Shown: positions 1 to 64,000 of the stretch, piece after piece | Layout of the letters: the number at the start of each line of letters is the position of its first letter | Numbering within the stretch: the stretch's first letter is position 1 | Source of the DNA: Streptomyces xanthii | GTDB lineage: Bacteria > Actinomycetota > Actinomycetes > Streptomycetales > Streptomycetaceae | Direction: 5' to 3' | NCBI RefSeq assembly: GCF_014621695.1 | Contig: NZ_CP061281.1 | Span: forward strand, 1,488,001 to 1,552,000 | Length of the DNA stretch: 64,000 nt | Notes under the pieces: generated by a model | Databases searched by the model: none | What the model saw: the letters and a program-made list of their open reading frames with translations, nothing else | What the model was told of the DNA's origin: nothing | Program-made: the position numbers and the translations under genes

Positions 1-1
1 A

Positions 2-1000
2 CAGGCGGCCTTCACCGCGGCGGCGGAGGCCTGGGCCGACGCCGGTGCCCCGCAGGCCGACCCGGACCGGCTCGCGGCGGCGATCGGCACGGGCATCGGC
101 GGTGTACGGACGCTGCTGAAGGAGGACGACATCCTGGAGGCGGCCGGGACCCGGCGTGTCTCGCCGCGCACGGTGCCCATGCTCATGCCGAACGCGGCGG
201 CCGCGCTGATCAGCATCGAGTACGGCGCCCGGGCCGGCGCCTACACGCCCGTCTCGGCCTGCTCCTCGGGGGCCGAGGCGATCGCGCTGGGCGCCCGGCT
301 CATCCGGGCCGGCGAGGCGGACGTCGTCATCGCGGGCGGCACCGAGGCCGCGCTCACCCCCATCACCGTCGCGGGCTTCACGCAGGCGCAGGCGCTGTCG
401 CGGCACACCGGCGAACCCGCTTCCGCGTCCCGGCCGTTCGCCGTCGACCGCAGCGGTTTCGTCCTCGGCGAGGGCGCCGCCGTCCTGGTCCTCGAGAGCG
501 CCGAGCACGCCGAGGCGCGCGGCGCCCGCGTCCACGCGGTGCTCGCGGGGGCCGGCATCGCCGCCGACGCCCACCACATCACGGCGCCCGCCCCCGACGG
601 CGCCGGCCAGGTCTCGGCCATGCGCAAGGCCCTCGCCCAGGCCGGTCTGGCCCCGGAGCGGATCGGCCACGTCAACGCGCACGCCACCGGGACGCCGGTC
701 GGTGACGCCGCCGAGGCGCGCGCGATCCGGGAGGTCCTGGGCCGCGCCACCGTGACCGCGCCCAAGGCGGCGCTCGGCCATCTCTTCGGCGCGGCGGGCG
801 CGATCGAGGCGCTCGTCGCCACCCTCAGCGTGCGGGACGGCGTGATCCCACCGACCCGCAACCTCACCCCGTCCGGCGTCGACCCCGCCATCGGCCTCGA
901 TGTCGTCACGGAGCGCCGCGACGTCCCCCAGGAGGCCGTGCTGAGCAACTCCTTCGGCTTCGGCGGGCAGAACGTGTCCCTCGTCCTGCGCCGGCCCTAG
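2..1000 (+). CDS. beta-ketoacyl-ACP synthase (KAS II / FabF type), 5' end outside window
   Basis: Condensing enzyme that extends an acyl chain with malonyl-ACP in fatty-acid or polyketide synthesis. The frame is open from base 2, so the N-terminus lies before the window; the visible part is about 332 residues. The thiolase-fold catalytic triad is readable: nucleophile Cys in SACSSGAEAI, first His in NAHATGTPVGD and second His in KAALGHLFGAAGAIE. The C-terminal SNSFGFGGQN motif closes the fold. The gene stops at TAG 998-1000. Whether it belongs to primary fatty-acid synthesis or to a polyketide cluster cannot be told, because the upstream neighbours are missing. Confidence 0.9.
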   Translation, partial: QAAFTAAAEAWADAGAPQADPDRLAAAIGTGIGGVRTLLKEDDILEAAGTRRVSPRTVPMLMPNAAAALISIEYGARAGAYTPVSACSSGAEAIALGARLIRAGEADVVIAGGTEAALTPITVAGFTQAQALSRHTGEPASASRPFAVDRSGFVLGEGAAVLVLESAEHAEARGARVHAVLAGAGIAADAHHITAPAPDGAGQVSAMRKALAQAGLAPERIGHVNAHATGTPVGDAAEARAIREVLGRATVTAPKAALGHLFGAAGAIEALVATLSVRDGVIPPTRNLTPSGVDPAIGLDVVTERRDVPQEAVLSNSFGFGGQNVSLVLRRP

Positions 1001-1095
1001 GTTCCGTCCACACTCGACAGCGGGGGACCGATCGGGTTGAGTTCGTGCCGGCCGGTGTTCGGTGAGTCGATCGGTGAGTCGAGGGGTGCGAGGCG

Positions 1096-1557
1096 ATGGA
1101 AGCGGCGCTGATTGCCGTGCTGGGAACGCTGTTGGGGTCCGTGGTCACGCACTTCTTCCAGGGGCGGGCCACCGTGCGCAGCGCCGAACTGGCGCGGGCC
1201 GAGCAGATGCGGCAGGAGCGGATCTCCTGCTACAGCGCGTTCGCCGGAGAGCTGCACGACTACCGGCGGGCCCAGAACGACCGCTGGTACCGGGCCCACG
1301 AGGACGGCCCCGGCAGTACCGCCGACGCCTCCCGCTTCGCCTCCTACGAGGCCCGGATCGCCGCCCGCGCCGCGCTCACCCGCGTCCAGCTGGTCTGCGC
1401 GGACCCCGCACTGCGCGAACTGGCCGCGCGGGCCTTCCAGTTCACGCACTGCATGCACGAGGCGACCGACGAGGCCGACCGCGACCGCCGCTCCCGCGAG
1501 GCGAAGGCGGCCCTCGACACGTTCGTCACCCGCGCCGGACCGACCGTGCACCGGTGA
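1096..1557 (+). CDS. small membrane-anchored hypothetical protein (153 aa)
   Basis: Function unknown. Residues 1-21 form a hydrophobic stretch (MEAALIAVLGTLLGSVVTHFF) that looks like a single N-terminal membrane anchor. The remainder is a charged, Arg/Ala/Glu-rich helical region likely to form a cytosolic coiled coil. Codon use matches the surrounding genes. It sits 95 bp after the ketoacyl synthase and converges on the SWIM gene with only 14 bp between stops. The ATG at 1096 follows GAGGCG. Overlapping frames over the same DNA are shadows. The assignment rests on codon-position bias and the anchor, not on a recognised family. Confidence 0.6.
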   Translation: MEAALIAVLGTLLGSVVTHFFQGRATVRSAELARAEQMRQERISCYSAFAGELHDYRRAQNDRWYRAHEDGPGSTADASRFASYEARIAARAALTRVQLVCADPALRELAARAFQFTHCMHEATDEADRDRRSREAKAALDTFVTRAGPTVHR

Positions 1558-1571
1558 CCGGTGACCGGTGA

Positions 1572-2897
1572 TCAGGTGAGGCCGAGCAGCGAGTCGAGTG
1601 CCGCCACCGGGTCCGGGGACGGCTCGCCGCGGGGCCACCAGTCCTCGCGGCCGGGGTCGGACTCGTAGCCGTACCAGCGGCCGTCGCGGCCCAGGCGGAG
1701 CTGGAGGGACGGGGTCGACAGGCGGTTGCGGCGGGGGCGGAACTCGGGGTGGCCCGTGGCGAGGAGCGCGGGGCGGGCGCGGTCGAAAGGCCCGGCCGGC
1801 GGGTCCCACTCCTCCTCCAGGACGCCGAGGCCCGCGAACCCGCCCTGACGCCAGGCGGCGACCGCGCGGGCGAGGTCGCCGGGGGTGCGGCCGGTGCCGC
1901 GGGCCAGGGACGCGTACAGGGTGCGGGTCGCCGCGGTGAGGCCGGAGCCGGGGTGTGCGGCGGCGAGCCGGACCGCGTCCTGCCACGGCGTGAATCCGGC
2001 GAGCGGGTCGACGCCCGTCGTGAGCAGGGCGTGGGCGCGGGCCGCCGCCTCCGTGGCGAGGAGGTCGAGGGCGAGCGGGTCCGGGGCGCCGGGCGCCTGC
2101 GGGTAGGACGGCGGGCGCTCGGGGTGGGCGGGCGGCGGGAACTCCGGCGGCAGGGCGGGCAGTCGCGCCGCGTCCTGCGCGAACACGTCGCGGGCGGGGC
2201 GTGAGTCGAGGTCCGGCCCCGAGGCCTCCGCTTCCGACTCCTGCTGCTCGCGCGCCGTGTGCGTGGCGTGCCGCCGGGTCAGGTCGGCGAGCAGCTCCTG
2301 CTCGCCGCGTCCGCGCAGCAGGAAGAGGACGAACGGGTCCTCGTCGATGAGCCGCGCCGTCTGGTAGCAGAGCGCCGCCGCGTGCTTGCACGGGTGCGCG
2401 CGGTCCGGACAGGTGCACTCGGGGGTGAGGTCGTCGACGGCGGGCAGCAGGTCGGCGGTGGCGGCGAGCGCGTGCGGCACGTCCTTGTCGAGCAGGGACG
2501 CCATGTGGTCGGGGCGGGAGACCGCGGTGTCCAGGAAACGCTCCCAGGCCTCGTCCGGCAGGGTGCGCAGCCGCAGTTCGGCCCGGTAGGGGCGGGGGCG
2601 CGAGCCGTGCACGTACGCGACGACGCGGCCGGGCGTGACGGTGATCGCGTCGACGTGACCCCGATCGGCGTAGGCGCGACCGCGGGCGAGGCGGGCCGGG
2701 TCGAGGGCCGTGTCCTCCAGGGCGTCCACCCACGCGTTGCCCCACCAGGTGAGCGCGAAGGCGGTGCTCGGCCGGGCGCGGGGCGGCAGCGGCGGGAAGG
2801 TGCGGCGGGTGTCGGTGTGCCGGGCCTGCGCCTGCTCACCGGCTCGGGCGCGGCCGGGGACGTGCGCGGCGGGGCGCCGGGCGCGGGCGGGGCTCAT
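1572..2897 (-). CDS. SWIM zinc-finger protein paired with SNF2 helicase (441 aa)
   Basis: SWIM zinc-finger protein; SWIM domains bind DNA or protein partners and in bacteria are commonly encoded next to SNF2-type helicases. The CxCx(n)CxH signature is seen at about residues 161-174 as CTCPDRAHPCKH. The N-terminal 40 residues are basic and look disordered. A region starting WWGNAWVDALE precedes the finger and is typical of these actinobacterial partners. The start ATG (2895-2897) overlaps the TGA of the 54-residue repeat ORF upstream (ATGA), so translation is probably coupled. It is the last gene of a helicase / small peptide / SWIM operon. The exact substrate is unknown. Confidence 0.88.
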   Translation of the reverse strand: MSPARARRPAAHVPGRARAGEQAQARHTDTRRTFPPLPPRARPSTAFALTWWGNAWVDALEDTALDPARLARGRAYADRGHVDAITVTPGRVVAYVHGSRPRPYRAELRLRTLPDEAWERFLDTAVSRPDHMASLLDKDVPHALAATADLLPAVDDLTPECTCPDRAHPCKHAAALCYQTARLIDEDPFVLFLLRGRGEQELLADLTRRHATHTAREQQESEAEASGPDLDSRPARDVFAQDAARLPALPPEFPPPAHPERPPSYPQAPGAPDPLALDLLATEAAARAHALLTTGVDPLAGFTPWQDAVRLAAAHPGSGLTAATRTLYASLARGTGRTPGDLARAVAAWRQGGFAGLGVLEEEWDPPAGPFDRARPALLATGHPEFRPRRNRLSTPSLQLRLGRDGRWYGYESDPGREDWWPRGEPSPDPVAALDSLLGLT

Positions 2898-3058
2898 GAG
2901 GGGGCACTTCCCTTCGCGCTCAAGGCTGTTGGCTTCCCGTGCGCTTCCCTGACGGTTCGGTTCCGGTGCGCGCTCATGACGGTGCGGCTCTCCCGCGCGC
3001 CCACGTCGGCTCCCTTCTTGTGCGCGCCCATGGCCGTGCGCTTCGCCCGCGCCCTCAT
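2894..3058 (-). CDS. 54-residue basic peptide made of six 9-residue repeats
   Basis: An ORF of exactly 54 codons fills the gap between the helicase and SWIM genes. Its ATG (3056-3058) overlaps the helicase TGA, and its own TGA (2894-2896) overlaps the SWIM ATG, so both junctions read ATGA. The peptide divides into six nonamers with no remainder: MRARAKRTA, MGAHKKGAD, VGARESRTV, MSAHRNRTV, REAHGKPTA, LSAKGSAPS. A loose consensus is x-[GSE]-A-[HRK]-x-[KSN]-x-T-[AV]. The peptide is strongly basic, with no membrane segment. No family is recognised. Alternatively the DNA is a 27-bp tandem repeat that happens to stay open; the double start-stop overlap argues for real coupled translation. Confidence 0.5.
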   Translation of the reverse strand: MRARAKRTAMGAHKKGADVGARESRTVMSAHRNRTVREAHGKPTALSAKGSAPS

Positions 3059-3074
3059 GACGCGTCCCGGCGCA
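2913..3074. repeat. degenerate 27-bp tandem repeat, about six copies
   Basis: Units begin at 2913, 2940, 2967, 2994, 3021 and 3048. Shared cores include GTGCGCGCTCATGACGGTGC (2966-2985) and GTGCGCGCCCATGGCCGTGC (3020-3039), which differ at three positions. The repeat codes for the nonamer peptide on the minus strand and runs a few codons into the 3' end of the helicase gene. Confidence 0.75.
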
Positions 3075-5919
3075 GGGAGACCAGGTCGGTCAGCTCGCGG
3101 TCGGACAGCTCGGTGAGCGCGGCCTCGCCGGAGCCGAGCACGGCGTCGGCGAGGGCTCGCTTGCTCGCGAGGAGTTCGGCGATGCGGTCCTCGACGGTGC
3201 CCTCGGTGATGAGCCGGTGGACCTGGACGGGCTGGGTCTGTCCGATGCGGTAGGCGCGGTCGGTGGCCTGCTCCTCGACCGCCGGGTTCCACCAGCGGTC
3301 GAAGTGCACGACGTGGCCCGCGCGCGTGAGGTTGAGCCCGGTGCCCGCGGCCTTCAACGACAGCAGGAAGACGGGCACTTCACCGGCCTGGAACCGGTCG
3401 ACCATGCGCTCGCGCTCGGCGACGGGGGTGCCGCCGTGCAGCAGCTGGCAGGGGATCGCACGCGTGGCCAGGTGGGTGGCGAGCAGCTTGGCCATGGACA
3501 CGTACTGGGTGAAGACGAGGACGGAACCGCCCGAGCCGTCCTCGGCGACGATCGTGTCGAGGAGTTCGTCGAGCAGGGCGAGCTTTCCGGAGCGGCCGGC
3601 GAGCCGGGGCCTGCTGTCCTCGGCCTCCGCCTCCTTCAGGTACTGCGCCGGGTGGTTGCAGATCTGCTTGAGGGAGGTGAGCAGCTTCATGACGAGGCCG
3701 CGGCGGCCGATGCCCTCGGCGGCCTCGATCTGCGCCATGGACTCGCGGACCACGGCCTCGTACAGCGAGGCCTGTTCGCGGGTGAGCGGGGCCGGGTGGT
3801 CGGACTCGGTCTTGGGCGGCAGCTCGGGGACGATGCCGGGGTCGGACTTCTTGCGGCGCAGGATGAACGGGCGGACGAGCCGGGCCAGCCGCTCGATCGC
3901 CTCCGGGTCCGTGCCGCCGTGCCCCTGGAGCGGGACCTCGCCCTCGACCACGCGCGCGTGCCGGGCACGGAACGCCTTGAGCGGGCCGAGCAGTCCGGGG
4001 GTCGTCCAGTCGAGCAGGGCCCACAGCTCCGACAGGTTGTTCTCCACCGGGGTGCCGGTGAGGGCCACGCGCGCGGGGGCGTCGATGGTGCGCAGCGCCT
4101 TCGCGGTCGCCGAATGCGGGTTCTTGACGTGCTGGGCCTCGTCGGCGACGACCATGCCCCAGGTGTGCGCCGCGAGTTCGGCCGCGCGGGTGCGGACGGT
4201 GCCGTACGTGGTGAGGACGAAGCCGCTGGAGTCGAGCGTGCGGGCGCTGCTGTGGAAGCGGGTCACGGGGACGCCGGGGGCGAACTTCTCGATCTCGCGC
4301 TGCCAGTTGCCGAGCAGGGAGGCGGGGCAGACGACGAGGGTGGGGTGCGGGCGGGCGCGGCGCAGGTGGAGGGCGATGAGGGTGACGGTCTTGCCGAGGC
4401 CCATGTCGTCGGCGAGGCAGCCGCCGAGGCCCAGCGAGGTCATGAGGTCGAGCCAGGCGAGGCCTCGCAGCTGGTAGTCGCGCAGGGTGGCGGCGAGGCC
4501 CGGGGGCGGCTCGACGGTGTCGAGGCCGCGGGTGAGGCGGTCGCGCAGCTCGGCGAGGCGACCGGTCGGCACGGCGGGGACGCGCTCGCCGTCGACCTCG
4601 GCCTCGCCGGTGAGCGCGACGGCCAGTGCGTCGACGGGCTGGAGCAGGCCCAGCTCGCGCTTGCGGGCCTTGCGCACGAGGTCGGGGTCGACGACGACCC
4701 ACTGGTCGCGCAGCCGGACCACCGCGCGGTGTGACTCGGCGAGCCGGTCCATCTCCCGCTCGGTGAGCGGGTCGCCGTCGAGCGCCAGCTGCCAGTTGAA
4801 CGCGAGCAGTTCGTCGCTGTCGAAGAACGGGGTGCCGTCGGTCGCCGAGCCCGGCGCGGCCTGGGCCCGTACGACGGCGGTGGCGGTGAGGGAGCGGGCC
4901 AGCTCGCGCGGCCAGTGGACGGCGACCCCGGCCTTCGCGAGGCGTGCGGCGCCCGGCCCGAGGAGGTCGATCAGCTCGCTCTCGCTCAGGGCGAGGACGT
5001 CGGGCACGTCCTGCTCCAGGAGGCGGCCGAGCGGCGGCCAGGCGGCGACGGCACGGCGCACGGCGAGCACGGCGTCGATCCGGGCGCGCGGTCCGAAGTG
5101 CTCGTCGGCGTCCCCGGCCCACAGGGCGGCGGCGTCGACGACGCGCGTGGGATCGGCGAGGCTGTGGACCTGGACGACGGCGGCTCCGGCGCGCCGCTCC
5201 CCCGCCTCCTCGGGCGCGGCGTCCTCCTCGGCCGCGTCGAAGAGGGCGTGCTGCGCGAGGTCGAGCCGGAGCGAGACCTTCACCCCCGCGTCGAGCCCGG
5301 CGGCCGCCTCGACGGCCCAGGGGCGCGCGTGCGGGAGGTACTGGGCGGCGGCCGCGGCGAACGGCGCGCCGGCCGCGTGCGCCGCGGCCGGGGTGCGGGG
5401 CAGCGTGTCGGCTACGGCGTCGAGGAACGCGCGTACGAGGGCCTGGGGCTCCGGCAGCCGCAGCGGGCGGCGGCCCGGGAGCGGGGTCGCGTACCCCTCG
5501 GGCGGCAGGGCCGCGGCGATGCCCCGGATCTGCGCGACGTCGTCCTCGTCGAGCGGGCCCGCGCGCCAGGCGTCGTGGTCGGAGGCGGTGAGTCCGGGCA
5601 GCATCCGGCCGCGGGCGACCAGGTGCAGGGCGTGCGCGGCGGCGGCGCCCCAGGCGGCGGTGGCGGGGTGGGCGGCACGGGTGCGGCGGGCGCGCAGGAG
5701 CAGCGGCAGCGCGTCGGCAACGGACAGCACGCGCGCGGGGACCTTGCGCGAGCGCACGCCGGTGCCGTGCGGCCGCACCACCGTGATCTCCGCGTCGGCG
5801 CCGGGCGGCCCGGCGCCGTCCGGGCACCAGAGGGCGATGCGGCCCTCGCGCGGCAGGGGCGCGGGCAGGAAGACGGCGGCGACCTCCGCGCCCACGGCCT
5901 GCGGCTCCGGCGGTGTCAC
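3055..5919 (-). CDS. SNF2/SWI2-family DEAD/DEAH helicase (954 aa)
   Basis: Double-stranded-DNA translocase of the bacterial SNF2 group (RapA/HepA-like architecture). The N-terminal half, about 450 residues, carries the SNF2-associated region found in bacterial members. Motif I is LADDMGLGKT near residue 505, motif II ADEAQ near 593 and motif III ALTGTPVENN soon after. Helicase domain 2 ends with DRAYRIGQ (motif VI), preceded by HFDRWWNPAVEEQATD. The GTG start at 5919 is preceded by AGGAGGAGGTG. It heads an operon with the 54-residue repeat peptide and the SWIM protein, which suggests a nucleic-acid remodelling complex. The biological role is not known. Confidence 0.93.
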   Translation of the reverse strand: MTPPEPQAVGAEVAAVFLPAPLPREGRIALWCPDGAGPPGADAEITVVRPHGTGVRSRKVPARVLSVADALPLLLRARRTRAAHPATAAWGAAAAHALHLVARGRMLPGLTASDHDAWRAGPLDEDDVAQIRGIAAALPPEGYATPLPGRRPLRLPEPQALVRAFLDAVADTLPRTPAAAHAAGAPFAAAAAQYLPHARPWAVEAAAGLDAGVKVSLRLDLAQHALFDAAEEDAAPEEAGERRAGAAVVQVHSLADPTRVVDAAALWAGDADEHFGPRARIDAVLAVRRAVAAWPPLGRLLEQDVPDVLALSESELIDLLGPGAARLAKAGVAVHWPRELARSLTATAVVRAQAAPGSATDGTPFFDSDELLAFNWQLALDGDPLTEREMDRLAESHRAVVRLRDQWVVVDPDLVRKARKRELGLLQPVDALAVALTGEAEVDGERVPAVPTGRLAELRDRLTRGLDTVEPPPGLAATLRDYQLRGLAWLDLMTSLGLGGCLADDMGLGKTVTLIALHLRRARPHPTLVVCPASLLGNWQREIEKFAPGVPVTRFHSSARTLDSSGFVLTTYGTVRTRAAELAAHTWGMVVADEAQHVKNPHSATAKALRTIDAPARVALTGTPVENNLSELWALLDWTTPGLLGPLKAFRARHARVVEGEVPLQGHGGTDPEAIERLARLVRPFILRRKKSDPGIVPELPPKTESDHPAPLTREQASLYEAVVRESMAQIEAAEGIGRRGLVMKLLTSLKQICNHPAQYLKEAEAEDSRPRLAGRSGKLALLDELLDTIVAEDGSGGSVLVFTQYVSMAKLLATHLATRAIPCQLLHGGTPVAERERMVDRFQAGEVPVFLLSLKAAGTGLNLTRAGHVVHFDRWWNPAVEEQATDRAYRIGQTQPVQVHRLITEGTVEDRIAELLASKRALADAVLGSGEAALTELSDRELTDLVSLRRDAS

Positions 5920-6028
5920 GCCACGTCACCTCCTCCTGGTCACTGCTCACTGCTCACGTCCGGTCCGCGTCCCGTGCGGCCCGGTCTCCACGACCCGTAC
6001 GACCTTACGGGCCGGGTCTGACAATCAC

Positions 6029-6066
6029 GGTCCGCGCTCCCCGGTCCGCGCCGGGGAGCACGGACC
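6029..6066. repeat. inverted repeat between divergent helicase and phosphatase genes
   Basis: The arms GGTCCGCGCTCCCCGG (6029-6044) and CCGGGGAGCACGGACC (6051-6066) pair with one mismatch around a 6-nt loop. It lies in the 197-bp divergent region between the helicase and phosphatase starts, about 50 bp before the phosphatase TTG. It may act in the leader of the phosphatase transcript or as a protein site. Confidence 0.6.
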
Positions 6067-6116
6067 GGGGAGAATGGCCCCGGACCTGCACGAGACCTCA
6101 TGAACAGGCGTGAACC

Positions 6117-6710
6117 TTGGGTGATCTGCTCCTCGTCCGGCACGGCGAGACCGAATGGGCGCTGAACGGACGGCACACGAGCTGGACGGACATCCCGCTC
6201 ACGGAGAACGGCAGGGAGCAGGCGCGCCGGGTCGCGCCGCTCGTCGGCAGCTACCACGTGGGGGCGGTGTTCACGAGCCCCATGCGGCGCGCCCGGGACA
6301 CCGCGAAGCTCGCGGGCCTGGACCAGGCCGTGGTGGACCCGGACCTGTGCGAGTGGGACTACGGCGGTTACGAGGGCGTGACGACGCTGGAGATCCATCG
6401 CACCCGGCCCGGCTGGTTCCTGTTCGACGACGGGGTGGCGCCGGGTCCGCCGGAGCATCCGGGCGAGACGCCGGAGCAGGTGGGGGCGCGTGCGGACCGG
6501 ATGCTGTCGAAGGTGGACGCGGCGCTCGCGAACAACGAGGGCAGCGTCGTGCTCGTCGCGCACGGCCATTTCCTGCGGGTGCTGACCGCGCGGCGCCTCG
6601 GCCTGTCGGCGTCCGAGGGCGCGCACTTCCTGCTGGCGACCGGCACCGTGAGCCGGATCAGCACGGAGCACGGCCGTCCGGTGATCGCGGGCTGGAACCT
6701 GCGGCCCTGA
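6117..6710 (+). CDS. histidine phosphatase family protein (197 aa)
   Basis: Cytosolic phosphatase of the phosphoglycerate-mutase-like branch. The catalytic RHGE motif is at residues 8-11 (LLLVRHGETEWALNGRHT). The second His lies in VLVAHGHFLRVLTARRLG, and the conserved SPMRRARDTA follows the first strand. The acidic catalytic residue is likely in LCEWDYGGYEG. The start is set by sequence: an in-frame TGA at 6111-6113 lies just upstream, making TTG 6117 the first usable start and the one that preserves the first beta strand. The substrate is unknown; the family includes GpmB-like and sugar-phosphate phosphatases. It is a single gene. Confidence 0.88.
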   Translation: MGDLLLVRHGETEWALNGRHTSWTDIPLTENGREQARRVAPLVGSYHVGAVFTSPMRRARDTAKLAGLDQAVVDPDLCEWDYGGYEGVTTLEIHRTRPGWFLFDDGVAPGPPEHPGETPEQVGARADRMLSKVDAALANNEGSVVLVAHGHFLRVLTARRLGLSASEGAHFLLATGTVSRISTEHGRPVIAGWNLRP

Positions 6711-6723
6711 CCCCGAGCCCGAC

Positions 6724-6975
6724 GGCCCCGGCAGCATGGTCGGCACTGTCGGCGTGGCCGACCGTGTCGGCCTGATCGGCCCTGGCGGCATCACCCGCCC
6801 CGTCGGCATCACCGGCCGCGTCGGCGTGATCGGCTCCGCCGGCGTGATGGGCACGGTCAGCGCGGCCGGCCCCGTCGGCGTGATCGGCCCCGTCGGCGTG
6901 GCCGGCTCTGCCGACGTGATCGGCGCTGTCCGCGTGATCCGCCTGATCCTCGTGATCCGCGTTGTCAGTGCTCCC
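6724..6975. repeat. 18-bp minisatellite, about 14 imperfect tandem units
   Basis: The 293-bp gap between the phosphatase and the next gene is almost wholly an 18-bp repeat with consensus GGCCCCGTCGGCGTGATC. Good copies start at 6868 and 6886. All six frames stay open because the unit length is a multiple of three; the plus frame would read a Gly-Pro-Val-Gly-Val-Ile repeat and one minus frame His-Ala-Asp-Gly-Ala-Asp. I see no start site or codon-position bias that would make it a gene. Confidence 0.8.
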
Positions 6976-7003
6976 GTGCACCATCGTGGTCAGGAGGTGT
7001 GCC

Positions 7004-7627
7004 ATGACCAGACCGCCGACCGCCGCGCAGCGGCGGATCATCGACGCGGCCGATCCGGAGACGGGCCGGATCACGGGGAGCGAGACCCAGCTGGCGCGGC
7101 TCGTCGTGCTGAAGCTGGCGTTCCGGCATCCCCGGCCGCCGCACGCCCACTTCCTGACCCCGGAGGGCCACCGGCTGCGGGAGGCGGGCCCGGAGCTGCC
7201 GCCGCCGCCCGAGCCGGAGGCTCAGCGGGACGGGCGGTTCCGGGCGCGGCTGGGCGGCGAGCCGGACGCCGTGGCCTCGCCCGCGCGGGCCCGCGAGGTC
7301 CGCACGGCCTGGCAGGGACTGCTCGAGATACGCCGGATGACGAATCCGGACGGGGCGCTCGACCGGCCCTGCGCCTGGGAGCGCGGCCGGCTCGAGCACG
7401 CGGCGGCCCTCGCCCTGGAGGCGGCGGGCCGGGAGCCGGCGAGCACCGCGGCGCCGGGTTACCGGGTGACGTCGACGCCGCAGCCCGAGGCGGTGTCGGT
7501 GCACCATCCGGACGCGGCGGGCCTCGCGGCCTGCGCGGCGACGCTGACCGAGGCCGGCTGGCAGGTCAGCGAGCACGCCGGGAAGCGGGGCGAGCGCTGG
7601 CTGCTCGCCTCGCCCAGACGCACGTAG
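7004..7627 (+). CDS. hypothetical protein (207 aa)
   Basis: I do not recognise a family. The ATG at 7004 follows a near-perfect ribosome site, AGGAGGT (6992-6998), which makes the longer upstream extension into the minisatellite unlikely. The N-terminus MTRPPTAAQRRIIDAADPETGRI resembles the short helical start seen in several actinobacterial proteins of unknown role. A central Pro/Glu-rich linker (LPPPPEPEAQ) follows. The C-terminal third is a compact alpha/beta unit (YRVTSTPQPEAVSVHHPDA ... LTEAGWQVSEHAGKRGERWLLASP). No signal peptide or membrane segment is seen, so it is likely cytosolic. Confidence 0.7.
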   Translation: MTRPPTAAQRRIIDAADPETGRITGSETQLARLVVLKLAFRHPRPPHAHFLTPEGHRLREAGPELPPPPEPEAQRDGRFRARLGGEPDAVASPARAREVRTAWQGLLEIRRMTNPDGALDRPCAWERGRLEHAAALALEAAGREPASTAAPGYRVTSTPQPEAVSVHHPDAAGLAACAATLTEAGWQVSEHAGKRGERWLLASPRRT

Positions 7628-7764
7628 CGTGATCTCCTGCTCCGGGCGGGGGCGAGGAATGCGGGGCCGGTCCCGGCTGTTGGCCTCGTCGAGAGGCCTG
7701 AGCAAGCGCTCAGGCACAGGGGCAGGCAGACATGCAGCGCAGGGCGCGCGGCGAGAGGAACATC

Positions 7765-8202
7765 GTGACCGATCCGCACAACAGCGAGCCGTACTCCGTG
7801 CACATCCAGGTCCGGGGCTACGAGACGGACTCCCAGGGACATCTGAACCAGGCGGTCTACCTCCAGTACGCGGAGCACGCGCGCTGGTCGGCGCTGCGGC
7901 ACGGCGGCATCGAGCAGGGCGATCTGCTGGCCCGGGGCGTGGGCCCGGTGGCGCTGGAGACGACCATCCGCTACCTGCGCGAGCTGCGGGCCGGCGACGA
8001 GGTGGACGTGGACTGTGTCTTCGAGTGGGGCGAGGGCAAGACGTTCCGCATGCGTCAGACGGTGCGCAAGGCGGACGGCACGGTGTCGGCGGAGGTGTCC
8101 GCCGTGGGCGGGATCCTGGACCTGAAGGCGCGCAAGCTGGTGCCGGATCCGCGGCAGGTCTTCAAGGAGCTGTCGGCGGACCCGGGCGTGTTCGGCCTGT
8201 AG
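7765..8202 (+). CDS. hot-dog acyl-CoA thioesterase (145 aa)
   Basis: Likely hydrolyses an acyl-CoA thioester, as in the 4-hydroxybenzoyl-CoA thioesterase / YbgC group. The single hot-dog fold shows the active-site helix signature ETDSQGHLNQAVYLQYAEHARW, where the Asp/His pair and following Asn-x-x-Tyr are diagnostic. RELRAGDEVDVDC and FRMRQTVRKADGTVSAEVSA are the expected strands. I chose GTG 7765 because GAGAGGAA (7753-7760) is a fair ribosome site; an ATG at 7732 in the same frame would add 11 basic residues. It converges with the fucosidase gene, 36 bp between stops. The substrate is not predictable. Confidence 0.85.
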   Translation: MTDPHNSEPYSVHIQVRGYETDSQGHLNQAVYLQYAEHARWSALRHGGIEQGDLLARGVGPVALETTIRYLRELRAGDEVDVDCVFEWGEGKTFRMRQTVRKADGTVSAEVSAVGGILDLKARKLVPDPRQVFKELSADPGVFGL

Positions 8203-8238
8203 GCCGGGACTCCCGGGTCCGCCGGTCGGCCGGGGGGC

Positions 8239-10077
8239 TCAGTCCGCCGTCAGCCGGCGGGCCGGGACGATCTCCTGTTCCTGGTCCGGGCTGGACCACA
8301 GGAGCTTCATGTGGGCCTCGCCGGTGTTCTCCGTGTAGTCGATCCGGATGGCGTGCCGGGTGCCGGCCGTGAGGCGCACCGTCCCCTTGTCGACGCGCGG
8401 GCCGTGCGGATCCGAGGCGTCGACGACCAGCTTGCCGTCGATCCAGACGCGGGCGGTGTCGTCGGAGACGGTGGTGAGGGTGTAGTTCTCCGTGCGCGGG
8501 GCGGTCAGATGGCCGCTCCAGCGGACGGAGAAGGTGTCCGCGGGGATGCTCGGGTCGGGTGAACCGGCGTACTTCCAGGCGTGGTTGACGGTCGGGTCGA
8601 CGCGGGTGATCTTCGGGTCGCCGCTGAGCGTGGCGTTGTCGAAGATCTCCTGCTTGAGGCCGTGACCGGTGCTCGTGGGTGTCTCGGGGCCCGTGTCGAC
8701 GGTCAGCCGGACGACGGTGGCGATGTCGTTGGTGGGCCCGCCGGACGGGGTGAGGTCGTAGCCGTCGCCGGAGCGGGTGACGGTGACCTCCTGGTCGCTG
8801 CCGAGCACGCGCGCGTGCGCGATCTTGAAGTCGGTGCGGGCCTTGAGGTGCAGCGGCTGTCCGGCGGCGGGCCAGTCGGTGACGGCGGCGTACAGCACGT
8901 CGCCCTTGCGGCTGACCGAGCCCCAGGCCGGCTCGTCGACAAGGCCTCCGTAGCGGGCCCCGTACACGGCCTCGCCCTGGCCGTCCGCGCGGAGCCAGTC
9001 GCCCATCTGCTTCAGGCGGTCCACGGACTGCCGCGGAATGCCGCCGCGGCTGTCCGGGCCGACGTTCAGCAGGTAGTTGCCGCTGCGCGAGGACGTGGCG
9101 AGCAGGTTACGGACGAGACTGCCGGGGGACTTCCAGTTCTGGTCGTAACGGGCGTAGCCCCAGTGCCCGTTGAGGGTCATGCACGACTCCCAGAGCTGGC
9201 CGTCGACCGGGGCGTCGGGGATGGTCTGCTCGGGGGTGCCGTAGTCGCCGTCGACGACGCGGCGCTTGCCGACGCGGTTGTTGACGACGAGGTCCGGGTC
9301 GAGGTCGTGGAGGTAGGCCTCCAGGCGCTCGCCGTCGCGCGCGGTCCACGGGTTGTGCGGGTCCTCGGTGTCCCATTCTCCGTCGAACCACAGCAGGGCC
9401 GGGTCGTAGGAGTCGACGAGCTCCTTGAGCTGGGCGTACATGCGCTTCTCGTACTTCGGGAAGGTCGCGGGGTCCGGGAAGTCCGGGTCGTGCCAGTCCC
9501 AGATCGAGTAGTAGAAGCCGAGCTTGATGCCCGCGTCGTCGGCGGCCTTCTTCAGTTCGGCGAGGATGTCGCGGTTCTTGTCGAAGGACGAATGGTCGCG
9601 CAGGTTCCAGGAGTTGACCTTCGTGGGCCACATCGCGTAACCCTCGTGATGCTTGGACGTGATGACGATGTACTTCATCCCCGCGTCCTTGGCGGTCTTC
9701 ACGACGGCCTTCGCGTCGAAGTCGGCGGGGTCGAACGTCGCCGCCTTCTTCTCGTACGCGTCTGTGGGGATCTTGCACGAGCGCTGGATCCACTCGGCGT
9801 CGCGGCAGACGGTGCCGTCGGCCCGCGGGTACTCGCCCTCCCAGTTGGAGTAGGCGCCGAAGTGGATGAACATGCCGAAGCGGTCCTGGCGCCACCAGTC
9901 GGTGCGCTCGGACGTGAAGGGGTCGTCGTGGGCGTAGTCCGTGCCGGGCCCCGCGGCGGTGGCGCCGGAGGCCGCCGGCGCCTCGGACGGGGCGGCGGAG
10001 ACCGGCCCGGCGGCCGTGGCCGTCAGGGTCGCGGCGAGCAGGACGGCGAGTCCCGCGATGCTTCGCTGAATGCGCAT
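8239..10077 (-). CDS. secreted GH29 alpha-L-fucosidase with C-terminal PA14 domain (612 aa)
   Basis: Extracellular retaining fucosidase that removes alpha-linked fucose from glycans. The ATG at 10077 starts a Sec signal peptide (MRIQRSIAGLAVLLAATLTA ... VSAAPS) after a GGGAG ribosome site; the longer upstream frame has no signal. The GH29 barrel shows RFGMFIHFGAYSNWEGEY near its start, ITSKHHEGYAMW, FYYSIWDWHDPDF, and the nucleophile Asp in LLWFDGEWD (about residue 226). GNYLLNVGPDSRGGI is a further family hallmark. The last 140 residues (EIFDNATLSG ... MKLLWSSPDQEQEIVPARRL) are a PA14 carbohydrate-binding module. It is divergent from the GH89 gene. Confidence 0.93.
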   Translation of the reverse strand: MRIQRSIAGLAVLLAATLTATAAGPVSAAPSEAPAASGATAAGPGTDYAHDDPFTSERTDWWRQDRFGMFIHFGAYSNWEGEYPRADGTVCRDAEWIQRSCKIPTDAYEKKAATFDPADFDAKAVVKTAKDAGMKYIVITSKHHEGYAMWPTKVNSWNLRDHSSFDKNRDILAELKKAADDAGIKLGFYYSIWDWHDPDFPDPATFPKYEKRMYAQLKELVDSYDPALLWFDGEWDTEDPHNPWTARDGERLEAYLHDLDPDLVVNNRVGKRRVVDGDYGTPEQTIPDAPVDGQLWESCMTLNGHWGYARYDQNWKSPGSLVRNLLATSSRSGNYLLNVGPDSRGGIPRQSVDRLKQMGDWLRADGQGEAVYGARYGGLVDEPAWGSVSRKGDVLYAAVTDWPAAGQPLHLKARTDFKIAHARVLGSDQEVTVTRSGDGYDLTPSGGPTNDIATVVRLTVDTGPETPTSTGHGLKQEIFDNATLSGDPKITRVDPTVNHAWKYAGSPDPSIPADTFSVRWSGHLTAPRTENYTLTTVSDDTARVWIDGKLVVDASDPHGPRVDKGTVRLTAGTRHAIRIDYTENTGEAHMKLLWSSPDQEQEIVPARRLTAD

Positions 10078-10166
10078 GGTGCGGCTCCCGGGGTGTGGGT
10101 ACGTCGGTGCATGCGTGGCGCGTGGGACCTGAGGCGAACCAAACGCATCGGAACGTAGAGGCGCAT

Positions 10167-10177
10167 ACATCGGATGT
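10167..10177. promoter_or_regulatory. candidate operator ACATCGGATGT
   Basis: A perfect inverted repeat with 5-bp arms around a central G. A close relative, ACATCCGATGA, lies 75 bp away on the GH89 side. It is placed 90 bp upstream of the fucosidase start. The regulator is unknown. Confidence 0.45.
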
Positions 10178-10241
10178 CAATGCATCCTGCACCCGCCCAC
10201 TGCGGCCACAGCGGGCGCGAATCAGCCATCCCGACGGCACC

Positions 10242-10252
10242 ACATCCGATGA
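10242..10252. promoter_or_regulatory. candidate operator ACATCCGATGA
   Basis: One base short of a perfect palindrome and matching the complement of the 10167 site at ten of eleven positions. It is followed by GAATCGATGCG. It lies 131 bp upstream of the GH89 start. Confidence 0.4.
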
Positions 10253-10382
10253 ATCGATGCGCGATCCGGCCGCAGCGAGCGGGGGCGCCGCCGCCCCGCG
10301 GAGCGCGTCGTTCACCTGTCCCCTGCCGGGGCTTCGGCATGGCGTCACGTCCGGCGGGGGTCGCGCCGGGTATGCAGGAGCC

Positions 10383-12578
10383 ATGCCGCTGGCTCGCCGT
10401 ACGCTCCTGACCGCGCTCGCCGGATCGGCCGCGGTGTCCTGCACCGCCGGGGCCGACCGGGCCGACGCCCTGCCCTCCTCCGCCGCGACCGGCGGCGCCG
10501 CCGCACGCGCCGCGCGCCGTCTGCTCGGACCCGCCGCGGACCAGCTGGACTTCGATCCGCCGGGCGGCCCGCACGACACCTACCGGGTGGCGGCCTCGGG
10601 TGGCCGGATCCGGGTGACGGGCTCCTCGCCGGCCGTGCAGCTGGCCGGTCTGCGCCGGTACTTGAAGGACGTCGTGCACGCCAACATCTCCTGGGCGGGC
10701 GAGCAGGTGGACCTGCCGGACCGGCTGCCGCTGCCGGCACGGGCGCTGTCCGGGCACGCGGGCGTGCCGCACCGGTTCGTGCTCAACGACACGAACGACG
10801 GCTACACCGGGGCGTACCACGATTGGGCGTACTGGGAGCGGGAGCTGGACGTGCTCGCGCTGCACGGGTTCAACGAAGTGTTCGTGCAGGCCGGCGCGGA
10901 CGCGCTCTACCACCGGGTGTTCCGCGGGTTCGGGTACACGGACGCCGAGCTGCGGGACTGGATCCCCTCCCCCGCGCACCAGCCGTGGTGGCTGCTGCAG
11001 AACATGGCGGGCCCGGCGGGCGGGCCCGTCTCGGCGCAGTTGCTCGCGGCGCGCGCCCGGCTCGGGCGCCGGATCGCGGACCGGGTGCGGGAGTTGGGCA
11101 TGGAGCCGGTGCTCCCCGGCTACTTCGGGACGGTGCCGCCGGGCTTCGCGGACCGCAATCCCGGGGCGCACGTGGTGCCGCAGGGCGACTGGTACGGGTA
11201 CCGGCGCCCCGAGTGGCTGGATCCGCGCGGCCGGCAGTTCGCCTCGGTGGCCGCCGCGTTCTACCGGGAACAGGAGAAGCTGTTCGGCCCCGCCCGCCTG
11301 TTCAAGATGGATCTGCTGCACGAGGGCGGCAGCGCGGGCGACGTGCCGGTCGGGGAAGCGGCGCGCGGCGTCGAGAGGGGCCTGCGGGACGCGCACGGCG
11401 ACGCGGTCTGGGTGATCCTCGGCTGGCGGCACAATCCGCCGCGGGCGATCGTGGACGCCATCGACAAGCGGCACATGCTGGTGGTTGACGGGCTCTCCGA
11501 CCGGTTCACGAGCATCACCGACCGGGACGCGGACTGGGGCGGCACGCCGTACGCGTTCGGCTCGATCTGGAACTTCGGCGGGCACACCGTGCTCGGGGCC
11601 AACACCCGGGACTGGGCAGAGCTGTTCCCGGCCTGGCGGGACCGTCCGGGCAGCGCGCTGCGCGGTACGGCGCTGCTGCCGGAGGCGGCCGACAACAATC
11701 CGGCCGCGTTCGAGCTGTTCTCCGAACTCGCCTGGACCGACGGGGCGTTGGACCTCGAGAGCTGGTTCGAGGCGTATGCCGTGGCCCGGTACGGGGAGCG
11801 GGACGCGCGGGCCGTCGCCGCCTGGGACGTGCTGCGGCGCACCGCGTACGGGACGACCCGCGCGGACGAGTGGGCGGAGGGCGCGGACGGGCTCTTCGGG
11901 GCGCGCCCCTCGCTCAAGGCCGTGTCGGCCGCGACGTGGTCGCCGAAGCGGCTGCGCTACGACGCGGGCGAGTTCGAGAAGGCACTCGGTCATCTGCTGG
12001 CGGTGCGGCCCGGTCTGCGCGGTTCGTCGGCGTACCGCACCGACCTGCTCGACGTGGCACGGCAGGCGCTCTCCAACCGCAGTCGGTCACTGCTGCCGCG
12101 GATCAGGGCGGCGTACGAGGCGAAGGACGCGGCCGGGTTCGACCGGCTGTGCGCGGACTGGCTCTCCCTCATGACGCTGCTGGACCGGCTGCTCGCCACC
12201 GACTCCCGCCATCTGCTGGGCCGTTGGGTCGCCGAGGCGCGCGCCTGGGGCGCCGACACCGCCGAGCGGAACCGGCTCGCGCAGGACGCGCTGTCGATCG
12301 TGACGGTGTGGGGGACGCGGTCGGGTGCGGCGGCGGGCCTGCACGACTACGCGAACCGGGAGTGGGCGGGCCTGGTCGGCGGGCTGTACCGCAAGCGCTG
12401 GGCGGCGTACTTCTCCGAGCTGCGGGCCGCGCTCGGTGCGGGGCGCGCGCCCGGGAAGCAGGACTGGTACGCGTTCGACTCCGCGTGGATCCGCGATCCG
12501 GGGGCGCTCGCGACGCGGCCCACCGGCAGCACGTACGACCTGGCGGTTCAGGTGCGGGACCGGTTGCGGCAGGGCTGA
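10383..12578 (+). CDS. exported GH89 alpha-N-acetylglucosaminidase (731 aa)
   Basis: NAGLU-family enzyme that releases terminal alpha-GlcNAc, as found on mucin glycans and heparan-type chains. The N-terminus MPLARRTLLTALAGSAAVSC has a twin-arginine pattern and a possible lipobox Cys at residue 20, so it may be Tat-exported and lipid-anchored. GH89 marks: LRRYLKDVVHANISW in the N-domain, ALHGFNEVFVQAG opening the barrel, PSPAHQPWWLLQNM, EPVLPGYFGTVPPGF and FKMDLLHEGG. The length suits the bacterial family. ATG 10383 follows AGGAG closely (2-nt spacing), while the in-frame upstream extension has no signal. It pairs functionally with the divergent fucosidase. Confidence 0.9.
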   Translation: MPLARRTLLTALAGSAAVSCTAGADRADALPSSAATGGAAARAARRLLGPAADQLDFDPPGGPHDTYRVAASGGRIRVTGSSPAVQLAGLRRYLKDVVHANISWAGEQVDLPDRLPLPARALSGHAGVPHRFVLNDTNDGYTGAYHDWAYWERELDVLALHGFNEVFVQAGADALYHRVFRGFGYTDAELRDWIPSPAHQPWWLLQNMAGPAGGPVSAQLLAARARLGRRIADRVRELGMEPVLPGYFGTVPPGFADRNPGAHVVPQGDWYGYRRPEWLDPRGRQFASVAAAFYREQEKLFGPARLFKMDLLHEGGSAGDVPVGEAARGVERGLRDAHGDAVWVILGWRHNPPRAIVDAIDKRHMLVVDGLSDRFTSITDRDADWGGTPYAFGSIWNFGGHTVLGANTRDWAELFPAWRDRPGSALRGTALLPEAADNNPAAFELFSELAWTDGALDLESWFEAYAVARYGERDARAVAAWDVLRRTAYGTTRADEWAEGADGLFGARPSLKAVSAATWSPKRLRYDAGEFEKALGHLLAVRPGLRGSSAYRTDLLDVARQALSNRSRSLLPRIRAAYEAKDAAGFDRLCADWLSLMTLLDRLLATDSRHLLGRWVAEARAWGADTAERNRLAQDALSIVTVWGTRSGAAAGLHDYANREWAGLVGGLYRKRWAAYFSELRAALGAGRAPGKQDWYAFDSAWIRDPGALATRPTGSTYDLAVQVRDRLRQG

Positions 12579-12642
12579 ACGGGACCCGCTCCGCAGACGT
12601 CTGACGGCTGTTCGACGGGTGTACGTGCCGCCGGATCTCTGG

Positions 12643-12657
12643 TAGGAAACCTTCCTA
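12643..12657. promoter_or_regulatory. palindrome TAGGAAACCTTCCTA upstream of chitosanase
   Basis: Six-base arms TAGGAA/TTCCTA around ACC, 38 bp before the chitosanase start. Chitosanase genes of Streptomyces are known to be controlled by a ROK-family repressor, CsnR, at an AGGAAA-type palindrome; this fits that description by inference. Confidence 0.55.
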
Positions 12658-12694
12658 ACAGTCGGCGGAACGTTCAACTCCCCCAGGAGGAACC

Positions 12695-13525
12695 GTGCCC
12701 ACCCCCCACATACGCACCTCCCGTCGCACGCTGCTCACCCTCATCGGCGCCACCGTCGTAGCGGCGCCGCTGCTCACCACCCAGATCGCCGGGGCCGCCG
12801 GGTTGCCGGCGCATGCGGTCGGGCTCGACGACCCGGCGAAGAAGGAGATCGCCATGCAGCTCGTGTCGAGCGCCGAGAACTCCTCGCTCGACTGGAAGGC
12901 CCAGTACCGGTACATCGAGGACATCGGTGACGGCCGCGGCTACACGGCGGGCATCATCGGGTTCTGCTCCGGCACCGGCGACATGCTCGACCTCGTCGAG
13001 CTCTACACCCGGCGCGAGCCGGACAACCCCCTCGCCGCGTACCTGCCCGCCCTGCGCGCGGTCGACGGCAGCGACTCGCACGAGGGCCTGGACCCGGGCT
13101 TCCCCGACGCCTGGGCCGAGGCTGCCCGCGACAGCGCCTTCCGGCGGGCGCAGGACGACGAACGGGACCGGGTGTACTTCGACCCGGCGGTGTCCCGGGG
13201 CAAGGCCGACGGGGTCGGCACGCTCGGGCAGTTCGCGTACTACGACGCCATCGTGATGCACGGCGACGGGTCGGACCCCACCGGCTTCGGCGGGATCCGG
13301 GCGCGCGCCCTCCGCGCGGCTCAGCCGCCGGCGCGGGGCGGGGACGAGGTGGAGTGGCTCGACGCGTTCCTCGACGCGCGGGTGTGGGCCATGAAGCAGG
13401 AGGAGGCGCACAGTGACACCAGCCGGGTCGACACCGCTCAGCGGGTTTTCCTCCGGAAGGGGAACCTGGGGCTCGAGACGCCGCTCGACTGGAAGGTGTA
13501 CGGGGATGCGTATCACATTGGGTGA
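12695..13525 (+). CDS. secreted GH46 chitosanase (276 aa)
   Basis: Endo-chitosanase cleaving beta-1,4 links in partly deacetylated chitosan outside the cell. GTG 12695 follows an ideal AGGAGGAA (12685-12692). The N-terminus contains a twin-arginine signal, TSRRTLLTLIG, ending near GAAGLPAHA. The GH46 catalytic acid is Glu61 in SSAENSSLDW and the second catalytic acid is Asp79 in EDIGDGRGYT. Their 18-residue spacing matches the well-studied Streptomyces N174 enzyme (Glu22/Asp40). GIIGFCSGTGDML is another hallmark. A single gene, probably induced by chito-oligosaccharides through the upstream palindrome. Confidence 0.95.
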   Translation: MPTPHIRTSRRTLLTLIGATVVAAPLLTTQIAGAAGLPAHAVGLDDPAKKEIAMQLVSSAENSSLDWKAQYRYIEDIGDGRGYTAGIIGFCSGTGDMLDLVELYTRREPDNPLAAYLPALRAVDGSDSHEGLDPGFPDAWAEAARDSAFRRAQDDERDRVYFDPAVSRGKADGVGTLGQFAYYDAIVMHGDGSDPTGFGGIRARALRAAQPPARGGDEVEWLDAFLDARVWAMKQEEAHSDTSRVDTAQRVFLRKGNLGLETPLDWKVYGDAYHIG

Positions 13526-13615
13526 GTTGGTCCAGGCCCCGCTGGGGTGCGGGGAGTCGGGCTGCGCGAACTCGTCTGCCTGGTCCGGCGCGTGCGCGTC
13601 TGCCGGTAGCGTCGT

Positions 13616-13645
13616 GGCTGGTCGCGCAGTTCCCCGCGCCCCTGA
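13616..13645. repeat. 30-bp dispersed repeat, copy 1
   Basis: Thirty bases beginning GGCTGGTCGCGCAGTTCCCC are identical to 30000-30029. Both copies lie between converging genes, just before stem-loops. I believe this element recurs widely in Streptomyces intergenic DNA, but cannot check that here. Confidence 0.85.
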
Positions 13646-13663
13646 CGGCCCCTGACGGGGCGC
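13636..13663. terminator. bidirectional hairpin between chitosanase and VWA genes
   Basis: GCGCCCC (13636-13642) pairs with GGGGCGC (13657-13663) around a loop containing a repeated CCCCTGACGG. It lies between converging stop codons, so it can serve either strand. There is no long T run. Confidence 0.55.
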
Positions 13664-13684
13664 TTCCCGCACGGTGTCGCGCTC

Positions 13685-15034
13685 TCAGCCGATCGTGACC
13701 ACTCGGGCCCAGTCCGGGGGGCCGTCGGGCTCGTAGTCCTCGTCGTTCTCGTTCACCCGGCGGGCGGGCCGCGGGAAGAGGCCCACCACCGTGCGGCAGG
13801 GCGGGCGTTCGGAGGGCCAGGGGGTCTGGCCGTCGGTCAGGGCGACGATCACGTCGGGGCCCGGGCCGCGGCGCAGGGCCGTCGCGAAGCCCGAGCGCAG
13901 GTCGGTGCCGCCCCCGCCCACGAGTTCCAGGCTCTCCGCGCGGCAGAGCGGGACCGCGACCCCGGCCGCCGCGTCGCACGAGACGACCGAGACGAGGTCG
14001 CGCCGGCCGCCCACCGCGCGGGCGATCGCGGCCACCTCCAGCAGGGCGCTGCCGAGTTCGGCGTCGCTCACCGAGCCGGACGTGTCGATGACCACGCAGA
14101 CGCGGGGCGGCGTGCGGCGCAGGCTCGGCAGGATGACGCCGGGCAGCGAGGCGGAGCGGCGCGAGGGTCGCCGGTAGCTGTGGTTCTCGCCGACGCCGGG
14201 GGCGCCCGCCGCCGAGCGGATCGCGGCGCCGAGCAACTGCCGCCAGGGCTGCGGGGGTTGGAACGCCTCGTCGGCCCAGCGCCGCCAGCCCGCGGGCGCC
14301 TCGCCGGGGGCGCCCTTGATCGCCTCGGTCACCCGGAACCGTACGGCGTCCCGCTGCTGGCGGGTGAGGCCCTGGGCGCCGTCGGGGCCCAGCTCCCAGG
14401 GGCGGGGCTCGCCGTCGGCGCCGCTGCCGCAGTCCAACCACGCCAGGTCGCCGGCGAGACCCTTCATGGAGGCGGTGCGCAGGTACTCCTCCATCAGCAG
14501 GCCGTCGCTGAGCCTCAGCCGCGAGGGCAGGACGACACCGGCGGGTCGCGGGAGGCCGTCGCCGTAGATGTCGTCGTTGATCTCGAAGTCGGCGGCGATG
14601 TTGCGGCGCAGGCGCTGGAAGGCGCCGTGCTCCTCGTGTTCGCGGGCGTAGCGGGCGCCGCGCTCGTGGTGGTCGCGCAGCAGGTGCGACACCTCGTGCA
14701 CCCAGACCCCGGCCAGGTCCTCGACGCTCATCCGGGCCACGAAGGCGGGCGAGACGTAGCAGCGCCAGTGGGCGTCGACTCCCATGGTCGGCACGGCCCG
14801 GTCCTCGACGATGTGGAGGGCGAACAGCGCGGCCGCGAGGTAGGGGCGGACCTTCACGGCGTGCAGCCGCGCGGCGAGCAGCTTCTCCATGTCGAGCGGC
14901 AGCCCGGACGTGTCGGGGGTGCGGGCGGGCGGCCGGGTGAGCGGGGCCTTCACCGGGCGCGGTGGCGGAGGCGGGGCCATGGGCCGGGGCAGGGGGCGGG
15001 GCGAGCGGCGCGGCGCCGGGTTCGTCGTCGTCAT
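13685..15034 (-). CDS. VWA-like / putative metallopeptidase protein of MoxR operon (449 aa)
   Basis: Partner of a MoxR AAA+ ATPase. The N-terminal 45 residues are Pro/Arg-rich. A putative metallopeptidase domain follows with HEVSHLLRDH (HExxH type) near residue 118. The C-terminal third is a von Willebrand A-like domain with MIDAS residues in VIDTSGSVSDAEL and LTDGQTPWP. This matches the DUF2201-type two-domain proteins. The ATG at 15034 overlaps the upstream ATPase stop (ATGA), giving coupled translation. The pair probably remodels or activates a metal- or cofactor-dependent target; the target is unknown. Confidence 0.85.
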   Translation of the reverse strand: MTTTNPAPRRSPRPLPRPMAPPPPPRPVKAPLTRPPARTPDTSGLPLDMEKLLAARLHAVKVRPYLAAALFALHIVEDRAVPTMGVDAHWRCYVSPAFVARMSVEDLAGVWVHEVSHLLRDHHERGARYAREHEEHGAFQRLRRNIAADFEINDDIYGDGLPRPAGVVLPSRLRLSDGLLMEEYLRTASMKGLAGDLAWLDCGSGADGEPRPWELGPDGAQGLTRQQRDAVRFRVTEAIKGAPGEAPAGWRRWADEAFQPPQPWRQLLGAAIRSAAGAPGVGENHSYRRPSRRSASLPGVILPSLRRTPPRVCVVIDTSGSVSDAELGSALLEVAAIARAVGGRRDLVSVVSCDAAAGVAVPLCRAESLELVGGGGTDLRSGFATALRRGPGPDVIVALTDGQTPWPSERPPCRTVVGLFPRPARRVNENDEDYEPDGPPDWARVVTIG

Positions 15035-16308
15035 CGGCGGGCCCCCTTCGCCGCGGCCCGGACGCGGTCCACCGAGCGGTCGGCGGTCCGGGCGATGCCG
15101 ATGACGTCGGCCAGGCGTTCCATCGCGGCCGGGACCTCCCAGGTGTCGCGGCGCAGCCCGGCCAGGGCCGTCGCGGGGGCGACCAGGAGGTCGGGGGCGC
15201 CGGTCTCCAGGGCGCGTACGAGGACGGTCCACGCCGCGTCCCAGCGGGCCTGTTCCGGGCGGGCGCCCACCGCGGCGACCACCGCTTCGAGCGCGGCCTG
15301 GCGCAGGTCGCCGCGCTCGGGGAGTTCCGCGCGGGGCGGCTGAGCGAGGAGGTCCTCCGGGTTGGGCAGGTCCATCCGGTCGAGGTGGGCGAGGAGTTCG
15401 AGCCCGGGGCCGTCGCCGACCGCGCCGCGCACGAGCAGGGCGAGCACCTCGCGCGAGACACCGGCCGCGGTGCCGAACGCCAGCAGGGTCAGCGCCGCCT
15501 CCCAGCTGCGCGGCGAGGGCCAGGCGCCGCCGCGCCGGGTCTCGGAGTTGGGCAGCCGGTGGATCAGGGTGGGGCGGGCCTCCAGAAAGCCGCAGACCGC
15601 GCGCCGGGCGAGCGCGACGGCGTCGGCGAGCCGGTCGGGGTCCAGGCTCGGCAGGGTGGCCCGGGGCCAGACGCCGCCGAGGCCCCGCACGACCACGTCG
15701 CGGTCGTGCACCCAGTACAGGTGCACGAACCGGTTCGCGAGCGGCGGGCTCAGCTCCCAGCCGTCCGCGGCGGAGGCCCGGGGGTTGGCGGCGGCCACGA
15801 TCCGTACGCCGGGCGGCAGTTGGAGCGAACCGACGCGGCGCTCCAGGACGACGCGGAGCAGCGCGGCCTGCACGGCCGGGGTCGCGGTGGACAGCTCGTC
15901 GAGGAAGAGCAGTCCGCGCCCCGCCGCGACGAGTTCGACCGCCCACTGCGGCGGCGCCATCGGAACGCCCTGCACGGCGGGGTCCTCGCCGACGATCGGC
16001 AGCCCCGAGAAGTCGGACGGCTCGTGCACGCTGGCGATCACGGTGGTCAGCGGCAGCCCGAGCGAATCGGCGAGCTGGTTCAGCGCGGCGGTCTTTCCGA
16101 TGCCGGGCTCGCCCCACAGCAGCACGGGCAGATCGGCGGCGACGGCGAGCGTCAGCGCCTCCAGCTGCTCGTCGGGCCGGGGCTCGGTCGTGGTGCACCG
16201 CAGCAGTGCCAACAGGTCCCCGGCGACGGCGAGTCGGGAGGCGGGGCTCTCATGGGGCGCGGGGGTCTGGGTGGGCGTGGCCAGAAGGGTACGGACAGTC
16301 ATGGGCAT
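15031..16308 (-). CDS. MoxR-type AAA+ ATPase (425 aa)
   Basis: AAA+ chaperone-like ATPase. Walker A is GEPGIGKTAA, Walker B LLFLDELS, sensor 1 lies in IVAAANPRAS and an arginine finger is likely in SPPLANRFVHLYW. It shares a 4-bp overlap with the downstream VWA/metallopeptidase gene and lies 151 bp after the unknown 452-aa gene. I chose ATG 16308 (MPMTVRTLL); ATG 16302 is equally possible and the longer upstream extension is Arg-rich and unlikely. The C-terminal 180 residues, less conserved, probably contact the VWA partner. Confidence 0.85.
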   Translation of the reverse strand: MPMTVRTLLATPTQTPAPHESPASRLAVAGDLLALLRCTTTEPRPDEQLEALTLAVAADLPVLLWGEPGIGKTAALNQLADSLGLPLTTVIASVHEPSDFSGLPIVGEDPAVQGVPMAPPQWAVELVAAGRGLLFLDELSTATPAVQAALLRVVLERRVGSLQLPPGVRIVAAANPRASAADGWELSPPLANRFVHLYWVHDRDVVVRGLGGVWPRATLPSLDPDRLADAVALARRAVCGFLEARPTLIHRLPNSETRRGGAWPSPRSWEAALTLLAFGTAAGVSREVLALLVRGAVGDGPGLELLAHLDRMDLPNPEDLLAQPPRAELPERGDLRQAALEAVVAAVGARPEQARWDAAWTVLVRALETGAPDLLVAPATALAGLRRDTWEVPAAMERLADVIGIARTADRSVDRVRAAAKGARR

Positions 16309-16459
16309 CACCAGGGGTGTTCGGGGACGGGACACACGCCCGTCCGGCGTTCGGAAGAAGATCGAGCGGCGTCGGCGGACGAGGGTCGCGAGCACGCGGC
16401 GGAGCCGCATCTCGGCACGGTCCGGCGCCTCTTCGGGGGTGCGGGCCGGCGACGGCTCG

Positions 16460-17818
16460 TCACCTGCTGGGGGCTCGCCGCCACCCGTTCCGTCGCCCCC
16501 GCTTCAGGAGGAGTTCGGGCGGGAGGCTCCGGGCGAGGCGCAGCCGGCCACCGGGGCCGGCGGCCGCGCCGGGGTGGTCGTCCGGCAGGCCGGAGCGGAA
16601 GAGGCCGTGGTCGACCCGGCCCGCCGCGGCCTGTTCCAGTGCGTCGCGGAGCGGACCGGCGCGGAGCATCGCGCCCGGGCCGAGCAGGCCCTCGACGACG
16701 TCGAGCGCTCCGCGGACGTCACCGTGCCCGAGCCGTTCGCGTACGGCGGGCAGGGCCTCGGGCGTGCGGTGGACCGCGTCGATGGCGCGCAGGCAGGGCA
16801 GCGGCGGGCCGCCGAGCGCCACCAGGAGGTCCTCGCGGCGCAGTTGCTCGGCGTCGTGGTCGACGGCGGTCAGGACGCCGTCGCGCAGCGCGATCCGGTG
16901 AATCTCGCCGCGGCACTCGACGCGGTGCGGGTCGGCCGGTGCGGCGTCGGCGTCGTGCGGCAGCGCCGGCTCGGGCGGGGCGTACGGGTGCAGGGCCGCC
17001 GCGACCAAGGGGTGGAGGGCGTCGAGGGTGACGAGTCCGGCGCGCAGGAGGGACAGGTCCGGGGCCTCGTGGACGGCCGCTTCGGGGAGCGCGGGCAGTG
17101 CGGCGGCCTGGCGGGACGGCACGGCGTCGCGCAGCGGGCGGACCGTGGGGACATGGCTGTCGTCGGGGGCGACGAGTTCGAGCACGGCACGCCGGCGGGC
17201 GTCGAGCCGTACGGTGAACACCCCGCGCGGGCGGCCCGTGGCGCCGCGCAGCAGCAGTTCCGCCTCGGTGGCGAGGTCGGCCGGGGCGCGGGCCGCGAGT
17301 TCGGCGCTGCGCTCCGCGTCCCAGAGGTGGCGGTGCAGGTCGAGCCGGAAGCGGCGGTCGGGGTGCGGATGCGGGTGGTCGCCGAGCGGGGCGCCGCCCG
17401 AGCCCTCCCACAGCGCCAGGGAGATCCGCTGGCCCGCGTCGGCGCCGACCGGCATGGTCCGTGCGACGAGGTGCAGGGGCGGGTCGCCCGGTGCGCCGTA
17501 GCGGACGAGGGGGACGGTCAGGCCGGGGCGCAGCCGCCCGTCGGGGGCCATGCGGGGCAGGTGCCAGCGCAGCAGGTCCGGCGCGAGACGGCGCAGGTCG
17601 GCGCGGAGGCGGGCGGTCTGTTCGGTGCCGTGGCGACGGCGCACGGCGCGCAGATCGAGGTCGGGGTCGACGCGGGCGGCGGCGCAGGCGCCTGCCCAGT
17701 CGCCCGCACCGCGGCGTGCGGTGGCGGTCTCGATCATGGACGGTGGCACGGCGTAACGGCGTACGCGCTGCCACATCAGCAGGTGGGGTGGAATTCCGTC
17801 CGGGAGGTGATGTGCCAT
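16460..17818 (-). CDS. uncharacterised protein encoded with MoxR/VWA pair (452 aa)
   Basis: No family recognised. It begins MAHHLPDGIPPHLLMWQRVRRYAVPPSMI and is rich in Arg, Ala, Leu and Pro. The pattern of leucine-rich helices without membrane segments suggests a soluble helical protein. It is the first gene of a three-gene minus-strand unit with the MoxR ATPase and VWA/metallopeptidase, so it may be the substrate, an adaptor or the regulator. AAGGTGA (complement of 17827-17833) precedes the start. GTG 17824 would add two residues. Codon use equals its neighbours. Confidence 0.7.
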   Translation of the reverse strand: MAHHLPDGIPPHLLMWQRVRRYAVPPSMIETATARRGAGDWAGACAAARVDPDLDLRAVRRRHGTEQTARLRADLRRLAPDLLRWHLPRMAPDGRLRPGLTVPLVRYGAPGDPPLHLVARTMPVGADAGQRISLALWEGSGGAPLGDHPHPHPDRRFRLDLHRHLWDAERSAELAARAPADLATEAELLLRGATGRPRGVFTVRLDARRRAVLELVAPDDSHVPTVRPLRDAVPSRQAAALPALPEAAVHEAPDLSLLRAGLVTLDALHPLVAAALHPYAPPEPALPHDADAAPADPHRVECRGEIHRIALRDGVLTAVDHDAEQLRREDLLVALGGPPLPCLRAIDAVHRTPEALPAVRERLGHGDVRGALDVVEGLLGPGAMLRAGPLRDALEQAAAGRVDHGLFRSGLPDDHPGAAAGPGGRLRLARSLPPELLLKRGRRNGWRRAPSR

Positions 17819-18021
17819 CAGCACTCACCTTGCGTGGACGGTTCCCCCAATCGGTGCGAGGAGGTGTTCAGCATCGCGGGCATCGTAACCACACACGCGA
17901 TGATCTGTCAGTCGGGTTTTTCGCCGGACTCTTCTCCGGGGGCGGAGATCCGGCGGGGGCCGGTGCCTTGTCGTCGGCACCGACGCCCTCCGTGTTCTGC
18001 TTCCGTCCCGGTGTCGCGGCG

Positions 18022-19476
18022 TCAGTGCGCGGCGGCCGCCGAGTGCCCCGTGCGCTGTTCCGCGATGGCGTCGCCGGACTCCATCGGCGAGGTGACGTCA
18101 TCGGCGTCGCGGCCGCGTCCGAGGTGGTTGAACAGGATGTTGAGGACGACCGCGGCGACGCAGCCGGTGGAGATGCCCGAGTCCAGGATGATCTTCGCGT
18201 TCTCCGGGAACGCGTGGTAGAACTCCGGCTCCGCGATCGGGATGAGGCCGACGGCGAGCGAGACGGCGACGATGAGGACGTTGTTGTCCTTCTCCATGCC
18301 GGCCTTGACCAGGGTCTGGATGCCGCTGGCCGCGACCGAGCCGAACAGGACGACGCCGGCGCCGCCGAGCACCGGGCGCGGGACCACGGCGATGAGCGAG
18401 GCGGCCATGGGGCACAGGCCCATCAGGACGAGGAAGCCGCCGCCGGCGGCGACCACGAACCGGCTGCGGATCTTGGTCATGGCGACGAGGCCGATGTTCT
18501 GCGCGAAGGCGCTGCACATGAAGCCGTTGAACAGCGGGCTGATCGCGGTGCCGAGGGTGTCGGCGCGCAGGCCGGCGGCGATGGTCTTCTCGTCGGCGGG
18601 CCGGCCGACGATCTCACCGAGGGCGAGCATGTCGGCGGTGGACTCGGTCATCGAGACGACCATGACGACGCAGAGCGAGACGATGGCCGCGCCGGCGAAC
18701 TGCGGGGCGCCGAAGTGGAACGGGGTCGGGAAGCCGACGATCGCGGCGTCGCCGACCGGGCCGAAGTCCGTGACGCCGAACGGGATCGCGATGAGGGTGC
18801 CGACGACCAGGCCGAGCAGGACCGCGATCTGCTTGACGAAGCCGGTGGTGAAGCGGCGCAGCAGCAGCACGATGAGCAGGGTGATGCCGGCGAGCGACAG
18901 GTTCTTCATCGACCCGAAGTCGGATGCCGCGGGGTTGGGTCCCTGGGCCCAGCCGAAGGCGACGGGCATGAGGGAGACACCGATGAGGGTGATGACGGTG
19001 CCGGTGACGACCGGCGGGAAGAAGCGGACCATCTTCGAGAAGAAGGGTGCCGCGATGAATCCGAGGATGCCCGCGACGATCACCGCCCCGAAGATGATGG
19101 GCAGCGCGTCGTCCTTGTCCTTGGTGGAGGCGACGACGGCGAGCATGGGGGCGACACCGGCGAAGGTGACGCCGTTCACGAAGGGGAGCCGGGCGCCTAT
19201 CTTCCAGAAGCCGAGCGTCTGGAGGAAGGTCGCGAGGCCTGCCGTGAACAGGCAGGCGCCGGTGAGGAAGGTGAGGTCTTTCGGGCTCAGTCCGATCGCG
19301 GCGCCGACGATGAGCGGGGGCGCGACCACGCCCGCGTACATGGCGGCGACGTGCTGGAGGCCCGTGGTCGCCATCTTCAGCGGCGGGAGGGTCTCGTCGA
19401 CCGGATGTTTGGTCTGCTCCGCGCCCTCGGGTGCGGAGGTGGTGCCTTGCTTGGTGAACCTGGGCTTCGTCGCCAC
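18022..19476 (-). CDS. NCS2 xanthine/uracil-type nucleobase permease (484 aa), paralogue 1
   Basis: Inner-membrane cation symporter of the nucleobase-ascorbate (NCS2) family. About 12-14 hydrophobic segments, with family motifs AGVVAPPLIVGAAIGL, GARLPFVNG, MTESTADMLALGEIVGRP and GLRADTLGTAISPLFNGF. The last two contain the substrate-binding Glu of TM8 and the signature of TM9-10 (AFAQNIGLVAMTKIRSR). GTG 19476 has GGAGGAG 5 nt upstream; the longer frame reaches into the leader. It is the last gene of the urate operon and likely imports xanthine, urate or 8-oxopurines. It is a close paralogue of the 21152 gene. Confidence 0.9.
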   Translation of the reverse strand: MATKPRFTKQGTTSAPEGAEQTKHPVDETLPPLKMATTGLQHVAAMYAGVVAPPLIVGAAIGLSPKDLTFLTGACLFTAGLATFLQTLGFWKIGARLPFVNGVTFAGVAPMLAVVASTKDKDDALPIIFGAVIVAGILGFIAAPFFSKMVRFFPPVVTGTVITLIGVSLMPVAFGWAQGPNPAASDFGSMKNLSLAGITLLIVLLLRRFTTGFVKQIAVLLGLVVGTLIAIPFGVTDFGPVGDAAIVGFPTPFHFGAPQFAGAAIVSLCVVMVVSMTESTADMLALGEIVGRPADEKTIAAGLRADTLGTAISPLFNGFMCSAFAQNIGLVAMTKIRSRFVVAAGGGFLVLMGLCPMAASLIAVVPRPVLGGAGVVLFGSVAASGIQTLVKAGMEKDNNVLIVAVSLAVGLIPIAEPEFYHAFPENAKIILDSGISTGCVAAVVLNILFNHLGRGRDADDVTSPMESGDAIAEQRTGHSAAAAH

Positions 19477-19607
19477 TGCGGCTCCTCCGGTTGTTTTCCG
19501 GCACCGGGCTCTCGCCGGTGCTTTTCGCTTCATGGAGGTGGTGCATGGTGATGCAAGGTGCAAGGTGCTGACCGGTGTTCAGTTGTTGTGCGCCCAGGTA
19601 GTGCTGA

Positions 19608-19649
19608 CCGCCCCGGGAACGTGAGGCTTTGGGCCACGTTCCGGGGCGG
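19608..19649 (-). terminator. strong hairpin 1 in operon gap
   Basis: Arms 19608-19623 and 19635-19649 (CCGCCCC...GGGGCGG) with one bulged base. First of three successive stem-loops between the deaminase and the distal permease. Confidence 0.65.
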
Positions 19650-19650
19650 C

Positions 19651-19679
19651 ACCCGAGCTGCCCGCTCGGCAGCTCGGGT
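19651..19679 (-). terminator. strong hairpin 2 in operon gap
   Basis: Perfect 12-bp stem ACCCGAGCTGCC/GGCAGCTCGGGT with a 5-nt loop. It is separated from the flanking stems by only one and two bases. Confidence 0.7.
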
Positions 19680-19681
19680 CC

Positions 19682-19709
19682 CCGGTCAGGGGCCGTCCCC
19701 CCTGACCGG
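19682..19709 (-). terminator. strong hairpin 3, just after deaminase stop
   Basis: Perfect 11-bp stem CCGGTCAGGGG/CCCCTGACCGG with a 6-nt loop, 10 bp past the deaminase stop on the transcribed strand. No T run follows, so it may slow decay or partly stop transcription. Confidence 0.65.
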
Positions 19710-19719
19710 AGTCGGTGGA

Positions 19720-21105
19720 TCAGGCCTGCGCGACGATGCGCGCGAGGCGCTGGGCCTCGTCCCGCGTGGAGCGGGCGATGGCGTCCTCGTCGGCGTGCAG
19801 CAGGCGGCCGTTCTCGACGACCGGCTTGCCGTTGACGAGGGAGAGGGTGACCGGTGCGGCCGCGCCGAAGACGAGCGCGGTCACCGGGTCGGCGATCGAC
19901 GAGTGGGCCAGGGTGTCCAGCTTCCACAGGACGAGGTCGGCGAGCTTGCCGGCTTCCAGAGATCCGATCTGGGAGGCCCGGCCGAGGACCTGAGCACCTC
20001 CGTACGTCCCCAGGCGCAGGGCCTGGCGGGCGTTGAGGGCGGCCTCGCGGTGGGCGCCGAGGCGGTTGATGAGCAGCGCGTTGCGCAGTTCGGTGTGCAG
20101 TTCGCCCGACTCGTTGGAGGCGGTGCCGTCGACGCCGAGGCCGACGGGGACGCCGGCCGCGAGCATGTCGGGGACGCGGGCGATACCGGCCGCGAGGCGG
20201 GCGTTGGAGGACGGGCAGTGGGCGACGCCCGTCTTCGTCCGGCCGAACGCGGCGATGTCGGAGTCGTTCATGTGGACGCTGTGCGCCATCCACACGTCCT
20301 CACCGAGCCAGCCCGTCGACTCGAAGTAGTCGGTCGGGCCCATGCCGAACAGCTCGTGGCAGAACTTCTCCTCCTCGACGGTCTCGCTGCCGTGGGTGTG
20401 CAGCCGTACGCCGAGGCGGCGCGCCAACTCGGCGCCCTGCTTGAGGAGTTCGGTGGACACCGAGAACGGCGAGCAGGGGGCCACGGCCACCTGCGTCATC
20501 GCGTCGAAGGAGGCGTCGTGGTGCTTCTTGACGGTTTCCTCGGTGGCGGCGAGGGCGCCTTCGAGGGTCTCGACCGCGAAGTCCGGCGGCAGGCCGCCGT
20601 CCTTCTCGCTGCGGTCCATGGAGCCGCGGGCCAGGGTGAACCGCACGCCCATCTCGGAGGCGGCCCGGATGATCGATCCGGAGAGGTCGCCCGAGCCCTT
20701 GGGGAACACGTAGTGGTGGTCCATGGCGGTGGTGACACCGCCGCGGGCCATCATCGCGAGGGAGCCCTGCGCCGCCGCGTACGTCATCTGCTCGTCGATG
20801 CGCGCCCAGGTCGGGTAGAGCGCCACCAGCCAGTTGAACAGGTTGTGGTCCGTCGCCAGGCCACGGGTGATCCACTGGTAGAAGTGGTGGTGCGTGTTGA
20901 CCAGGCCGGGCGTGGCCAGGTGGCCGGTCCCGTCGATGCGGCGGACTACGTTCTCGAGGTCCTTCGGGGCCTGTCCCGCCCCGATGGACTCGATCCTGTT
21001 GCCGCTGACGACGATGTGACCCGAGGCGTACTCGGTGTCCTGTGCGTCGACCGTCGCGATCGCGACGTTCTCGATGACGATGCGGTCTGCCGAAGAAGGT
21101 GCCAT
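19720..21105 (-). CDS. 8-oxoguanine deaminase, amidohydrolase family (461 aa)
   Basis: Zinc amidohydrolase predicted to turn 8-oxoguanine into urate plus ammonia (TrzN/AtzB-like subgroup). Metal-binding His pair is in LVNTHHHFYQWITRG; others are in VRLHTHGSETVEEE (HxxxE type), WMAHSVHMND and LGVDGTASNES, whose Asp is catalytic. The HHHFYQWITR loop is what I associate with 8-oxoguanine or hydroxypurine deaminases. A guanine or atrazine-type aminohydrolase remains possible. ATG 21105 is followed by a typical composite-domain strand (DRIVIENVAIATVD). Being in the uricase operon, it would supply urate directly to the next enzyme. Confidence 0.85.
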   Translation of the reverse strand: MAPSSADRIVIENVAIATVDAQDTEYASGHIVVSGNRIESIGAGQAPKDLENVVRRIDGTGHLATPGLVNTHHHFYQWITRGLATDHNLFNWLVALYPTWARIDEQMTYAAAQGSLAMMARGGVTTAMDHHYVFPKGSGDLSGSIIRAASEMGVRFTLARGSMDRSEKDGGLPPDFAVETLEGALAATEETVKKHHDASFDAMTQVAVAPCSPFSVSTELLKQGAELARRLGVRLHTHGSETVEEEKFCHELFGMGPTDYFESTGWLGEDVWMAHSVHMNDSDIAAFGRTKTGVAHCPSSNARLAAGIARVPDMLAAGVPVGLGVDGTASNESGELHTELRNALLINRLGAHREAALNARQALRLGTYGGAQVLGRASQIGSLEAGKLADLVLWKLDTLAHSSIADPVTALVFGAAAPVTLSLVNGKPVVENGRLLHADEDAIARSTRDEAQRLARIVAQA

Positions 21106-21151
21106 GGTGCTTCCTTCATTTCGTGTGTGGCGATGTGGGCACGGCAGGACC

Positions 21152-22573
21152 CTAGGAGGATTTGAGTGCCGCGGTGGCGCTGGCGCTGCCGCGGGTGCCG
21201 AGATGGTGGAAGAAGAGATTCAGCGAGACGGCGACGAGTGCGCCGGCGCTGATGCCGGAGCCGAGCACGGTCTGCGCCCAGGCGGGGAAGTCGGCGTAGA
21301 AGCCGGGCGCGGCGAGCGGGATGATGCCCGCGCCGAGCGATACGGCCACCAGGATGATGTTGGAGCTGTCGTCGAGGCCCGCCTCCGAGAGGGTGCGGAT
21401 GCCGCTGACGGCGATGGACCCGAAGAGGACGATGCCCGCTCCGCCGAGGACCGGCATGGGGACCATCGAGACCACCGCGCCCAGCACCGGGAAGGCGCCG
21501 AGGATCAGCAGGGCGCCGCCGGCGACGGCGACGACGTAGCGGCTGCGCACCTTGGTGAGCGAGACGACGCCGACGTTCTGCGCGAAGGCGGAGGTCGGGA
21601 AGCCGCCGAAGACCGGCCCGAGGAAGGTGGCGAGGCCGTCGGTGCGCAGACCCCTGGTGATGGTCTTTCCGTCGCAGTCGCGCTCGCAGATCTCGCCGAT
21701 GGCGAGCATGCCGGCGCTGGACTCCGTCATGAGGACGAGCATGACCAGGCACAGCGAGATGATCGCGGCGGGCTGGAACTCGGGTGCGCCGAAGGCGAAG
21801 GGGGTGGGCAGCGCCGCGACGGGCGCCGACTTGAGGGCGCCGAAGTCGGCCATGCCGAACGGGATGGCGGCGAGGGTGCCGATCAACAGCCCGAAGAGCA
21901 GGGCGACTTGCTTGACGAAGCCCTTGCCGAACCGCTGGATGAACAGGATGACGGCGAGGGTGAAGCCGGCGAGCGCGAGGTAGCGCATGTCGCCGTAGTC
22001 GGCGGCGGTCTTGTCGCCGCCCTGGGCCCAGCTGACCGGCACGGGCATCAGGGTCACACCGATGAGGGTGATCACGACGCCTGTGACGAGCGGCGGGAAG
22101 AAGCGCAGGAGCCGGCCGAAGAACGGTCCGATGGCGAGACAGAAGACGCCCGCGACCATCACGGCCCCGTAGATGGCGGGGAGTTGGTCGCCCTTGGCGT
22201 TGGTCTCGGCGATGGCGAGCATCGGTGCGATGCCCGCGGAGGACGCGGCGTTGACGAAGGGCAGCCGGTTTCCGACGAGTCCCTTGACGCCGAGCGTCTG
22301 GAGCAGGGTGGCCACACCGGCGATGAGCAGGGACGCGGCGATCAGCCGGGTCTGGCCCGCGGTGTCGAGGTGGACGGCCTGGCCGATGATGAGCGGCGGG
22401 GTGACGACGCCCGCGTACATGGCGGCGATGTGCTGGAGTGCGGCGGGGACGAGCCGCGACGGGTGGAGCTTCTCATCCACCGGGTGGACCGCTTCGGCGG
22501 TCGCTGTGGTGCTTTCCGGTGGGGTGGAACACGGGCCTTCGGCTGCCGCCGGCCCTTGTGCTGGCACTGCCAT
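21152..22573 (-). CDS. NCS2 xanthine/uracil-type nucleobase permease (473 aa), paralogue 2
   Basis: Second nucleobase:cation symporter of the operon. Motifs parallel paralogue 1: AGVVTPPLIIGQAV, GNRLPFVNAASSAG, MTESSAGMLAIGEICERD and GLRTDGLATFLGPVFGGFPTSAFAQNVGVVSLTKVRSR. The carboxyl glutamate of TM8 (MTESS) is kept. About a dozen membrane helices. It lies between uricase (67-bp gap containing a hairpin) and the deaminase (46-bp gap). The two permeases differ enough in the binding region (for example NGFMCS against GGFPTS) to suggest different purine preferences; urate and 8-oxoguanine/xanthine are the obvious candidates. Confidence 0.9.
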   Translation of the reverse strand: MAVPAQGPAAAEGPCSTPPESTTATAEAVHPVDEKLHPSRLVPAALQHIAAMYAGVVTPPLIIGQAVHLDTAGQTRLIAASLLIAGVATLLQTLGVKGLVGNRLPFVNAASSAGIAPMLAIAETNAKGDQLPAIYGAVMVAGVFCLAIGPFFGRLLRFFPPLVTGVVITLIGVTLMPVPVSWAQGGDKTAADYGDMRYLALAGFTLAVILFIQRFGKGFVKQVALLFGLLIGTLAAIPFGMADFGALKSAPVAALPTPFAFGAPEFQPAAIISLCLVMLVLMTESSAGMLAIGEICERDCDGKTITRGLRTDGLATFLGPVFGGFPTSAFAQNVGVVSLTKVRSRYVVAVAGGALLILGAFPVLGAVVSMVPMPVLGGAGIVLFGSIAVSGIRTLSEAGLDDSSNIILVAVSLGAGIIPLAAPGFYADFPAWAQTVLGSGISAGALVAVSLNLFFHHLGTRGSASATAALKSS

Positions 22574-22594
22574 TGCTTTGTTCCCTCCGGTGTG

Positions 22595-22632
22595 GCGCGC
22601 CCCCGCCCACTGCGGGGCGGACGGGGGCGCGC
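22595..22632 (-). terminator. hairpin between uricase and permease genes
   Basis: Perfect 11-bp stem GCGCGCCCCCG/CGGGGGCGCGC, 8 bp after the uricase stop. It lies inside the operon, so it is probably an attenuator or an mRNA-stabilising 3' end rather than a full stop. Confidence 0.6.
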
Positions 22633-22640
22633 GCCCCGCG

Positions 22641-23573
22641 TCAGAGGTTGGTCATGTCGACCGGGATGCGCTGGTCGGCGCCGTCCCGCAGGATCGTGGC
22701 CTCGATGAGGCCGTAGGGGCGGTCGGCGGCCCAGTACACGGCACCGTCCTTCGCCTCGTTCTCCAGGCCGAAGGACGAGAGGTCCTGGCGGAAGTGGTGC
22801 TTGTTCGGCGCGGAGAAGCGGATCTCGTCGATCTCGGTGCGGTTGTTGATGATCCGCGAACCCATCTGGAAGAGGGTCTGCTGCAGCGAGAGCGAGTACG
22901 TCTCGACGAAGGCCTCGAGCATGTGCTTCTTGGCCTGGTCGTAGGACTTGTTCCAGTTCGGCGTGCGCTCGTCGGCGGACGTCCAGTTGTGGCGCCACCA
23001 CGTCGACAGGGACGTGGCGAGGATACGGTCGTAGTCCTCCTGGAGCGTCGTGTACTTGTCCTTGATGAAGCCCCAGAACTCCGAGTTGGTGGAGTTCATG
23101 ACGGTGAGGTCCTTGAGGCCGGAGAGGACCTCGAACTTCTCGCCGTCGTAGGTGATCTGCGCGAGGCGGATCTCCTGGCCCTTGCGGACGAAGGAGTGCT
23201 TGACCTCGTCGGCGCCGATGAACTTGGAGCCCGCGTCGGAGCCGGCGATCCGCTCCCAGGCGTACTCCTCGAGCCGGATGCGGGCCCGGTGGATGGACGG
23301 CTGGCTGTCGACGAAGTGCCGGGCGAGCTCGATGCCGTACTGCTCGATCGACTCGATCCCGTATTCCTTCGCGAAGGCGAAGCAGGTGTTCTTGGTGGTG
23401 TCCGTCGGCAGGCAGTTGGCGTTCGACCCGGTCAGGTGGACGTCGTCGAGGTCACCGCTGAGGGCGACCGAGACGTTGACGTCCTTGATGTGGTGGGTGT
23501 CGCCGTCCCGCGTGATCTTGACAACGCGGTTCTCCGCCTTGCCGTACTGGTTCTGGCCCAGGATCGTAGGCAT
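22641..23573 (-). CDS. pucL: urate oxidase (uricase), 310 aa
   Basis: Cofactor-free oxidase: urate + O2 + H2O gives 5-hydroxyisourate + H2O2. Two T-fold domains. Marks: GQNQYGKAENRVVKI with the catalytic Lys, NCLPTDTTKNT with the catalytic Thr, HFVDSQPSIHRARIRLEEYAWERI in domain 1, and the C-terminal FSAPNKHHFRQDLSSFG with the active-site His and conserved Asn. Length suits bacterial uricase. It is the third gene of the operon, 5 bp after uraH. The next two enzymes are encoded just upstream, so 5-hydroxyisourate need not decay spontaneously. Peroxide formation explains the shared operator with catalase. Confidence 0.97.
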   Translation of the reverse strand: MPTILGQNQYGKAENRVVKITRDGDTHHIKDVNVSVALSGDLDDVHLTGSNANCLPTDTTKNTCFAFAKEYGIESIEQYGIELARHFVDSQPSIHRARIRLEEYAWERIAGSDAGSKFIGADEVKHSFVRKGQEIRLAQITYDGEKFEVLSGLKDLTVMNSTNSEFWGFIKDKYTTLQEDYDRILATSLSTWWRHNWTSADERTPNWNKSYDQAKKHMLEAFVETYSLSLQQTLFQMGSRIINNRTEIDEIRFSAPNKHHFRQDLSSFGLENEAKDGAVYWAADRPYGLIEATILRDGADQRIPVDMTNL

Positions 23574-23578
23574 GTCTG

Positions 23579-23980
23579 CTAGCTCCCTCGGTAAACGGAG
23601 TAGCCGAACGGGTTGAGCAGCAGCGGCACGTGGTAGCGCTCGCCCGGGACGACGGCGAACGTGATCGCCACCTCCGGGAAGAACACCGCGGACGCGTCGC
23701 TGTCCCGATTCGCGGGGGCGTCCTGCTGCGCATCGGCTTGCTTCTTGGCGAAGTACGTCTCGGTGTCGAAGTCGAGGCGTACGTGGGTGGTGTCCGCCGG
23801 CAGGACCGGCAGGTTCTTGCAGCGCCCGTCGTCGTCCGTGGCCGAGGAACCGAGGGTCACCCAGTCGGCGTCCGAGCCGGAGCGCGCCGCGACGGTGACC
23901 GCGACGTCGACGGCCGGGAGGCCGAGGCTGGTGTCCAGGATGTGCGTGGACACGTAGGGGGCGGTCTTCTCGGTGCTCAT
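23579..23980 (-). CDS. uraH: 5-hydroxyisourate hydrolase (133 aa)
   Basis: Transthyretin-like protein that hydrolyses 5-hydroxyisourate to OHCU. Diagnostic ends are present: N-terminal STHILDTSLGLPA and C-terminal tetrapeptide YRGS. Catalytic His residues are expected at THILD and ERYHVPLLL. A short insert, KKQADAQQDAPANRDSDA, lies before the FFPEVAITF strand; it is longer than the usual loop. ATG 23980 shares one base with the uraD stop (TGATG), so the longer N-terminal frame, which runs back into uraD, is not the start. Confidence 0.95.
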   Translation of the reverse strand: MSTEKTAPYVSTHILDTSLGLPAVDVAVTVAARSGSDADWVTLGSSATDDDGRCKNLPVLPADTTHVRLDFDTETYFAKKQADAQQDAPANRDSDASAVFFPEVAITFAVVPGERYHVPLLLNPFGYSVYRGS

Positions 23981-24504
23981 CAGGCGTTCTCTCCTTGTTC
24001 CACGAGGCTCGTGAGGCGGATGCGGTTGATCTTGCCGAGTTCGGCGCGGACGATCTCCCACTCCTGGTCCGGCGTGTTCGCGATCCGGACCTTGAGCGCG
24101 TCGCGCATCTGCTCGCCGGTCAGACCGGTGGCGCAGATGAGGAAGACATGCCCGAAGCGGTCCTGGTAGGCCAGGTTGAGCTCGAGCATCTCCGCCTTGA
24201 GTTCCTCGGAGGCTCCGGCCATGCCCCGCTGCTCGCGGGACGAGGTCGGGTCGCCGGGCTTCGGGCGACCGATCGGCGGGTGACCCGCCATGGCTTCCGC
24301 GAGGTCCTCCGTGGACAGCTCGGCCATGGCGGCGTCACTGGCGGTGAAGAGGGTCTGAGCGGAAGCGAACGGGCGCTGGGCGATGATCTTGCGCCCCCAC
24401 GCCGATGAAGTGCACACCTCGTGGAGTTCGGCCTGGGCCGCGCTCTCGTCCGAGGTGTTGAACCGGGTCAACCCCCGCTGGGTGGCTGACGAACCTGAAG
24501 TCAC
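23980..24504 (-). CDS. uraD: OHCU decarboxylase (174 aa)
   Basis: Decarboxylates 2-oxo-4-hydroxy-4-carboxy-5-ureidoimidazoline to S-allantoin. The catalytic motif GHPPIG (HPxIG, His essential) is present, followed by SREQRGM and FGHVFLICATGLTGEQM, both family signatures. An all-helical protein of normal length. GTG 24504 follows GGAGG by 7 nt. It is the first gene of the uraD-uraH-pucL-permease-deaminase-permease operon and has its own promoter with an operator overlapping the -35 box. Confidence 0.95.
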   Translation of the reverse strand: MTSGSSATQRGLTRFNTSDESAAQAELHEVCTSSAWGRKIIAQRPFASAQTLFTASDAAMAELSTEDLAEAMAGHPPIGRPKPGDPTSSREQRGMAGASEELKAEMLELNLAYQDRFGHVFLICATGLTGEQMRDALKVRIANTPDQEWEIVRAELGKINRIRLTSLVEQGENA

Positions 24505-24543
24505 GGGACTGCCTCCGTGGCCTTGTGCTGGACGGGCTGCGGA

Positions 24544-24585
24544 TAGCTAACGCCCTCGGAAACACCACGTCAACAGTTTGTTGAA
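24544..24585 (-). promoter_or_regulatory. urate operon promoter with 17-bp operator
   Basis: On the minus strand: TTCAACAAACTGTTGAC (24585-24569) merges with -35 TTGACG (24573-24568), then 18 bp, then TAGCTA (24549-24544). TTAGCT with 17-bp spacing is an alternative -10. The 17-mer is identical to the second catalase operator, so one repressor likely blocks both promoters. Confidence 0.65.
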
Positions 24586-24602
24586 AAGTTGGTGTAACGA
24601 AA

Positions 24603-24631
24603 GACCGCCGTCCGATATCCGGACGGCGGTC
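24603..24631 (-). terminator. terminator of HTH_22 regulator pair
   Basis: Perfect 12-bp stem GACCGCCGTCCG/CGGACGGCGGTC with a 5-nt loop, followed on the minus strand by TTTCGTT. It separates the regulator transcript from the urate promoter. Confidence 0.75.
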
Positions 24632-24676
24632 GGGGCCTGCCGCGGCGGTCGCCGCATCACTCCAGGTCAGGCGGGG

Positions 24677-25057
24677 TCAGGAGGTCTTCTCCCTGTTGAG
24701 GTAGTTGTAGACGGTGAACCGTGAGACGCCCAGGGCGCCCGCCACGGTCTCCACTCCGTGCCGCACGGAGAAGGCGCCGCGCCCCTCCAGGACCCGCACG
24801 ATCTCCTGCTTCTCCCGGCGGTCCAGCTCGGCCAGCGGCCGGCCCTTCACCCGCTGCATGGCGGCCAGGATGTGATCCAGCGAGTCCGCGAGCTGCGGCA
24901 GGCGCACGGCGGCGACGTCCGCCCCCTGCCAGCTCAGCACGACGTCGTCCAGACCGGCGTCGGCCGGCGGGACCAGCTCTCCACCCATCGCGTCGACCAG
25001 CGGCTTCACGGCCGTGATGAAGGCCTCGCCGGAGGCCTCGCCCCCCGTGCTCGTCAC
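24677..25057 (-). CDS. HTH_22-type DNA-binding protein (126 aa)
   Basis: Small transcription factor. The C-terminal 50 residues, from EIVRVLEGRGAFSVRHGVETVAGALGVSRFTVYNYLNREKTS, form a helix-turn-helix of the YheO C-terminal (HTH_22) kind; the recognition helix is SRFTVYNYLN. The N-terminal 75 residues (VKPLVDAMGGELVPP ... DSLDHILAAMQRVKGRPLAEL) resemble a shortened sensing region. The GTG start overlaps the stop of the upstream 83-aa gene (GTGA). Lying just before the urate operon and divergent from hyi-glxR, it is a good candidate for a purine or glyoxylate regulator, but its target is inferred from position only. Confidence 0.8.
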   Translation of the reverse strand: MTSTGGEASGEAFITAVKPLVDAMGGELVPPADAGLDDVVLSWQGADVAAVRLPQLADSLDHILAAMQRVKGRPLAELDRREKQEIVRVLEGRGAFSVRHGVETVAGALGVSRFTVYNYLNREKTS

Positions 25058-25305
25058 GCCTCGCCCTCCCCCACCACGTTGACCTGCAGCGAGATGCGGG
25101 TGGCGCCGGTCGCGAGACTCTCGCGCAACAAGGCGTCGACCGCCTTGAGGACCGCGTCGGCCCCGCCCTCCGCCGTGTTCCCGAACGGGCCGACGTCGAC
25201 CGCGTCCAGTTCCGCCGCCTCGATCACCCGGCGGGCGGCCACCGCGTGCGCGGGCGCCTCGTCGAGGTCGAAGGGCTCCGTCGTGAATTCCACTCTCAAT
25301 CGCAC
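25054..25305 (-). CDS. MTH1187/YkoF-like small protein (83 aa)
   Basis: Resembles the MTH1187 (thiamine-binding YkoF-like) ferredoxin-fold family: an N-terminal strand RLRVEFTTEPFDL, the central VDVGPFGNTAEGGADAVLKAVDAL (the VGPxGTxxEG-like turn) and a C-terminal TRISLQVNVVGE strand. These proteins form multimers and bind small ligands. Here it precedes and overlaps the HTH_22 gene by 4 bp, so the two are probably made together: a separate ligand sensor and DNA binder is one reading. GTG 25305 is the first start. Ligand unknown. Confidence 0.65.
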   Translation of the reverse strand: MRLRVEFTTEPFDLDEAPAHAVAARRVIEAAELDAVDVGPFGNTAEGGADAVLKAVDALLRESLATGATRISLQVNVVGEGEA

Positions 25306-25358
25306 CCGATCAACCTAACCCGCGATGGCCCCCTTTGGACCAGGTCGTGCCCAGCCCC

Positions 25359-25423
25359 TTGACAGAGACGAGCCCTTCCAGGCAATCTTCCATCACGCAG
25401 AAAGAAACTTCCGCAATACGGAA
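25359..25423 (+). promoter_or_regulatory. hyi-glxR promoter with two 15-bp operators
   Basis: -35 TTGACA (25359-25364), 18-bp spacer, -10 CAATCT (25383-25388). Operators TTCCATCACGCAGAA (25388-25402) and TTCCGCAATACGGAA (25409-25423) start at the -10 and are centred 21 bp apart. The same pair arrangement precedes gcl. This is probably the site of a glyoxylate/allantoin-responsive repressor. Confidence 0.65.
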
Positions 25424-25468
25424 CTGAACGTCACGCGGAACACGGACCAGAAGGGAGCGCCGACCCCG

Positions 25469-26311
25469 ATGGGATTCGCAGACCAGCGCTTCAACGTCAA
25501 CCTGTCGATCCTCTTCACGGAGCTCCCGCTCCTGGAGCGCCCGGCCGCCGCCGCCGCGGCCGGCTTCACGGCGGTCGAGCTGTGGTGGCCGTGGGTCGAC
25601 GCCCCCACCCCCGAGCAGTCCGAGCTCGACGCGCTGCGCAGCGCGATCCAGGACGCGGGAGTCCAGCTCACCGGCCTGAACTTCTACGCCGGTCAGCTGC
25701 CCGGCCCGGACCGGGGCGCCCTGTCGATCCCCGGCGAGGAGAGCGAGAAGTTCCGCGCCAACATCGACGTGGTGGCAGACTTCGCCCAGTCCCTCGGCTG
25801 CAAGGCGCTCAACGCGCTGTACGGCAACCGGGTGGAGGGCGTGGACCCCGCCGTCCAGGACGAGCTCGCACTGGAGAACCTGGTGCTGGCGGCCCGCGCG
25901 GCCGACCGCATCGGCGCGGTGCTGCTCATCGAGGCGCTGAACAAGCCCGAGTCGCCCGCCTGCCCGATCGTGAGCGCCCCCAAGGCCATCGAGATCGTGG
26001 ACAAGGTGAACGAGGCCACCGGCCTCGGCAACGCCAAGTTCCTCATGGACCTCTACCACCTGTCCATGAACGGCGAGGACCTCCAGCAGGTCATCAGCGC
26101 GTACACCGACAAGACGGCGCACGTGCAGATCGCCGACAACCCGGGCCGCGGCGCTCCGGGCACCGGCTCGCTCCCCCTCGAGGACCTCCTCGACCAGCTC
26201 CGCAAGGCCGGCTACGACGGCTACGTGGGCCTGGAGTACAAGCCGGGCGACGCCCCGAGCGCCGAGTCCTTCGGCTGGCTGCCGCACGAGGCCCGCGCCG
26301 CGCGCCACTGA
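25469..26311 (+). CDS. hyi: hydroxypyruvate isomerase (280 aa)
   Basis: TIM-barrel isomerase interconverting hydroxypyruvate and tartronate semialdehyde. Sequence marks: FNVNLSILFTELPLLERPAAAAAAGFTAVELWWPW at the N-terminus, NALYGNR, the catalytic Glu in LLIEALNKPE, FLMDLYHLSMNGED with metal-binding residues, and GYVGLEYKPG with the second catalytic Glu. ATG 25469 is the start that gives a standard-length barrel; the upstream frame crosses the operators and promoter. It is followed 72 bp later by glxR, as in other glyoxylate loci. Confidence 0.93.
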   Translation: MGFADQRFNVNLSILFTELPLLERPAAAAAAGFTAVELWWPWVDAPTPEQSELDALRSAIQDAGVQLTGLNFYAGQLPGPDRGALSIPGEESEKFRANIDVVADFAQSLGCKALNALYGNRVEGVDPAVQDELALENLVLAARAADRIGAVLLIEALNKPESPACPIVSAPKAIEIVDKVNEATGLGNAKFLMDLYHLSMNGEDLQQVISAYTDKTAHVQIADNPGRGAPGTGSLPLEDLLDQLRKAGYDGYVGLEYKPGDAPSAESFGWLPHEARAARH

Positions 26312-26383
26312 GCAGCGCGCGCTCGCAGGCGCGCCGACTCACCCACGTATCACAGCTTTCCTGAGTTTTTTGGAGTCACCCTC

Positions 26384-27280
26384 ATGAGCAACAACCTCCC
26401 CAAGGTCGCGTGGATCGGTCTCGGCATCATGGGCTCGCCCATGTCGGAGAACCTGATCAAGGCCGGCTACGACGTCACCGGCTTCACCCTCGAGCAGGAC
26501 AAGCTGGACCGCCTCGCCGCGGCCGGCGGCACCGCCGCCACGTCGATCGCCGCGGCCGTCAAGGACGCCGACGTCATCGTCACCATGGTCCCGGCCTCCC
26601 CGCAGGTCGAGGCGATCTCCTACGGCCCCGAGGGCATCCTGGAGAACGCGAAGTCCGGCGCGCTGATCGTCGACATGTCGTCGATCACCCCGCAGACCTC
26701 GGTCGACCTGGCGAAGAACGCCAAGGAGAAGGGCATCCGCGTCATCGACGCGCCCGTCTCCGGTGGCGAGGCCGGCGCCATCGAGGCCGTCCTGTCCATC
26801 ATGGTCGGCGGTGAGCAGGCCGACTTCGACGAGGCCAAGCCGCTCCTCGAGGCCCTCGGCAAGACCATCGTGCTGTGCGGTCCGCACGGCTCGGGCCAGA
26901 CCGTGAAGGCCGCCAACCAGCTCATCGTCGCCGTGAACATCCAGGCGTGCGCCGAGGCCGTGGTCTTCCTGGAGAAGTCCGGCGTGGACCTCACCGCCGC
27001 GCTCGACGTGCTCAACGGCGGCCTGGCCGGCTCGACCGTCCTGACGCGGAAGAAGGACAACTTCCTCAACCGCGACTTCAAGCCGGGCTTCCGCATCGAC
27101 CTGCACCACAAGGACATGGGCATCGTCACCGACGCCGCCCGCAACGTGGGTGCGGCCCTGCCCGTCGGCGCCGTGGTGGCCCAGCTCGTGGCCTCGCTGC
27201 GCGCCCAGGGCGACGGCGGCCTGGACCACTCCGCCCTGCTGCGCGCCGTCGAGCGCCTCTCGGGCAACCAGGTGGCCTGA
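26384..27280 (+). CDS. glxR: tartronate semialdehyde reductase (2-hydroxy-3-oxopropionate reductase), 298 aa
   Basis: NAD(P)H-dependent reductase that converts tartronate semialdehyde to D-glycerate. It is a beta-hydroxyacid dehydrogenase: Rossmann motif GLGIMGSPMSENLIKAGYDV, substrate loop DAPVSGGEAGA, catalytic Lys in GSGQTVKAANQLIV, and the C-terminal KDMGIVTDAARNVGAALP. It is the second gene of hyi-glxR and takes the product of Gcl. A perfect 15-bp stem terminator follows the stop. Confidence 0.95.
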   Translation: MSNNLPKVAWIGLGIMGSPMSENLIKAGYDVTGFTLEQDKLDRLAAAGGTAATSIAAAVKDADVIVTMVPASPQVEAISYGPEGILENAKSGALIVDMSSITPQTSVDLAKNAKEKGIRVIDAPVSGGEAGAIEAVLSIMVGGEQADFDEAKPLLEALGKTIVLCGPHGSGQTVKAANQLIVAVNIQACAEAVVFLEKSGVDLTAALDVLNGGLAGSTVLTRKKDNFLNRDFKPGFRIDLHHKDMGIVTDAARNVGAALPVGAVVAQLVASLRAQGDGGLDHSALLRAVERLSGNQVA

Positions 27281-27290
27281 CCCTGAAGAC

Positions 27291-27352
27291 TTCCGGGCCG
27301 TGGCGGCGCTGACACCTGTCCTGTCGCGCCCAGGCGTCGCCACGGCCCGGAA
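27291..27352 (+). terminator. hyi-glxR terminator hairpin
   Basis: TTCCGGGCCGTGGCG (27291-27305) pairs perfectly with CGCCACGGCCCGGAA (27338-27352) across a 32-nt loop. There is no T run. It ends the operon before the catalase promoter. Confidence 0.65.
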
Positions 27353-27366
27353 CCCATACCCACCTG

Positions 27367-27441
27367 TTCAACAAATTGTTGAAAAAGGTCGCCCGGAACT
27401 TCAACAAACTGTTGACGTAGCAGTTCAGGGGTACCTACGCT
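27367..27441 (+). promoter_or_regulatory. catalase promoter with two 17-bp operators
   Basis: TTCAACAAATTGTTGAA (27367-27383) is a perfect palindrome. TTCAACAAACTGTTGAC (27400-27416) overlaps -35 TTGACG (27412-27417), followed by 18 bp and -10 TACGCT (27436-27441). The second site and its following GT match the urate operon promoter exactly. Confidence 0.7.
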
Positions 27442-27486
27442 CCCCCCATCGTCAGCAGCCATTGCACGGAAGGTCGCCTCCACCCC

Positions 27487-28944
27487 ATGCCCAAGCGTGT
27501 GCTCACGACCGAGTCCGGCGCCCCTGTCGCCGACAACCAGAACTCCGCGACCGCCGGCGCCGGCGGCCCGCTTCTGATCCAGGACCAGCACCTGCTGGAG
27601 AAGCTCGCCCGCTTCAACCGCGAGCGCATCCCGGAGCGTGTCGTGCACGCCCGTGGTTCCGGCGCCTACGGTTACTTCGAGGTGACGGACGACGTCACCG
27701 GCTTCACCCACGCCGACTTCCTGAACACGGTCGGCAAGCGCACCGAGGTCTTCCTGCGCTTCTCGACCGTCGCCGACAACCTCGGTGGTGCGGACGCCGT
27801 CCGTGACCCCCGCGGTTTCGCGCTCAAGTTCTACACCGAAGAGGGCAACTACGACCTCGTCGGCAACAACACCCCGGTCTTCTTCATCAAGGACCCGCTG
27901 AAGTTCCCCGACTTCATCCACTCCCAGAAGCGCGACCCCTTCACGGGCAAGCAGGAGCCGGAGAACGTCTGGGACTTCTGGGCCCACGCCCCCGAGGCCA
28001 CCCACCAGATCACCTGGCTCATGGGCGACCGCGGCATCCCGGCCTCGTACCGTCACATGAACGGCTACGGCTCGCACACCTACCAGTGGACGAACGAGCA
28101 GGGCGAAGCCTTCTTCGTGAAGTACCACTTCAAGACGAACCAGGGCATCCGCTCCCTGTCGTCGGAGCAGGCCGCCGAGATCGCGGGCAAGGACCCGAAC
28201 TCGCACCAGACGGACCTGCTGCAGGCCATCGAGCGCGGCGTGAACCCGTCCTGGACCCTCTACGTCCAGGTCATGCCGGCCGCCGAGGCCGCGGACTACC
28301 AGTTCAACCCGTTCGACCTCACCAAGGTGTGGCCGCACAAGGACTACCCGCTGCAGCGCGTGGGCCGACTGGTCCTGGACCGCAACCCCGACAACGTCTT
28401 CGCCGAGGTCGAGCAGGCCGCCTTCTCCCCGAACAACTTCGTTCCGGGTATCGGCCCCTCCCCCGACAAGATGCTGCAGGGCCGCCTGTTCGCCTACGCG
28501 GACGCGCACCGCTACCGCCTGGGCGTCAACCACACCCAGCTCGCGGTGAACGCCCCCAAGGCGACCACTGCGGACAACTACGGCCGCGACGGTCTGATGG
28601 CCGCCAACGCCTACGCCCGCAGCCGCAAGAACTACGAGCCGAACTCCTTCGACGGCCCGGCCGAGACCGGTCGCGCGCTCTCCGCGCCGCTCGCGATCTC
28701 CGGCTACACGGGTACGCACGAGGCGCCGGCCCACGCCAAGGACGACGACTTCTACCAGGCGGGCGAGCTGTACCGCCTGATGTCCGAGGAAGAGAAGGGA
28801 CGCCTGGTCGCGAACATCGCGGGCGGCCTCTCCCAGGTCTCGCGCGACGACATCGTGGAGAAGAACCTCGCCCACTTCCACGCCGCCGACGCCGACTACG
28901 GCAAGCGCGTCGAGGAGGCGGTCCGCGCCCTGCGCGAGGACTGA
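27487..28944 (+). CDS. katA: monofunctional heme catalase (485 aa)
   Basis: Small-subunit heme catalase breaking down H2O2. Marks: the distal active-site His in [17 protein letters not shown], the distal Asn in [12 protein letters not shown], and the proximal heme-ligating Tyr in [17 protein letters not shown]. Length is typical for clade 3 enzymes. Adjacent to uricase and glyoxylate genes and sharing their operator, it most likely removes peroxide formed by urate oxidation. The symbol katA (catA in some Streptomyces) is by family, not by proof of orthology. Confidence 0.95.
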
Positions 28945-28965
28945 CCGGGAAGAACTCCCCAGACC

Positions 28966-29002
28966 GCGTACGGGGATTGACGGGAGGTCAGCCCCCGTAC
29001 GC
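28966..29002 (+). terminator. stem-loop after catalase
   Basis: GCGTACGGGG (28966-28975) pairs with CCCCGTACGC (28993-29002) around a 17-nt loop, 22 bp past the stop codon. Confidence 0.6.
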
Positions 29003-29251
29003 ATAGACCCGCACCTGCCGCGTGACCCGGATGAGGGGTGGTCACGTGGTGGGTGGCGGGACGACGAGGACCGTGGCGGCTCGTGCGAGCCAGTGCGGTG
29101 GTGAAGGCCTCCCCGTCCCCCTTTCGACCTGAGGAAGGGTGACCGGGAAGCCGTCGCACGGCCGCCGCGGTCCCGACCGATGCTCCGTCCGGCAGCGCGC
29201 ATGCATGTTTCGCCAGTCGCGCGAGGTCGGACGGAATCCACCTCCCGAACC

Positions 29252-29292
29252 AGAGCCCCGGGTACGACGGTCCGTACCCGGGGCTCTTTTCT
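29252..29292 (+). terminator. strong intrinsic terminator
   Basis: Perfect 14-bp stem AGAGCCCCGGGTAC/GTACCCGGGGCTCT with an 8-nt loop; the arm ends in CTCT and TTTCT follows. The best plus-strand terminator in the window. Confidence 0.85.
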
Positions 29293-29401
29293 GCGTTCTG
29301 CCTTCTGCTCCTTGAGCCTCAGGCCGGCTCCGCCGCGCGGGGGAGGCGGTTCGGCGCCCCGGCGGACGCCCTGTGCGGCGCCGAGCGGGAGCGTGGGAGC
29401 C

Positions 29402-29947
29402 ATGACGACCATGACGACAACGGCAGTTCACCCGTCCCCCGGCGGCACCACTGAGCGTCCCGTGCCCCGCTGGGCCGAGCGGGTCGCGCACCTGATCCCG
29501 CTCGTCCTGCTCCCCCAGTGCCTGTGGCGGCTGCCGTTCGCGTTCGGCTTCGACATGGGTACGGGCAACGGCTCCCTCGGCAGCCTCTGGCTCTCCGTGC
29601 CGTACGTCTTCGGGCTCAGCCTGCTCACCGAGGCGCTGGCGCTGCTCTGCTTCGGGCTCGTGCGGGGGTGGGGCGAGCGGGTGCCGTCCTGGATCCCGCT
29701 GGTGGGCGGGCGGCGGCTGCCCGTGCCGGTGGTTCTGGTCCCGGCCGTGCTCGGCGGCCTCGGGGCCACGATGCTGTGGGGCGGGTTCCTGCTGAGCATC
29801 CTGGGTGTGCCCGGGTACGAGGCGCCGCCGGCGGACAGTGCGGCGTGGGAGCTTCTGTTCGACGTCTGCGTGCTGCCTGCGGCGCTCTGGGGGCCCTTGG
29901 TGCTGGCGCTGACCGTCCAGTACGTGCTGCGCCGTCGCCGTGCCTGA
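29402..29947 (+). CDS. integral membrane protein of unknown function (181 aa)
   Basis: Four hydrophobic segments can be read: around VAHLIPLVLLPQCLWRLPFAFGF, LGSLWLSVPYVFGLSLLTEALALLCFGLV, VPVVLVPAVLGGLGATMLWGGFLLSIL and LLFDVCVLPAALWGPLVLALTVQYVL. It ends in RRRRA, a likely cytosolic tail. No transporter or enzyme signature is seen. ATG 29402 is preferred over upstream in-frame starts, which would run through the terminator stem at 29252. The position after a terminator suggests its leader may be regulated. It converges with gcl. Confidence 0.7.
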   Translation: MTTMTTTAVHPSPGGTTERPVPRWAERVAHLIPLVLLPQCLWRLPFAFGFDMGTGNGSLGSLWLSVPYVFGLSLLTEALALLCFGLVRGWGERVPSWIPLVGGRRLPVPVVLVPAVLGGLGATMLWGGFLLSILGVPGYEAPPADSAAWELLFDVCVLPAALWGPLVLALTVQYVLRRRRA

Positions 29948-29999
29948 CCCGCCCACGGGGTGGGGTCCCCCGGCGGTCGGGCGACCACCGGCCGGTGGG

Positions 30000-30029
30000 G
30001 GCTGGTCGCGCAGTTCCCCGCGCCCCTGA
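30000..30029. repeat. 30-bp dispersed repeat, copy 2
   Basis: Identical over 30 bases to 13616-13645, again between converging genes and immediately before stem-loops; the bases that follow differ from copy 1. Confidence 0.85.
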
Positions 30030-30139
30030 AATGCAGACCCTTCGGGTCGCATTTCCCCGATGAGGCTGCGCCTCATCGGGGCCGCGGACGAACGGGAAAG
30101 GGGTGGGCCCCCGGCTCCGTAGAACCGGGGGCCCACCCC
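30029..30139. terminator. three tandem hairpins between converging genes
   Basis: Hairpin A, 30029-30054: AAATGC.GACCC/GGGTCGCATTT with one bulge. Hairpin B, 30055-30081: perfect 11-bp stem CCCCGATGAGG/CCTCATCGGGG. Hairpin C, 30100-30139: perfect 15-bp stem GGGGTGGGCCCCCGG/CCGGGGGCCCACCCC. C lies 30 bp after the gcl stop and is its likely terminator; A and B serve the plus-strand membrane-protein gene or both. Confidence 0.75.
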
Positions 30140-30169
30140 TGTGCACCGGCCCCTCGAGGGGGCTGGGGA

Positions 30170-31957
<1,788 letters not shown>

Positions 31958-32045
31958 GAGTGCTCTCCCGACTTGTGCTGTGTCTGTGTCCGGCTGTCGG
32001 ATTCGCGCTCCCGTCGCGCCCCCGCGGCGAGCTGTGAAGTCCGTT

Positions 32046-32078
32046 TACTGCTTCGTCGTACTGCTTCGTACTGCTTCG
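32046..32078. repeat. three copies of TACTGCTTCG in the gcl leader
   Basis: Copies at 32046-32055, 32059-32068 and 32069-32078, between the operators and the gcl start. They would be CGAAGCAGTA in the mRNA. Function unknown. Confidence 0.7.
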
Positions 32079-32100
32079 CTAAGCCCCAGCCCCCCATCAC

Positions 32101-32136
32101 TTCCATGATGCGGAAACTAGGTTCTGCTATATGGAA
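32101..32136 (-). promoter_or_regulatory. gcl operator pair
   Basis: TTCCATGATGCGGAA (32101-32115) and TTCTGCTATATGGAA (32122-32136) are 15-bp inverted repeats centred 21 bp apart, 144-179 bp before the gcl start. Spacing and sequence match the hyi pair. Confidence 0.65.
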
Positions 32137-32253
32137 GCAATGTAGAGGGGGGTCTCGGAGGCCGTCAAGGTGGATGATGAGACTCACGTCGTCGCGGAGG
32201 GCTACGGAATCCGCGGCGGAATCCTTGGGGCAGCAGGGCGGAGGGGGTGTTTC

Positions 32254-32949
32254 ATGGCCGAGCGGGTGCGGGTCAGATGTCCGGCCTGCCGGCGCGAGCA
32301 CCTCTTCGCGCCCCCGGTGCTGCCCTGCGCCTGCGGCGCTCCCGTGGCGCCGCCGGTGGTGCGCGGCGCCGATCCGGAGCCGGTGAGCGAGCGGACCTGG
32401 GCCGACGACTGGGTCACCCTGCGCTGCCCGGTGTGCGGCCGGCACGACCGCTGGCCGCGCCCCGAGCTGGGCTGCGACTGCGGCACCCTGCTGCGCGTCC
32501 CCGTCCAGGGCGACCCGGCGCCCGTGGCCCCCGCCCACATCCCGCTGCCGCGCACCGCGCCCGCGCCCCGCGCCGCGTTCCAGCCCGTCGCCATCCGCAC
32601 CGCGCGCGACGCGGTCACGGCCGCCGCCCTCTATCTGCGCTGGCTCGGCTTCGGGGACGTGCGCCGCGCCGACCAGCGCCCGCCGTCCGGCGTCGGACTC
32701 GCCGCGCGCGGGGTCGTCGCCCAGGTCGAGCCGTCGGTGCGGCCCGCGACCCTGCGCGACGTGGAGTGCCTGTGGCTCCAGGCCATGACGGAGTCCGCGG
32801 CCTGTGTCTACTTCTCTCTGGCGGGCTACGCGGACGCGGCCCGCGGCCGCGCGGACGAGCTCGGTGTCCCGCTGTTCGTCCTGGACCTCGCGGGCGTGCC
32901 GCAGCCGGTGAACAGCCCGGCGGACGAACTCCTCGCGGGCGGCGCGTGA
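32254..32949 (+). CDS. zinc-ribbon protein with degenerate Mrr-like nuclease-fold domain (231 aa)
   Basis: The N-terminal 80 residues carry two Cys-rich ribbons: CPAC...CAC and CPVC...CDC. A Pro-rich linker follows. The C-terminal 110 residues resemble a PD-(D/E)xK restriction-endonuclease (Mrr-type) fold: AVTAAALYLRWLGFGDV, GVVAQVE, CVYFSLAGYADAARGRADELGVPLFVLDLAG and PVNSPADELL. In active Mrr proteins the strand before AQV has an Asp (GxDL); here it reads SGVGLAARG, and AQVK is AQVE, so catalysis may be lost. ATG 32254 follows GGAGGGGG. Single gene; role unknown. Confidence 0.65.
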   Translation: MAERVRVRCPACRREHLFAPPVLPCACGAPVAPPVVRGADPEPVSERTWADDWVTLRCPVCGRHDRWPRPELGCDCGTLLRVPVQGDPAPVAPAHIPLPRTAPAPRAAFQPVAIRTARDAVTAAALYLRWLGFGDVRRADQRPPSGVGLAARGVVAQVEPSVRPATLRDVECLWLQAMTESAACVYFSLAGYADAARGRADELGVPLFVLDLAGVPQPVNSPADELLAGGA

Positions 32950-32975
32950 CACCGCCGCGGCTCCATACTGGGCCG

Positions 32976-33482
32976 GTGATCATCCGCAGCGCCGAGAGCG
33001 CCGACCTGCCCCGGCTCCAGGACATCGAGGTGGCCGCGGGCGAGCTGTTCCGCCCGCTCGGCATGACGAGCGTGGCCGACGACGAGCCGCCCGCGCTCGC
33101 CGAACTGGAGCGGCTGCGGCAGCACGGCGAGGCCTGGGTCGCGGCCGGGGACGACGGGACGCCGGTCGCGTATCTCGTCGCCGAGGACGTGGACGGCGCG
33201 CTCCACGTCGAGCAGGTCACCGTGCACCCCGACGCCGCCCGGCGCGGGATCGGCCGGGCGCTGGTCGAGCGGGCCGCGGGGCGGGCGCGCGAGCGCGGGC
33301 TGCCCGCGCTCACCCTGACCACGTTCCGGGACGTGCCGTGGAACGCCCCGTACTACGCGCGGCTCGGCTTCCGCGTGCTCGCGCGGGCGGAGCTGACCGA
33401 GGGGCTCGTGCGGATCCGCGCGGCCGAGGCGGCCCACGGCCTCGACCGCTGGCCCCGGGTGTGCATGCGGCGGGACCTCTGA
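32976..33482 (+). CDS. GNAT-family N-acetyltransferase (168 aa)
   Basis: Acetyl-CoA-dependent acyltransferase. Begins VIIRSAESADLPRLQDIEVAAGELFRPLGM. Motif A is VEQVTVHPDAARRGIGRALVERAAGRARERGLPALTLTTF, with the R-R-x-G-I-G pyrophosphate loop; motif B is WNAPYYARLGFRVLAR. GTG 32976 gives the standard first strand. It lies 26 bp after the zinc-ribbon gene, so they are probably co-transcribed. Substrate not predictable; the relatives include amine and small-molecule acetylases. Confidence 0.88.
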   Translation: MIIRSAESADLPRLQDIEVAAGELFRPLGMTSVADDEPPALAELERLRQHGEAWVAAGDDGTPVAYLVAEDVDGALHVEQVTVHPDAARRGIGRALVERAAGRARERGLPALTLTTFRDVPWNAPYYARLGFRVLARAELTEGLVRIRAAEAAHGLDRWPRVCMRRDL

Positions 33483-33513
33483 AGGCCCCGCCGCACCGAC
33501 GCCCGTACGGGAG

Positions 33514-35139
33514 CTACTCCCCGTAGCCCTCGCGGAGTTCGATCTTGCGGACCTTGCCGCTGACCGTCATCGGGAAGGAGTCGAGGATCCGCAGCCGGCT
33601 CGGCACCTTGTAGTGGGCGAGCCGGTCCTTGCAGTACGCGCGCAGCTCGTCGAGGGTGAGCCCCTGCTCCGGGTCGCGCAGGATGACGCAGGCCAGGACC
33701 TCCTCCCCGTACTTCTCGTCGGGGACGCCCACCACCTGCACGTCGGCGATCCTCGGGTGCGCGTAGAGGAACTCCTCGATCTCGCGCGGGTAGATGTTCT
33801 CGCCACCGCGGATGATCATGTCCTTGATGCGGCCGACGATCTGCGCGTAGCCGTCCTCGCGGAGCACCGCGAGGTCGCCGGTGTGCATCCAGCGGCCCGC
33901 GTCGACGGCCTCGGCGGTCTTCTCCGGCTCCTCCCAGTAGCCGAGCATCACGCTGTAGCCGCGGGTGCACAGCTCGCCGGCCTCGCCGCGCGGCAGGGTG
34001 ACGCCGGTGACCGGGTCGACGACCTTGACCTCGATGTGCGGCAGGACCCGGCCGACGGTGCCGGTGCGGCGCTCCAGGTCGTCGTCGCGTCGGGTCTGCA
34101 GCGACACCGGGGAGGTCTCCGTCATGCCGTAGCAGATGGACACCTCCGCCATGTGCATCTCGGCGACGACCCGTTTCATGACCTCGACCGGGCACGGCGA
34201 GCCCGCCATGATGCCGGTGCGCAGGCTGCTCAGGTCGTACGAGGCGAAGTCGGGCAGGTTCAGCTCGGCGATGAACATCGTGGGCACCCCGTACAGCGAG
34301 GTGCAGCGCTCGTCCTGGACCGCGCGCAGGGTCGCCGCCGGTTCGAAGGAGGGGGCCGGGACGACGATGCACGCGCCGTGCGAGGTGGCGCCCAGATTGC
34401 CCATGACCATGCCGAAGCAGTGGTAGAAGGGCACCGGCAGACAGACCCGGTCCTCCTCGGTGTAGGCGATGGTCTCGCCCACCCAGAAGCCGTTGTTCAG
34501 GATGTTGTGGTGGGAGAGCGTGGCGCCCTTGGGGAAGCCGGTGGTGCCCGAGGTGTACTGGATGTTGATCGGGTCGTCGCAGCTCAGCTCGGCCTCGCGG
34601 GCCGTGAGCCGGTCCCGGTCCACGGTGTCGCCCGCCGCGACGAGCGCGTCCCAGCTGTCCTCGCCGATGAACACCCGCTCGCGCAGCGCCGGACACTCCC
34701 CCGCGACCTGGCGCACCAGCTCGCGGTAGTCGGTGCCCTTGTGCCCGGTCGAGGAGACCAGCACCGAGATGCCGGACTGCTTGAGGACGTAGGCGAGTTC
34801 ATGGGCACGGTAGGCCGGGTTGATGTTGACCATGATCGCGCCGATGCGGGCGGTGGCGTACTGGACGAGGACCCACTCGGCGCAGTTGACCGCCCAGATG
34901 CCGACCCGGTCGCCCTTGGCGACACCGCGGGCGAGCAGGCCGAGGGCGAGCCGTTCGACGTCGGCGCCCAGCTCCGCGTACGTCCAACGGCGCCCGGACG
35001 GCACGTCGACGAGCGCCTCACGCTCCGGGAAGGCGTCCACGGCGCGCTGGAGGTTGGCGCCGATGGTGTCGCCGAGCAGCGGTACCTCGCTGGTCCCGTG
35101 GGCATAGGACAGCGCGGCGGGCGCGGTGGGTGCGGTCAC
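33514..35139 (-). CDS. fatty acyl-CoA synthetase, AMP-binding (541 aa)
   Basis: Adenylate-forming ligase activating a carboxylic acid with ATP and CoA. The P-loop is [19 protein letters not shown]5 [10 protein letters not shown]7 [16 protein letters not shown]8 [17 protein letters not shown], and the catalytic Lys lies in [13 protein letters not shown]. It resembles medium/long-chain FadD-type enzymes. The GTG start overlaps the TGA of the preceding synthetase (GTGA), so the two ligases are translationally coupled and may have complementary chain-length ranges. Confidence 0.92.
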
Positions 35140-36821
35140 TTGAAGTCCTCCTCGCGGTACTCGGCGGACGACCCGGCGGCCGTCGCCTCGCGCAGCTCGA
35201 TCCGGCGGATCTTGCCGGAGACGGTCTTGGGCAGCTCACCGAACTCGATCCGGCGCAGCCGCTTGTACGGGGCGAGGACGGCGCGGGAGTGCTCGAAGAG
35301 GAGCTTCGCGGTGTCCGGGCCCGGCTCGTAGCCCTCGGCGAGCACGACGTACGCCTTAGGGACGGCGAGCCGCAGCTCGTCCGGCGCGGGCACGACGGCC
35401 GCCTCGGCGACCGCCTCGTGCTCCAGGAGCGCGCTCTCCAGCTCGAAGGGGCTGATCTTGTAGTCGCTGGCCTTGAAGACGTCGTCCGCGCGGCCCACGT
35501 AGGTGAGGTAGCCGTCGGCGTCGCGGGAGCCGATGTCTCCGGTGCGGTAGAAGCCTCCTGCCATGGCCTCGGCGGTGCGCTCCGGGTCCCCGTGGTAGCC
35601 GACCATGAGGCCGACGGGGTGGGCGGACAGGTCGAGGCTGATCTCGCCCTCGTCGGCGCCGGGCGCGCCGGTGACCGGGTCGAGGAGCTCGACCCTGAAG
35701 CCGGGGCTGGGGCGGCCCATGGAGCCGGACTTGAGGACCTGGCCTGGGCTGTTGGACACCTGCACGGCGGTCTCGGTCTGGCCGAAGCCGTCCCGGATGG
35801 TGACGTTCCAGGCCCGCTTGACCTGCTCGATGACCTCGGGGTTGAGCGGTTCGCCCGCGGCCACGACCTCGCGGGGCGGGGTGCGCAGCTGGGTGAGGTC
35901 GGCCTGGATGAGCATGCGCCACACGGTGGGCGGGGCGCAGAAGGAGGTGACGCCCGCGCGGTCCATCGCGGCCATCAGCTTCCCGGCGTCGAAGCGCGTG
36001 TAGTTGTACAGGAAGACGGTCGCCTCTGCGTTCCACGGCGCGAAGAAGTTGGACCAGGCGTGCTTGGCCCAGCCCGGCGAGGAGATGTTGAGGTGCACGT
36101 CGCCGGGGCGCAGTCCGATCCAGTACATGGTGGCGAGGTGGCCGACCGGGTACGAGACGTGGGTGTGCTCGACGAGCTTGGGGCGGGCCGTCGTGCCGGA
36201 CGTGAAGTAGAGCAGCAGGGCGTCGTCGGCGAGGGTCTCCCCGTCGGGCGTGAACGTGTCGTCGGCGCCGGCGGAGTCCTCGTACGCGGACCAGCCCTCG
36301 GCGGGTGCCGGGGCGCCGACGACGATCCGGGTGTAGTCGCCGGGCACCTCGGCGAACTTGGCGACGTCCTCGGGGCGCACGATCACGTGCCGGGCGCGGC
36401 CGCGCTCGACGCGGTCGGTGAGGTCGGCGGGGCCGAGCAGCGGGGTCGCGGGGATGACGACGGCGCGCAGCTTCATCGCGGCGAGCATCACCTCCCACAG
36501 TTCGACCTGGTTGCCGAGCATCAGCAGGATGCGGTCGCCGGCCCCGACGCCTTGGGCCCGAAGCCAGTTCGCGACCTGGTTCGAGCGGCGGCGCAGCGTG
36601 TCGAAGGAGAAGCGGGCCTCGTCGCCGGCCTCCTCGACGATGTGCAGCGCGGTCTTCTCGTTGCCGTCGGCGATCGCGTCGAACCAGTCGAGGGCCCAGT
36701 TGAAGCGGTCGGGGCGGGGCCAGGCGAAGCCCTCGTAGGCGGCCTCGTAGTCGCGGGCGTGCTCCAGCAGGAAGTCGCGGGCCGTGCGGAACTGCTCCGT
36801 GGGTCCGTTTCCCGTCGTCAT
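35136..36821 (-). CDS. AMP-dependent acyl-CoA/acetyl-CoA synthetase (561 aa)
   Basis: Second adenylate-forming CoA ligase, of the medium-chain (MACS/AcsM-like) branch. P-loop [17 protein letters not shown], then [18 protein letters not shown]5 GFGQTETA, A7 [17 protein letters not shown]8 [19 protein letters not shown], and the catalytic Lys in [13 protein letters not shown]. It is the first gene of the ligase pair and divergent from a GAF/LuxR-type regulator. A palindrome, ACCCCCGAACGGGGGT, lies in the shared upstream region and is a good candidate for control. Confidence 0.9.
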
Positions 36822-36919
36822 GTGCGCTCCTGTCGTTCGCTTGTCCCGCGCCGTCGCTCTTGTCCCGCGCCATTGCGGACCGTGCCCGTCATCGTGTAAT
36901 CCGTGACGCAGGTCTCACT

Positions 36920-36935
36920 ACCCCCGAACGGGGGT
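36920..36935. promoter_or_regulatory. palindrome ACCCCCGAACGGGGGT
   Basis: Six-base arms around GAAC, in the divergent region, 99 bp from the ligase start and 43 bp before the regulator start. It is the only clear dyad there and the likely binding site of the LuxR-type regulator. Confidence 0.5.
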
Positions 36936-36977
36936 GAACGCGACCGGGAACTCCGGACAGGACCTGGGAGGGTGACG

Positions 36978-37811
36978 GTGAGCGCAGAGGCGGCCGACGC
37001 GGTCGAGCTACGCGCCGCACTGGTGCGGCTGCGCCGGGGCACGGGGCTGCCCGTGGCGTTCGGCGGGATCGTCGCGACCCCGGGGCAGGTGCGGATCGCG
37101 GAGCTGAGCGGCGCGGCGACGAACGCGCTGCGCGGGCTCGCGATCGTCGCGGGCAACGGCCTGGGCGGCAAGGCGCTGACCCTGGCCCGCGCCTGCGCGG
37201 TCACCGACTACCGGGACTCGCGGCACATCAGCCACGAGTACGACGGCGCGGTCGAGGCCGAGGGCCTGCGCTCCGTCCTCGCCGTCCCGGTCGTCGTGCA
37301 CCGCCGGGTGCGCGGCGTCCTGTACGGGGCGCTGCGCTCGGCCCAGCCGCTGGGCGACCGGGCGCTCGGCGCGGCGGTGGCGGCGGCGCGGGACGTGGAG
37401 CAGGCCCTCGTCGTACGGGACGAGGCGCGCACCCTGCTGGCCGCGGCGGCGGCGCCGGTGGCCGAGGGGTCCGGGGCCTGGGAGGAGGTCCGCGAGGCGC
37501 ACGGCGCGCTGCGGGCCCTCGCGCCGAGGATCGTGGACCCGGCGCTGCGGGCCGAACTGCTCGCGGTGTGCGGCAGACTGGCCTCGGCGGCGTCACCGGT
37601 GGACCGTGAGGCGCCGGTGGTGCTCGCGCCGCGCGAGGTGGACGTCCTCGCCTGTGTGGCGGCGGGCGCGACGAACGCGGTGGCGGCCGAGCGGCTCGGT
37701 CTCCGGCCGGAGACCGTGAAGGGTTATCTGCGGTCGGCCATGCGGAAGCTGGGGGCGCACACGCGGGGCGAGGCGGTCGTGGCCGCGCGCCGCGCGGGCC
37801 TGCTGCCCTGA
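36978..37811 (+). CDS. GAF-like / LuxR-type HTH regulator (277 aa)
   Basis: Transcription factor. The middle resembles a GAF sensor (FGGIVATPGQVRIAELSG ... GNGLGGKALTLARACAVTDYRDSRHISHEY ... VLAVPVVVHRRVRGVLYGALR). The C-terminal 60 residues are a LuxR HTH: LAPREVDVLACVAAGATNAVAAERLGLRPETVKGYLRSAMRKLGAHTRGEAV. GTG 36978 has GGGAGG 6 nt upstream; starts at 36972 and 36903 are in frame but lack such a site. Divergent from the CoA-ligase operon, it probably controls it in response to a small ligand or acyl intermediate. Confidence 0.87.
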   Translation: MSAEAADAVELRAALVRLRRGTGLPVAFGGIVATPGQVRIAELSGAATNALRGLAIVAGNGLGGKALTLARACAVTDYRDSRHISHEYDGAVEAEGLRSVLAVPVVVHRRVRGVLYGALRSAQPLGDRALGAAVAAARDVEQALVVRDEARTLLAAAAAPVAEGSGAWEEVREAHGALRALAPRIVDPALRAELLAVCGRLASAASPVDREAPVVLAPREVDVLACVAAGATNAVAAERLGLRPETVKGYLRSAMRKLGAHTRGEAVVAARRAGLLP

Positions 37812-37830
37812 TCTGAAGGGATGTACCGAG

Positions 37831-38472
37831 GTGTCGACGGATCGGATCCTGGCGTTCGCGGCGATGTCGCTGCTCGTCATCGTCATTCCGGGGCCGAGCG
37901 TGCTGTTCGTGATCGGGAGGGCGCTCGCGCACGGCCGGCGCACGGCGGTGGCGACGGCGCTGGGCAATGTGTTCGGGTCGTATCTGCTGGTCGTGGCGGT
38001 GGCGCTGGGTATCGGCTCGCTCGTCGAGCGCTCGGCGACCCTGTTCCTCGCGGTGAAGCTGGCCGGTGCGGCGTATCTGGTGTGGCTGGGGATCCAGGCG
38101 TTCCGGCACCGGCACGCGATGAAGGCGGCGGACATCCAGGGCCCGGCCGGGCCCGCGCGCGGTGATCTGCGCACGCTGCTCGACGGGGCCCTGGTCGGGG
38201 TGACGAATCCGAAGGGCATCGTGTTCTTCGCGGCGGTGCTGCCGCAGTTCGTGGACCACGCGGCCGGCCGGGTGCCCGCACAGATGCTGCTGCTCGGGCT
38301 GATCCCGATCGGCATCGGCCTGGTCACGGACACGCTGTGGGGGCTGACGGCGTCGGCGGCGCGGAACTGGTTCGCGCGCTCGGACCGGCGCCTGTCGATG
38401 ATCGGCGGCACGGGTGGCTTCGCGCTGATCGGCCTCGGGGTCACGGTGGCGGCGACGGGCCGCGCGGACTGA
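37831..38472 (+). CDS. LysE/RhtB-family amino-acid exporter (213 aa)
   Basis: Inner-membrane exporter with about six helices. The family signature IPGPSVLFVIGRALAHGRRTAVATALGNVFGS is at the N-terminus, followed by KLAGAAYLVWLGIQAFR and VTNPKGIVFFAAVLPQFV, all typical of RhtB-type threonine/homoserine/lysine exporters. GTG 37831, 19 bp after the regulator, makes co-transcription likely. The substrate is not certain. It converges with the winged-helix gene. Confidence 0.92.
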   Translation: MSTDRILAFAAMSLLVIVIPGPSVLFVIGRALAHGRRTAVATALGNVFGSYLLVVAVALGIGSLVERSATLFLAVKLAGAAYLVWLGIQAFRHRHAMKAADIQGPAGPARGDLRTLLDGALVGVTNPKGIVFFAAVLPQFVDHAAGRVPAQMLLLGLIPIGIGLVTDTLWGLTASAARNWFARSDRRLSMIGGTGGFALIGLGVTVAATGRAD

Positions 38473-38498
38473 CGGTCCGGGCCGCTCGCGCGGGGGAG

Positions 38499-39599
38499 TC
38501 ATTTCCGTACGGTTGCGAAGTCCACCGTGACGGGGCCCGGGGCCTCCAGGACGGCGGCGGTGCGCTCGGCCTCGGCGACGAGTTCCTCGCGCTGGGCGCG
38601 GGTCGGGCTGCCGAAGGGCTCCAAGGTGATCCGGGTGCCGTCGGCGGACTCCTTCAGGGTCCACAGGCCGGCCAGGAAGCCGTCGAGGAGGAAGGCCGGG
38701 TAGGCCGCGTTCGCCGCCCAGTTGCGGCCGTGGTGCGCCTCGGGGACGACCCGGGTGCGGTCGGCGTGCGAGAGCAGGACGTTGTCGAAGTCGGCGAGCA
38801 GACGGGGCGGTGCGGGCACGTCCTCGTCGGGGCGCGGCGCGTCGGGCAGGTCGAACAGCTCGACGCCGTGCTCGTCGCGGAAGGTCACGAGGCGCTCCCG
38901 CAGCCGCTCGAAGGCAGGCTTGGTGCGGGTCAGTCCGGCCCACTTCTGGAAGTCCCTGACGGAAGCCGGGCCGAACGCGCGCAGGTAGCGCAGGATCGTC
39001 TCGTCGTGCCCCGGGGACTCGACGGCCTCCCGGTGCAGCCAGTGCTCGGCGGTCGTCAGACGTACGGCGCCGCTGCGCCGCCACAGGGCGCGCGGGGTGA
39101 CCTGGACCAGGGGCAGGAGGCAGCGCGCGGCGGCGGACAGGGACTGCGGGTCGGCGTCGGGCCACGTGCCCAGCAGCCACTCGCGGATCTCCTTCGGGGT
39201 GCGGGGCTCCTCCTCCACGTAGGGCCGGGTCACCGCGCACAGCCGCTCCAGGTCCACGCCGGCGAGGCCCTCGCGGAAGATGTTCAGCTCCTTGGCGCGG
39301 GCCGGCTGCACCAGGGGACGGAGCGTCATGCAGTCGTCAGCGGTGTGCAGATGGATCGTCGAGCGCATGGTCACGATCCGCGCGACGCGCCGCTCCTCCA
39401 GCGCGTCGGACAGCGCCGCCGGGGTGAACCCGTCGAGCCGGGCGGCGAGCGTGACGTACGGCGCCCGCACCTCCTGCGCCTGGAGCCCCACGAGGTGCGC
39501 GACGGCGTCCTCGACCGTCATCGGGCGGCGCCGCAGCAGGAGTTGGCGCTCCAGGGTGGCCCGTCCCAGGGCGCGGGTGGTGATCGGCTTCGTCGTCAT
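38499..39599 (-). CDS. AlkZ/YcaQ-like winged-helix DNA-binding protein (366 aa)
   Basis: Member of the HTH_42 superfamily, which includes DNA glycosylases AlkZ and YcaQ that excise bulky alkylated bases or unhook crosslinks. Seen: TTRALGRATLERQLLLRR, AVAHLVGLQAQEVRAPYVTLAARL, the MRSTIHLHTADD core, LWRRSGAVRLTTAEHWL, and RNWAANAAYPAFLLDGFLAGLW. The Gln-x-Gln or Gln-x-Asp catalytic pair of AlkZ/YcaQ is not obvious; the matching strand reads TIHLH, so activity is uncertain. ATG 39599 is chosen; the longer frame adds an Arg/Pro-rich tail. Divergent from CorA. Confidence 0.8.
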   Translation of the reverse strand: MTTKPITTRALGRATLERQLLLRRRPMTVEDAVAHLVGLQAQEVRAPYVTLAARLDGFTPAALSDALEERRVARIVTMRSTIHLHTADDCMTLRPLVQPARAKELNIFREGLAGVDLERLCAVTRPYVEEEPRTPKEIREWLLGTWPDADPQSLSAAARCLLPLVQVTPRALWRRSGAVRLTTAEHWLHREAVESPGHDETILRYLRAFGPASVRDFQKWAGLTRTKPAFERLRERLVTFRDEHGVELFDLPDAPRPDEDVPAPPRLLADFDNVLLSHADRTRVVPEAHHGRNWAANAAYPAFLLDGFLAGLWTLKESADGTRITLEPFGSPTRAQREELVAEAERTAAVLEAPGPVTVDFATVRK

Positions 39600-39718
39600 A
39601 CGGGGACGGTAGCGGGGATCGAGGACAGGAGGTGTCCTCATTCGGCTCGGCCGTCCCGGCCGTTTCACCTTCGCTGGTTACGCTGCCACGGGACCGGACG
39701 GTGGCGGAAGGAACGGGC

Positions 39719-40879
39719 ATGGCGCGACGGCAGGGGCGAAGCGGCGAGGGCGGCGGCGGGGCGCGCCGGTACTCCTGGCGCCGCGGCCCGGCCCCGGAAC
39801 CGTCGGCGCGACCGGCCCCCGCACCCGCCGGCGCACCGGCGCCGCCGCGCGAACCGGCGGACAGCGTCGTGCACGCGGCGCTGTACCGCGACGGGGTGCG
39901 GGTGGCGAGTCCCGAGTCCCTGACGGACACGTACCGCCAGTTGCGGGAGCGCCCGCGCACGATGGCGTGGATCGGCCTGGCCCGCCCCACCGAGGCCGAA
40001 CTCAAGTCGCTGGCAGCCGAGTTCGACCTGCACGAACTCGCTGTCGAGGACGCGCTCGAAGCACACCAGCGCCCCAAGCTGGAGCGCTACGGCGAGACCC
40101 TGTTCGTCGTCCTGCGGGCCGCCCGCTATCTCGACGCGCCGGAGGAGGTCGACTTCGGCGAGCTGCACGTCTTCGTCGGCCCCGACTTCCTCATCACGGT
40201 CCGGCACGGCGCGGCCCCCGACCTCTCGGCGGTCCGCCACCGCATGGAGGCCAGCCCCGACCTGCTGCGACTCGGCCCGGAGGCGGTCCTCTACGCGATC
40301 CTGGACGCGGTCGTCGACGGCTACGCACCGGTCGTCGACGGCGTCCAGAACGACATCGACGAGATCGAGACCGAGGTCTTCTCCGGCGCCCCCGAGGTCT
40401 CGCGCCGCATCTACGAACTCTCCCGCGAAATGGTCGAGTTCCAGCGCGCGACCCGCCCCCTGGTCGGCATGCTCCACGGCCTGATGGCGGGCTTCGCCAA
40501 GTACGGCACGGACGAGGAACTCCAGCGCTACCTGCGCGACGTCGCCGACCACGTCACCCACACCAGCGAACGCGTCGACGGCTTCCGCCAGGCCCTGGCC
40601 GACATCCTGACGGTGAACGCGACGCTGGTCACGCAGCAGCAGAACGCGGAGATGAAGGCGATGGCGGAGGCGGGCTTCGAACAGAACGAGGAGATCAAGA
40701 AGATCTCGGCCTGGGCGGCCATCCTCTTCGCCCCCACCCTGGTCGGAACGATCTACGGCATGAACTTCGAGAACATGCCGGAGCTGGGGTGGGGGTTCGG
40801 GTATCCGTTCGCGATCGGGCTGATGGGCGTTGTCTGCGTCAGCCTGTACGTGATCTTCAAGCGGCGGGGGTGGTTGTGA
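39719..40879 (+). CDS. corA: CorA-family magnesium/cobalt channel (386 aa)
   Basis: Pentameric Mg2+ channel. The selectivity signature YGMNFENMPEL is present, between TM1 (AAILFAPTLVGTIYGMNF) and TM2 (YPFAIGLMGVVCVSLYVIFK), with a basic KRRGWL end. The cytosolic funnel shows LHELAVEDALEAHQRPKLERYG and the long stalk helix QQQNAEMKAMAEAGFEQNEEIKKISAW. The N-terminal 45 residues are Arg/Gly/Pro-rich and look disordered. ATG 39719 follows GGAAGGA. Confidence 0.95.
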   Translation: MARRQGRSGEGGGGARRYSWRRGPAPEPSARPAPAPAGAPAPPREPADSVVHAALYRDGVRVASPESLTDTYRQLRERPRTMAWIGLARPTEAELKSLAAEFDLHELAVEDALEAHQRPKLERYGETLFVVLRAARYLDAPEEVDFGELHVFVGPDFLITVRHGAAPDLSAVRHRMEASPDLLRLGPEAVLYAILDAVVDGYAPVVDGVQNDIDEIETEVFSGAPEVSRRIYELSREMVEFQRATRPLVGMLHGLMAGFAKYGTDEELQRYLRDVADHVTHTSERVDGFRQALADILTVNATLVTQQQNAEMKAMAEAGFEQNEEIKKISAWAAILFAPTLVGTIYGMNFENMPELGWGFGYPFAIGLMGVVCVSLYVIFKRRGWL

Positions 40880-40905
40880 GAACCGCGTCCCTCACCGGAG
40901 GAGGC

Positions 40906-41301
40906 GTGATCTGGTCGGCGACGACGCCGGAGACCGGCCTGTTCTCCGGACTCGAACGGCACTCGGCCCTCGCCGACCTCGCGGACCGCTTCGCGCGGCT
41001 CCGCACCCTCGGCAGGGGCTACCTCGAAGTCCGGCTGCCGGAAGGCGACCTCCCGTGCCTGACGCTGGGTTTCCGGAACGATCACGCCGTCCTCCACCGG
41101 TACGACGAGTCCGGCGGCCTTTCGCTCCACGCGGGCGACGGCGCCACCGCGCCGAGCACCGAGGTGGAGGTCCCGATCATGAACGAACCGACCGAGTTCA
41201 CGGGCGACTTCATCCTGTCCACCGGTCGCGCATGGCAGATCGTGCACACGTTCGGCCGAACAGGAGCGTCCGGCGAGCCGGGTGACTGGTACGGCCTGTG
41301 A
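40906..41301 (+). CDS. hypothetical protein, faintly immunity-protein-like (131 aa)
   Basis: A short soluble protein. Its layout (LEVRLPEGDLPCLTLGFRNDHAVLHRYDES ... VPIMNEPTEFTGDFILSTGRAWQIVHTFGRTGASGEPGDWYGL) recalls Imm1-type immunity proteins, which end with an aromatic strand and P-x-x-x-W, but the match is loose. GTG 40906 has GGAGG closely upstream; GTG 40876, overlapping the corA stop, adds ten residues. It is probably co-transcribed with corA. No toxin gene is seen nearby. Confidence 0.55.
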   Translation: MIWSATTPETGLFSGLERHSALADLADRFARLRTLGRGYLEVRLPEGDLPCLTLGFRNDHAVLHRYDESGGLSLHAGDGATAPSTEVEVPIMNEPTEFTGDFILSTGRAWQIVHTFGRTGASGEPGDWYGL

Positions 41302-41325
41302 GGCGGGCCGCCGGGCCGCCCGCTG

Positions 41326-43167
41326 TCATTCGGCGACATCGACTCCGTAGCCCCGCGCCATGTCGGCCAGGCCGTGGTCGTAGCCCTGACCGACGGCGCG
41401 CAGACGCCAGGCTTCTCCTCTGCGGTACATCTCCGCGAGGATCATGGTGCGCTCGCTGGTCGCGGCGTCCAGCGTGGCTCGGGCCGTCGGGGCCGCGCCG
41501 ATGCCGCGCGTGGCGGTGATCTCGATCGCGCCGACGTCGGAGAAGGTCGCCGCGCCGTCGAGGGCGGCGGCGATGACGACTCTCCGGACCTCCAGGGGCA
41601 GGCGGTCCAGGTCGGCGGTGACGGACTGTTCCGTCGGTCCGTCCGTGGCCAGGCGGACGGTGCCGTCGGGGTGTTCGGGCGCACCGTAGAAGACGAAGTC
41701 CTCGTCCCCTGCCACCTGTTCCTGCGCGTCGATCGCGAAGGCGACGACGTCCACGTCCGAGGCGGTCTGCTGACGCCACGACGCCGATACCGTCCACGGC
41801 GTGCCGGTGTCGGCCAGATCGATCACGGCGCCTCGGACCAGGACGGCCGACGTGTCCGGCGCGGGGTCCGGCCGAGAACCGGTCGCGGGCTCCGGTGCCG
41901 GTGTGGGGGCGAGGAGCCAGGCTGTGTCGTGGACGGGCAGACCGAGTGCGGTGACGCGCCGCATCCGCCGGTCCGCCTCGCCGCCGGGCAGAACGACGAC
42001 GTCGGTCACGCTCGCGGAGAGGTTGACGGCTGCCGAGGCTCCCAGAGCGACGGCGAGCACGCGCGCCTCGGCGGCCTCGTCGTGGGTGCCGCCGAGGACC
42101 AGGACCCTGCGCCCGGTGAGCGGCCGGTCCGTGGGGGCGTCGGGTCGGCCCGGTGCGGCGGTCCGCTGCGCCGGGACCTCCGGCGCCGGCTCCGGCTCAG
42201 CGGCGCGTTCCGCCGCCGGCGGTCGTTCAGCGGGGCGCTGCCGCGCCGTTCCTTTGGTCTGCCCCGGCCGCACGCTCTCCAGCAGGCGCAGATAGGCCGC
42301 CTCGTCCACCAGCGGCACTCCTTCCGTCACCGCACGCCTCAGCTTGGCGGACCCGGCCCCCGGGTCGTTCGTGACGACGACGCCGGTCTGACCGCTGACG
42401 GAGGTCGTCACGTTCAGCCCAGCCGCGACGGAGCGGGCGACGAGTTCCTCACGGGACAGCCGTGTCTCGCCCGTGATGGCGATCTTCATGCCCTGCACGA
42501 GTGGCCCGCCGGGCGTGAGCCGGCCCGGGTTCCGGTACGGGCAGGGCGTCTTGGGGACGTACGGCTTGTAGTCCTGGCGGGGCGGGCACTCCAACAGGGG
42601 CAGCGCGAGGCCCAGTTGTTCGGCCGCGGCCAGCGAACCGCGCAGAATGCCGGAGAGCACCCGTACGTCGTCCTGAGCGTCGTGCGCCTTCAGCTGCCGC
42701 ACCCCGTAGTGCTCGGCGAGCGTGCCGAGCTTGAGGTCGGGTGTCTCGGGCCCGACGAGGCGGTTGAGCGCCAGTGTGCACAGCCTTCGGCCGACCGGCA
42801 CCCAGGACCGGACGCGGGCGAACTCGTGCGCCAGGAAGTCGTAGTCGAACTGCGCGTTGTGCGCGACGAGGACGCGACCGCCCAGCAGCGCGCCCACCTC
42901 GGGCGCGATGTCCTCGAAGGTGGGCGCGCCCGCGAGCCGGGCCGAGGTCAGACCGTGGACGTGCACCGGGCCCGGGTCGCAGCCCGGATCGAGCAGGGTG
43001 GAGAACTCGCCCGTCCGGTTGCCGTGCGCGTCGAGGGTGAGGATCGCCAGGGACAGCACACGGTCCCGGCCGGGCCTGAGCCCTGATGTCTCCACGTCCA
43101 CCAGCGCCCAGTCGTGGAAGTACTCGGGAAGCGTGGGCCACTTCGGACGCGACGACAGCAGGGCCAT
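41326..43167 (-). CDS. DEDDh exonuclease - BRCT - BRCT - TerD fusion (613 aa)
   Basis: Multidomain protein. Residues 1-180: DnaQ/epsilon-type 3'-5' exonuclease with ExoI ALVDVETSGL, ExoII VAHNAQFDYDFLAHE and ExoIII AHDAQDDVRVL (His-x4-Asp). About 225-300: BRCT (MKIAITGETRLSREELVARSV). A Pro/Glu-rich linker, then a second BRCT-like unit (GRRVLVLGGTHDEAAEARVLAVALG). The last 170 residues are a TerD domain (VIDLADTGTPWTVSASWRQ ... DVDVVAFAID ... FVFYGAPEHPDGTVRL). ATG 43167 follows GGGAGGGGAG. It links tellurite/stress-type TerD to DNA-end processing. No ter operon is adjacent. Confidence 0.88.
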   Translation of the reverse strand: MALLSSRPKWPTLPEYFHDWALVDVETSGLRPGRDRVLSLAILTLDAHGNRTGEFSTLLDPGCDPGPVHVHGLTSARLAGAPTFEDIAPEVGALLGGRVLVAHNAQFDYDFLAHEFARVRSWVPVGRRLCTLALNRLVGPETPDLKLGTLAEHYGVRQLKAHDAQDDVRVLSGILRGSLAAAEQLGLALPLLECPPRQDYKPYVPKTPCPYRNPGRLTPGGPLVQGMKIAITGETRLSREELVARSVAAGLNVTTSVSGQTGVVVTNDPGAGSAKLRRAVTEGVPLVDEAAYLRLLESVRPGQTKGTARQRPAERPPAAERAAEPEPAPEVPAQRTAAPGRPDAPTDRPLTGRRVLVLGGTHDEAAEARVLAVALGASAAVNLSASVTDVVVLPGGEADRRMRRVTALGLPVHDTAWLLAPTPAPEPATGSRPDPAPDTSAVLVRGAVIDLADTGTPWTVSASWRQQTASDVDVVAFAIDAQEQVAGDEDFVFYGAPEHPDGTVRLATDGPTEQSVTADLDRLPLEVRRVVIAAALDGAATFSDVGAIEITATRGIGAAPTARATLDAATSERTMILAEMYRRGEAWRLRAVGQGYDHGLADMARGYGVDVAE

Positions 43168-43257
43168 GCGGGCTCCCCTCCCCCGGGTGCGACCGCCTGC
43201 ACACCCTCTCCACGGTGAACATGCAGGATTTTCACACATGCCGGCGGAGCCCGGCGG

Positions 43258-44580
43258 TCACATCACCGTGTTCAGCGCCAGCACCCCGCCCAGCCCCAGC
43301 AGCGCCAGGACCGTCGTGTACGTGGTGCGGGCCTTGAGGGCGTCCAGGACCGAGAGGTTGAAGTACTCCTTGAACATCCAGAAGCCGGGGTCGTTGACGT
43401 GGGAGAAGGCGATCGAGCCGCAGGAGACGGCCAGGACCATCAGTTCGGGGGACGTGCCGCTGCCGGCGACCATGGGGGCCACGATGCCGGCGGCGGTGGA
43501 GACGGCGACCGTGGCGGAACCGAGGGCGATGCGCAGGATCACGGCGATCAGCCAGGCCAGCAGGAGCGGGGAGACGGACCAGTGGGCGGTGGTGTCCTTG
43601 ATGTAGTCGGAGATGCCGCCTTCGACGAGGACGTTCTTGTAGGCGCCGCCGGCCGCGATGACCAGCATGATCATCGCCATCGACCTGGCGGCGTCGGCGC
43701 AGGAGGTGGCGAGGTCCTTCAGGGAGCGGCCGGCGCGGGGGCCGAAGACGTACATGGCGAGCAGCAGGGTGAGCAGCAGCGCGAACTCGGGGGAACCGGC
43801 GAACTTGATCACGCCCATGCCCGGGGCGTGGTCGTCGAGGGACATCTCGGCGACGGCGGCGCCGGCGATGAGGACGACGGGGAGCAGCGCCACGGTGAGG
43901 GACCAGCCCGTGCCGGGCAGCTCGTCCTCCTCGAAGACGCGCTCGGTGACGAGCCCGGTCGGGATCGAGGGGTTCATGCGGCGGACGAACGGCAGCCGGG
44001 GCCAGACGAGCGCGATCAGGGCGCCGGCCGGGACGGCGACGAAGAGGCCGACGAAGAGCGTCTTGCCGACGGAGGCCTCGAACATCTCGGCGACGGCGGT
44101 GGGCCCGGGGTGCGGGGGCAGGAAGCTGTGCATCGTGGACAGGGCGATGGACATCGGCAGGCCGATCCACAGCAGGTTCTGCCGGGTGACGCGGACCAGG
44201 GTGAAGGCGACGGGGACGATGATGACGAAGGCGACCTCGTAGAACATGGTGACGCCGATGAGCATGGCGGTGACGACCATGGCGACCTGCACCCACCGGT
44301 CGCCGAACGCCCGGGTCAGCCGGGTGGCGATGCGCTGGGCGGCGCCGGCGTCGCCCATGACCCGCCCGACCATCGCGCCGAGCCCGATCACCGGCAGGGT
44401 GCCCGAGAGCTGGTCCCCGATGCCGGTCTCCAGGACGTCGGATATCTCGGTGAGTCCGATGCCCTGGACCACCGCGACGACGGTGGCGACGAGCAGCAGG
44501 GCGATGAAGCCGTTGAGCCTCACCTTGGTCATCAGGAACAGCAACGCCACAACACTGAGCGCCACGACGAGCAGGGGCAT
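43258..44580 (-). CDS. GntP-family gluconate/sugar-acid permease (440 aa)
   Basis: Proton symporter for sugar acids with about 12-14 membrane segments. Family motifs: VRLNGFIALLLVATVVAV, MVGRVMGDAGAAQRIATRL, FYEVAFVIIVPVAF, and the conserved SFLPPHPGP; the end has SFSHVNDPGFWMFKEYF-like sequence (FSHVNDPGFWMFKEYFN). It lies 104 bp after glucarate dehydratase on the same strand, so D-glucarate or a related aldarate is a plausible substrate beside gluconate. Confidence 0.92.
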   Translation of the reverse strand: MPLLVVALSVVALLFLMTKVRLNGFIALLLVATVVAVVQGIGLTEISDVLETGIGDQLSGTLPVIGLGAMVGRVMGDAGAAQRIATRLTRAFGDRWVQVAMVVTAMLIGVTMFYEVAFVIIVPVAFTLVRVTRQNLLWIGLPMSIALSTMHSFLPPHPGPTAVAEMFEASVGKTLFVGLFVAVPAGALIALVWPRLPFVRRMNPSIPTGLVTERVFEEDELPGTGWSLTVALLPVVLIAGAAVAEMSLDDHAPGMGVIKFAGSPEFALLLTLLLAMYVFGPRAGRSLKDLATSCADAARSMAMIMLVIAAGGAYKNVLVEGGISDYIKDTTAHWSVSPLLLAWLIAVILRIALGSATVAVSTAAGIVAPMVAGSGTSPELMVLAVSCGSIAFSHVNDPGFWMFKEYFNLSVLDALKARTTYTTVLALLGLGGVLALNTVM

Positions 44581-44684
44581 GTTCAGTTCTCCTACGGCAG
44601 GTCGGCTCGGCCGGTTCCGGGCATGCCGCTCGGCGGCGCGGCGTCAGGTGACGCGTCGCGCCGCGGACGGCGGGTGAGGGTGCG

Positions 44685-46031
44685 TCAGCGCACGAGGGCG
44701 GGACGCTTGGCGTCGAAGGTCCAGCCGGGGATCAGGTACCGCATACCGGCGGCGTCGTCCCGGCCGCCGAGCCCCAGGGACCGGTAGAGCTGATGGGCGG
44801 CCTCGACCTGGTCGAGGTCCAACTCGACGCCCAGGCCGGGGCGTTCGGGCAGGGCGATGGTGCCGCCCTCGATCGGCAGCGGGTCGTGCGTCAGGCGCTG
44901 GCCGTCCTGCCAGATCCAGTGGGTGTCGATGGCGGTGATGTCGCCGGGCGCGGCGGCGGCGACGTGCGTGAACATCGCGAGGGACACGTCGAAGTGGTTG
45001 TTGGAGTGCGAACCCCACGTCAGACCCCAGGCCTCGCACAGCTGGGCGACGCGCACCGAGCCGTTCATGGTCCAGAAGTGGGGGTCGGCGAGCGGGATGT
45101 CGACGGCGTCGGCCTTCACGGCGTGGCCCAACTGCCGCCAGTCCGTGGCGATCATGTTCGTGGCGGTCCGCAGACCGGTCGCCCGGCGGAATTCGGCCAT
45201 CACCTCGCGCCCGCTGTATCCACCCTCCGCGCCGCACGGATCCTCGGCGTACGCGAGGACGTCGCGCAGGGAGCGGCCGATGGCGACGGCCTCGTCGAGG
45301 GGCCAGCCTCCGTTGGGGTCGAGGGTGATCCGCGCGTCGGGGAAGCGCTCGGCGAGCGCGGTGACCGCCTCGGCCTCGGCCCACCCGTCGAGGACGCCGC
45401 CCTTGAGTTTGAAGTCCTGGAATCCATAGCGCAGTTGTGCCGCTTCGGCGAGTGCGACGACGGCCTCGGGGGTGAGCGCCTCCTCGCTGCGCAGCCGCTC
45501 CCAGTCGTCCTTCGCCGCCGACTCGTCGCGGTACGGGAGGTCGGTGCGGCGGCGGTCGCCCACGTAGAAGAGGTAGCCGAGGACGGGGACGCTGCTGCGC
45601 TGCACCCCCTCTCCGAGCAGGGCCGCGACCGGCACCTCCAGGTACTGGCCGAGGAGGTCGAGCAGGGCCGCCTCGACGGCGGTGACCGCGTGGACGGTGA
45701 CGCGCAGGTCGAAGGTCTGCGCGCCGCGGCCGCCCGCGTCCCGGTCTCCGAACCGTTCGCGTATCGCCCGGAGCACGGCCTGCGGGTCGCCGACGGGCCG
45801 GCCGACGACGAGGTCGCGCGCCTCGTCGAGAGTGCCGCGGATCGCCTCGCCGCCGGGGACCTCTCCGACGCCCGTACGACCGTCGGAGTCGGTGAGGATC
45901 ACCAGGTTCCGGGTGAAGTACGGGGCGTGGGCGCCGCTGAGGTTCAGCAACATGCTGTCCTGGCCGGCGACCGGGACGACACGCATCGAGGCGACGACGG
46001 GCGTTCCGGAGTGCGGGGCGGGTGCGTTCAC
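44685..46031 (-). CDS. gudD: glucarate dehydratase (448 aa)
   Basis: Enolase-superfamily enzyme dehydrating D-glucarate to 5-keto-4-deoxyglucarate. N-terminal capping domain with [19 protein letters not shown]. Barrel motifs: catalytic Lys in FKLKGG, metal ligand strands LDPNGGW and [16 protein letters not shown], and the catalytic His in [12 protein letters not shown]. The end [11 protein letters not shown] matches GudD proteins. It is first in a two-gene unit with the GntP permease. A dyad TCCAA-N7-TTGGA lies about 80 bp upstream. Confidence 0.95.
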
Positions 46032-46455
46032 GAGGCGGCGCCTTTCAGAGGGGGTCGGCAGGCATGCCTTTCCTTGCTGGCCGGAACGTTAGGAGCTTGC
46101 TGCGATGCAGGTCCAACACCATTTTGGAATCCTGCGATACCCGGGACGCATCACCGGCGCCCGCCCGACGGAGACCCCTTTCGCGCGGTTCCGCCACCGC
46201 GGTCAACAGGCGTCATTTTCCGTCTCAAAGCTTCTCCACATTTTCCACACATCGCCCCACCAAGCCCGTCCCGATGGTCTAGATTGACCCTGCTTCTGCA
46301 CTTCGGACATGAAGCGACAAGTGATGATCTATGGGTCCGAGCGCTGTCCGCAGCGCTGAAATAGCCGGGATGTCACATGCGGGAGGCGGGGGCCTCCCGG
46401 GGGGCGTACAGAGCTAGTCGCACACTTCACAACCACTGGGAACCTGGGGGGTTCT
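46032..46455. other. divergent region between gudD and exopolysaccharide cluster
   Basis: This 424-bp stretch has no supported gene. On the gudD side are the TCCAA/TTGGA dyad and two copies of CTGCGAT (46100 and 46132). On the other side is a long AT-richer leader with a possible -35 TTGACC at 46285. GGCCTCC/GGGAGGC-type sequence near 46383-46400 can form a small stem. Confidence 0.5.
46112..46128 (-). promoter_or_regulatory. candidate gudD operator TCCAA-N7-TTGGA
   Basis: Perfect 5-bp arms (46112-46116 and 46124-46128), flanked by direct repeats CTGCGAT. Located 81-97 bp before the gudD start. An IclR- or LysR-type regulator would suit but none is encoded here. Confidence 0.4.
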
Positions 46456-47937
46456 GTGTGGCAGGGGGGAACTGTCGGCAGTGCGTTGCCGTCAGCGCGG
46501 GACGCGCTGGCGCACGACGCGTTCGGCCGGACGACGAACGACTGGGAACAGCGCTACCGCCGCACCGTGATAACCGGCGACACCGTGGCCACGGCCGTGG
46601 TGGTGGCGGCGATAGGCAACTTCTTCGGGGCCCGGGACGCGGCCAACTGGCACGAGAAGTGGGGCATCCTCGCCTTCGGCACCTGGCTCCTCGTCCTCGG
46701 CTCGTTCACGGTGAGCCGGGCGTGGGCCCCGGCGGTGCTCGGGCAGGGCGCCGAGGAGTTCCGCCGGCTCGGGCGCTCGCTGTTCACGGCGACCGTCGTC
46801 CTGGCCCTCGGCGGCATCGCGCTGACCTCGCGGAACATCAAACTCTGGATCTTCGTCGCGATCCCCGCGATCGCGCTGGTCACCATGACCGAGCGGTATC
46901 TGCTGCGCCTGTGGCTGCACAAGCAGCGCAAGGAGGGCAGATGCCTGCGCCCGGTGCTCGCCGCCGGGAGCCTCGCCACCGTGCGCGACCTGATCAACCG
47001 CACCCGTAAGTTCCCGCACATCGGCTGGCAGGTGGCCGCCGTGTGCACGACGGACGGACTCGGGCTCGACGGACACCTGGTGGACGGCGTACCGGTCGTC
47101 GGCCGGCTCTCGGACGTCGCCGGGCACGTGTGCCGCAGCGGCTACCGGGTCGTCGCCGTCACCCCGGACCCGCACTGGTCACCGGACCGGCTGCAGCGCC
47201 TGGCGTGGAACCTGGAGGGCAGCGACACCGAGATGGTCGTGGCCCCCGTGCTGATGGAGGTGGCGGGGCCGCGGCTGCACGTCGACGCGGTCCTCGGGAT
47301 ACCCCTGCTGCGGGTCAGCATGCCGACCTTCACCGGCGGCCGGCGGGCGGTCAAGGAGGTCGTCGACCGGCTGGGCGCCGCGCTCCTGCTGCTCCTGTTC
47401 GCGCCGCTCATGGTGCTGGTCGCGCTGCTGGTCCTGGTCGACAGCCGGGGCGGGGCGTTCTACCGCCAGCGCCGGGTCGGCAAGGACGGCCGGGAGTTCA
47501 CCATCCTCAAGTTCCGCACCATGGTCGCCGGGGCGCACCGGGCCCGGGCGGACCTCGCCGAGCTGAACGAGGGCGCGGGACTGCTGTTCAAGATGCACCG
47601 GGATCCGCGGGTGACGCGGGTGGGCGCGGTGCTGCGCCGGTACTCGATCGACGAGCTCCCGCAGCTGTTCAACGTGCTCACCGGATCCATGTCGCTCGTC
47701 GGACCGCGGCCTCCCCTGCCGGAGGAGTCCGCGGCGTACGGACCGGACATCCGGCGGCGGCTGCTGGTCAAACCCGGGCTCACCGGCCTGTGGCAGATCA
47801 GCGGACGCAGTGACCTCCCGTGGGAGGAGGCCGTGCGCCTCGACCTGCGGTACGTGGAGGACTGGTCGCTCGCCCTCGACACAGTGATCTTGTGGAAGAC
47901 GCTGCGGGCGGTGCTCCAGGGCCAGGGGGCGTACTGA
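46456..47937 (+). CDS. polyprenyl-phosphate sugar-1-phosphate transferase, first step of exopolysaccharide synthesis (493 aa)
   Basis: Initiates the repeat unit by moving a hexose-1-phosphate from a nucleotide sugar to undecaprenyl phosphate at the membrane. Four N-terminal membrane segments, a CoA-binding-like middle domain (VPVVGRLSDVAGHVCRSGYRVVAVTPDP), another membrane segment (LGAALLLLLFAPLMVLVALLVLVDS) and the catalytic domain: FYRQRRVGKDGREFTILKFRTM, YSIDELPQLFNVLTGSMSLVGPRPPLP and KPGLTGLWQISGRSD. It is WcaJ/CpsE-like. GTG 46456 opens the cluster; all genes to the window end follow on the same strand. Confidence 0.94.
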   Translation: MWQGGTVGSALPSARDALAHDAFGRTTNDWEQRYRRTVITGDTVATAVVVAAIGNFFGARDAANWHEKWGILAFGTWLLVLGSFTVSRAWAPAVLGQGAEEFRRLGRSLFTATVVLALGGIALTSRNIKLWIFVAIPAIALVTMTERYLLRLWLHKQRKEGRCLRPVLAAGSLATVRDLINRTRKFPHIGWQVAAVCTTDGLGLDGHLVDGVPVVGRLSDVAGHVCRSGYRVVAVTPDPHWSPDRLQRLAWNLEGSDTEMVVAPVLMEVAGPRLHVDAVLGIPLLRVSMPTFTGGRRAVKEVVDRLGAALLLLLFAPLMVLVALLVLVDSRGGAFYRQRRVGKDGREFTILKFRTMVAGAHRARADLAELNEGAGLLFKMHRDPRVTRVGAVLRRYSIDELPQLFNVLTGSMSLVGPRPPLPEESAAYGPDIRRRLLVKPGLTGLWQISGRSDLPWEEAVRLDLRYVEDWSLALDTVILWKTLRAVLQGQGAY

Positions 47938-48016
47938 TGCGCACGGGGCGGCGGCGCCGTCCGACCGGCGTACGGACCGCAGGCCGAGGGGGCCTGCTTG
48001 GGGGGAAGGACGCGTC

Positions 48017-49322
<1,306 letters not shown>

Positions 49323-49333
<11 letters not shown>

Positions 49334-50585
49334 CACGTCGTACGAGGGAGCGGCCGCGCGCGGCGGGCACGGCCGGCGCGCGCTGATCCTCGTGGAGAAC
49401 CTCTCGGTGCCCTTCGACCGGCGGGTGTGGCAGGAGTGCACGACGCTGCGCGACGCGGGCTGGACGGTCGACGTCATCTGCCCGCAGGGCAGCAAGCGCG
49501 ACACCGAGCCGGAGGCGGTGATCGACGGGATCCGGATCCACCGCTACCCGCTGCGCGCGGCCACCGGCGGACCGTCCGGCTATCTGCGCGAGTACGGCTC
49601 GGCGCTGTGGCACACCGCGCGGCTGGCCCGCAAGGTCGGCCCGGTGCACGTCGTGCACGCCTGCAACCCGCCCGACCTGCTGTTCCTGCCCGCCCTGATG
49701 CTCAAGCGGCGCGGCGCCCGCTTCGTCTTCGACCAGCACGACCTGGTGCCCGAGCTGTACCTCTCGCGCTTCGGCCGCGGCGAGGACCTGCTGTACCGCG
49801 CCGTGCTCGGCCTGGAGCGGCTGACCTACCGGGCCGCCGACATCGTGCTCGCCACCAACGAGTCGTACCGGGACGTCGCGGTACGCCGCGGCGGACAGCG
49901 GCCCGAGGACGTGTTCGTGGTGCGCAGCGCGCCGCAGACCGACCGCTTCCAGCCGGTGCCGCCCGAGCCGGAGCTGAAGCGCGGCAAGCCCCATCTGCTG
50001 TGCTACCTGGGCGTGATGGGCCCGCAGGACGGGGTCGACTACGCGCTGCGGGCGCTCGCGAAGCTGCGCGACGAGCGGAAGCGGACCGACTGGCACGCGG
50101 TGTTCGTCGGCGCCGGCGACGCCTTCGACGCGATGGTGGAGCTGTCCCGGGAGCTCGGTCTCGACGAACAGGTGGAGTTCACCGGGCGCATCCCGGACGC
50201 CGACCTGGTGCGCTACCTGTCCACCGCGGACGTGTGCCTCTCCCCCGACCCGTGCAACCCGCTCAACGACGTGTCGACCATGAACAAGGTCCTGGAGTAC
50301 ATGGCGATGGGCCGGCCGATCGTCTCGTTCGACCTGCGCGAGGCGCGGGTCTCCGCCGGTGAGGCCGCGCTCTACGCGTCCGGCGACGACGAGTCCGCGT
50401 TCGCCGGCCTGATCGAGCGGCTCCTCGACGACCCCGACGAGCGGGCCCGGATGGGCAAGATCGGCCAGGAACGGATCGGCGGCCCGCTGGCCTGGAGCAA
50501 CTCGCAGGCCTCGCTGCTCGCCGCGTACGCCGCCGCCTGCCGAAAGCGCCGCGCGCCCCGCATCGGACGGAGGCCACGCCGTTGA
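49323..50585 (+). CDS. GT4 glycosyltransferase (about 420 aa)
   Basis: Retaining GT-B glycosyltransferase acting on the lipid-linked repeat unit. First strand ALILVENLSVPFDRRVWQE; donor-binding half with YLGVMGPQDGVDYALRALAKL, HAVFVGAGDAFDAMVELSREL, VEFTGRIPDADLVRYLSTADVCLSPDP and NKVLEYMAMGRPIVSFDL, whose Glu is the usual nucleotide-binding residue. The start is uncertain: TTG 49323, overlapping the dehydrogenase end, is the first in-frame codon that keeps the N-terminal strand without a long overlap. The 3' end overlaps the next gene by 4 bp. Confidence 0.88.
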
Positions 50586-51952
50586 ACGACGACACGCTGC
50601 GCCTGGTCACCATCGGGCGGATCCTCCGGCGGCGCTGGCGGCTGCTCGCCGTCCTCACCGTGCTGGGCGCGCTGGTCGGTTACGGCACCTCGGTCGTGTT
50701 CCCGCCGCGCTACACGGCGGCGGCCTCCGTCCTGCTGCCCGGGCAGTGGGAGGAGCGGGAGCTGTTGACGCAGGTGGACGTGGCGACGAGTTCGGCGGTC
50801 GTCGACCGCACCGCCGACGAGCTCGGCTGGACCGACGTCAGCGGTGAGGAGCTGCGCGAGCGGGTGAGCGCCGAGGCCGCCGACGGCAACATCATCACGA
50901 TCTCCGGCACCTCCGACACCCCGCGTCACGCGCAGCGGCTCGCCGACACGATGGCCCGGCAGTTCGTGAAGTTCTCCGCGCGGCTCGCGGGCGGCGACGC
51001 CGACGCCCAGCCGGCGAACGGTCCGGAGGCGCTGCGGCAGAAGGTGGCCGAGACGAACCGCCGCATCACGGAGCTGGCGAACTCCGCCGACCCCGGGCGG
51101 ACCGTGGAGAGCGTCCAGGCCCGTACCGCGCTGGAGAAGCTGCGGACCTCTCTGGAAGAGGCCATGACGAAGCTGGACCAGGCCGACCCGGCGAACGAGA
51201 AGGCCGGCATGGTCGTCATGGGCCCCGCGGCCCGGCCGACGAGCGAGGCGCCCCCGACCCGGGTGCAGCTCGTGGCGGCCGGGGCGCTGCTGTTCCTCCT
51301 GCTCGCGGTCGTCGGCCACCTCGCGGCGGCGCGGGTCAACCGGCGGCTGCGCACCGAGGAGGAGATCACCGCGGCGCTGGGCTCGGTGCTCCTCGGCACG
51401 GTCGACGTACCCGGTGAACGGCCCGCGCGGCGGCCCCGGGAGCGGGGCGCGCGGGCGCTGGCGCGGCGGCTGCTCGGCACGGACGTCCGCTGGGACCTGC
51501 CGGCCCCGCAGCGCTCCGGCGACGAGGCCGGCCGGCGCGTGCGCTACCGGCGGGTGTGCGCCCGGCTGCGGGACCGACTGCCCACCGCGCGGCGGCTGCT
51601 GCTCGTCGTGCCGGACGGCGACGAGATCGCCGTCCGCGCCGCGGGACAGCTCGCGGCCGAGGCCAAGGGCGATCCGCTGCTGCGGGTGGTCGAGGTGGCG
51701 GTGGACCGGCCGATGGTGCCGGACGCCGATCTGGAGTCCGGCGCCGTCGTCGTGCTCAGCCCGGGCAGCCGCACGGCGGAGGAGCTCGCGGGGATCAACG
51801 AGGCCTGCGCGGACGGCGGGCACGAGGTCGTCGGCGTCGTCGTCGCCGGCGCGGTCCGGGGCGGTCCGGCGCGGGCGGCCGGACCGGGGCCCGCGGACGA
51901 CGCCACCGTGGCGCTCACGGTTCGCCACCACGCGACGGGAGGTTCGGCGTGA
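50582..51952 (+). CDS. Wzz-like copolymerase with degenerate tyrosine-kinase domain (456 aa)
   Basis: Chain-length/export protein of the membrane. TM1 is RLLAVLTVLGALVGYGTSVVF and TM2 LVAAGALLFLLLAVVGHLAA; between them is the periplasmic coiled-coil region, shorter than usual. The C-terminal cytosolic part (RRLLLVVPDGDEIAVRAAGQLAAEA ... AVVVLSPGSRTAEELAGINEACADGGHEVVGVVVAG) follows the BY-kinase layout but has no Walker A Gly-Lys-Thr and no Tyr tail. TTG 50582 overlaps the previous stop (TTGA). Followed immediately by a second such gene. Confidence 0.8.
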   Translation: MNDDTLRLVTIGRILRRRWRLLAVLTVLGALVGYGTSVVFPPRYTAAASVLLPGQWEERELLTQVDVATSSAVVDRTADELGWTDVSGEELRERVSAEAADGNIITISGTSDTPRHAQRLADTMARQFVKFSARLAGGDADAQPANGPEALRQKVAETNRRITELANSADPGRTVESVQARTALEKLRTSLEEAMTKLDQADPANEKAGMVVMGPAARPTSEAPPTRVQLVAAGALLFLLLAVVGHLAAARVNRRLRTEEEITAALGSVLLGTVDVPGERPARRPRERGARALARRLLGTDVRWDLPAPQRSGDEAGRRVRYRRVCARLRDRLPTARRLLLVVPDGDEIAVRAAGQLAAEAKGDPLLRVVEVAVDRPMVPDADLESGAVVVLSPGSRTAEELAGINEACADGGHEVVGVVVAGAVRGGPARAAGPGPADDATVALTVRHHATGGSA

Positions 51953-53481
51953 CGACGAGCACGACGACGGAGGCGAACGAGACCACGGTCCTCCTGGATC
52001 TCCAGGGGCTCGTGGTGTCGGTGCGCAGGCGCCGCCGCCTGTGGGCCTCACTGGCCCTGTTCGGGCTGCTGGTCGGCGCGGCGGTGGCGGTGCTGCTGCC
52101 GCCGTCGCCGAGCGCCGCGACGAAGGTCCTGGTCGCGCACGCGGAGGACCAGCCGAACGACACCGGGACGCTGATCCGCACCGACGTGGAGGTGCTGGGC
52201 ACCACCCGGATCGCGAACGCGGCCCTGAAGGAGCTCGGGTCGACGGAGAAGCCCGAGGACTTCCTGCGGGACTACCGGGGCACGGGCCTGACCAACAACG
52301 TCCTGCAGATCGACGTGAAGGCCGGCTCCGACGCGCAGGCGGTGGCCCGGGCCCGGGCGCTGGCCGACGCGTTCATCGCCGACCACGTACGGCGGATGCG
52401 GGACACCGCGCAGGCCGAGGCCAAGGCGCTGACCGACCAGCGGGACCGCATGCGGACCGAGCTGGAGGAGGTCAACCGGACGATCGGTGACCGCTCCCCG
52501 GACAGCGACCCCAAGGCGTCGGCGAGCCTGGAGTCGCTGTTCGCCCGCCGCGCCGAACTCAACTCGCGGATCGCCGACTTCGACCAGCGGGCCGAGGAGG
52601 CCCGCATGGGCACGCCGCGGCTCGTCGCCGGGACGCAGATCGTGGACGCACCGCGCGCGGTGCGTCACTCCCTGCCCAAGGCCCTCGCGACGAACGGCGC
52701 GATCGGTCTGGTCCTGGGGCTCGTCCTCGGTCTCGCCCTCGCCGCGGTCGGCACCGTGGTCGCGGACCGGCCGGTGCTGCGCCGGGACATCGCGACGCAT
52801 CTGGGCGCCTCGGTGATCGCCGAACTGCCCCGCCGCTCGGGCCGCCGGTGGCAGCGCCGCCGCACCCGCGCGGCCCGCGAACGGCTCACCACGGCCCTGG
52901 CCCGCACGGCCCGGGACGCGGCGGAACCGGTGTCGCTGCTCGAACTGGGCTGTGCGCGCGGCACCGCGGTCATCGCCCTGGACCTCGCCGACCGGCTGGC
53001 GCAGGACGGGCCCGTGGTCATCGTCGACGGGCAGCCGGGGCTCCAGCTCGCGAGCCGGCGTCAGAAGCCGGGCGAGCCGACCGTGGTGAGCGGCGAGCGG
53101 GCGGCGAACGTGCCGGACGGGATGCGCCGGATCGGCGTCGGTTCCGTGGCGCCCGGCACGGCGTGGACCGACCTGCGGCACCTGGGCACGCACACCGTGC
53201 TCGTGGTGCGGGCCGGGCACGGCAGCGCCGCCTGGCTGCACACCGTGGCACGGCAGCTCGCCGACCAGCGGATCCCGGTGCTCGGTGTGGTGCTCGTCGA
53301 CCCCGATCCGAAGGACCGGACCGACGGCACGCTGTGGGACGGGCTGCACACGGCGCTGCGCGGCCGCGGCGAGCGGACGGCCCGGCAGAACGGGGCGGGG
53401 CGGCGGCGCACGGAGCGCGCCGAGCGGCCCGCGCCGATGTGGGCCGCACGGGTCCCGGACAACGACCAGGAGGCGCGCTAG
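51949..53481 (+). CDS. second Wzz-like copolymerase with degenerate tyrosine-kinase domain (510 aa)
   Basis: TM1 is WASLALFGLLVGAAVAVLLP; Wzz region ATKVLVAHAEDQPNDTGTLIRTDVEVLGT; a long coiled coil (AQAEAKALTDQRDRMRTELEEVNRTI ... SLFARRAELNSRIADFDQRAEEAR); Pro/Ala-rich TQIVDAPRAV before TM2 (LATNGAIGLVLGLVLGLALAAVGTVVAD). The cytosolic part has SLLELGCARGTAVIALDLADRLAQDGPVVIVDGQPG, which aligns with Walker A/A' of BY-kinases but lacks the Lys, then LVVRAGHGSAAWLHTVARQLADQRIPVLGVVLVDPDP. No C-terminal Tyr cluster. GTG 51949 overlaps the preceding stop. Confidence 0.82.
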   Translation: MTTSTTTEANETTVLLDLQGLVVSVRRRRRLWASLALFGLLVGAAVAVLLPPSPSAATKVLVAHAEDQPNDTGTLIRTDVEVLGTTRIANAALKELGSTEKPEDFLRDYRGTGLTNNVLQIDVKAGSDAQAVARARALADAFIADHVRRMRDTAQAEAKALTDQRDRMRTELEEVNRTIGDRSPDSDPKASASLESLFARRAELNSRIADFDQRAEEARMGTPRLVAGTQIVDAPRAVRHSLPKALATNGAIGLVLGLVLGLALAAVGTVVADRPVLRRDIATHLGASVIAELPRRSGRRWQRRRTRAARERLTTALARTARDAAEPVSLLELGCARGTAVIALDLADRLAQDGPVVIVDGQPGLQLASRRQKPGEPTVVSGERAANVPDGMRRIGVGSVAPGTAWTDLRHLGTHTVLVVRAGHGSAAWLHTVARQLADQRIPVLGVVLVDPDPKDRTDGTLWDGLHTALRGRGERTARQNGAGRRRTERAERPAPMWAARVPDNDQEAR

Positions 53482-53483
53482 GC

Positions 53484-55418
53484 ATGTGTGGCATCGCAGG
53501 GACGTACCGGTGGCCGGACGGGAAGCTCGTGACCGACCGGCTCACCGACACGCTCGCCCACCGCGGCCCGGACGGTTCGGGCCGGTACAGCCATCAGGCC
53601 GGTGACGGCGAGGTGCACCTCGGGCACCGCCGGCTGTCCATCATCGACCTGTCGGAGACCGGGACCCAGCCGATGGTCTCGGACGGCCTCGTGCTCACGT
53701 ACAACGGCGAGCTGTACAACGCGCCGGAGCTGCGGGCCGAGCTGGCGGCGGGCGGGGTGCGGTTCCGCGGCACCTCCGACACCGAGGTGCTCCTGGAGGC
53801 GTGGCGGCGCTGGGGCACGGACTGTCTGCCCCGGCTGCGCGGCATGTTCGCGTTCGGCGTCTTCGACGAGCGCACGGGCGAACTGGTGCTGGCCCGCGAC
53901 CAGTTGGGCATCAAGCCGCTGTTCCTGCTCCGGCGCGGCGAGGGCCTCGTGTTCGCCTCCGAGCTGAAGGCGCTCGCCGCGGCGACCGGCGGCTCCCTGG
54001 AGGTGGACCCCGGGGCGCTCGTCGCCTCGCTGCTCTACTACTGGGTGCCGGACTCGCGGTGCGCGTTCCGCGAGGCGGAGAAGCTACCGCCGGGGAGCTG
54101 GCTGCGGGTGCGGCCGGACGGGCGCACGGAGCGCGGCCGGTACTGGCACCTCAAGGAGGTCGCCGCCGAGGGACAGGAGCGGGCCCGAAGCGGTGAACTC
54201 CCGGATCTGGCCGCGATCGTGGAGGAGTCGACGCGGCGCCATCTGCTCTCGGACGTGCCGGTGGCGACGTTCCTCTCCGGGGGCCTGGACTCCAGCTGGC
54301 TGACCGCGCTCGCGGCCCGGCATCAGCCCGGGATCTCCGCTTACACGATCGGGTTCCGCGCGGAGGACGCCCGGTTCGAGGCCATGCCCGACGATCTGCG
54401 CTACGCCCGGCAGGTCGCCGCCCGGTTCGGGGTCGATCTGCACGAGATCGAGATCGCCCCGGACGTGCTCGACCTGCTGCCCCGGATGACGTACCACCTG
54501 GACGAGCCGATCGGTGATCCGGCCGCGATCAACACGTATCTGATCTGCTCGGCGGCCCGGGAGGCCGGGGTCAAGGTGATGCTGTCCGGGATGGGGGCCG
54601 ACGAGCTGTTCGCCGGGTACCGCAAGCATCTGGCGAACCTGCTGGCGCTGCGCTACCAGCGGGTGCCGCGGCCGGTGCGGCGCGGTGTGTCGGCGGTCGT
54701 GGACCGGCTGCCGGTCGCCACGTCCCGCCGGGGCCTGCGCTCGGTGCGGTTCGCGAAGCGGTTCCTGTCCTTCGCGGAGCTGCCGGAGGAGACCGCGTTC
54801 CGGCGCAGCTACACGATGTACGACCGGGGCGAGCTGCTCGACCTGGTCGATCCGGACCTGGCCGGGACGGTCGAGGACGTGCTGACCGAGCACGCGGACG
54901 TGTACCGGGACAACGAGCTCGACGACTTCGTGAACCGCATGTGCCTGGGCGACGCGCGGATGTTCCTGCCGGGCCTCAACCTGGCGTACACGGACCGCTC
55001 CAGCATGGCCGCGTCGACCGAGGTGCGGGTCCCGTACGTGGACGTGGAGGTCGTGAGGGCGGCGTTCGCGGTGCCCGGCGACCGCAAGATCGTGGGCCGG
55101 CAGGGCAAGGCGGTGCTCAAGGAGGCGGCGACCTCGATCCTGCCGCGGGAGATCGTGTACCGGCCCAAGGGCCTGTTCAGCGCGCCGCTGCGGGCCTGGA
55201 TGAGCCGCGATCTGGCGCCGCTGGTGCGCGAGGTGGTGCACGACGGGGAGCTGGTGCGCTCCGGGTTCCTGCGCCGCGAGGCCTTGCAGCGGCTGGTCGC
55301 CGAGGACGCCTCGGGGCAGCGGGACCACTCCAAGCACCTGTGGCACGTACTGACGCTGGAGCACTGGTACCGGAGCGCGACCACCGGGGCGGGGCGGGAC
55401 ACACACATGGCCGCTTAG
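53484..55418 (+). CDS. asparagine-synthase-type glutamine amidotransferase (644 aa)
   Basis: AsnB-like enzyme. Cys2 after the initiator Met is the glutaminase nucleophile (MCGIAGTYRWPDGK), with RHRGPDGSG-like AHRGPDGSGRY, GHRRLSIIDLSETGTQPM and YNGELYNAPELRAEL. The synthetase half has the ATP-pyrophosphatase P-loop FLSGGLDSSWLTALAA and MLSGMGADELFAGYRKH. In sugar clusters such proteins often amidate a uronic acid instead of making asparagine. With an AlgD-like dehydrogenase upstream, a mannuronamide is the natural guess. AGGAGG lies 10 nt before ATG 53484. Confidence 0.92.
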   Translation: MCGIAGTYRWPDGKLVTDRLTDTLAHRGPDGSGRYSHQAGDGEVHLGHRRLSIIDLSETGTQPMVSDGLVLTYNGELYNAPELRAELAAGGVRFRGTSDTEVLLEAWRRWGTDCLPRLRGMFAFGVFDERTGELVLARDQLGIKPLFLLRRGEGLVFASELKALAAATGGSLEVDPGALVASLLYYWVPDSRCAFREAEKLPPGSWLRVRPDGRTERGRYWHLKEVAAEGQERARSGELPDLAAIVEESTRRHLLSDVPVATFLSGGLDSSWLTALAARHQPGISAYTIGFRAEDARFEAMPDDLRYARQVAARFGVDLHEIEIAPDVLDLLPRMTYHLDEPIGDPAAINTYLICSAAREAGVKVMLSGMGADELFAGYRKHLANLLALRYQRVPRPVRRGVSAVVDRLPVATSRRGLRSVRFAKRFLSFAELPEETAFRRSYTMYDRGELLDLVDPDLAGTVEDVLTEHADVYRDNELDDFVNRMCLGDARMFLPGLNLAYTDRSSMAASTEVRVPYVDVEVVRAAFAVPGDRKIVGRQGKAVLKEAATSILPREIVYRPKGLFSAPLRAWMSRDLAPLVREVVHDGELVRSGFLRREALQRLVAEDASGQRDHSKHLWHVLTLEHWYRSATTGAGRDTHMAA

Positions 55419-55472
55419 CGGGACCTCGCAGGGCGCTGTTCGACAACTGGGCTGGAAACAAGGGGACTTCGA

Positions 55473-57662
55473 GTGAAGCAGGTTGTGCAGAACTACAAGA
55501 GCGGCGAGCTGGCGCTGCTCGACGTGCCGGTGCCGGGGTGCAAGCCGGGCGGGGTGCTGGTCCGCAGCGCCTTCTCGCTGATCTCGACCGGTACGGAGCT
55601 CATGAAGGTGTCCGAGGCCGGCATGTCGATGGTGGGCAAGGCCCGCTCGCGCCCCGACCAGGTGGCCAAGGTGATGCAGAGCGTGGCCACCAACGGGGTG
55701 CCCGCGACGTACCGCAAGGTGATGGGCAAGCTGGACTCCTACACGCCGCTGGGCTATTCGCTGTGCGGGGTGGTGGAGCAGGTCGGAGCGGGTGTCGACG
55801 ACGTGGCGGTCGGTGACCTGGTGGCCTGCGCGGGCAACGAGCACGCGCTGCACGCCGAGCTGAACTGGGTGCCGAAGAACCTGTACTCCCGGGTGCCGGA
55901 CGGTCTCGCGCCGCGTCACGCCGCGTTCGGCACCGTCGGTTCGATCGCCCTTCAGGGCGTGCGACAGGGCGAGCCGCAGCTCGGGGAGACGGCCCTGGTC
56001 ATCGGGCTCGGCCTGATCGGGCAGCTCGTGGTGCAGCTGCTCACCGCCTCCGGGGTCCGCGTGGTCGGCGTCGACCCGGACCCGGTGCGCTGCGAGCTGG
56101 CCGAGCGGCTCGGCGCGGCGGCCTGCGGCGATCCCGAGTCGGCGGCCGTGACGGCGGCCGTCGCCGAACTCACCGACGGGCACGGCGTGGACCAGGTGTA
56201 TCTGGCGGCCGGCGGCGGCAGCAACCAGCCGGTGGAGCTGGCCGCGCGCCTGGCCCGGGACCGCGGCCGGGTCGTCGACATCGGCAAGTGCCGCCTCGAC
56301 CTGCCGTGGAACGCGTACTACGAGAAGGAGCTCGACGTCCGCTTCTCGCGCAGCTACGGGCCGGGGCGCTACGACCCGGAGTACGAGCTGGAGGGGCGGG
56401 ACTACCCGATCGGCTACGTGCGCTGGACCGAGCGCCGCAACCTGGCGTGCTTCCTCGACCTCATGGCCCGCGGCCGCGTCGACGTGGAGCCGCTCATCTC
56501 GCACGTCGCCGGCTTCGGCGAGGCCGTCGAGACGTACCGGAGCCTGAAGGAGGGCGAGCTGAAGGCCGTCGCGGTGCTGTTCGAGTACCCCGGCCCGGCG
56601 GACGCGGCCGAGGCGCCGGAGGTGAGCGTGCCCACCGTGACCGTGAAGCACAGTCCGGTGCGGGCCGCCGTGACGCCCGTACGCGTGGCGTTCGTCGGGG
56701 CGGGCAACTACGCGACGTCGATGCTGCTGCCGCACCTGGCGGGCCGCGACGGCGTCGAACTGTCGACGGTCGTCACCACGACGGCGCTGTCCGCGGCCAA
56801 CGCGCAGCACAAGTTCGGCTTCCACCGGGCGACGACGGACCTGGACGCCGTGCTCGGCGACAAGGACATCGACGCGGTGTTCGTGGTGACACGGCACAGC
56901 TCGCACGCCGAGCTGACCCGCAGGGCACTGCTCGCGGGCAAGGCCGTGTTCGTGGAGAAGCCCCTCGCCCTGTCCGAGGAGGAGCTGGCGGATGTCCTGA
57001 AGGCGGTCGAGGAGTCGGGCAACGACCGGCTCCAGGTCGGCTTCAACCGCCGCTTCGCGCCGCTGCTCCAGGAGGCCCGGCAGCGCTTCGGCGAGCGGAC
57101 GGGCCCGGCGAGCCTGCGCTATCTGGTGAACGCGGGCCGGCTCGACCACGGCAGCTGGTACCTGCGCCAGGGGACGGAGGGGTCCCGGTTCGCGGGCGAG
57201 GGCGGGCACTTCGTCGACACGGCGAGCTGGCTGCTCGGCGCCGACCCGGTGTCCGTGTACGCGACGGCGTCCTCCGGCGAGGAGGACCTCCAGGTGCTGC
57301 TGCGCTACCCGGACGGCTCGACCGCCACGATCAGCTACGTCACGACGGGCGCCCCGGGCTTCCCCAAGGAGACCCTCGACCTGGTCGCGGACGGCAAGGT
57401 GCTGCGGCTCGACGACTTCGTGCGGGCCTCGGTGTATTTCGGGACAAGCACAGCCGGGCGCAAGCGGTGGGTCAGTTCGCGGCTGCCGAAGGCGCGGGAC
57501 AAGGGGCAGGAGGCCGAACTGGCCGCGTTCGTCCGGGCCGTGCGCTCCGGCGGGCCGATGCCGGTGCCGCTGGAGTCCCTCGTCGCCACGACGGCGGCCA
57601 CCCTCGCGGTGCGCACGGGACTGGCCGCGGGCGCACCGGTGACGCTGGCGAGGCAGCCATGA
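55473..57662 (+). CDS. two-domain oxidoreductase: MDR-type dehydrogenase fused to Gfo/Idh/MocA domain (729 aa)
   Basis: Residues 1-370 are a medium-chain dehydrogenase: MKQVVQNYKSGELALLDVPVPG, GYSLCGVVEQVGAGVDDVAVGDLVAC and the nucleotide fold ALVIGLGLIGQLVVQLL. Residues 395-729 are a Gfo/Idh/MocA enzyme: VRVAFVGAGNYATSMLLPHLAG, VFVEKPLALSEEEL (EKP motif) and GEGGHFVDTASWLLG (GGHxxD). Such fusions are common in exopolysaccharide loci; they probably make an unusual sugar. GTG 55473 follows AAGGGGA. It overlaps the heparinase-family gene by 4 bp (ATGA). Confidence 0.9.
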   Translation: MKQVVQNYKSGELALLDVPVPGCKPGGVLVRSAFSLISTGTELMKVSEAGMSMVGKARSRPDQVAKVMQSVATNGVPATYRKVMGKLDSYTPLGYSLCGVVEQVGAGVDDVAVGDLVACAGNEHALHAELNWVPKNLYSRVPDGLAPRHAAFGTVGSIALQGVRQGEPQLGETALVIGLGLIGQLVVQLLTASGVRVVGVDPDPVRCELAERLGAAACGDPESAAVTAAVAELTDGHGVDQVYLAAGGGSNQPVELAARLARDRGRVVDIGKCRLDLPWNAYYEKELDVRFSRSYGPGRYDPEYELEGRDYPIGYVRWTERRNLACFLDLMARGRVDVEPLISHVAGFGEAVETYRSLKEGELKAVAVLFEYPGPADAAEAPEVSVPTVTVKHSPVRAAVTPVRVAFVGAGNYATSMLLPHLAGRDGVELSTVVTTTALSAANAQHKFGFHRATTDLDAVLGDKDIDAVFVVTRHSSHAELTRRALLAGKAVFVEKPLALSEEELADVLKAVEESGNDRLQVGFNRRFAPLLQEARQRFGERTGPASLRYLVNAGRLDHGSWYLRQGTEGSRFAGEGGHFVDTASWLLGADPVSVYATASSGEEDLQVLLRYPDGSTATISYVTTGAPGFPKETLDLVADGKVLRLDDFVRASVYFGTSTAGRKRWVSSRLPKARDKGQEAELAAFVRAVRSGGPMPVPLESLVATTAATLAVRTGLAAGAPVTLARQP

Positions 57663-59590
57663 CGATGAGCGCGGGCTGGTACCTGCGGCGGCTGTCCCGG
57701 ATGGACCCGCGGGAGGTCGCGGGCCGGGCCGGCGACGCCGTGCGCCGTCGGCGGTGGCGGTCGGCGCCGCCCGAGGCCCCGGCCGTGTCCGGCGCCCGGT
57801 TCACCGCCGTGCTGCCCGCCGGGGCGCTCGCCGACGTGGCGCCGGACGCCGTGAAGCGGCTCGTCGCCGAGGCGGACCGGCTGATGGACGGGCACGCCGA
57901 GTTCTTCGGCGTGGTCCGCGACGACCTGGCGGACCCGGACTGGATGTTCGACCCGAAGACCGGTCGCCGGGCTCCCGCGGGCTACGCGTTCGACGTGCCG
58001 TACCGGGACGAGGACGCGGTCGGTGACATCAAGCAGATCTGGGAGCCGTCCCGGCACCAGTACCTGACGGTGCTGGCCGCCGCGTACGCGCTGACCGGCG
58101 ACGAGCGGTACGCCGAACGCGTCGCGGAGCACCTGCGGTCGTGGTGGGCGGGCAACGCGCCGCTGCGCGGGGTGCACTGGGTCAGCGGCATCGAGCTGGG
58201 CATCCGGCTCCTGTCATGGGTGTGGGTGCGCCGGCTGCTCGACGGCTGGGCGGGCGCGCCCGCCCTGTTCGAGCACAACCCGGTGGCCCTGCACCAGATC
58301 TGGCACCACCAGCACTGGCTGGCGTCGTTCCCGAGCCGCGGCTCGTCGGCGAACAACCACGTGATCGCGGAGGCCGCCGGGCAGTCCGCCGCGGCCTGCG
58401 CCTTCGACTGGTTCCCGGAGTCGGTGCGGTGGCGCACCGACGCGCTGCGTCTGCTCGACCGGCAGCTGCGGGCCAACACGTTCGGCTCGGGGCTCAACAG
58501 GGAGCTGGCCACCGAGTACCACGGTCTGGTCCTCGAACTCGGCCTCGCGGCGGTGGCCGAGGCGGACGCCGCGGGCGCGGCGGTCCCCGCCACGACGCGG
58601 CTCGTGCTGCTGCGGATGACGGACGCGCTCGCGGCCGTCGTGGACGAGCGGCTGCGGCCCCCGCGCCAGGGCGACGCGGACGACGGGCACGGTCTGGTCC
58701 TGGACGGCGCGGACACCGGCCGCTGGGGCTCGCTGCTCACCACCGGCGCCACCGTGTTCGGCCGCCTCGACTGGTGGCCCGAGGTCACCGGCACCGACGT
58801 GCGCACCCCGCTGCTCACCGCGCTGCTGCGGCCGGGCGCGCCCGCCGTGGCCCGCCCCGACCGCCGTCCGGCGCACTTCGCGGACGCGGGCCTCACCGTG
58901 CTGCGCGGCGCGGACGGGATCTGGTGCCGGTGCGACGGGGGGCCGCACGGCTTCCTGTCGATCGCCGCGCACGCCCACGCGGACGCGCTGTCGGTGGAGG
59001 TCCGCCACCAGGGCGTCGACGTGCTCGCCGACCCGGGGACGTACTGCTACCACGGTCAGCCCGAGTGGCGGAGCTACTTCCGCTCGACGCTCGGCCACAA
59101 CACGCTGGAGCTGGACGGCGCCGACCAGTCGGTGTCCGGCGGCCCGTTCCTGTGGACCCGGCACGCGACGAGCCGCGTCCTGCGCGCGACAGGGTCCCGC
59201 TGGTGCGCCGAGCACGAGGGCTACGAGGGGTCCGTGCACCGGCGCCGCGTCGAACTGGACGAGGAATCACAGGAGTTGACGATCGTCGACGAGGTCCGCG
59301 GCGGCCCGCGCCGGGACGTGCGCCTCGCGTTCCACCTCGGCCCCGCGATCACCGCCGAACTGGAGGGGAACCGCGCCGTGCTCACCTGGACGCGCGACGG
59401 CGAGGACCGCCGCGCCGTGCTCGACCTGCCGGGGCGGCTGTCCTGGCGGGCGCACCGCGGCGAGAGCACGCCGCCGCTCGGCTGGTACTCCGCCGGGTTC
59501 GGGCGCAAGGAGCCCGCGACGACGCTCGTCGGCACCGGATCCACCGACGGCACGGAGGGTTTCACCACCGTGCTCGGATTCCGCGGCTAG
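57659..59590 (+). CDS. heparinase II/III-family protein, putative uronic-polymer lyase (643 aa)
   Basis: N-terminal alpha-toroid (WYLRRLSRMDPREVAGR ... ISGIELGIRLLSW-like VSGIELGIRLLSWVWVRRLL ... SSANNHVIAEAAGQSAAACAF, with the NNH catalytic stretch), then the beta-sandwich Hepar_II_III domain (HGFLSIAAHAHADALSVEVRHQGVDVLADPGTYCYHG, RSTLGHNTLELDG). Members cleave heparin, alginate or related uronate polymers by beta-elimination; others in polysaccharide loci lack proof of lyase activity. No signal peptide is visible, which is odd for a polymer lyase. The start overlaps the preceding stop. Confidence 0.87.
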   Translation: MTMSAGWYLRRLSRMDPREVAGRAGDAVRRRRWRSAPPEAPAVSGARFTAVLPAGALADVAPDAVKRLVAEADRLMDGHAEFFGVVRDDLADPDWMFDPKTGRRAPAGYAFDVPYRDEDAVGDIKQIWEPSRHQYLTVLAAAYALTGDERYAERVAEHLRSWWAGNAPLRGVHWVSGIELGIRLLSWVWVRRLLDGWAGAPALFEHNPVALHQIWHHQHWLASFPSRGSSANNHVIAEAAGQSAAACAFDWFPESVRWRTDALRLLDRQLRANTFGSGLNRELATEYHGLVLELGLAAVAEADAAGAAVPATTRLVLLRMTDALAAVVDERLRPPRQGDADDGHGLVLDGADTGRWGSLLTTGATVFGRLDWWPEVTGTDVRTPLLTALLRPGAPAVARPDRRPAHFADAGLTVLRGADGIWCRCDGGPHGFLSIAAHAHADALSVEVRHQGVDVLADPGTYCYHGQPEWRSYFRSTLGHNTLELDGADQSVSGGPFLWTRHATSRVLRATGSRWCAEHEGYEGSVHRRRVELDEESQELTIVDEVRGGPRRDVRLAFHLGPAITAELEGNRAVLTWTRDGEDRRAVLDLPGRLSWRAHRGESTPPLGWYSAGFGRKEPATTLVGTGSTDGTEGFTTVLGFRG

Positions 59591-59599
59591 GGGGCGCGC

Positions 59600-61138
59600 G
59601 TGGCGATCAGGAGGAGGCACTGGGCGGGGGCGGCGGCAGCGCTGGCGCTGGTCCTGCCGGCCACCGCCGGGTGCACGAGCTCGCCGGACGCGTCGGCGAA
59701 GCCGGGTGGCGCGCCCACCACCTCGGGGACTGCGGCCACGACCGTGGCCCGGGTGTGCGCCGCCCCGGCGGACGGGCCCGGGAAGGCTCCCGAGGGCGCG
59801 GTCACCGTCGACCCGAAGGTGGTCGGCGATCTGGCGGCGAAGACGAAGAAGAGCCCGCCGAACACGACGTTCTGGCTGCGGCCCGGCACGCACCGGCTGG
59901 ACCCGGACCGGTTCGCGCAGGTCATCCCGAAGAAGGGGGACCGCTTCGTGGGGGCGCCCGGCGCGGTGCTCGACGGCGGGAAGAAGAACCAGTACGCGTT
60001 CGGCGGCACCGCCGCCGACGTGACGATCAGCCACCTCACCGTGCAGGGCTTCGTCGCGCCGCCGGACGAGGGCGTGGTCAACCACGACTCGGGCGACGGG
60101 TGGGTGATCGAGCACTCCACGATCCAGCGGAACTCCGGCGCCGGTCTCATGGCCGGGGCCCGCCAGCAGGTCCGCGCCAACTGCCTGCGGGACAACGGCC
60201 AGTACGGCATGAACGCCTACAAGTCGAAGGGCCGGATCAAGGGCCTGGTCGTCGAGGGCAACGAGATCGTCGGCAACAACACGGGCGACTGGGAGAAGAA
60301 GCGGGAGGGCTGCGGCTGCACCGGCGGCATCAAGTTCTGGGCCGTGGACGGTGCCGACGTGCGGGGCAACTGGGTGCACGACAACCGGGGCACCGGCCTG
60401 TGGGCGGACACGAACAACAACGACTTCCGCATCGAGGACAACGTGCTCGAGGCGAACGACGGCGCCGCGCTGATCTACGAGACGAGCTACAACGCGGTCG
60501 TCCGCAACAACACGATCCGGCGGAACAACTGGGTCGAGGGCCGCGAGCGGGCCGACGAGGGCGACAGCTTCCCGTTCGCGACGGTCTATCTGTCCGAGTC
60601 GGGCGGCGAGCCCCGGGTCCCGGCCCGCACGGACAAGATCGAGATCTACGGGAACGTGCTGGAGGACAACTGGTCCGGGATCACCCTGTGGGAGAACGCG
60701 GACCGGTTCTGCAACAGCCCGGCCAACACCTCGTCCGGCGACTGCACCCTGCTCGTGCCGAAGACCTCGCGCTGCTCCGCGCCCGCGATCGCGAAGGAGC
60801 CGCTGTACTCCGACTGCCGGTGGAGGACCCAGCGGGTCGACATCCACGACAACCGCTTCGTGCTCGACCCGAAGGTCGTCAAGTGCAGGACGGAGTGCGG
60901 CCGCATGGCGGTCCTCGCCAACTACGGCACCTATCCCGACTGGTCGCCGTACAAGGGCGAGAAGGTCGCCGAGGCGATCACCGGCAAGCAGCACAACCGC
61001 TGGTACGACAACGACTACCGCGGCCCGTGGAGCTTCGTCGCCCACGACCCGAGCCGGACGCTCGACTTCAAGGAGTGGCAGGCGGGGCCGTACCGGCAGG
61101 ACGCGGGCAGCACACTGCGCGTACGGGACGGTGACTGA
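59600..61138 (+). CDS. beta-helix lipoprotein, possible polysaccharide epimerase or lyase (512 aa)
   Basis: Secreted lipoprotein: MAIRRRHWAGAAAALALVLPATAGC ends in a lipobox Cys (residue 25). After a Ser/Thr/Pro linker comes a right-handed parallel beta-helix with repeated N-rich turns: DVTISHLTVQGF, WVIEHSTIQRNSGAGL, LVVEGNEIVGNNTGDW, FRIEDNVLEANDGAAL and VVRNNTIRRNN. Such folds include alginate C5-epimerases (AlgG, AlgE), pectate lyases and related enzymes; Cys pairs late in the protein may form disulfides. It lies 9 bp after the heparinase-family gene. Function in editing the cluster polymer is inferred. Confidence 0.8.
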   Translation: MAIRRRHWAGAAAALALVLPATAGCTSSPDASAKPGGAPTTSGTAATTVARVCAAPADGPGKAPEGAVTVDPKVVGDLAAKTKKSPPNTTFWLRPGTHRLDPDRFAQVIPKKGDRFVGAPGAVLDGGKKNQYAFGGTAADVTISHLTVQGFVAPPDEGVVNHDSGDGWVIEHSTIQRNSGAGLMAGARQQVRANCLRDNGQYGMNAYKSKGRIKGLVVEGNEIVGNNTGDWEKKREGCGCTGGIKFWAVDGADVRGNWVHDNRGTGLWADTNNNDFRIEDNVLEANDGAALIYETSYNAVVRNNTIRRNNWVEGRERADEGDSFPFATVYLSESGGEPRVPARTDKIEIYGNVLEDNWSGITLWENADRFCNSPANTSSGDCTLLVPKTSRCSAPAIAKEPLYSDCRWRTQRVDIHDNRFVLDPKVVKCRTECGRMAVLANYGTYPDWSPYKGEKVAEAITGKQHNRWYDNDYRGPWSFVAHDPSRTLDFKEWQAGPYRQDAGSTLRVRDGD

Positions 61139-61139
61139 G

Positions 61140-62384
61140 ATGGACGGCGCCGCCGCGACACGCGCGCCCCGCACCGTCGGGGTCGTGTGGGGACTCCTCG
61201 TCCTCAACACGCTGGGCTCCGCCGGGGCCGTGACGATCGTCCCGCTGCCCCGCTCGGTCATCCAGGTCGTCACGATGGGGGCGCTGGTCGGCGCGTTCGC
61301 GCTGGCGCTCGCGGTCAACCTGCGGCTGCGCGTGCGGCCCAGCGCCTACGTGCTGCTGCTCTCGCTCCTGGTCGTGGCGAGCGTCATCGCGAGCGTGAAC
61401 CTGGAGGCCGGCCTCGGCGCGCTGTTCCGCTGCGCCCGCCTCGCGCTGTTCGTCAGCACGCTGTGGCTGCTGAGCCGCTGGTGGGACGGCGGCCTGACGT
61501 TCGTACGGCACCACATCCGGATGTACTTCTTCGTCCTCGGCTCGGTCGCGGCCGGCCTCGCGGTCTCGCCGGGGGCGGCCCTGCCCGACCTGTACGGGGG
61601 CCGGCTGGTCGGCGCGCTGTGGCCGCTCACCCCGCCGCAGATCGGCCAGTACGCGGCGGTGATCATCGGGCTGACGGTGCTGCTGGTGCTGGGCCGCAGG
61701 ACGGACCGGGCGAGCGCGGTCGTCGTCATCGTGCCGTCCCTCGTGCTGCTCGCCCTGACCCACACCCGTACCGCGACGCTCGGCCTGATCATCGGGCTCG
61801 TGCTGGCGATCGGCTCGCTCTTCCTGACGAGCGCGGCGGCCCGCCGGTTCTTCGGCTGGGCGGTGGTCTGCGCGACGGTCGGCGCCGTCGCCTTCGCCTC
61901 CGCGCTCCAGTCCTGGTTCCTGCGCGGCCAGACCGAGGAGAACTTCTCCAGCCTGACGGGGCGGGCCAAGGTCTGGGACGCGCTGCTCGCCGCGCCCCGG
62001 ACCACCTCGGAGCAGGTGTTCGGGATGGGCCTCGGCGACAAGTCGTTCGGCGGGCTGCCGATCGACAACAGCTGGCTGGCGGTCTACAACGAGCAGGGCC
62101 TGATCGGGGTGACCCTCGTCGCGGCCGTCGTCCTCGTGCTCGGCGGCGTCGCGCTGCTGCGGCCGCCGTCGCTCCAGCGGGCCTGCGCGATCTTCCTCAT
62201 CAGCTACTGCGGGATCGCCTCGTACACCGAGGCGGGCCTCGGCGACGCCTCGCCGTACCTGCTGCACCTGGCCGTCGCCGCCTCCCTGCTGGCGGTGCCC
62301 GCACAGGCCGCGCCGGTGCCGTCGCCCGACGTCCCCCGGCGCCGCACAGCGCGCCGCGCGCCCCGCCGTTCGGAGGTGTCCTGA
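61140..62384 (+). CDS. O-antigen ligase/Wzy-like polymerase (414 aa)
   Basis: Polytopic membrane protein with about 10-11 hydrophobic segments. The large loop and conserved end (GRAKVWDALLAAPRTTSEQVFGMGLGDKSF ... DNSWLAVYNEQGLIGVTLVAAVV) match the Wzy_C/O-antigen ligase type, whose Arg residues bind lipid-linked repeats. It would polymerise the repeat units outside the membrane. ATG 61140 has GGGACGG 8 nt upstream; GTG 61131, overlapping the lipoprotein end, is an alternative adding three residues. A Wzx flippase is not seen in the window. Confidence 0.85.
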   Translation: MDGAAATRAPRTVGVVWGLLVLNTLGSAGAVTIVPLPRSVIQVVTMGALVGAFALALAVNLRLRVRPSAYVLLLSLLVVASVIASVNLEAGLGALFRCARLALFVSTLWLLSRWWDGGLTFVRHHIRMYFFVLGSVAAGLAVSPGAALPDLYGGRLVGALWPLTPPQIGQYAAVIIGLTVLLVLGRRTDRASAVVVIVPSLVLLALTHTRTATLGLIIGLVLAIGSLFLTSAAARRFFGWAVVCATVGAVAFASALQSWFLRGQTEENFSSLTGRAKVWDALLAAPRTTSEQVFGMGLGDKSFGGLPIDNSWLAVYNEQGLIGVTLVAAVVLVLGGVALLRPPSLQRACAIFLISYCGIASYTEAGLGDASPYLLHLAVAASLLAVPAQAAPVPSPDVPRRRTARRAPRRSEVS

Positions 62385-62386
62385 TC

Positions 62387-63601
62387 ATGCGTGTCCTGGT
62401 GGTGCACAACCGCTACGGCTCGGCGCAGCCGAGCGGGGAGAACAACGTCGTCGACCGGGAGGTGGAGCTGCTGCGCTCGGCCGGCCACCGGGTCGACCTG
62501 TTCGAGCGGCGCAGTGACGACATCGGGGGGCGTTCCCTGCTCGGGAAGGTCGCGGTGCCGCTGCTCGTGCCGTGGAACCCGGCGGTCCGCAGGGAGCTGG
62601 CGGCGCGGCTGCGCGCGGAGCGGCCCGACGTGGTGCACGTCCACAACGTGTTCCCGCTGCTGTCCCCCGCGGTGCTCGCCGCGTGCGCGGACGCGGGCGT
62701 GCCCGCCGTCGCCACGCTGCACAACTACACGCAGGTCTGCCCGCCGGGCACGCTGCAGCGCGACGGCCGGCCCTGCACCGAGTGCGTCGGCGGGAGTCCG
62801 CTGCCCGCCGTGCGGCACGGCTGCTACCGCGGCTCCCGTCTGGCGACGGTCCCGCTGGCGGTCAGCCTGTCGGCGAACCGGCGCCGGTGGTGGTCGGGCG
62901 CCACCCGCTTCCTGTGCATCTCGCGGGCGCAGCGCGAGGTCCTCGTGGGGGCCGGGATGCCGGCGGAACTGATCGCGGTGAAGCACAACTTCGTGCCGGA
63001 GCCGGAGGTCCGCCGCGCGGAGACGTCCGCGGGCGAGCACCTGCTGTATCTCGGGCGGCTCGCCGAGGCCAAGGGCGTGCGGCTGCTGATGACCGCCTGG
63101 GACGAGCTGGCGGCGGACGGCGGGGTGGGCGTGCCGCTCGTGATCGCGGGCACCGGGCCGCTGGAGCGCGAGGTGGCCGCGTGGGCGGCGGACCGCGACG
63201 ACGTGCGCTACGCGGGTCTGCTGGATCCGGCGGAGAGCCGCAAGGCGGTCGCGCGGGCGGTGGCCGTGGTGGCGCCGTCGACGTGGCTGGAGGCGTTCGG
63301 CCTGGTGGTCGTGGAGGCGATGGCGGCCGGGGTCCCGGTCGTCGCCGCCGGGCACGGCGCCTTCGTCGAGCTGGTCGAGGACGGGGTGACCGGGCTGCTG
63401 CACCGCCCGGGCGACGCCGCCTCGCTGGCGTCCCGGATCCGCCGGATCGCGGGCCGTCCCGATCTGGGCCGGGAGCTGGGCCGGGCCGCCCGGAGCCGTT
63501 ACGAGCTGGGGTTCAGCCCGGCCGTCGGCCTGGAGCGGCTGCTGGAGGAGTACCGGACCGCGATCGCGGGACGGTCGGAACAACTGGGGGGCAGTAGATG
63601 A
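62387..63601 (+). CDS. GT4 glycosyltransferase (404 aa)
   Basis: Second GT-B transferase of the cluster. The N-terminal half begins MRVLVVHNRYGSAQPSGENNVVDREVELL and continues DVVHVHNVFPLLSPAVL and VPAVATLHNYTQVCPPGTLQRDGRPCTEC, where the Cys pair marks a common subgroup. The C-terminal half has YLGRLAEAKGVRLLMTAWDEL, VIAGTGPLEREV and PSTWLEAFGLVVVEAMAAGVPVVA, which carries the nucleotide-contacting Glu residues. GGAGG lies 10 nt before ATG 62387. Its stop overlaps the methyltransferase start (ATGA). Confidence 0.92.
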   Translation: MRVLVVHNRYGSAQPSGENNVVDREVELLRSAGHRVDLFERRSDDIGGRSLLGKVAVPLLVPWNPAVRRELAARLRAERPDVVHVHNVFPLLSPAVLAACADAGVPAVATLHNYTQVCPPGTLQRDGRPCTECVGGSPLPAVRHGCYRGSRLATVPLAVSLSANRRRWWSGATRFLCISRAQREVLVGAGMPAELIAVKHNFVPEPEVRRAETSAGEHLLYLGRLAEAKGVRLLMTAWDELAADGGVGVPLVIAGTGPLEREVAAWAADRDDVRYAGLLDPAESRKAVARAVAVVAPSTWLEAFGLVVVEAMAAGVPVVAAGHGAFVELVEDGVTGLLHRPGDAASLASRIRRIAGRPDLGRELGRAARSRYELGFSPAVGLERLLEEYRTAIAGRSEQLGGSR

Positions 63602-64000
63602 CACGATGCCGACTCTGCGGCTCGGAGGCGATGGCGAGCGTCGTCGACCTCGGCGCGACGCCACCGTGCGAGAGCTTTCTCGCCGCGCACGAACTGGACC
63701 GCGCCGAACCGGCGTACCCGTTGCACCTGCGGGTGTGCTCGGAGTGCTGGCTGGCGCAGATCCCGCCGCTGATCACGCCGGAGGAGACATTCAAGGAGTA
63801 CGCGTACTTCTCCTCCTTCTCCACGTCCTGGGTGGAGCACGCCCGCACCTTCGTGACCGGCGCCGCCGAGCGGCTCGGTCTGGGCCACGCGTCGTTCGTG
63901 GTGGAGGTCGCGAGCAACGACGGCTATCTGCTGAAGCACATGGTGGAGCGGGGGGTGCGCTGCCTGGGCATCGAGCCGTCGGTGAACGTGGGCGCCGCCG
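63598..64000 (+). CDS. class I SAM methyltransferase with N-terminal zinc-binding domain, 3' end outside window
   Basis: Begins MTRCRLCGSEAMASVVDLGATPPCESFLA; Cys4, Cys7 and a later CSEC pair form the zinc site of the Methyltransf_13 domain. It continues with YFSSFSTSWVEHARTF and SAM motif I VEVASNDGYLLKHMVERG, then the acidic end of strand 2 in CLGIEP. This layout is that of NDP-sugar C-methyltransferases (for example the TylCIII/EvaC type). About 134 residues are seen of an expected 400. Its presence suggests a branched or methylated sugar in the polymer. ATG 63598 overlaps the preceding stop. Confidence 0.88.
   Translation, partial: MTRCRLCGSEAMASVVDLGATPPCESFLAAHELDRAEPAYPLHLRVCSECWLAQIPPLITPEETFKEYAYFSSFSTSWVEHARTFVTGAAERLGLGHASFVVEVASNDGYLLKHMVERGVRCLGIEPSVNVGAA

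What the first reader, a model, noticed from the sequence alone, without database searches (positions are those of the whole stretch)
2894..3058. A 54-residue peptide of six perfect 9-residue periods, locked by ATGA overlaps between a SNF2 helicase and its SWIM partner
The gap between the helicase and SWIM genes is exactly an ORF of 54 codons. Its ATG overlaps the helicase stop and its stop overlaps the SWIM start. The peptide is six nonamers with an A-[HRK]-x-x-x-T pattern and is highly basic. A 27-bp repeat that keeps frame, ends on both borders and couples three genes is unlikely to be chance. It could be a nucleic-acid-binding or scaffold subunit of a helicase-SWIM complex, or a repeat that tunes SWIM translation.
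Basis: partly seen in the sequence, partly recalled or inferred. Interest (0 to 1): 0.75.

Follow-up and report, generated by a model that had tools for sequence, protein, structure and literature searches.

The report
Repeat insert bridging two coupled genes
A short DNA repeat has slipped in between two overlapping Streptomyces genes in a way that probably keeps ribosomes passing from one gene to the next; the small peptide it encodes looks like a by-product, not a conserved protein.

Summary
The ORF is real: minus strand 3058-2894, 54 codons, ATGA overlap at each end, six imperfect ~27-bp units (60% identity at period 27). The last unit is 26 bases to the SWIM start, so the insert is 161 bp. 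A word-based search of 5.8 billion proteins found no homologue; the array appears once in its genome and in none of 391 other Streptomyces sampled. Of 216 other distinct helicase-SWIM junctions, 205 pass directly from helicase stop into a long ORF through ATGA/GTGA (140 confirmed as SWIM), 3 use TGATG, and 8 carry other mini-ORFs (6-23 codons). All 11 mini-ORFs, own included, have DTGA at both ends and inserts of 2 modulo 3, the class that recreates the double lock; one unverified junction (L080) may be an exception. Most show a repeated Shine-Dalgarno-ATGA motif. Best reading: tandem duplication at a translationally coupled junction, surviving because the bridging ORF relays ribosomes from helicase to SWIM, as proposed for mycobacterial MIRUs. 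A conserved scaffold or DNA-binding peptide is not supported. A one-base change or sequencing error splitting off a repeat-extended SWIM N-terminus remains possible. Translation and coupling are untested.

The parts
3055..5919 (-). SNF2-family helicase (DUF3670 + SNF2 + Helicase_C; SCO1167/SCO6262 family), upstream gene
   Evidence: Pfam; NCBIfam NF058637, 1500 bits, cut-off 1200
3055..3058 (-). ATGA overlap: helicase stop / 54-codon ORF start
   Evidence: sequence; resembles the internal unit boundaries: rank 48 of 127,946 positions, 6 of 229 ATGA-centred
2894..3058 (-). 54-codon bridging ORF made of six ~27-bp tandem units (units begin at 3058, 3031, 3004, 2977, 2950, 2923)
   Evidence: no homologue found; single copy in the genome and not in 391 other sampled Streptomyces
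2898..2923 (-). last unit, 26 bases to the SWIM ATG (one short), which puts SWIM in a different frame from the array
   Evidence: sequence; boundary register
2894..2897 (-). ATGA overlap: ORF stop / SWIM start
   Evidence: sequence; resembles the internal unit boundaries: rank 41 of 127,946, 5 of 229 ATGA-centred
1572..2897 (-). SWIM zinc-finger protein, downstream gene; its start is the conserved one
   Evidence: PF04434; N-terminus matches close homologues such as P0001 and P0003 from Met1 and the direct junction of L003

Best explanation
A lineage-specific tandem-repeat insert sits exactly in the stop-start overlap of a translationally coupled gene pair. Shown: most relatives overlap directly; here 161 bp of ~27-bp units separate the two genes, each unit boundary resembles the junction itself, and the insert forms one open frame with a stop-start overlap at each end. 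Inferred: ribosomes that finish the helicase restart at the first ATGA, translate the 54 codons, stop at the second ATGA and restart on SWIM, so coupling survives a gap that would otherwise weaken or abolish it. The peptide is a by-product; what selection keeps is length (2 modulo 3) and openness.
For: 217 distinct junctions, own included: 205 direct, 3 TGATG, 9 with mini-ORFs; 11 of 11 mini-ORFs have DTGA at both ends; inserts of 17, 23 (seven times), 53, 68 and 161 bp, all 2 modulo 3. Several relatives show a repeated GGAGG-5-ATGA motif at 17 or 23 bp, in L159 and L166 making two mini-ORFs in a row. 7 state changes for 8 mini-ORF loci on a tree of 140 loci, so events recur. In 392 genomes GGAGG-5-ATGA repeated within 45 bp occurs 52 times against 5 for the reversed pattern; ATG-to-ATG spacings fall 27/4/21 in classes 0/1/2 modulo 3. 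Both outer borders of the window's array, left out of the model, resemble its internal boundaries. In E. coli and Haloferax, gaps of 20-38 nt strongly reduce or abolish termination-reinitiation (PMC10666635, abstract and passages). A J Bacteriol review suggests that MIRU ORFs work this way (PMC12548453, passage).
Against: No expression data. Shine-Dalgarno pairing is weak at both borders here (-4.0 and -4.6 kcal/mol) against -8.8 to -10.6 before the displaced SWIM starts of seven of the eight mini-ORF relatives (L212 not computed); it is also weak (-1.9) at the first start of L159 and L166. The unit does not resemble the SWIM start codons beyond the boundary (9 of 23 matches, chance about 8), so descent from the junction is not proven. 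Only 140 of 205 direct cases were confirmed by the SWIM motif in frame; in 3 the motif lies only in another frame (L026 and L205 in the 2 modulo 3 frame, L080 in the 1 modulo 3 frame, a possible counter-example) and 62 could not be checked. The array is seen in one genome. PMC10666635 itself cites synthetic-operon studies that found coupling over 73 nt and over 150-850 nt (passage), so a bridge may not be needed.
Confidence: 0.62

Rival explanations
1. The array is (or recently was) an in-frame N-terminal extension of SWIM made by 27-bp duplications; a one-base loss in the last unit, real or a sequencing error, splits it off as an apparent separate ORF.
For: The last unit is 26 bases to the ATG. 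27 is a multiple of 3, and in-frame duplications of this start occur in relatives: 12 bp in L020, L027, L039, L102, 24 bp in G145. SWIM N-terminal tails vary widely in length. G or C at third positions falls from 34 of 36 codons in units 1-4 to 12 of 18 in units 5-6 (counted by hand).
Against: None of the 120 SWIM proteins listed (of 1585 found) has a comparable tail: the longest has 63 residues before the WWG motif, against about 103 if fused here (49 own residues + 54). The conserved SWIM start is intact at 2897 with its own ATGA.
Confidence: 0.2
2. Neutral repeat insertion: SWIM is started independently (from its own ribosome site, or from a promoter inside the insert, as reported for the senX3-regX3 MIRU region), the double lock is luck, and nothing is relayed.
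For: For one insert alone the chance of the double lock is about 0.2 (1 in 3 for length times 0.64 for openness). Weak Shine-Dalgarno at the borders. MIRU-region promoter activity: PMC4213456 (passages).
Against: All 11 detected mini-ORFs at this junction in 9 loci obey the rule. No sigma-70-type promoter-like or terminator-like site in 2700-3200 by consensus scan, which does not cover other promoter types.
Confidence: 0.12
3. A functional basic peptide that binds nucleic acid or joins helicase and SWIM.
For: Basic (pI about 12, charge about +10). Its frame has the highest GC at third position (0.61/0.65/0.85).
Against: No homologue found, not elsewhere, relatives lack it. No coding-type constraint between units. 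Single-sequence AlphaFold gives one helix, mean pLDDT 75 but pTM 0.39, uninformative. Pfam's only hit is far below its cut-off.
Confidence: 0.05

Closest known systems
MIRU (mycobacterial interspersed repetitive units), e.g. senX3-regX3
   Same: Repeat inserted at a start codon, its own ORF coupled to the next gene with -4 nt spacing (PMC12548453 passage). MIRU lengths of 77 and 53 bp at senX3-regX3 (PMC4213456 passage) are also 2 modulo 3.
   Different: Here 27-bp units within one ORF, no significant second copy in the genome, no sign of mobility, different genus. Sequence homology to MIRU was not tested.
Termination-reinitiation coupling at ATGA gene overlaps
   Same: The ATGA overlaps and the usual arrangement of this gene pair (PMC6728339 and PMC10666635; abstracts and passages).
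   Different: Two overlaps in series with a repeat ORF between them.
Short leader ORF that delivers a ribosome to the next gene ('bicistronic design')
   Same: Architecture: short ORF whose end is coupled to the downstream start (mentioned in PMC12548453).
   Different: Natural, made of repeats, and with a weak Shine-Dalgarno ahead of the downstream start.
Coding minisatellite / VNTR
   Same: Tandem array whose period is a multiple of three.
   Different: Copy-number change between strains of this species could not be examined, since one genome per species is held.

Membership tests
MIRU | Sits in a DTGA stop-start overlap and carries an ORF overlapping both neighbours | tested here: met
MIRU | 77- or 53-bp unit | tested here: not met
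   27-bp period; MIRU lengths from PMC4213456
MIRU | Dispersed copies in the genome | tested here: not met
   own-genome search: itself at E 8e-29, next five at E 0.07 to 2.1; one DNA match in the own genome
MIRU | Sequence homology to mycobacterial MIRU | not tested
   no Mycobacterium sequence was compared
Termination-reinitiation relay | DTGA overlap at both ends with an open frame between | tested here: met
Termination-reinitiation relay | Shine-Dalgarno ahead of each restart | tested here: inconclusive
   -4.0 and -4.6 kcal/mol here; -8.8 to -10.6 before the displaced SWIM starts of seven relatives
Termination-reinitiation relay | SWIM translation depends on upstream translation | not testable with these tools
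   needs reporters or ribosome profiling
Coding minisatellite / VNTR | Tandem period above chance | tested here: met
   0 of 5000 codon shuffles reached it
Coding minisatellite / VNTR | Copy number varies between strains | not testable with these tools
   one genome per species held
Conserved small protein | Homologues with a conserved sequence | tested here: not met
   none found

The most novel reading that the evidence does not exclude
The helicase-SWIM junction in Streptomyces is a recurrent evolutionary hot spot where tandem copies of the Shine-Dalgarno-ATGA start site create chains of tiny relay ORFs; their number or length tunes the helicase:SWIM ratio, and the window's 54-codon array is an extreme, in-frame-grown form of such a relay.
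Probability: 0.22. Interest if true: 0.6.

Novelty: new variant of a known kind. Interest (0 to 1): 0.36.

Why it matters
It suggests a simple rule, that inserts in ATGA junctions survive when 2 modulo 3 long and open, which would fit the MIRU lengths and explain lineage-specific small ORFs without invoking peptide function. It warns against annotating such ORFs as proteins. If the relays tune downstream translation, Streptomyces holds a natural series (0, 1, 2 mini-ORFs) on which to measure the loss per termination-reinitiation step.

Tried and rejected
Peptide homologues: none found (a search limited to proteins sharing short words). Second copies in the genome: only weak hits, E 0.07 to 2.1. 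Plasmid tblastn: one match, E 8, chance. RNA structure: z +0.62, none. Rfam, window 1500-7500: none at gathering score. Promoter/terminator consensus, 2700-3200: none. Descent of the unit from the SWIM coding start: suggested by eye (MSPARARRP / MSAHRNRTV) but not borne out by counts against 205 direct relatives (mean 7.96 of 23, shuffled 8.08) and own SWIM (9 of 23); only the boundary context is shared. Whole-unit model: own SWIM start ranked 13,978 of 127,946 and helicase end 59,260, no resemblance. Loose ATGA pattern in the own genome: 89 matches, reversed control 31, too unspecific to use; the strict pattern has no match in the own genome. AlphaFold on one sequence: single helix, pTM 0.39, not informative; no fold search made. 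PADLOC hits of the helicase are to SNF2-type helicases (DpdE, ZorD and others) and were not taken as a defence function. Paper searches, 7 of 10 used: no listed title or abstract opening described Streptomyces junction relays, but most subscription papers are not held; Supply 1997 (MIRU) was seen only as a reference.

Full report
What is there. On the minus strand a SNF2-family helicase (5919-3055) is followed by a SWIM zinc-finger gene (2897-1572). Between them lies a 54-codon ORF, 3058-2894, whose ATG overlaps the helicase TGA and whose TGA overlaps the SWIM ATG. It is built of six units: MRARAKRTA, MGAHKKGAD, VGARESRTV, MSAHRNRTV, REAHGKPTA, LSAKGSAPS. Period-27 identity is 0.60; 0 of 5000 codon shuffles reached that at any period from 12 to 40. 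The units are not perfect copies, and the last is 26 bases to the SWIM ATG, so the insert is 161 bp.

How surprising are the locks? Less than they look. In this GC-rich DNA 64% of resampled sequences keep 53 codons open. If an insert lands behind an ATGA and the downstream ATGA stays, both ends lock whenever the length is 2 modulo 3 and the frame is open. The two locks and the exact fit are therefore one condition, not three coincidences.

The array is private to this genome as far as sampled. No protein shares three 5-residue words with the peptide in 5.8 billion sequences. In the own genome the next best hit has E 0.07. A DNA search of 392 Streptomyces genomes, drawn from a larger group, found the full array only in the own genome; 38 others had short matches covering at most 62 bases of the query. 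Of the 1585 SWIM proteins found, 120 were listed and none of these has a comparable N-terminal tail.

Relatives show the usual state. 240 loci gave 217 distinct junctions, own included. 205 run from the helicase stop directly into a long ORF through an ATGA or GTGA overlap. Three use a CTGATG overlap (L170, L232, L256). Nine carry mini-ORFs. Of the 205, the SWIM WWG motif was confirmed in the same frame for 140; in 3 it lies only in another frame (L026 and L205 at 2 modulo 3, L080 at 1 modulo 3); 62 could not be tested because no motif was found in the fetched part. Those 65 are the weak spot of the census, and L080 is a possible counter-example to the rule below.

The mini-ORFs recur and obey one rule. 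L002: 18 codons. L043, L068, L213: 8. L083: 6. L159 and L166: two of 8 each. L212: 23. Own: 54. All 11 have DTGA at both ends, and all inserts are 2 modulo 3. In L043, L068, L083, L159, L166 and L213 the likely cause can be seen: GGAGG-5-ATGA, or a close variant, is repeated at 17 or 23 bp. L068, L166 and L159 are near neighbours on the tree with 1, 2 and 2 mini-ORFs, while their neighbour L059 has none. A Fitch count on 140 loci gives 7 changes for 8 mini-ORF loci (L213 not in the tree). If seven or eight events are independent, and 1 and 2 modulo 3 were equally likely, all being 2 modulo 3 has a chance of about 0.004-0.008 (my arithmetic, subject to the 65 unverified junctions). In-frame duplications (12 bp in L020, L027, L039, L102; 24 bp in G145) also occur and simply lengthen the downstream frame.

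It is not confined to this locus. In 392 genomes GGAGG-5-ATGA repeated within 45 bp was found 52 times, in 45 genomes, against 5 for the reversed pattern; the own genome has none. Spacings are 27/4/21 for 0/1/2 modulo 3; 19 of the 21 in class 2 stop exactly at the second ATGA. The class 0 count is inflated by one recurrent sequence (MTAREVAM, 12 of 27), which in the loci held has only short frames on both sides and is probably not a gene junction. Five of the 52 lie at the helicase-SWIM junction: G026, G071, G145, G160 by tblastn and G133 by coordinates; four of the five are in class 2.

Is the window's array a copy of the junction? Partly supported. A model of the five internal boundaries, with the two outer borders left out, ranks those borders 48th and 41st of 127,946 positions, and 6th and 5th of 229 ATGA-centred ones. 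But a model of whole units finds no resemblance to either flank, and codons 2-9 of SWIM, own or relatives', do not resemble the unit above chance. I therefore claim shared boundary context, not proven descent.

Coding signal. GC by codon position is 0.61/0.65/0.85 in the ORF frame, against 0.80/0.60/0.96 for all of SWIM; unit-to-unit identity is 0.72/0.58/0.64, so third positions are not freer to vary. DNA-level duplication would give this; it neither proves nor excludes translation. Shine-Dalgarno pairing is weak at both own borders, and strong before the displaced SWIM start in seven of eight mini-ORF relatives (L212 not computed).

Mechanism. In E. coli and Haloferax, gaps of 20-38 nt strongly reduce or abolish termination-reinitiation (PMC10666635, abstract and passages), and overlapping pairs were strictly coupled in 13 of 14 tests (PMC6728339, abstract and passages). 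The first of these papers also cites synthetic-operon studies with coupling over much longer gaps. On its own data a 161-nt untranslated gap should uncouple SWIM, and an open frame with ATGA at both ends should not. A 2025 review describes MIRU ORFs in these terms (PMC12548453, passage). Whether Streptomyces ribosomes behave so at this locus is inferred, not shown.

Main rival. A one-base loss in the last unit, real or a sequencing error, could split off what would otherwise be a repeat-extended SWIM N-terminus. Resequencing decides this.

Verdict. A real, so far single-genome repeat insert in a coupled junction, most likely kept because it relays ribosomes; the peptide is probably incidental. 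It works like a MIRU ORF but fails two MIRU membership tests (unit length, dispersed copies). Interest is moderate, mainly for the recurrent relay phenomenon around it.

Noticed in passing
6723-6966: Second tandem array, 18/36-bp period (12.3 copies, 71% matches at period 18), in the gap between a histidine phosphatase gene and a gene starting near 7004 with a GGAGG site.
   Followed up: no
L316 (G262:C106): A perfect 16-bp unit carrying GGAGG and ATGA is repeated head to tail near another gene start; single steps are 1 modulo 3, so only some copies share a frame.
   Followed up: partly
L026, L080, L205: Junctions where the SWIM motif lies in a different frame from the ORF that overlaps the helicase stop (L026 and L080); possible inserts, frameshifts or draft errors.
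   Followed up: no
many relatives, e.g. L049, L054, L075, L233: In a large group of Streptomyces the gene after the helicase has a long N-terminal part often starting M..ADEARRALREARE; where the WWG motif was reached it lies far downstream.
   Followed up: no
L212 (G167): The SWIM frame appears broken by a short internal duplication around DEDPFVLLLMRGRG.
   Followed up: no
5940-6130: The gap between the helicase and its divergent neighbour holds short repeats (CACTGCT and GGTCCGCG types), seen by eye.
   Followed up: no
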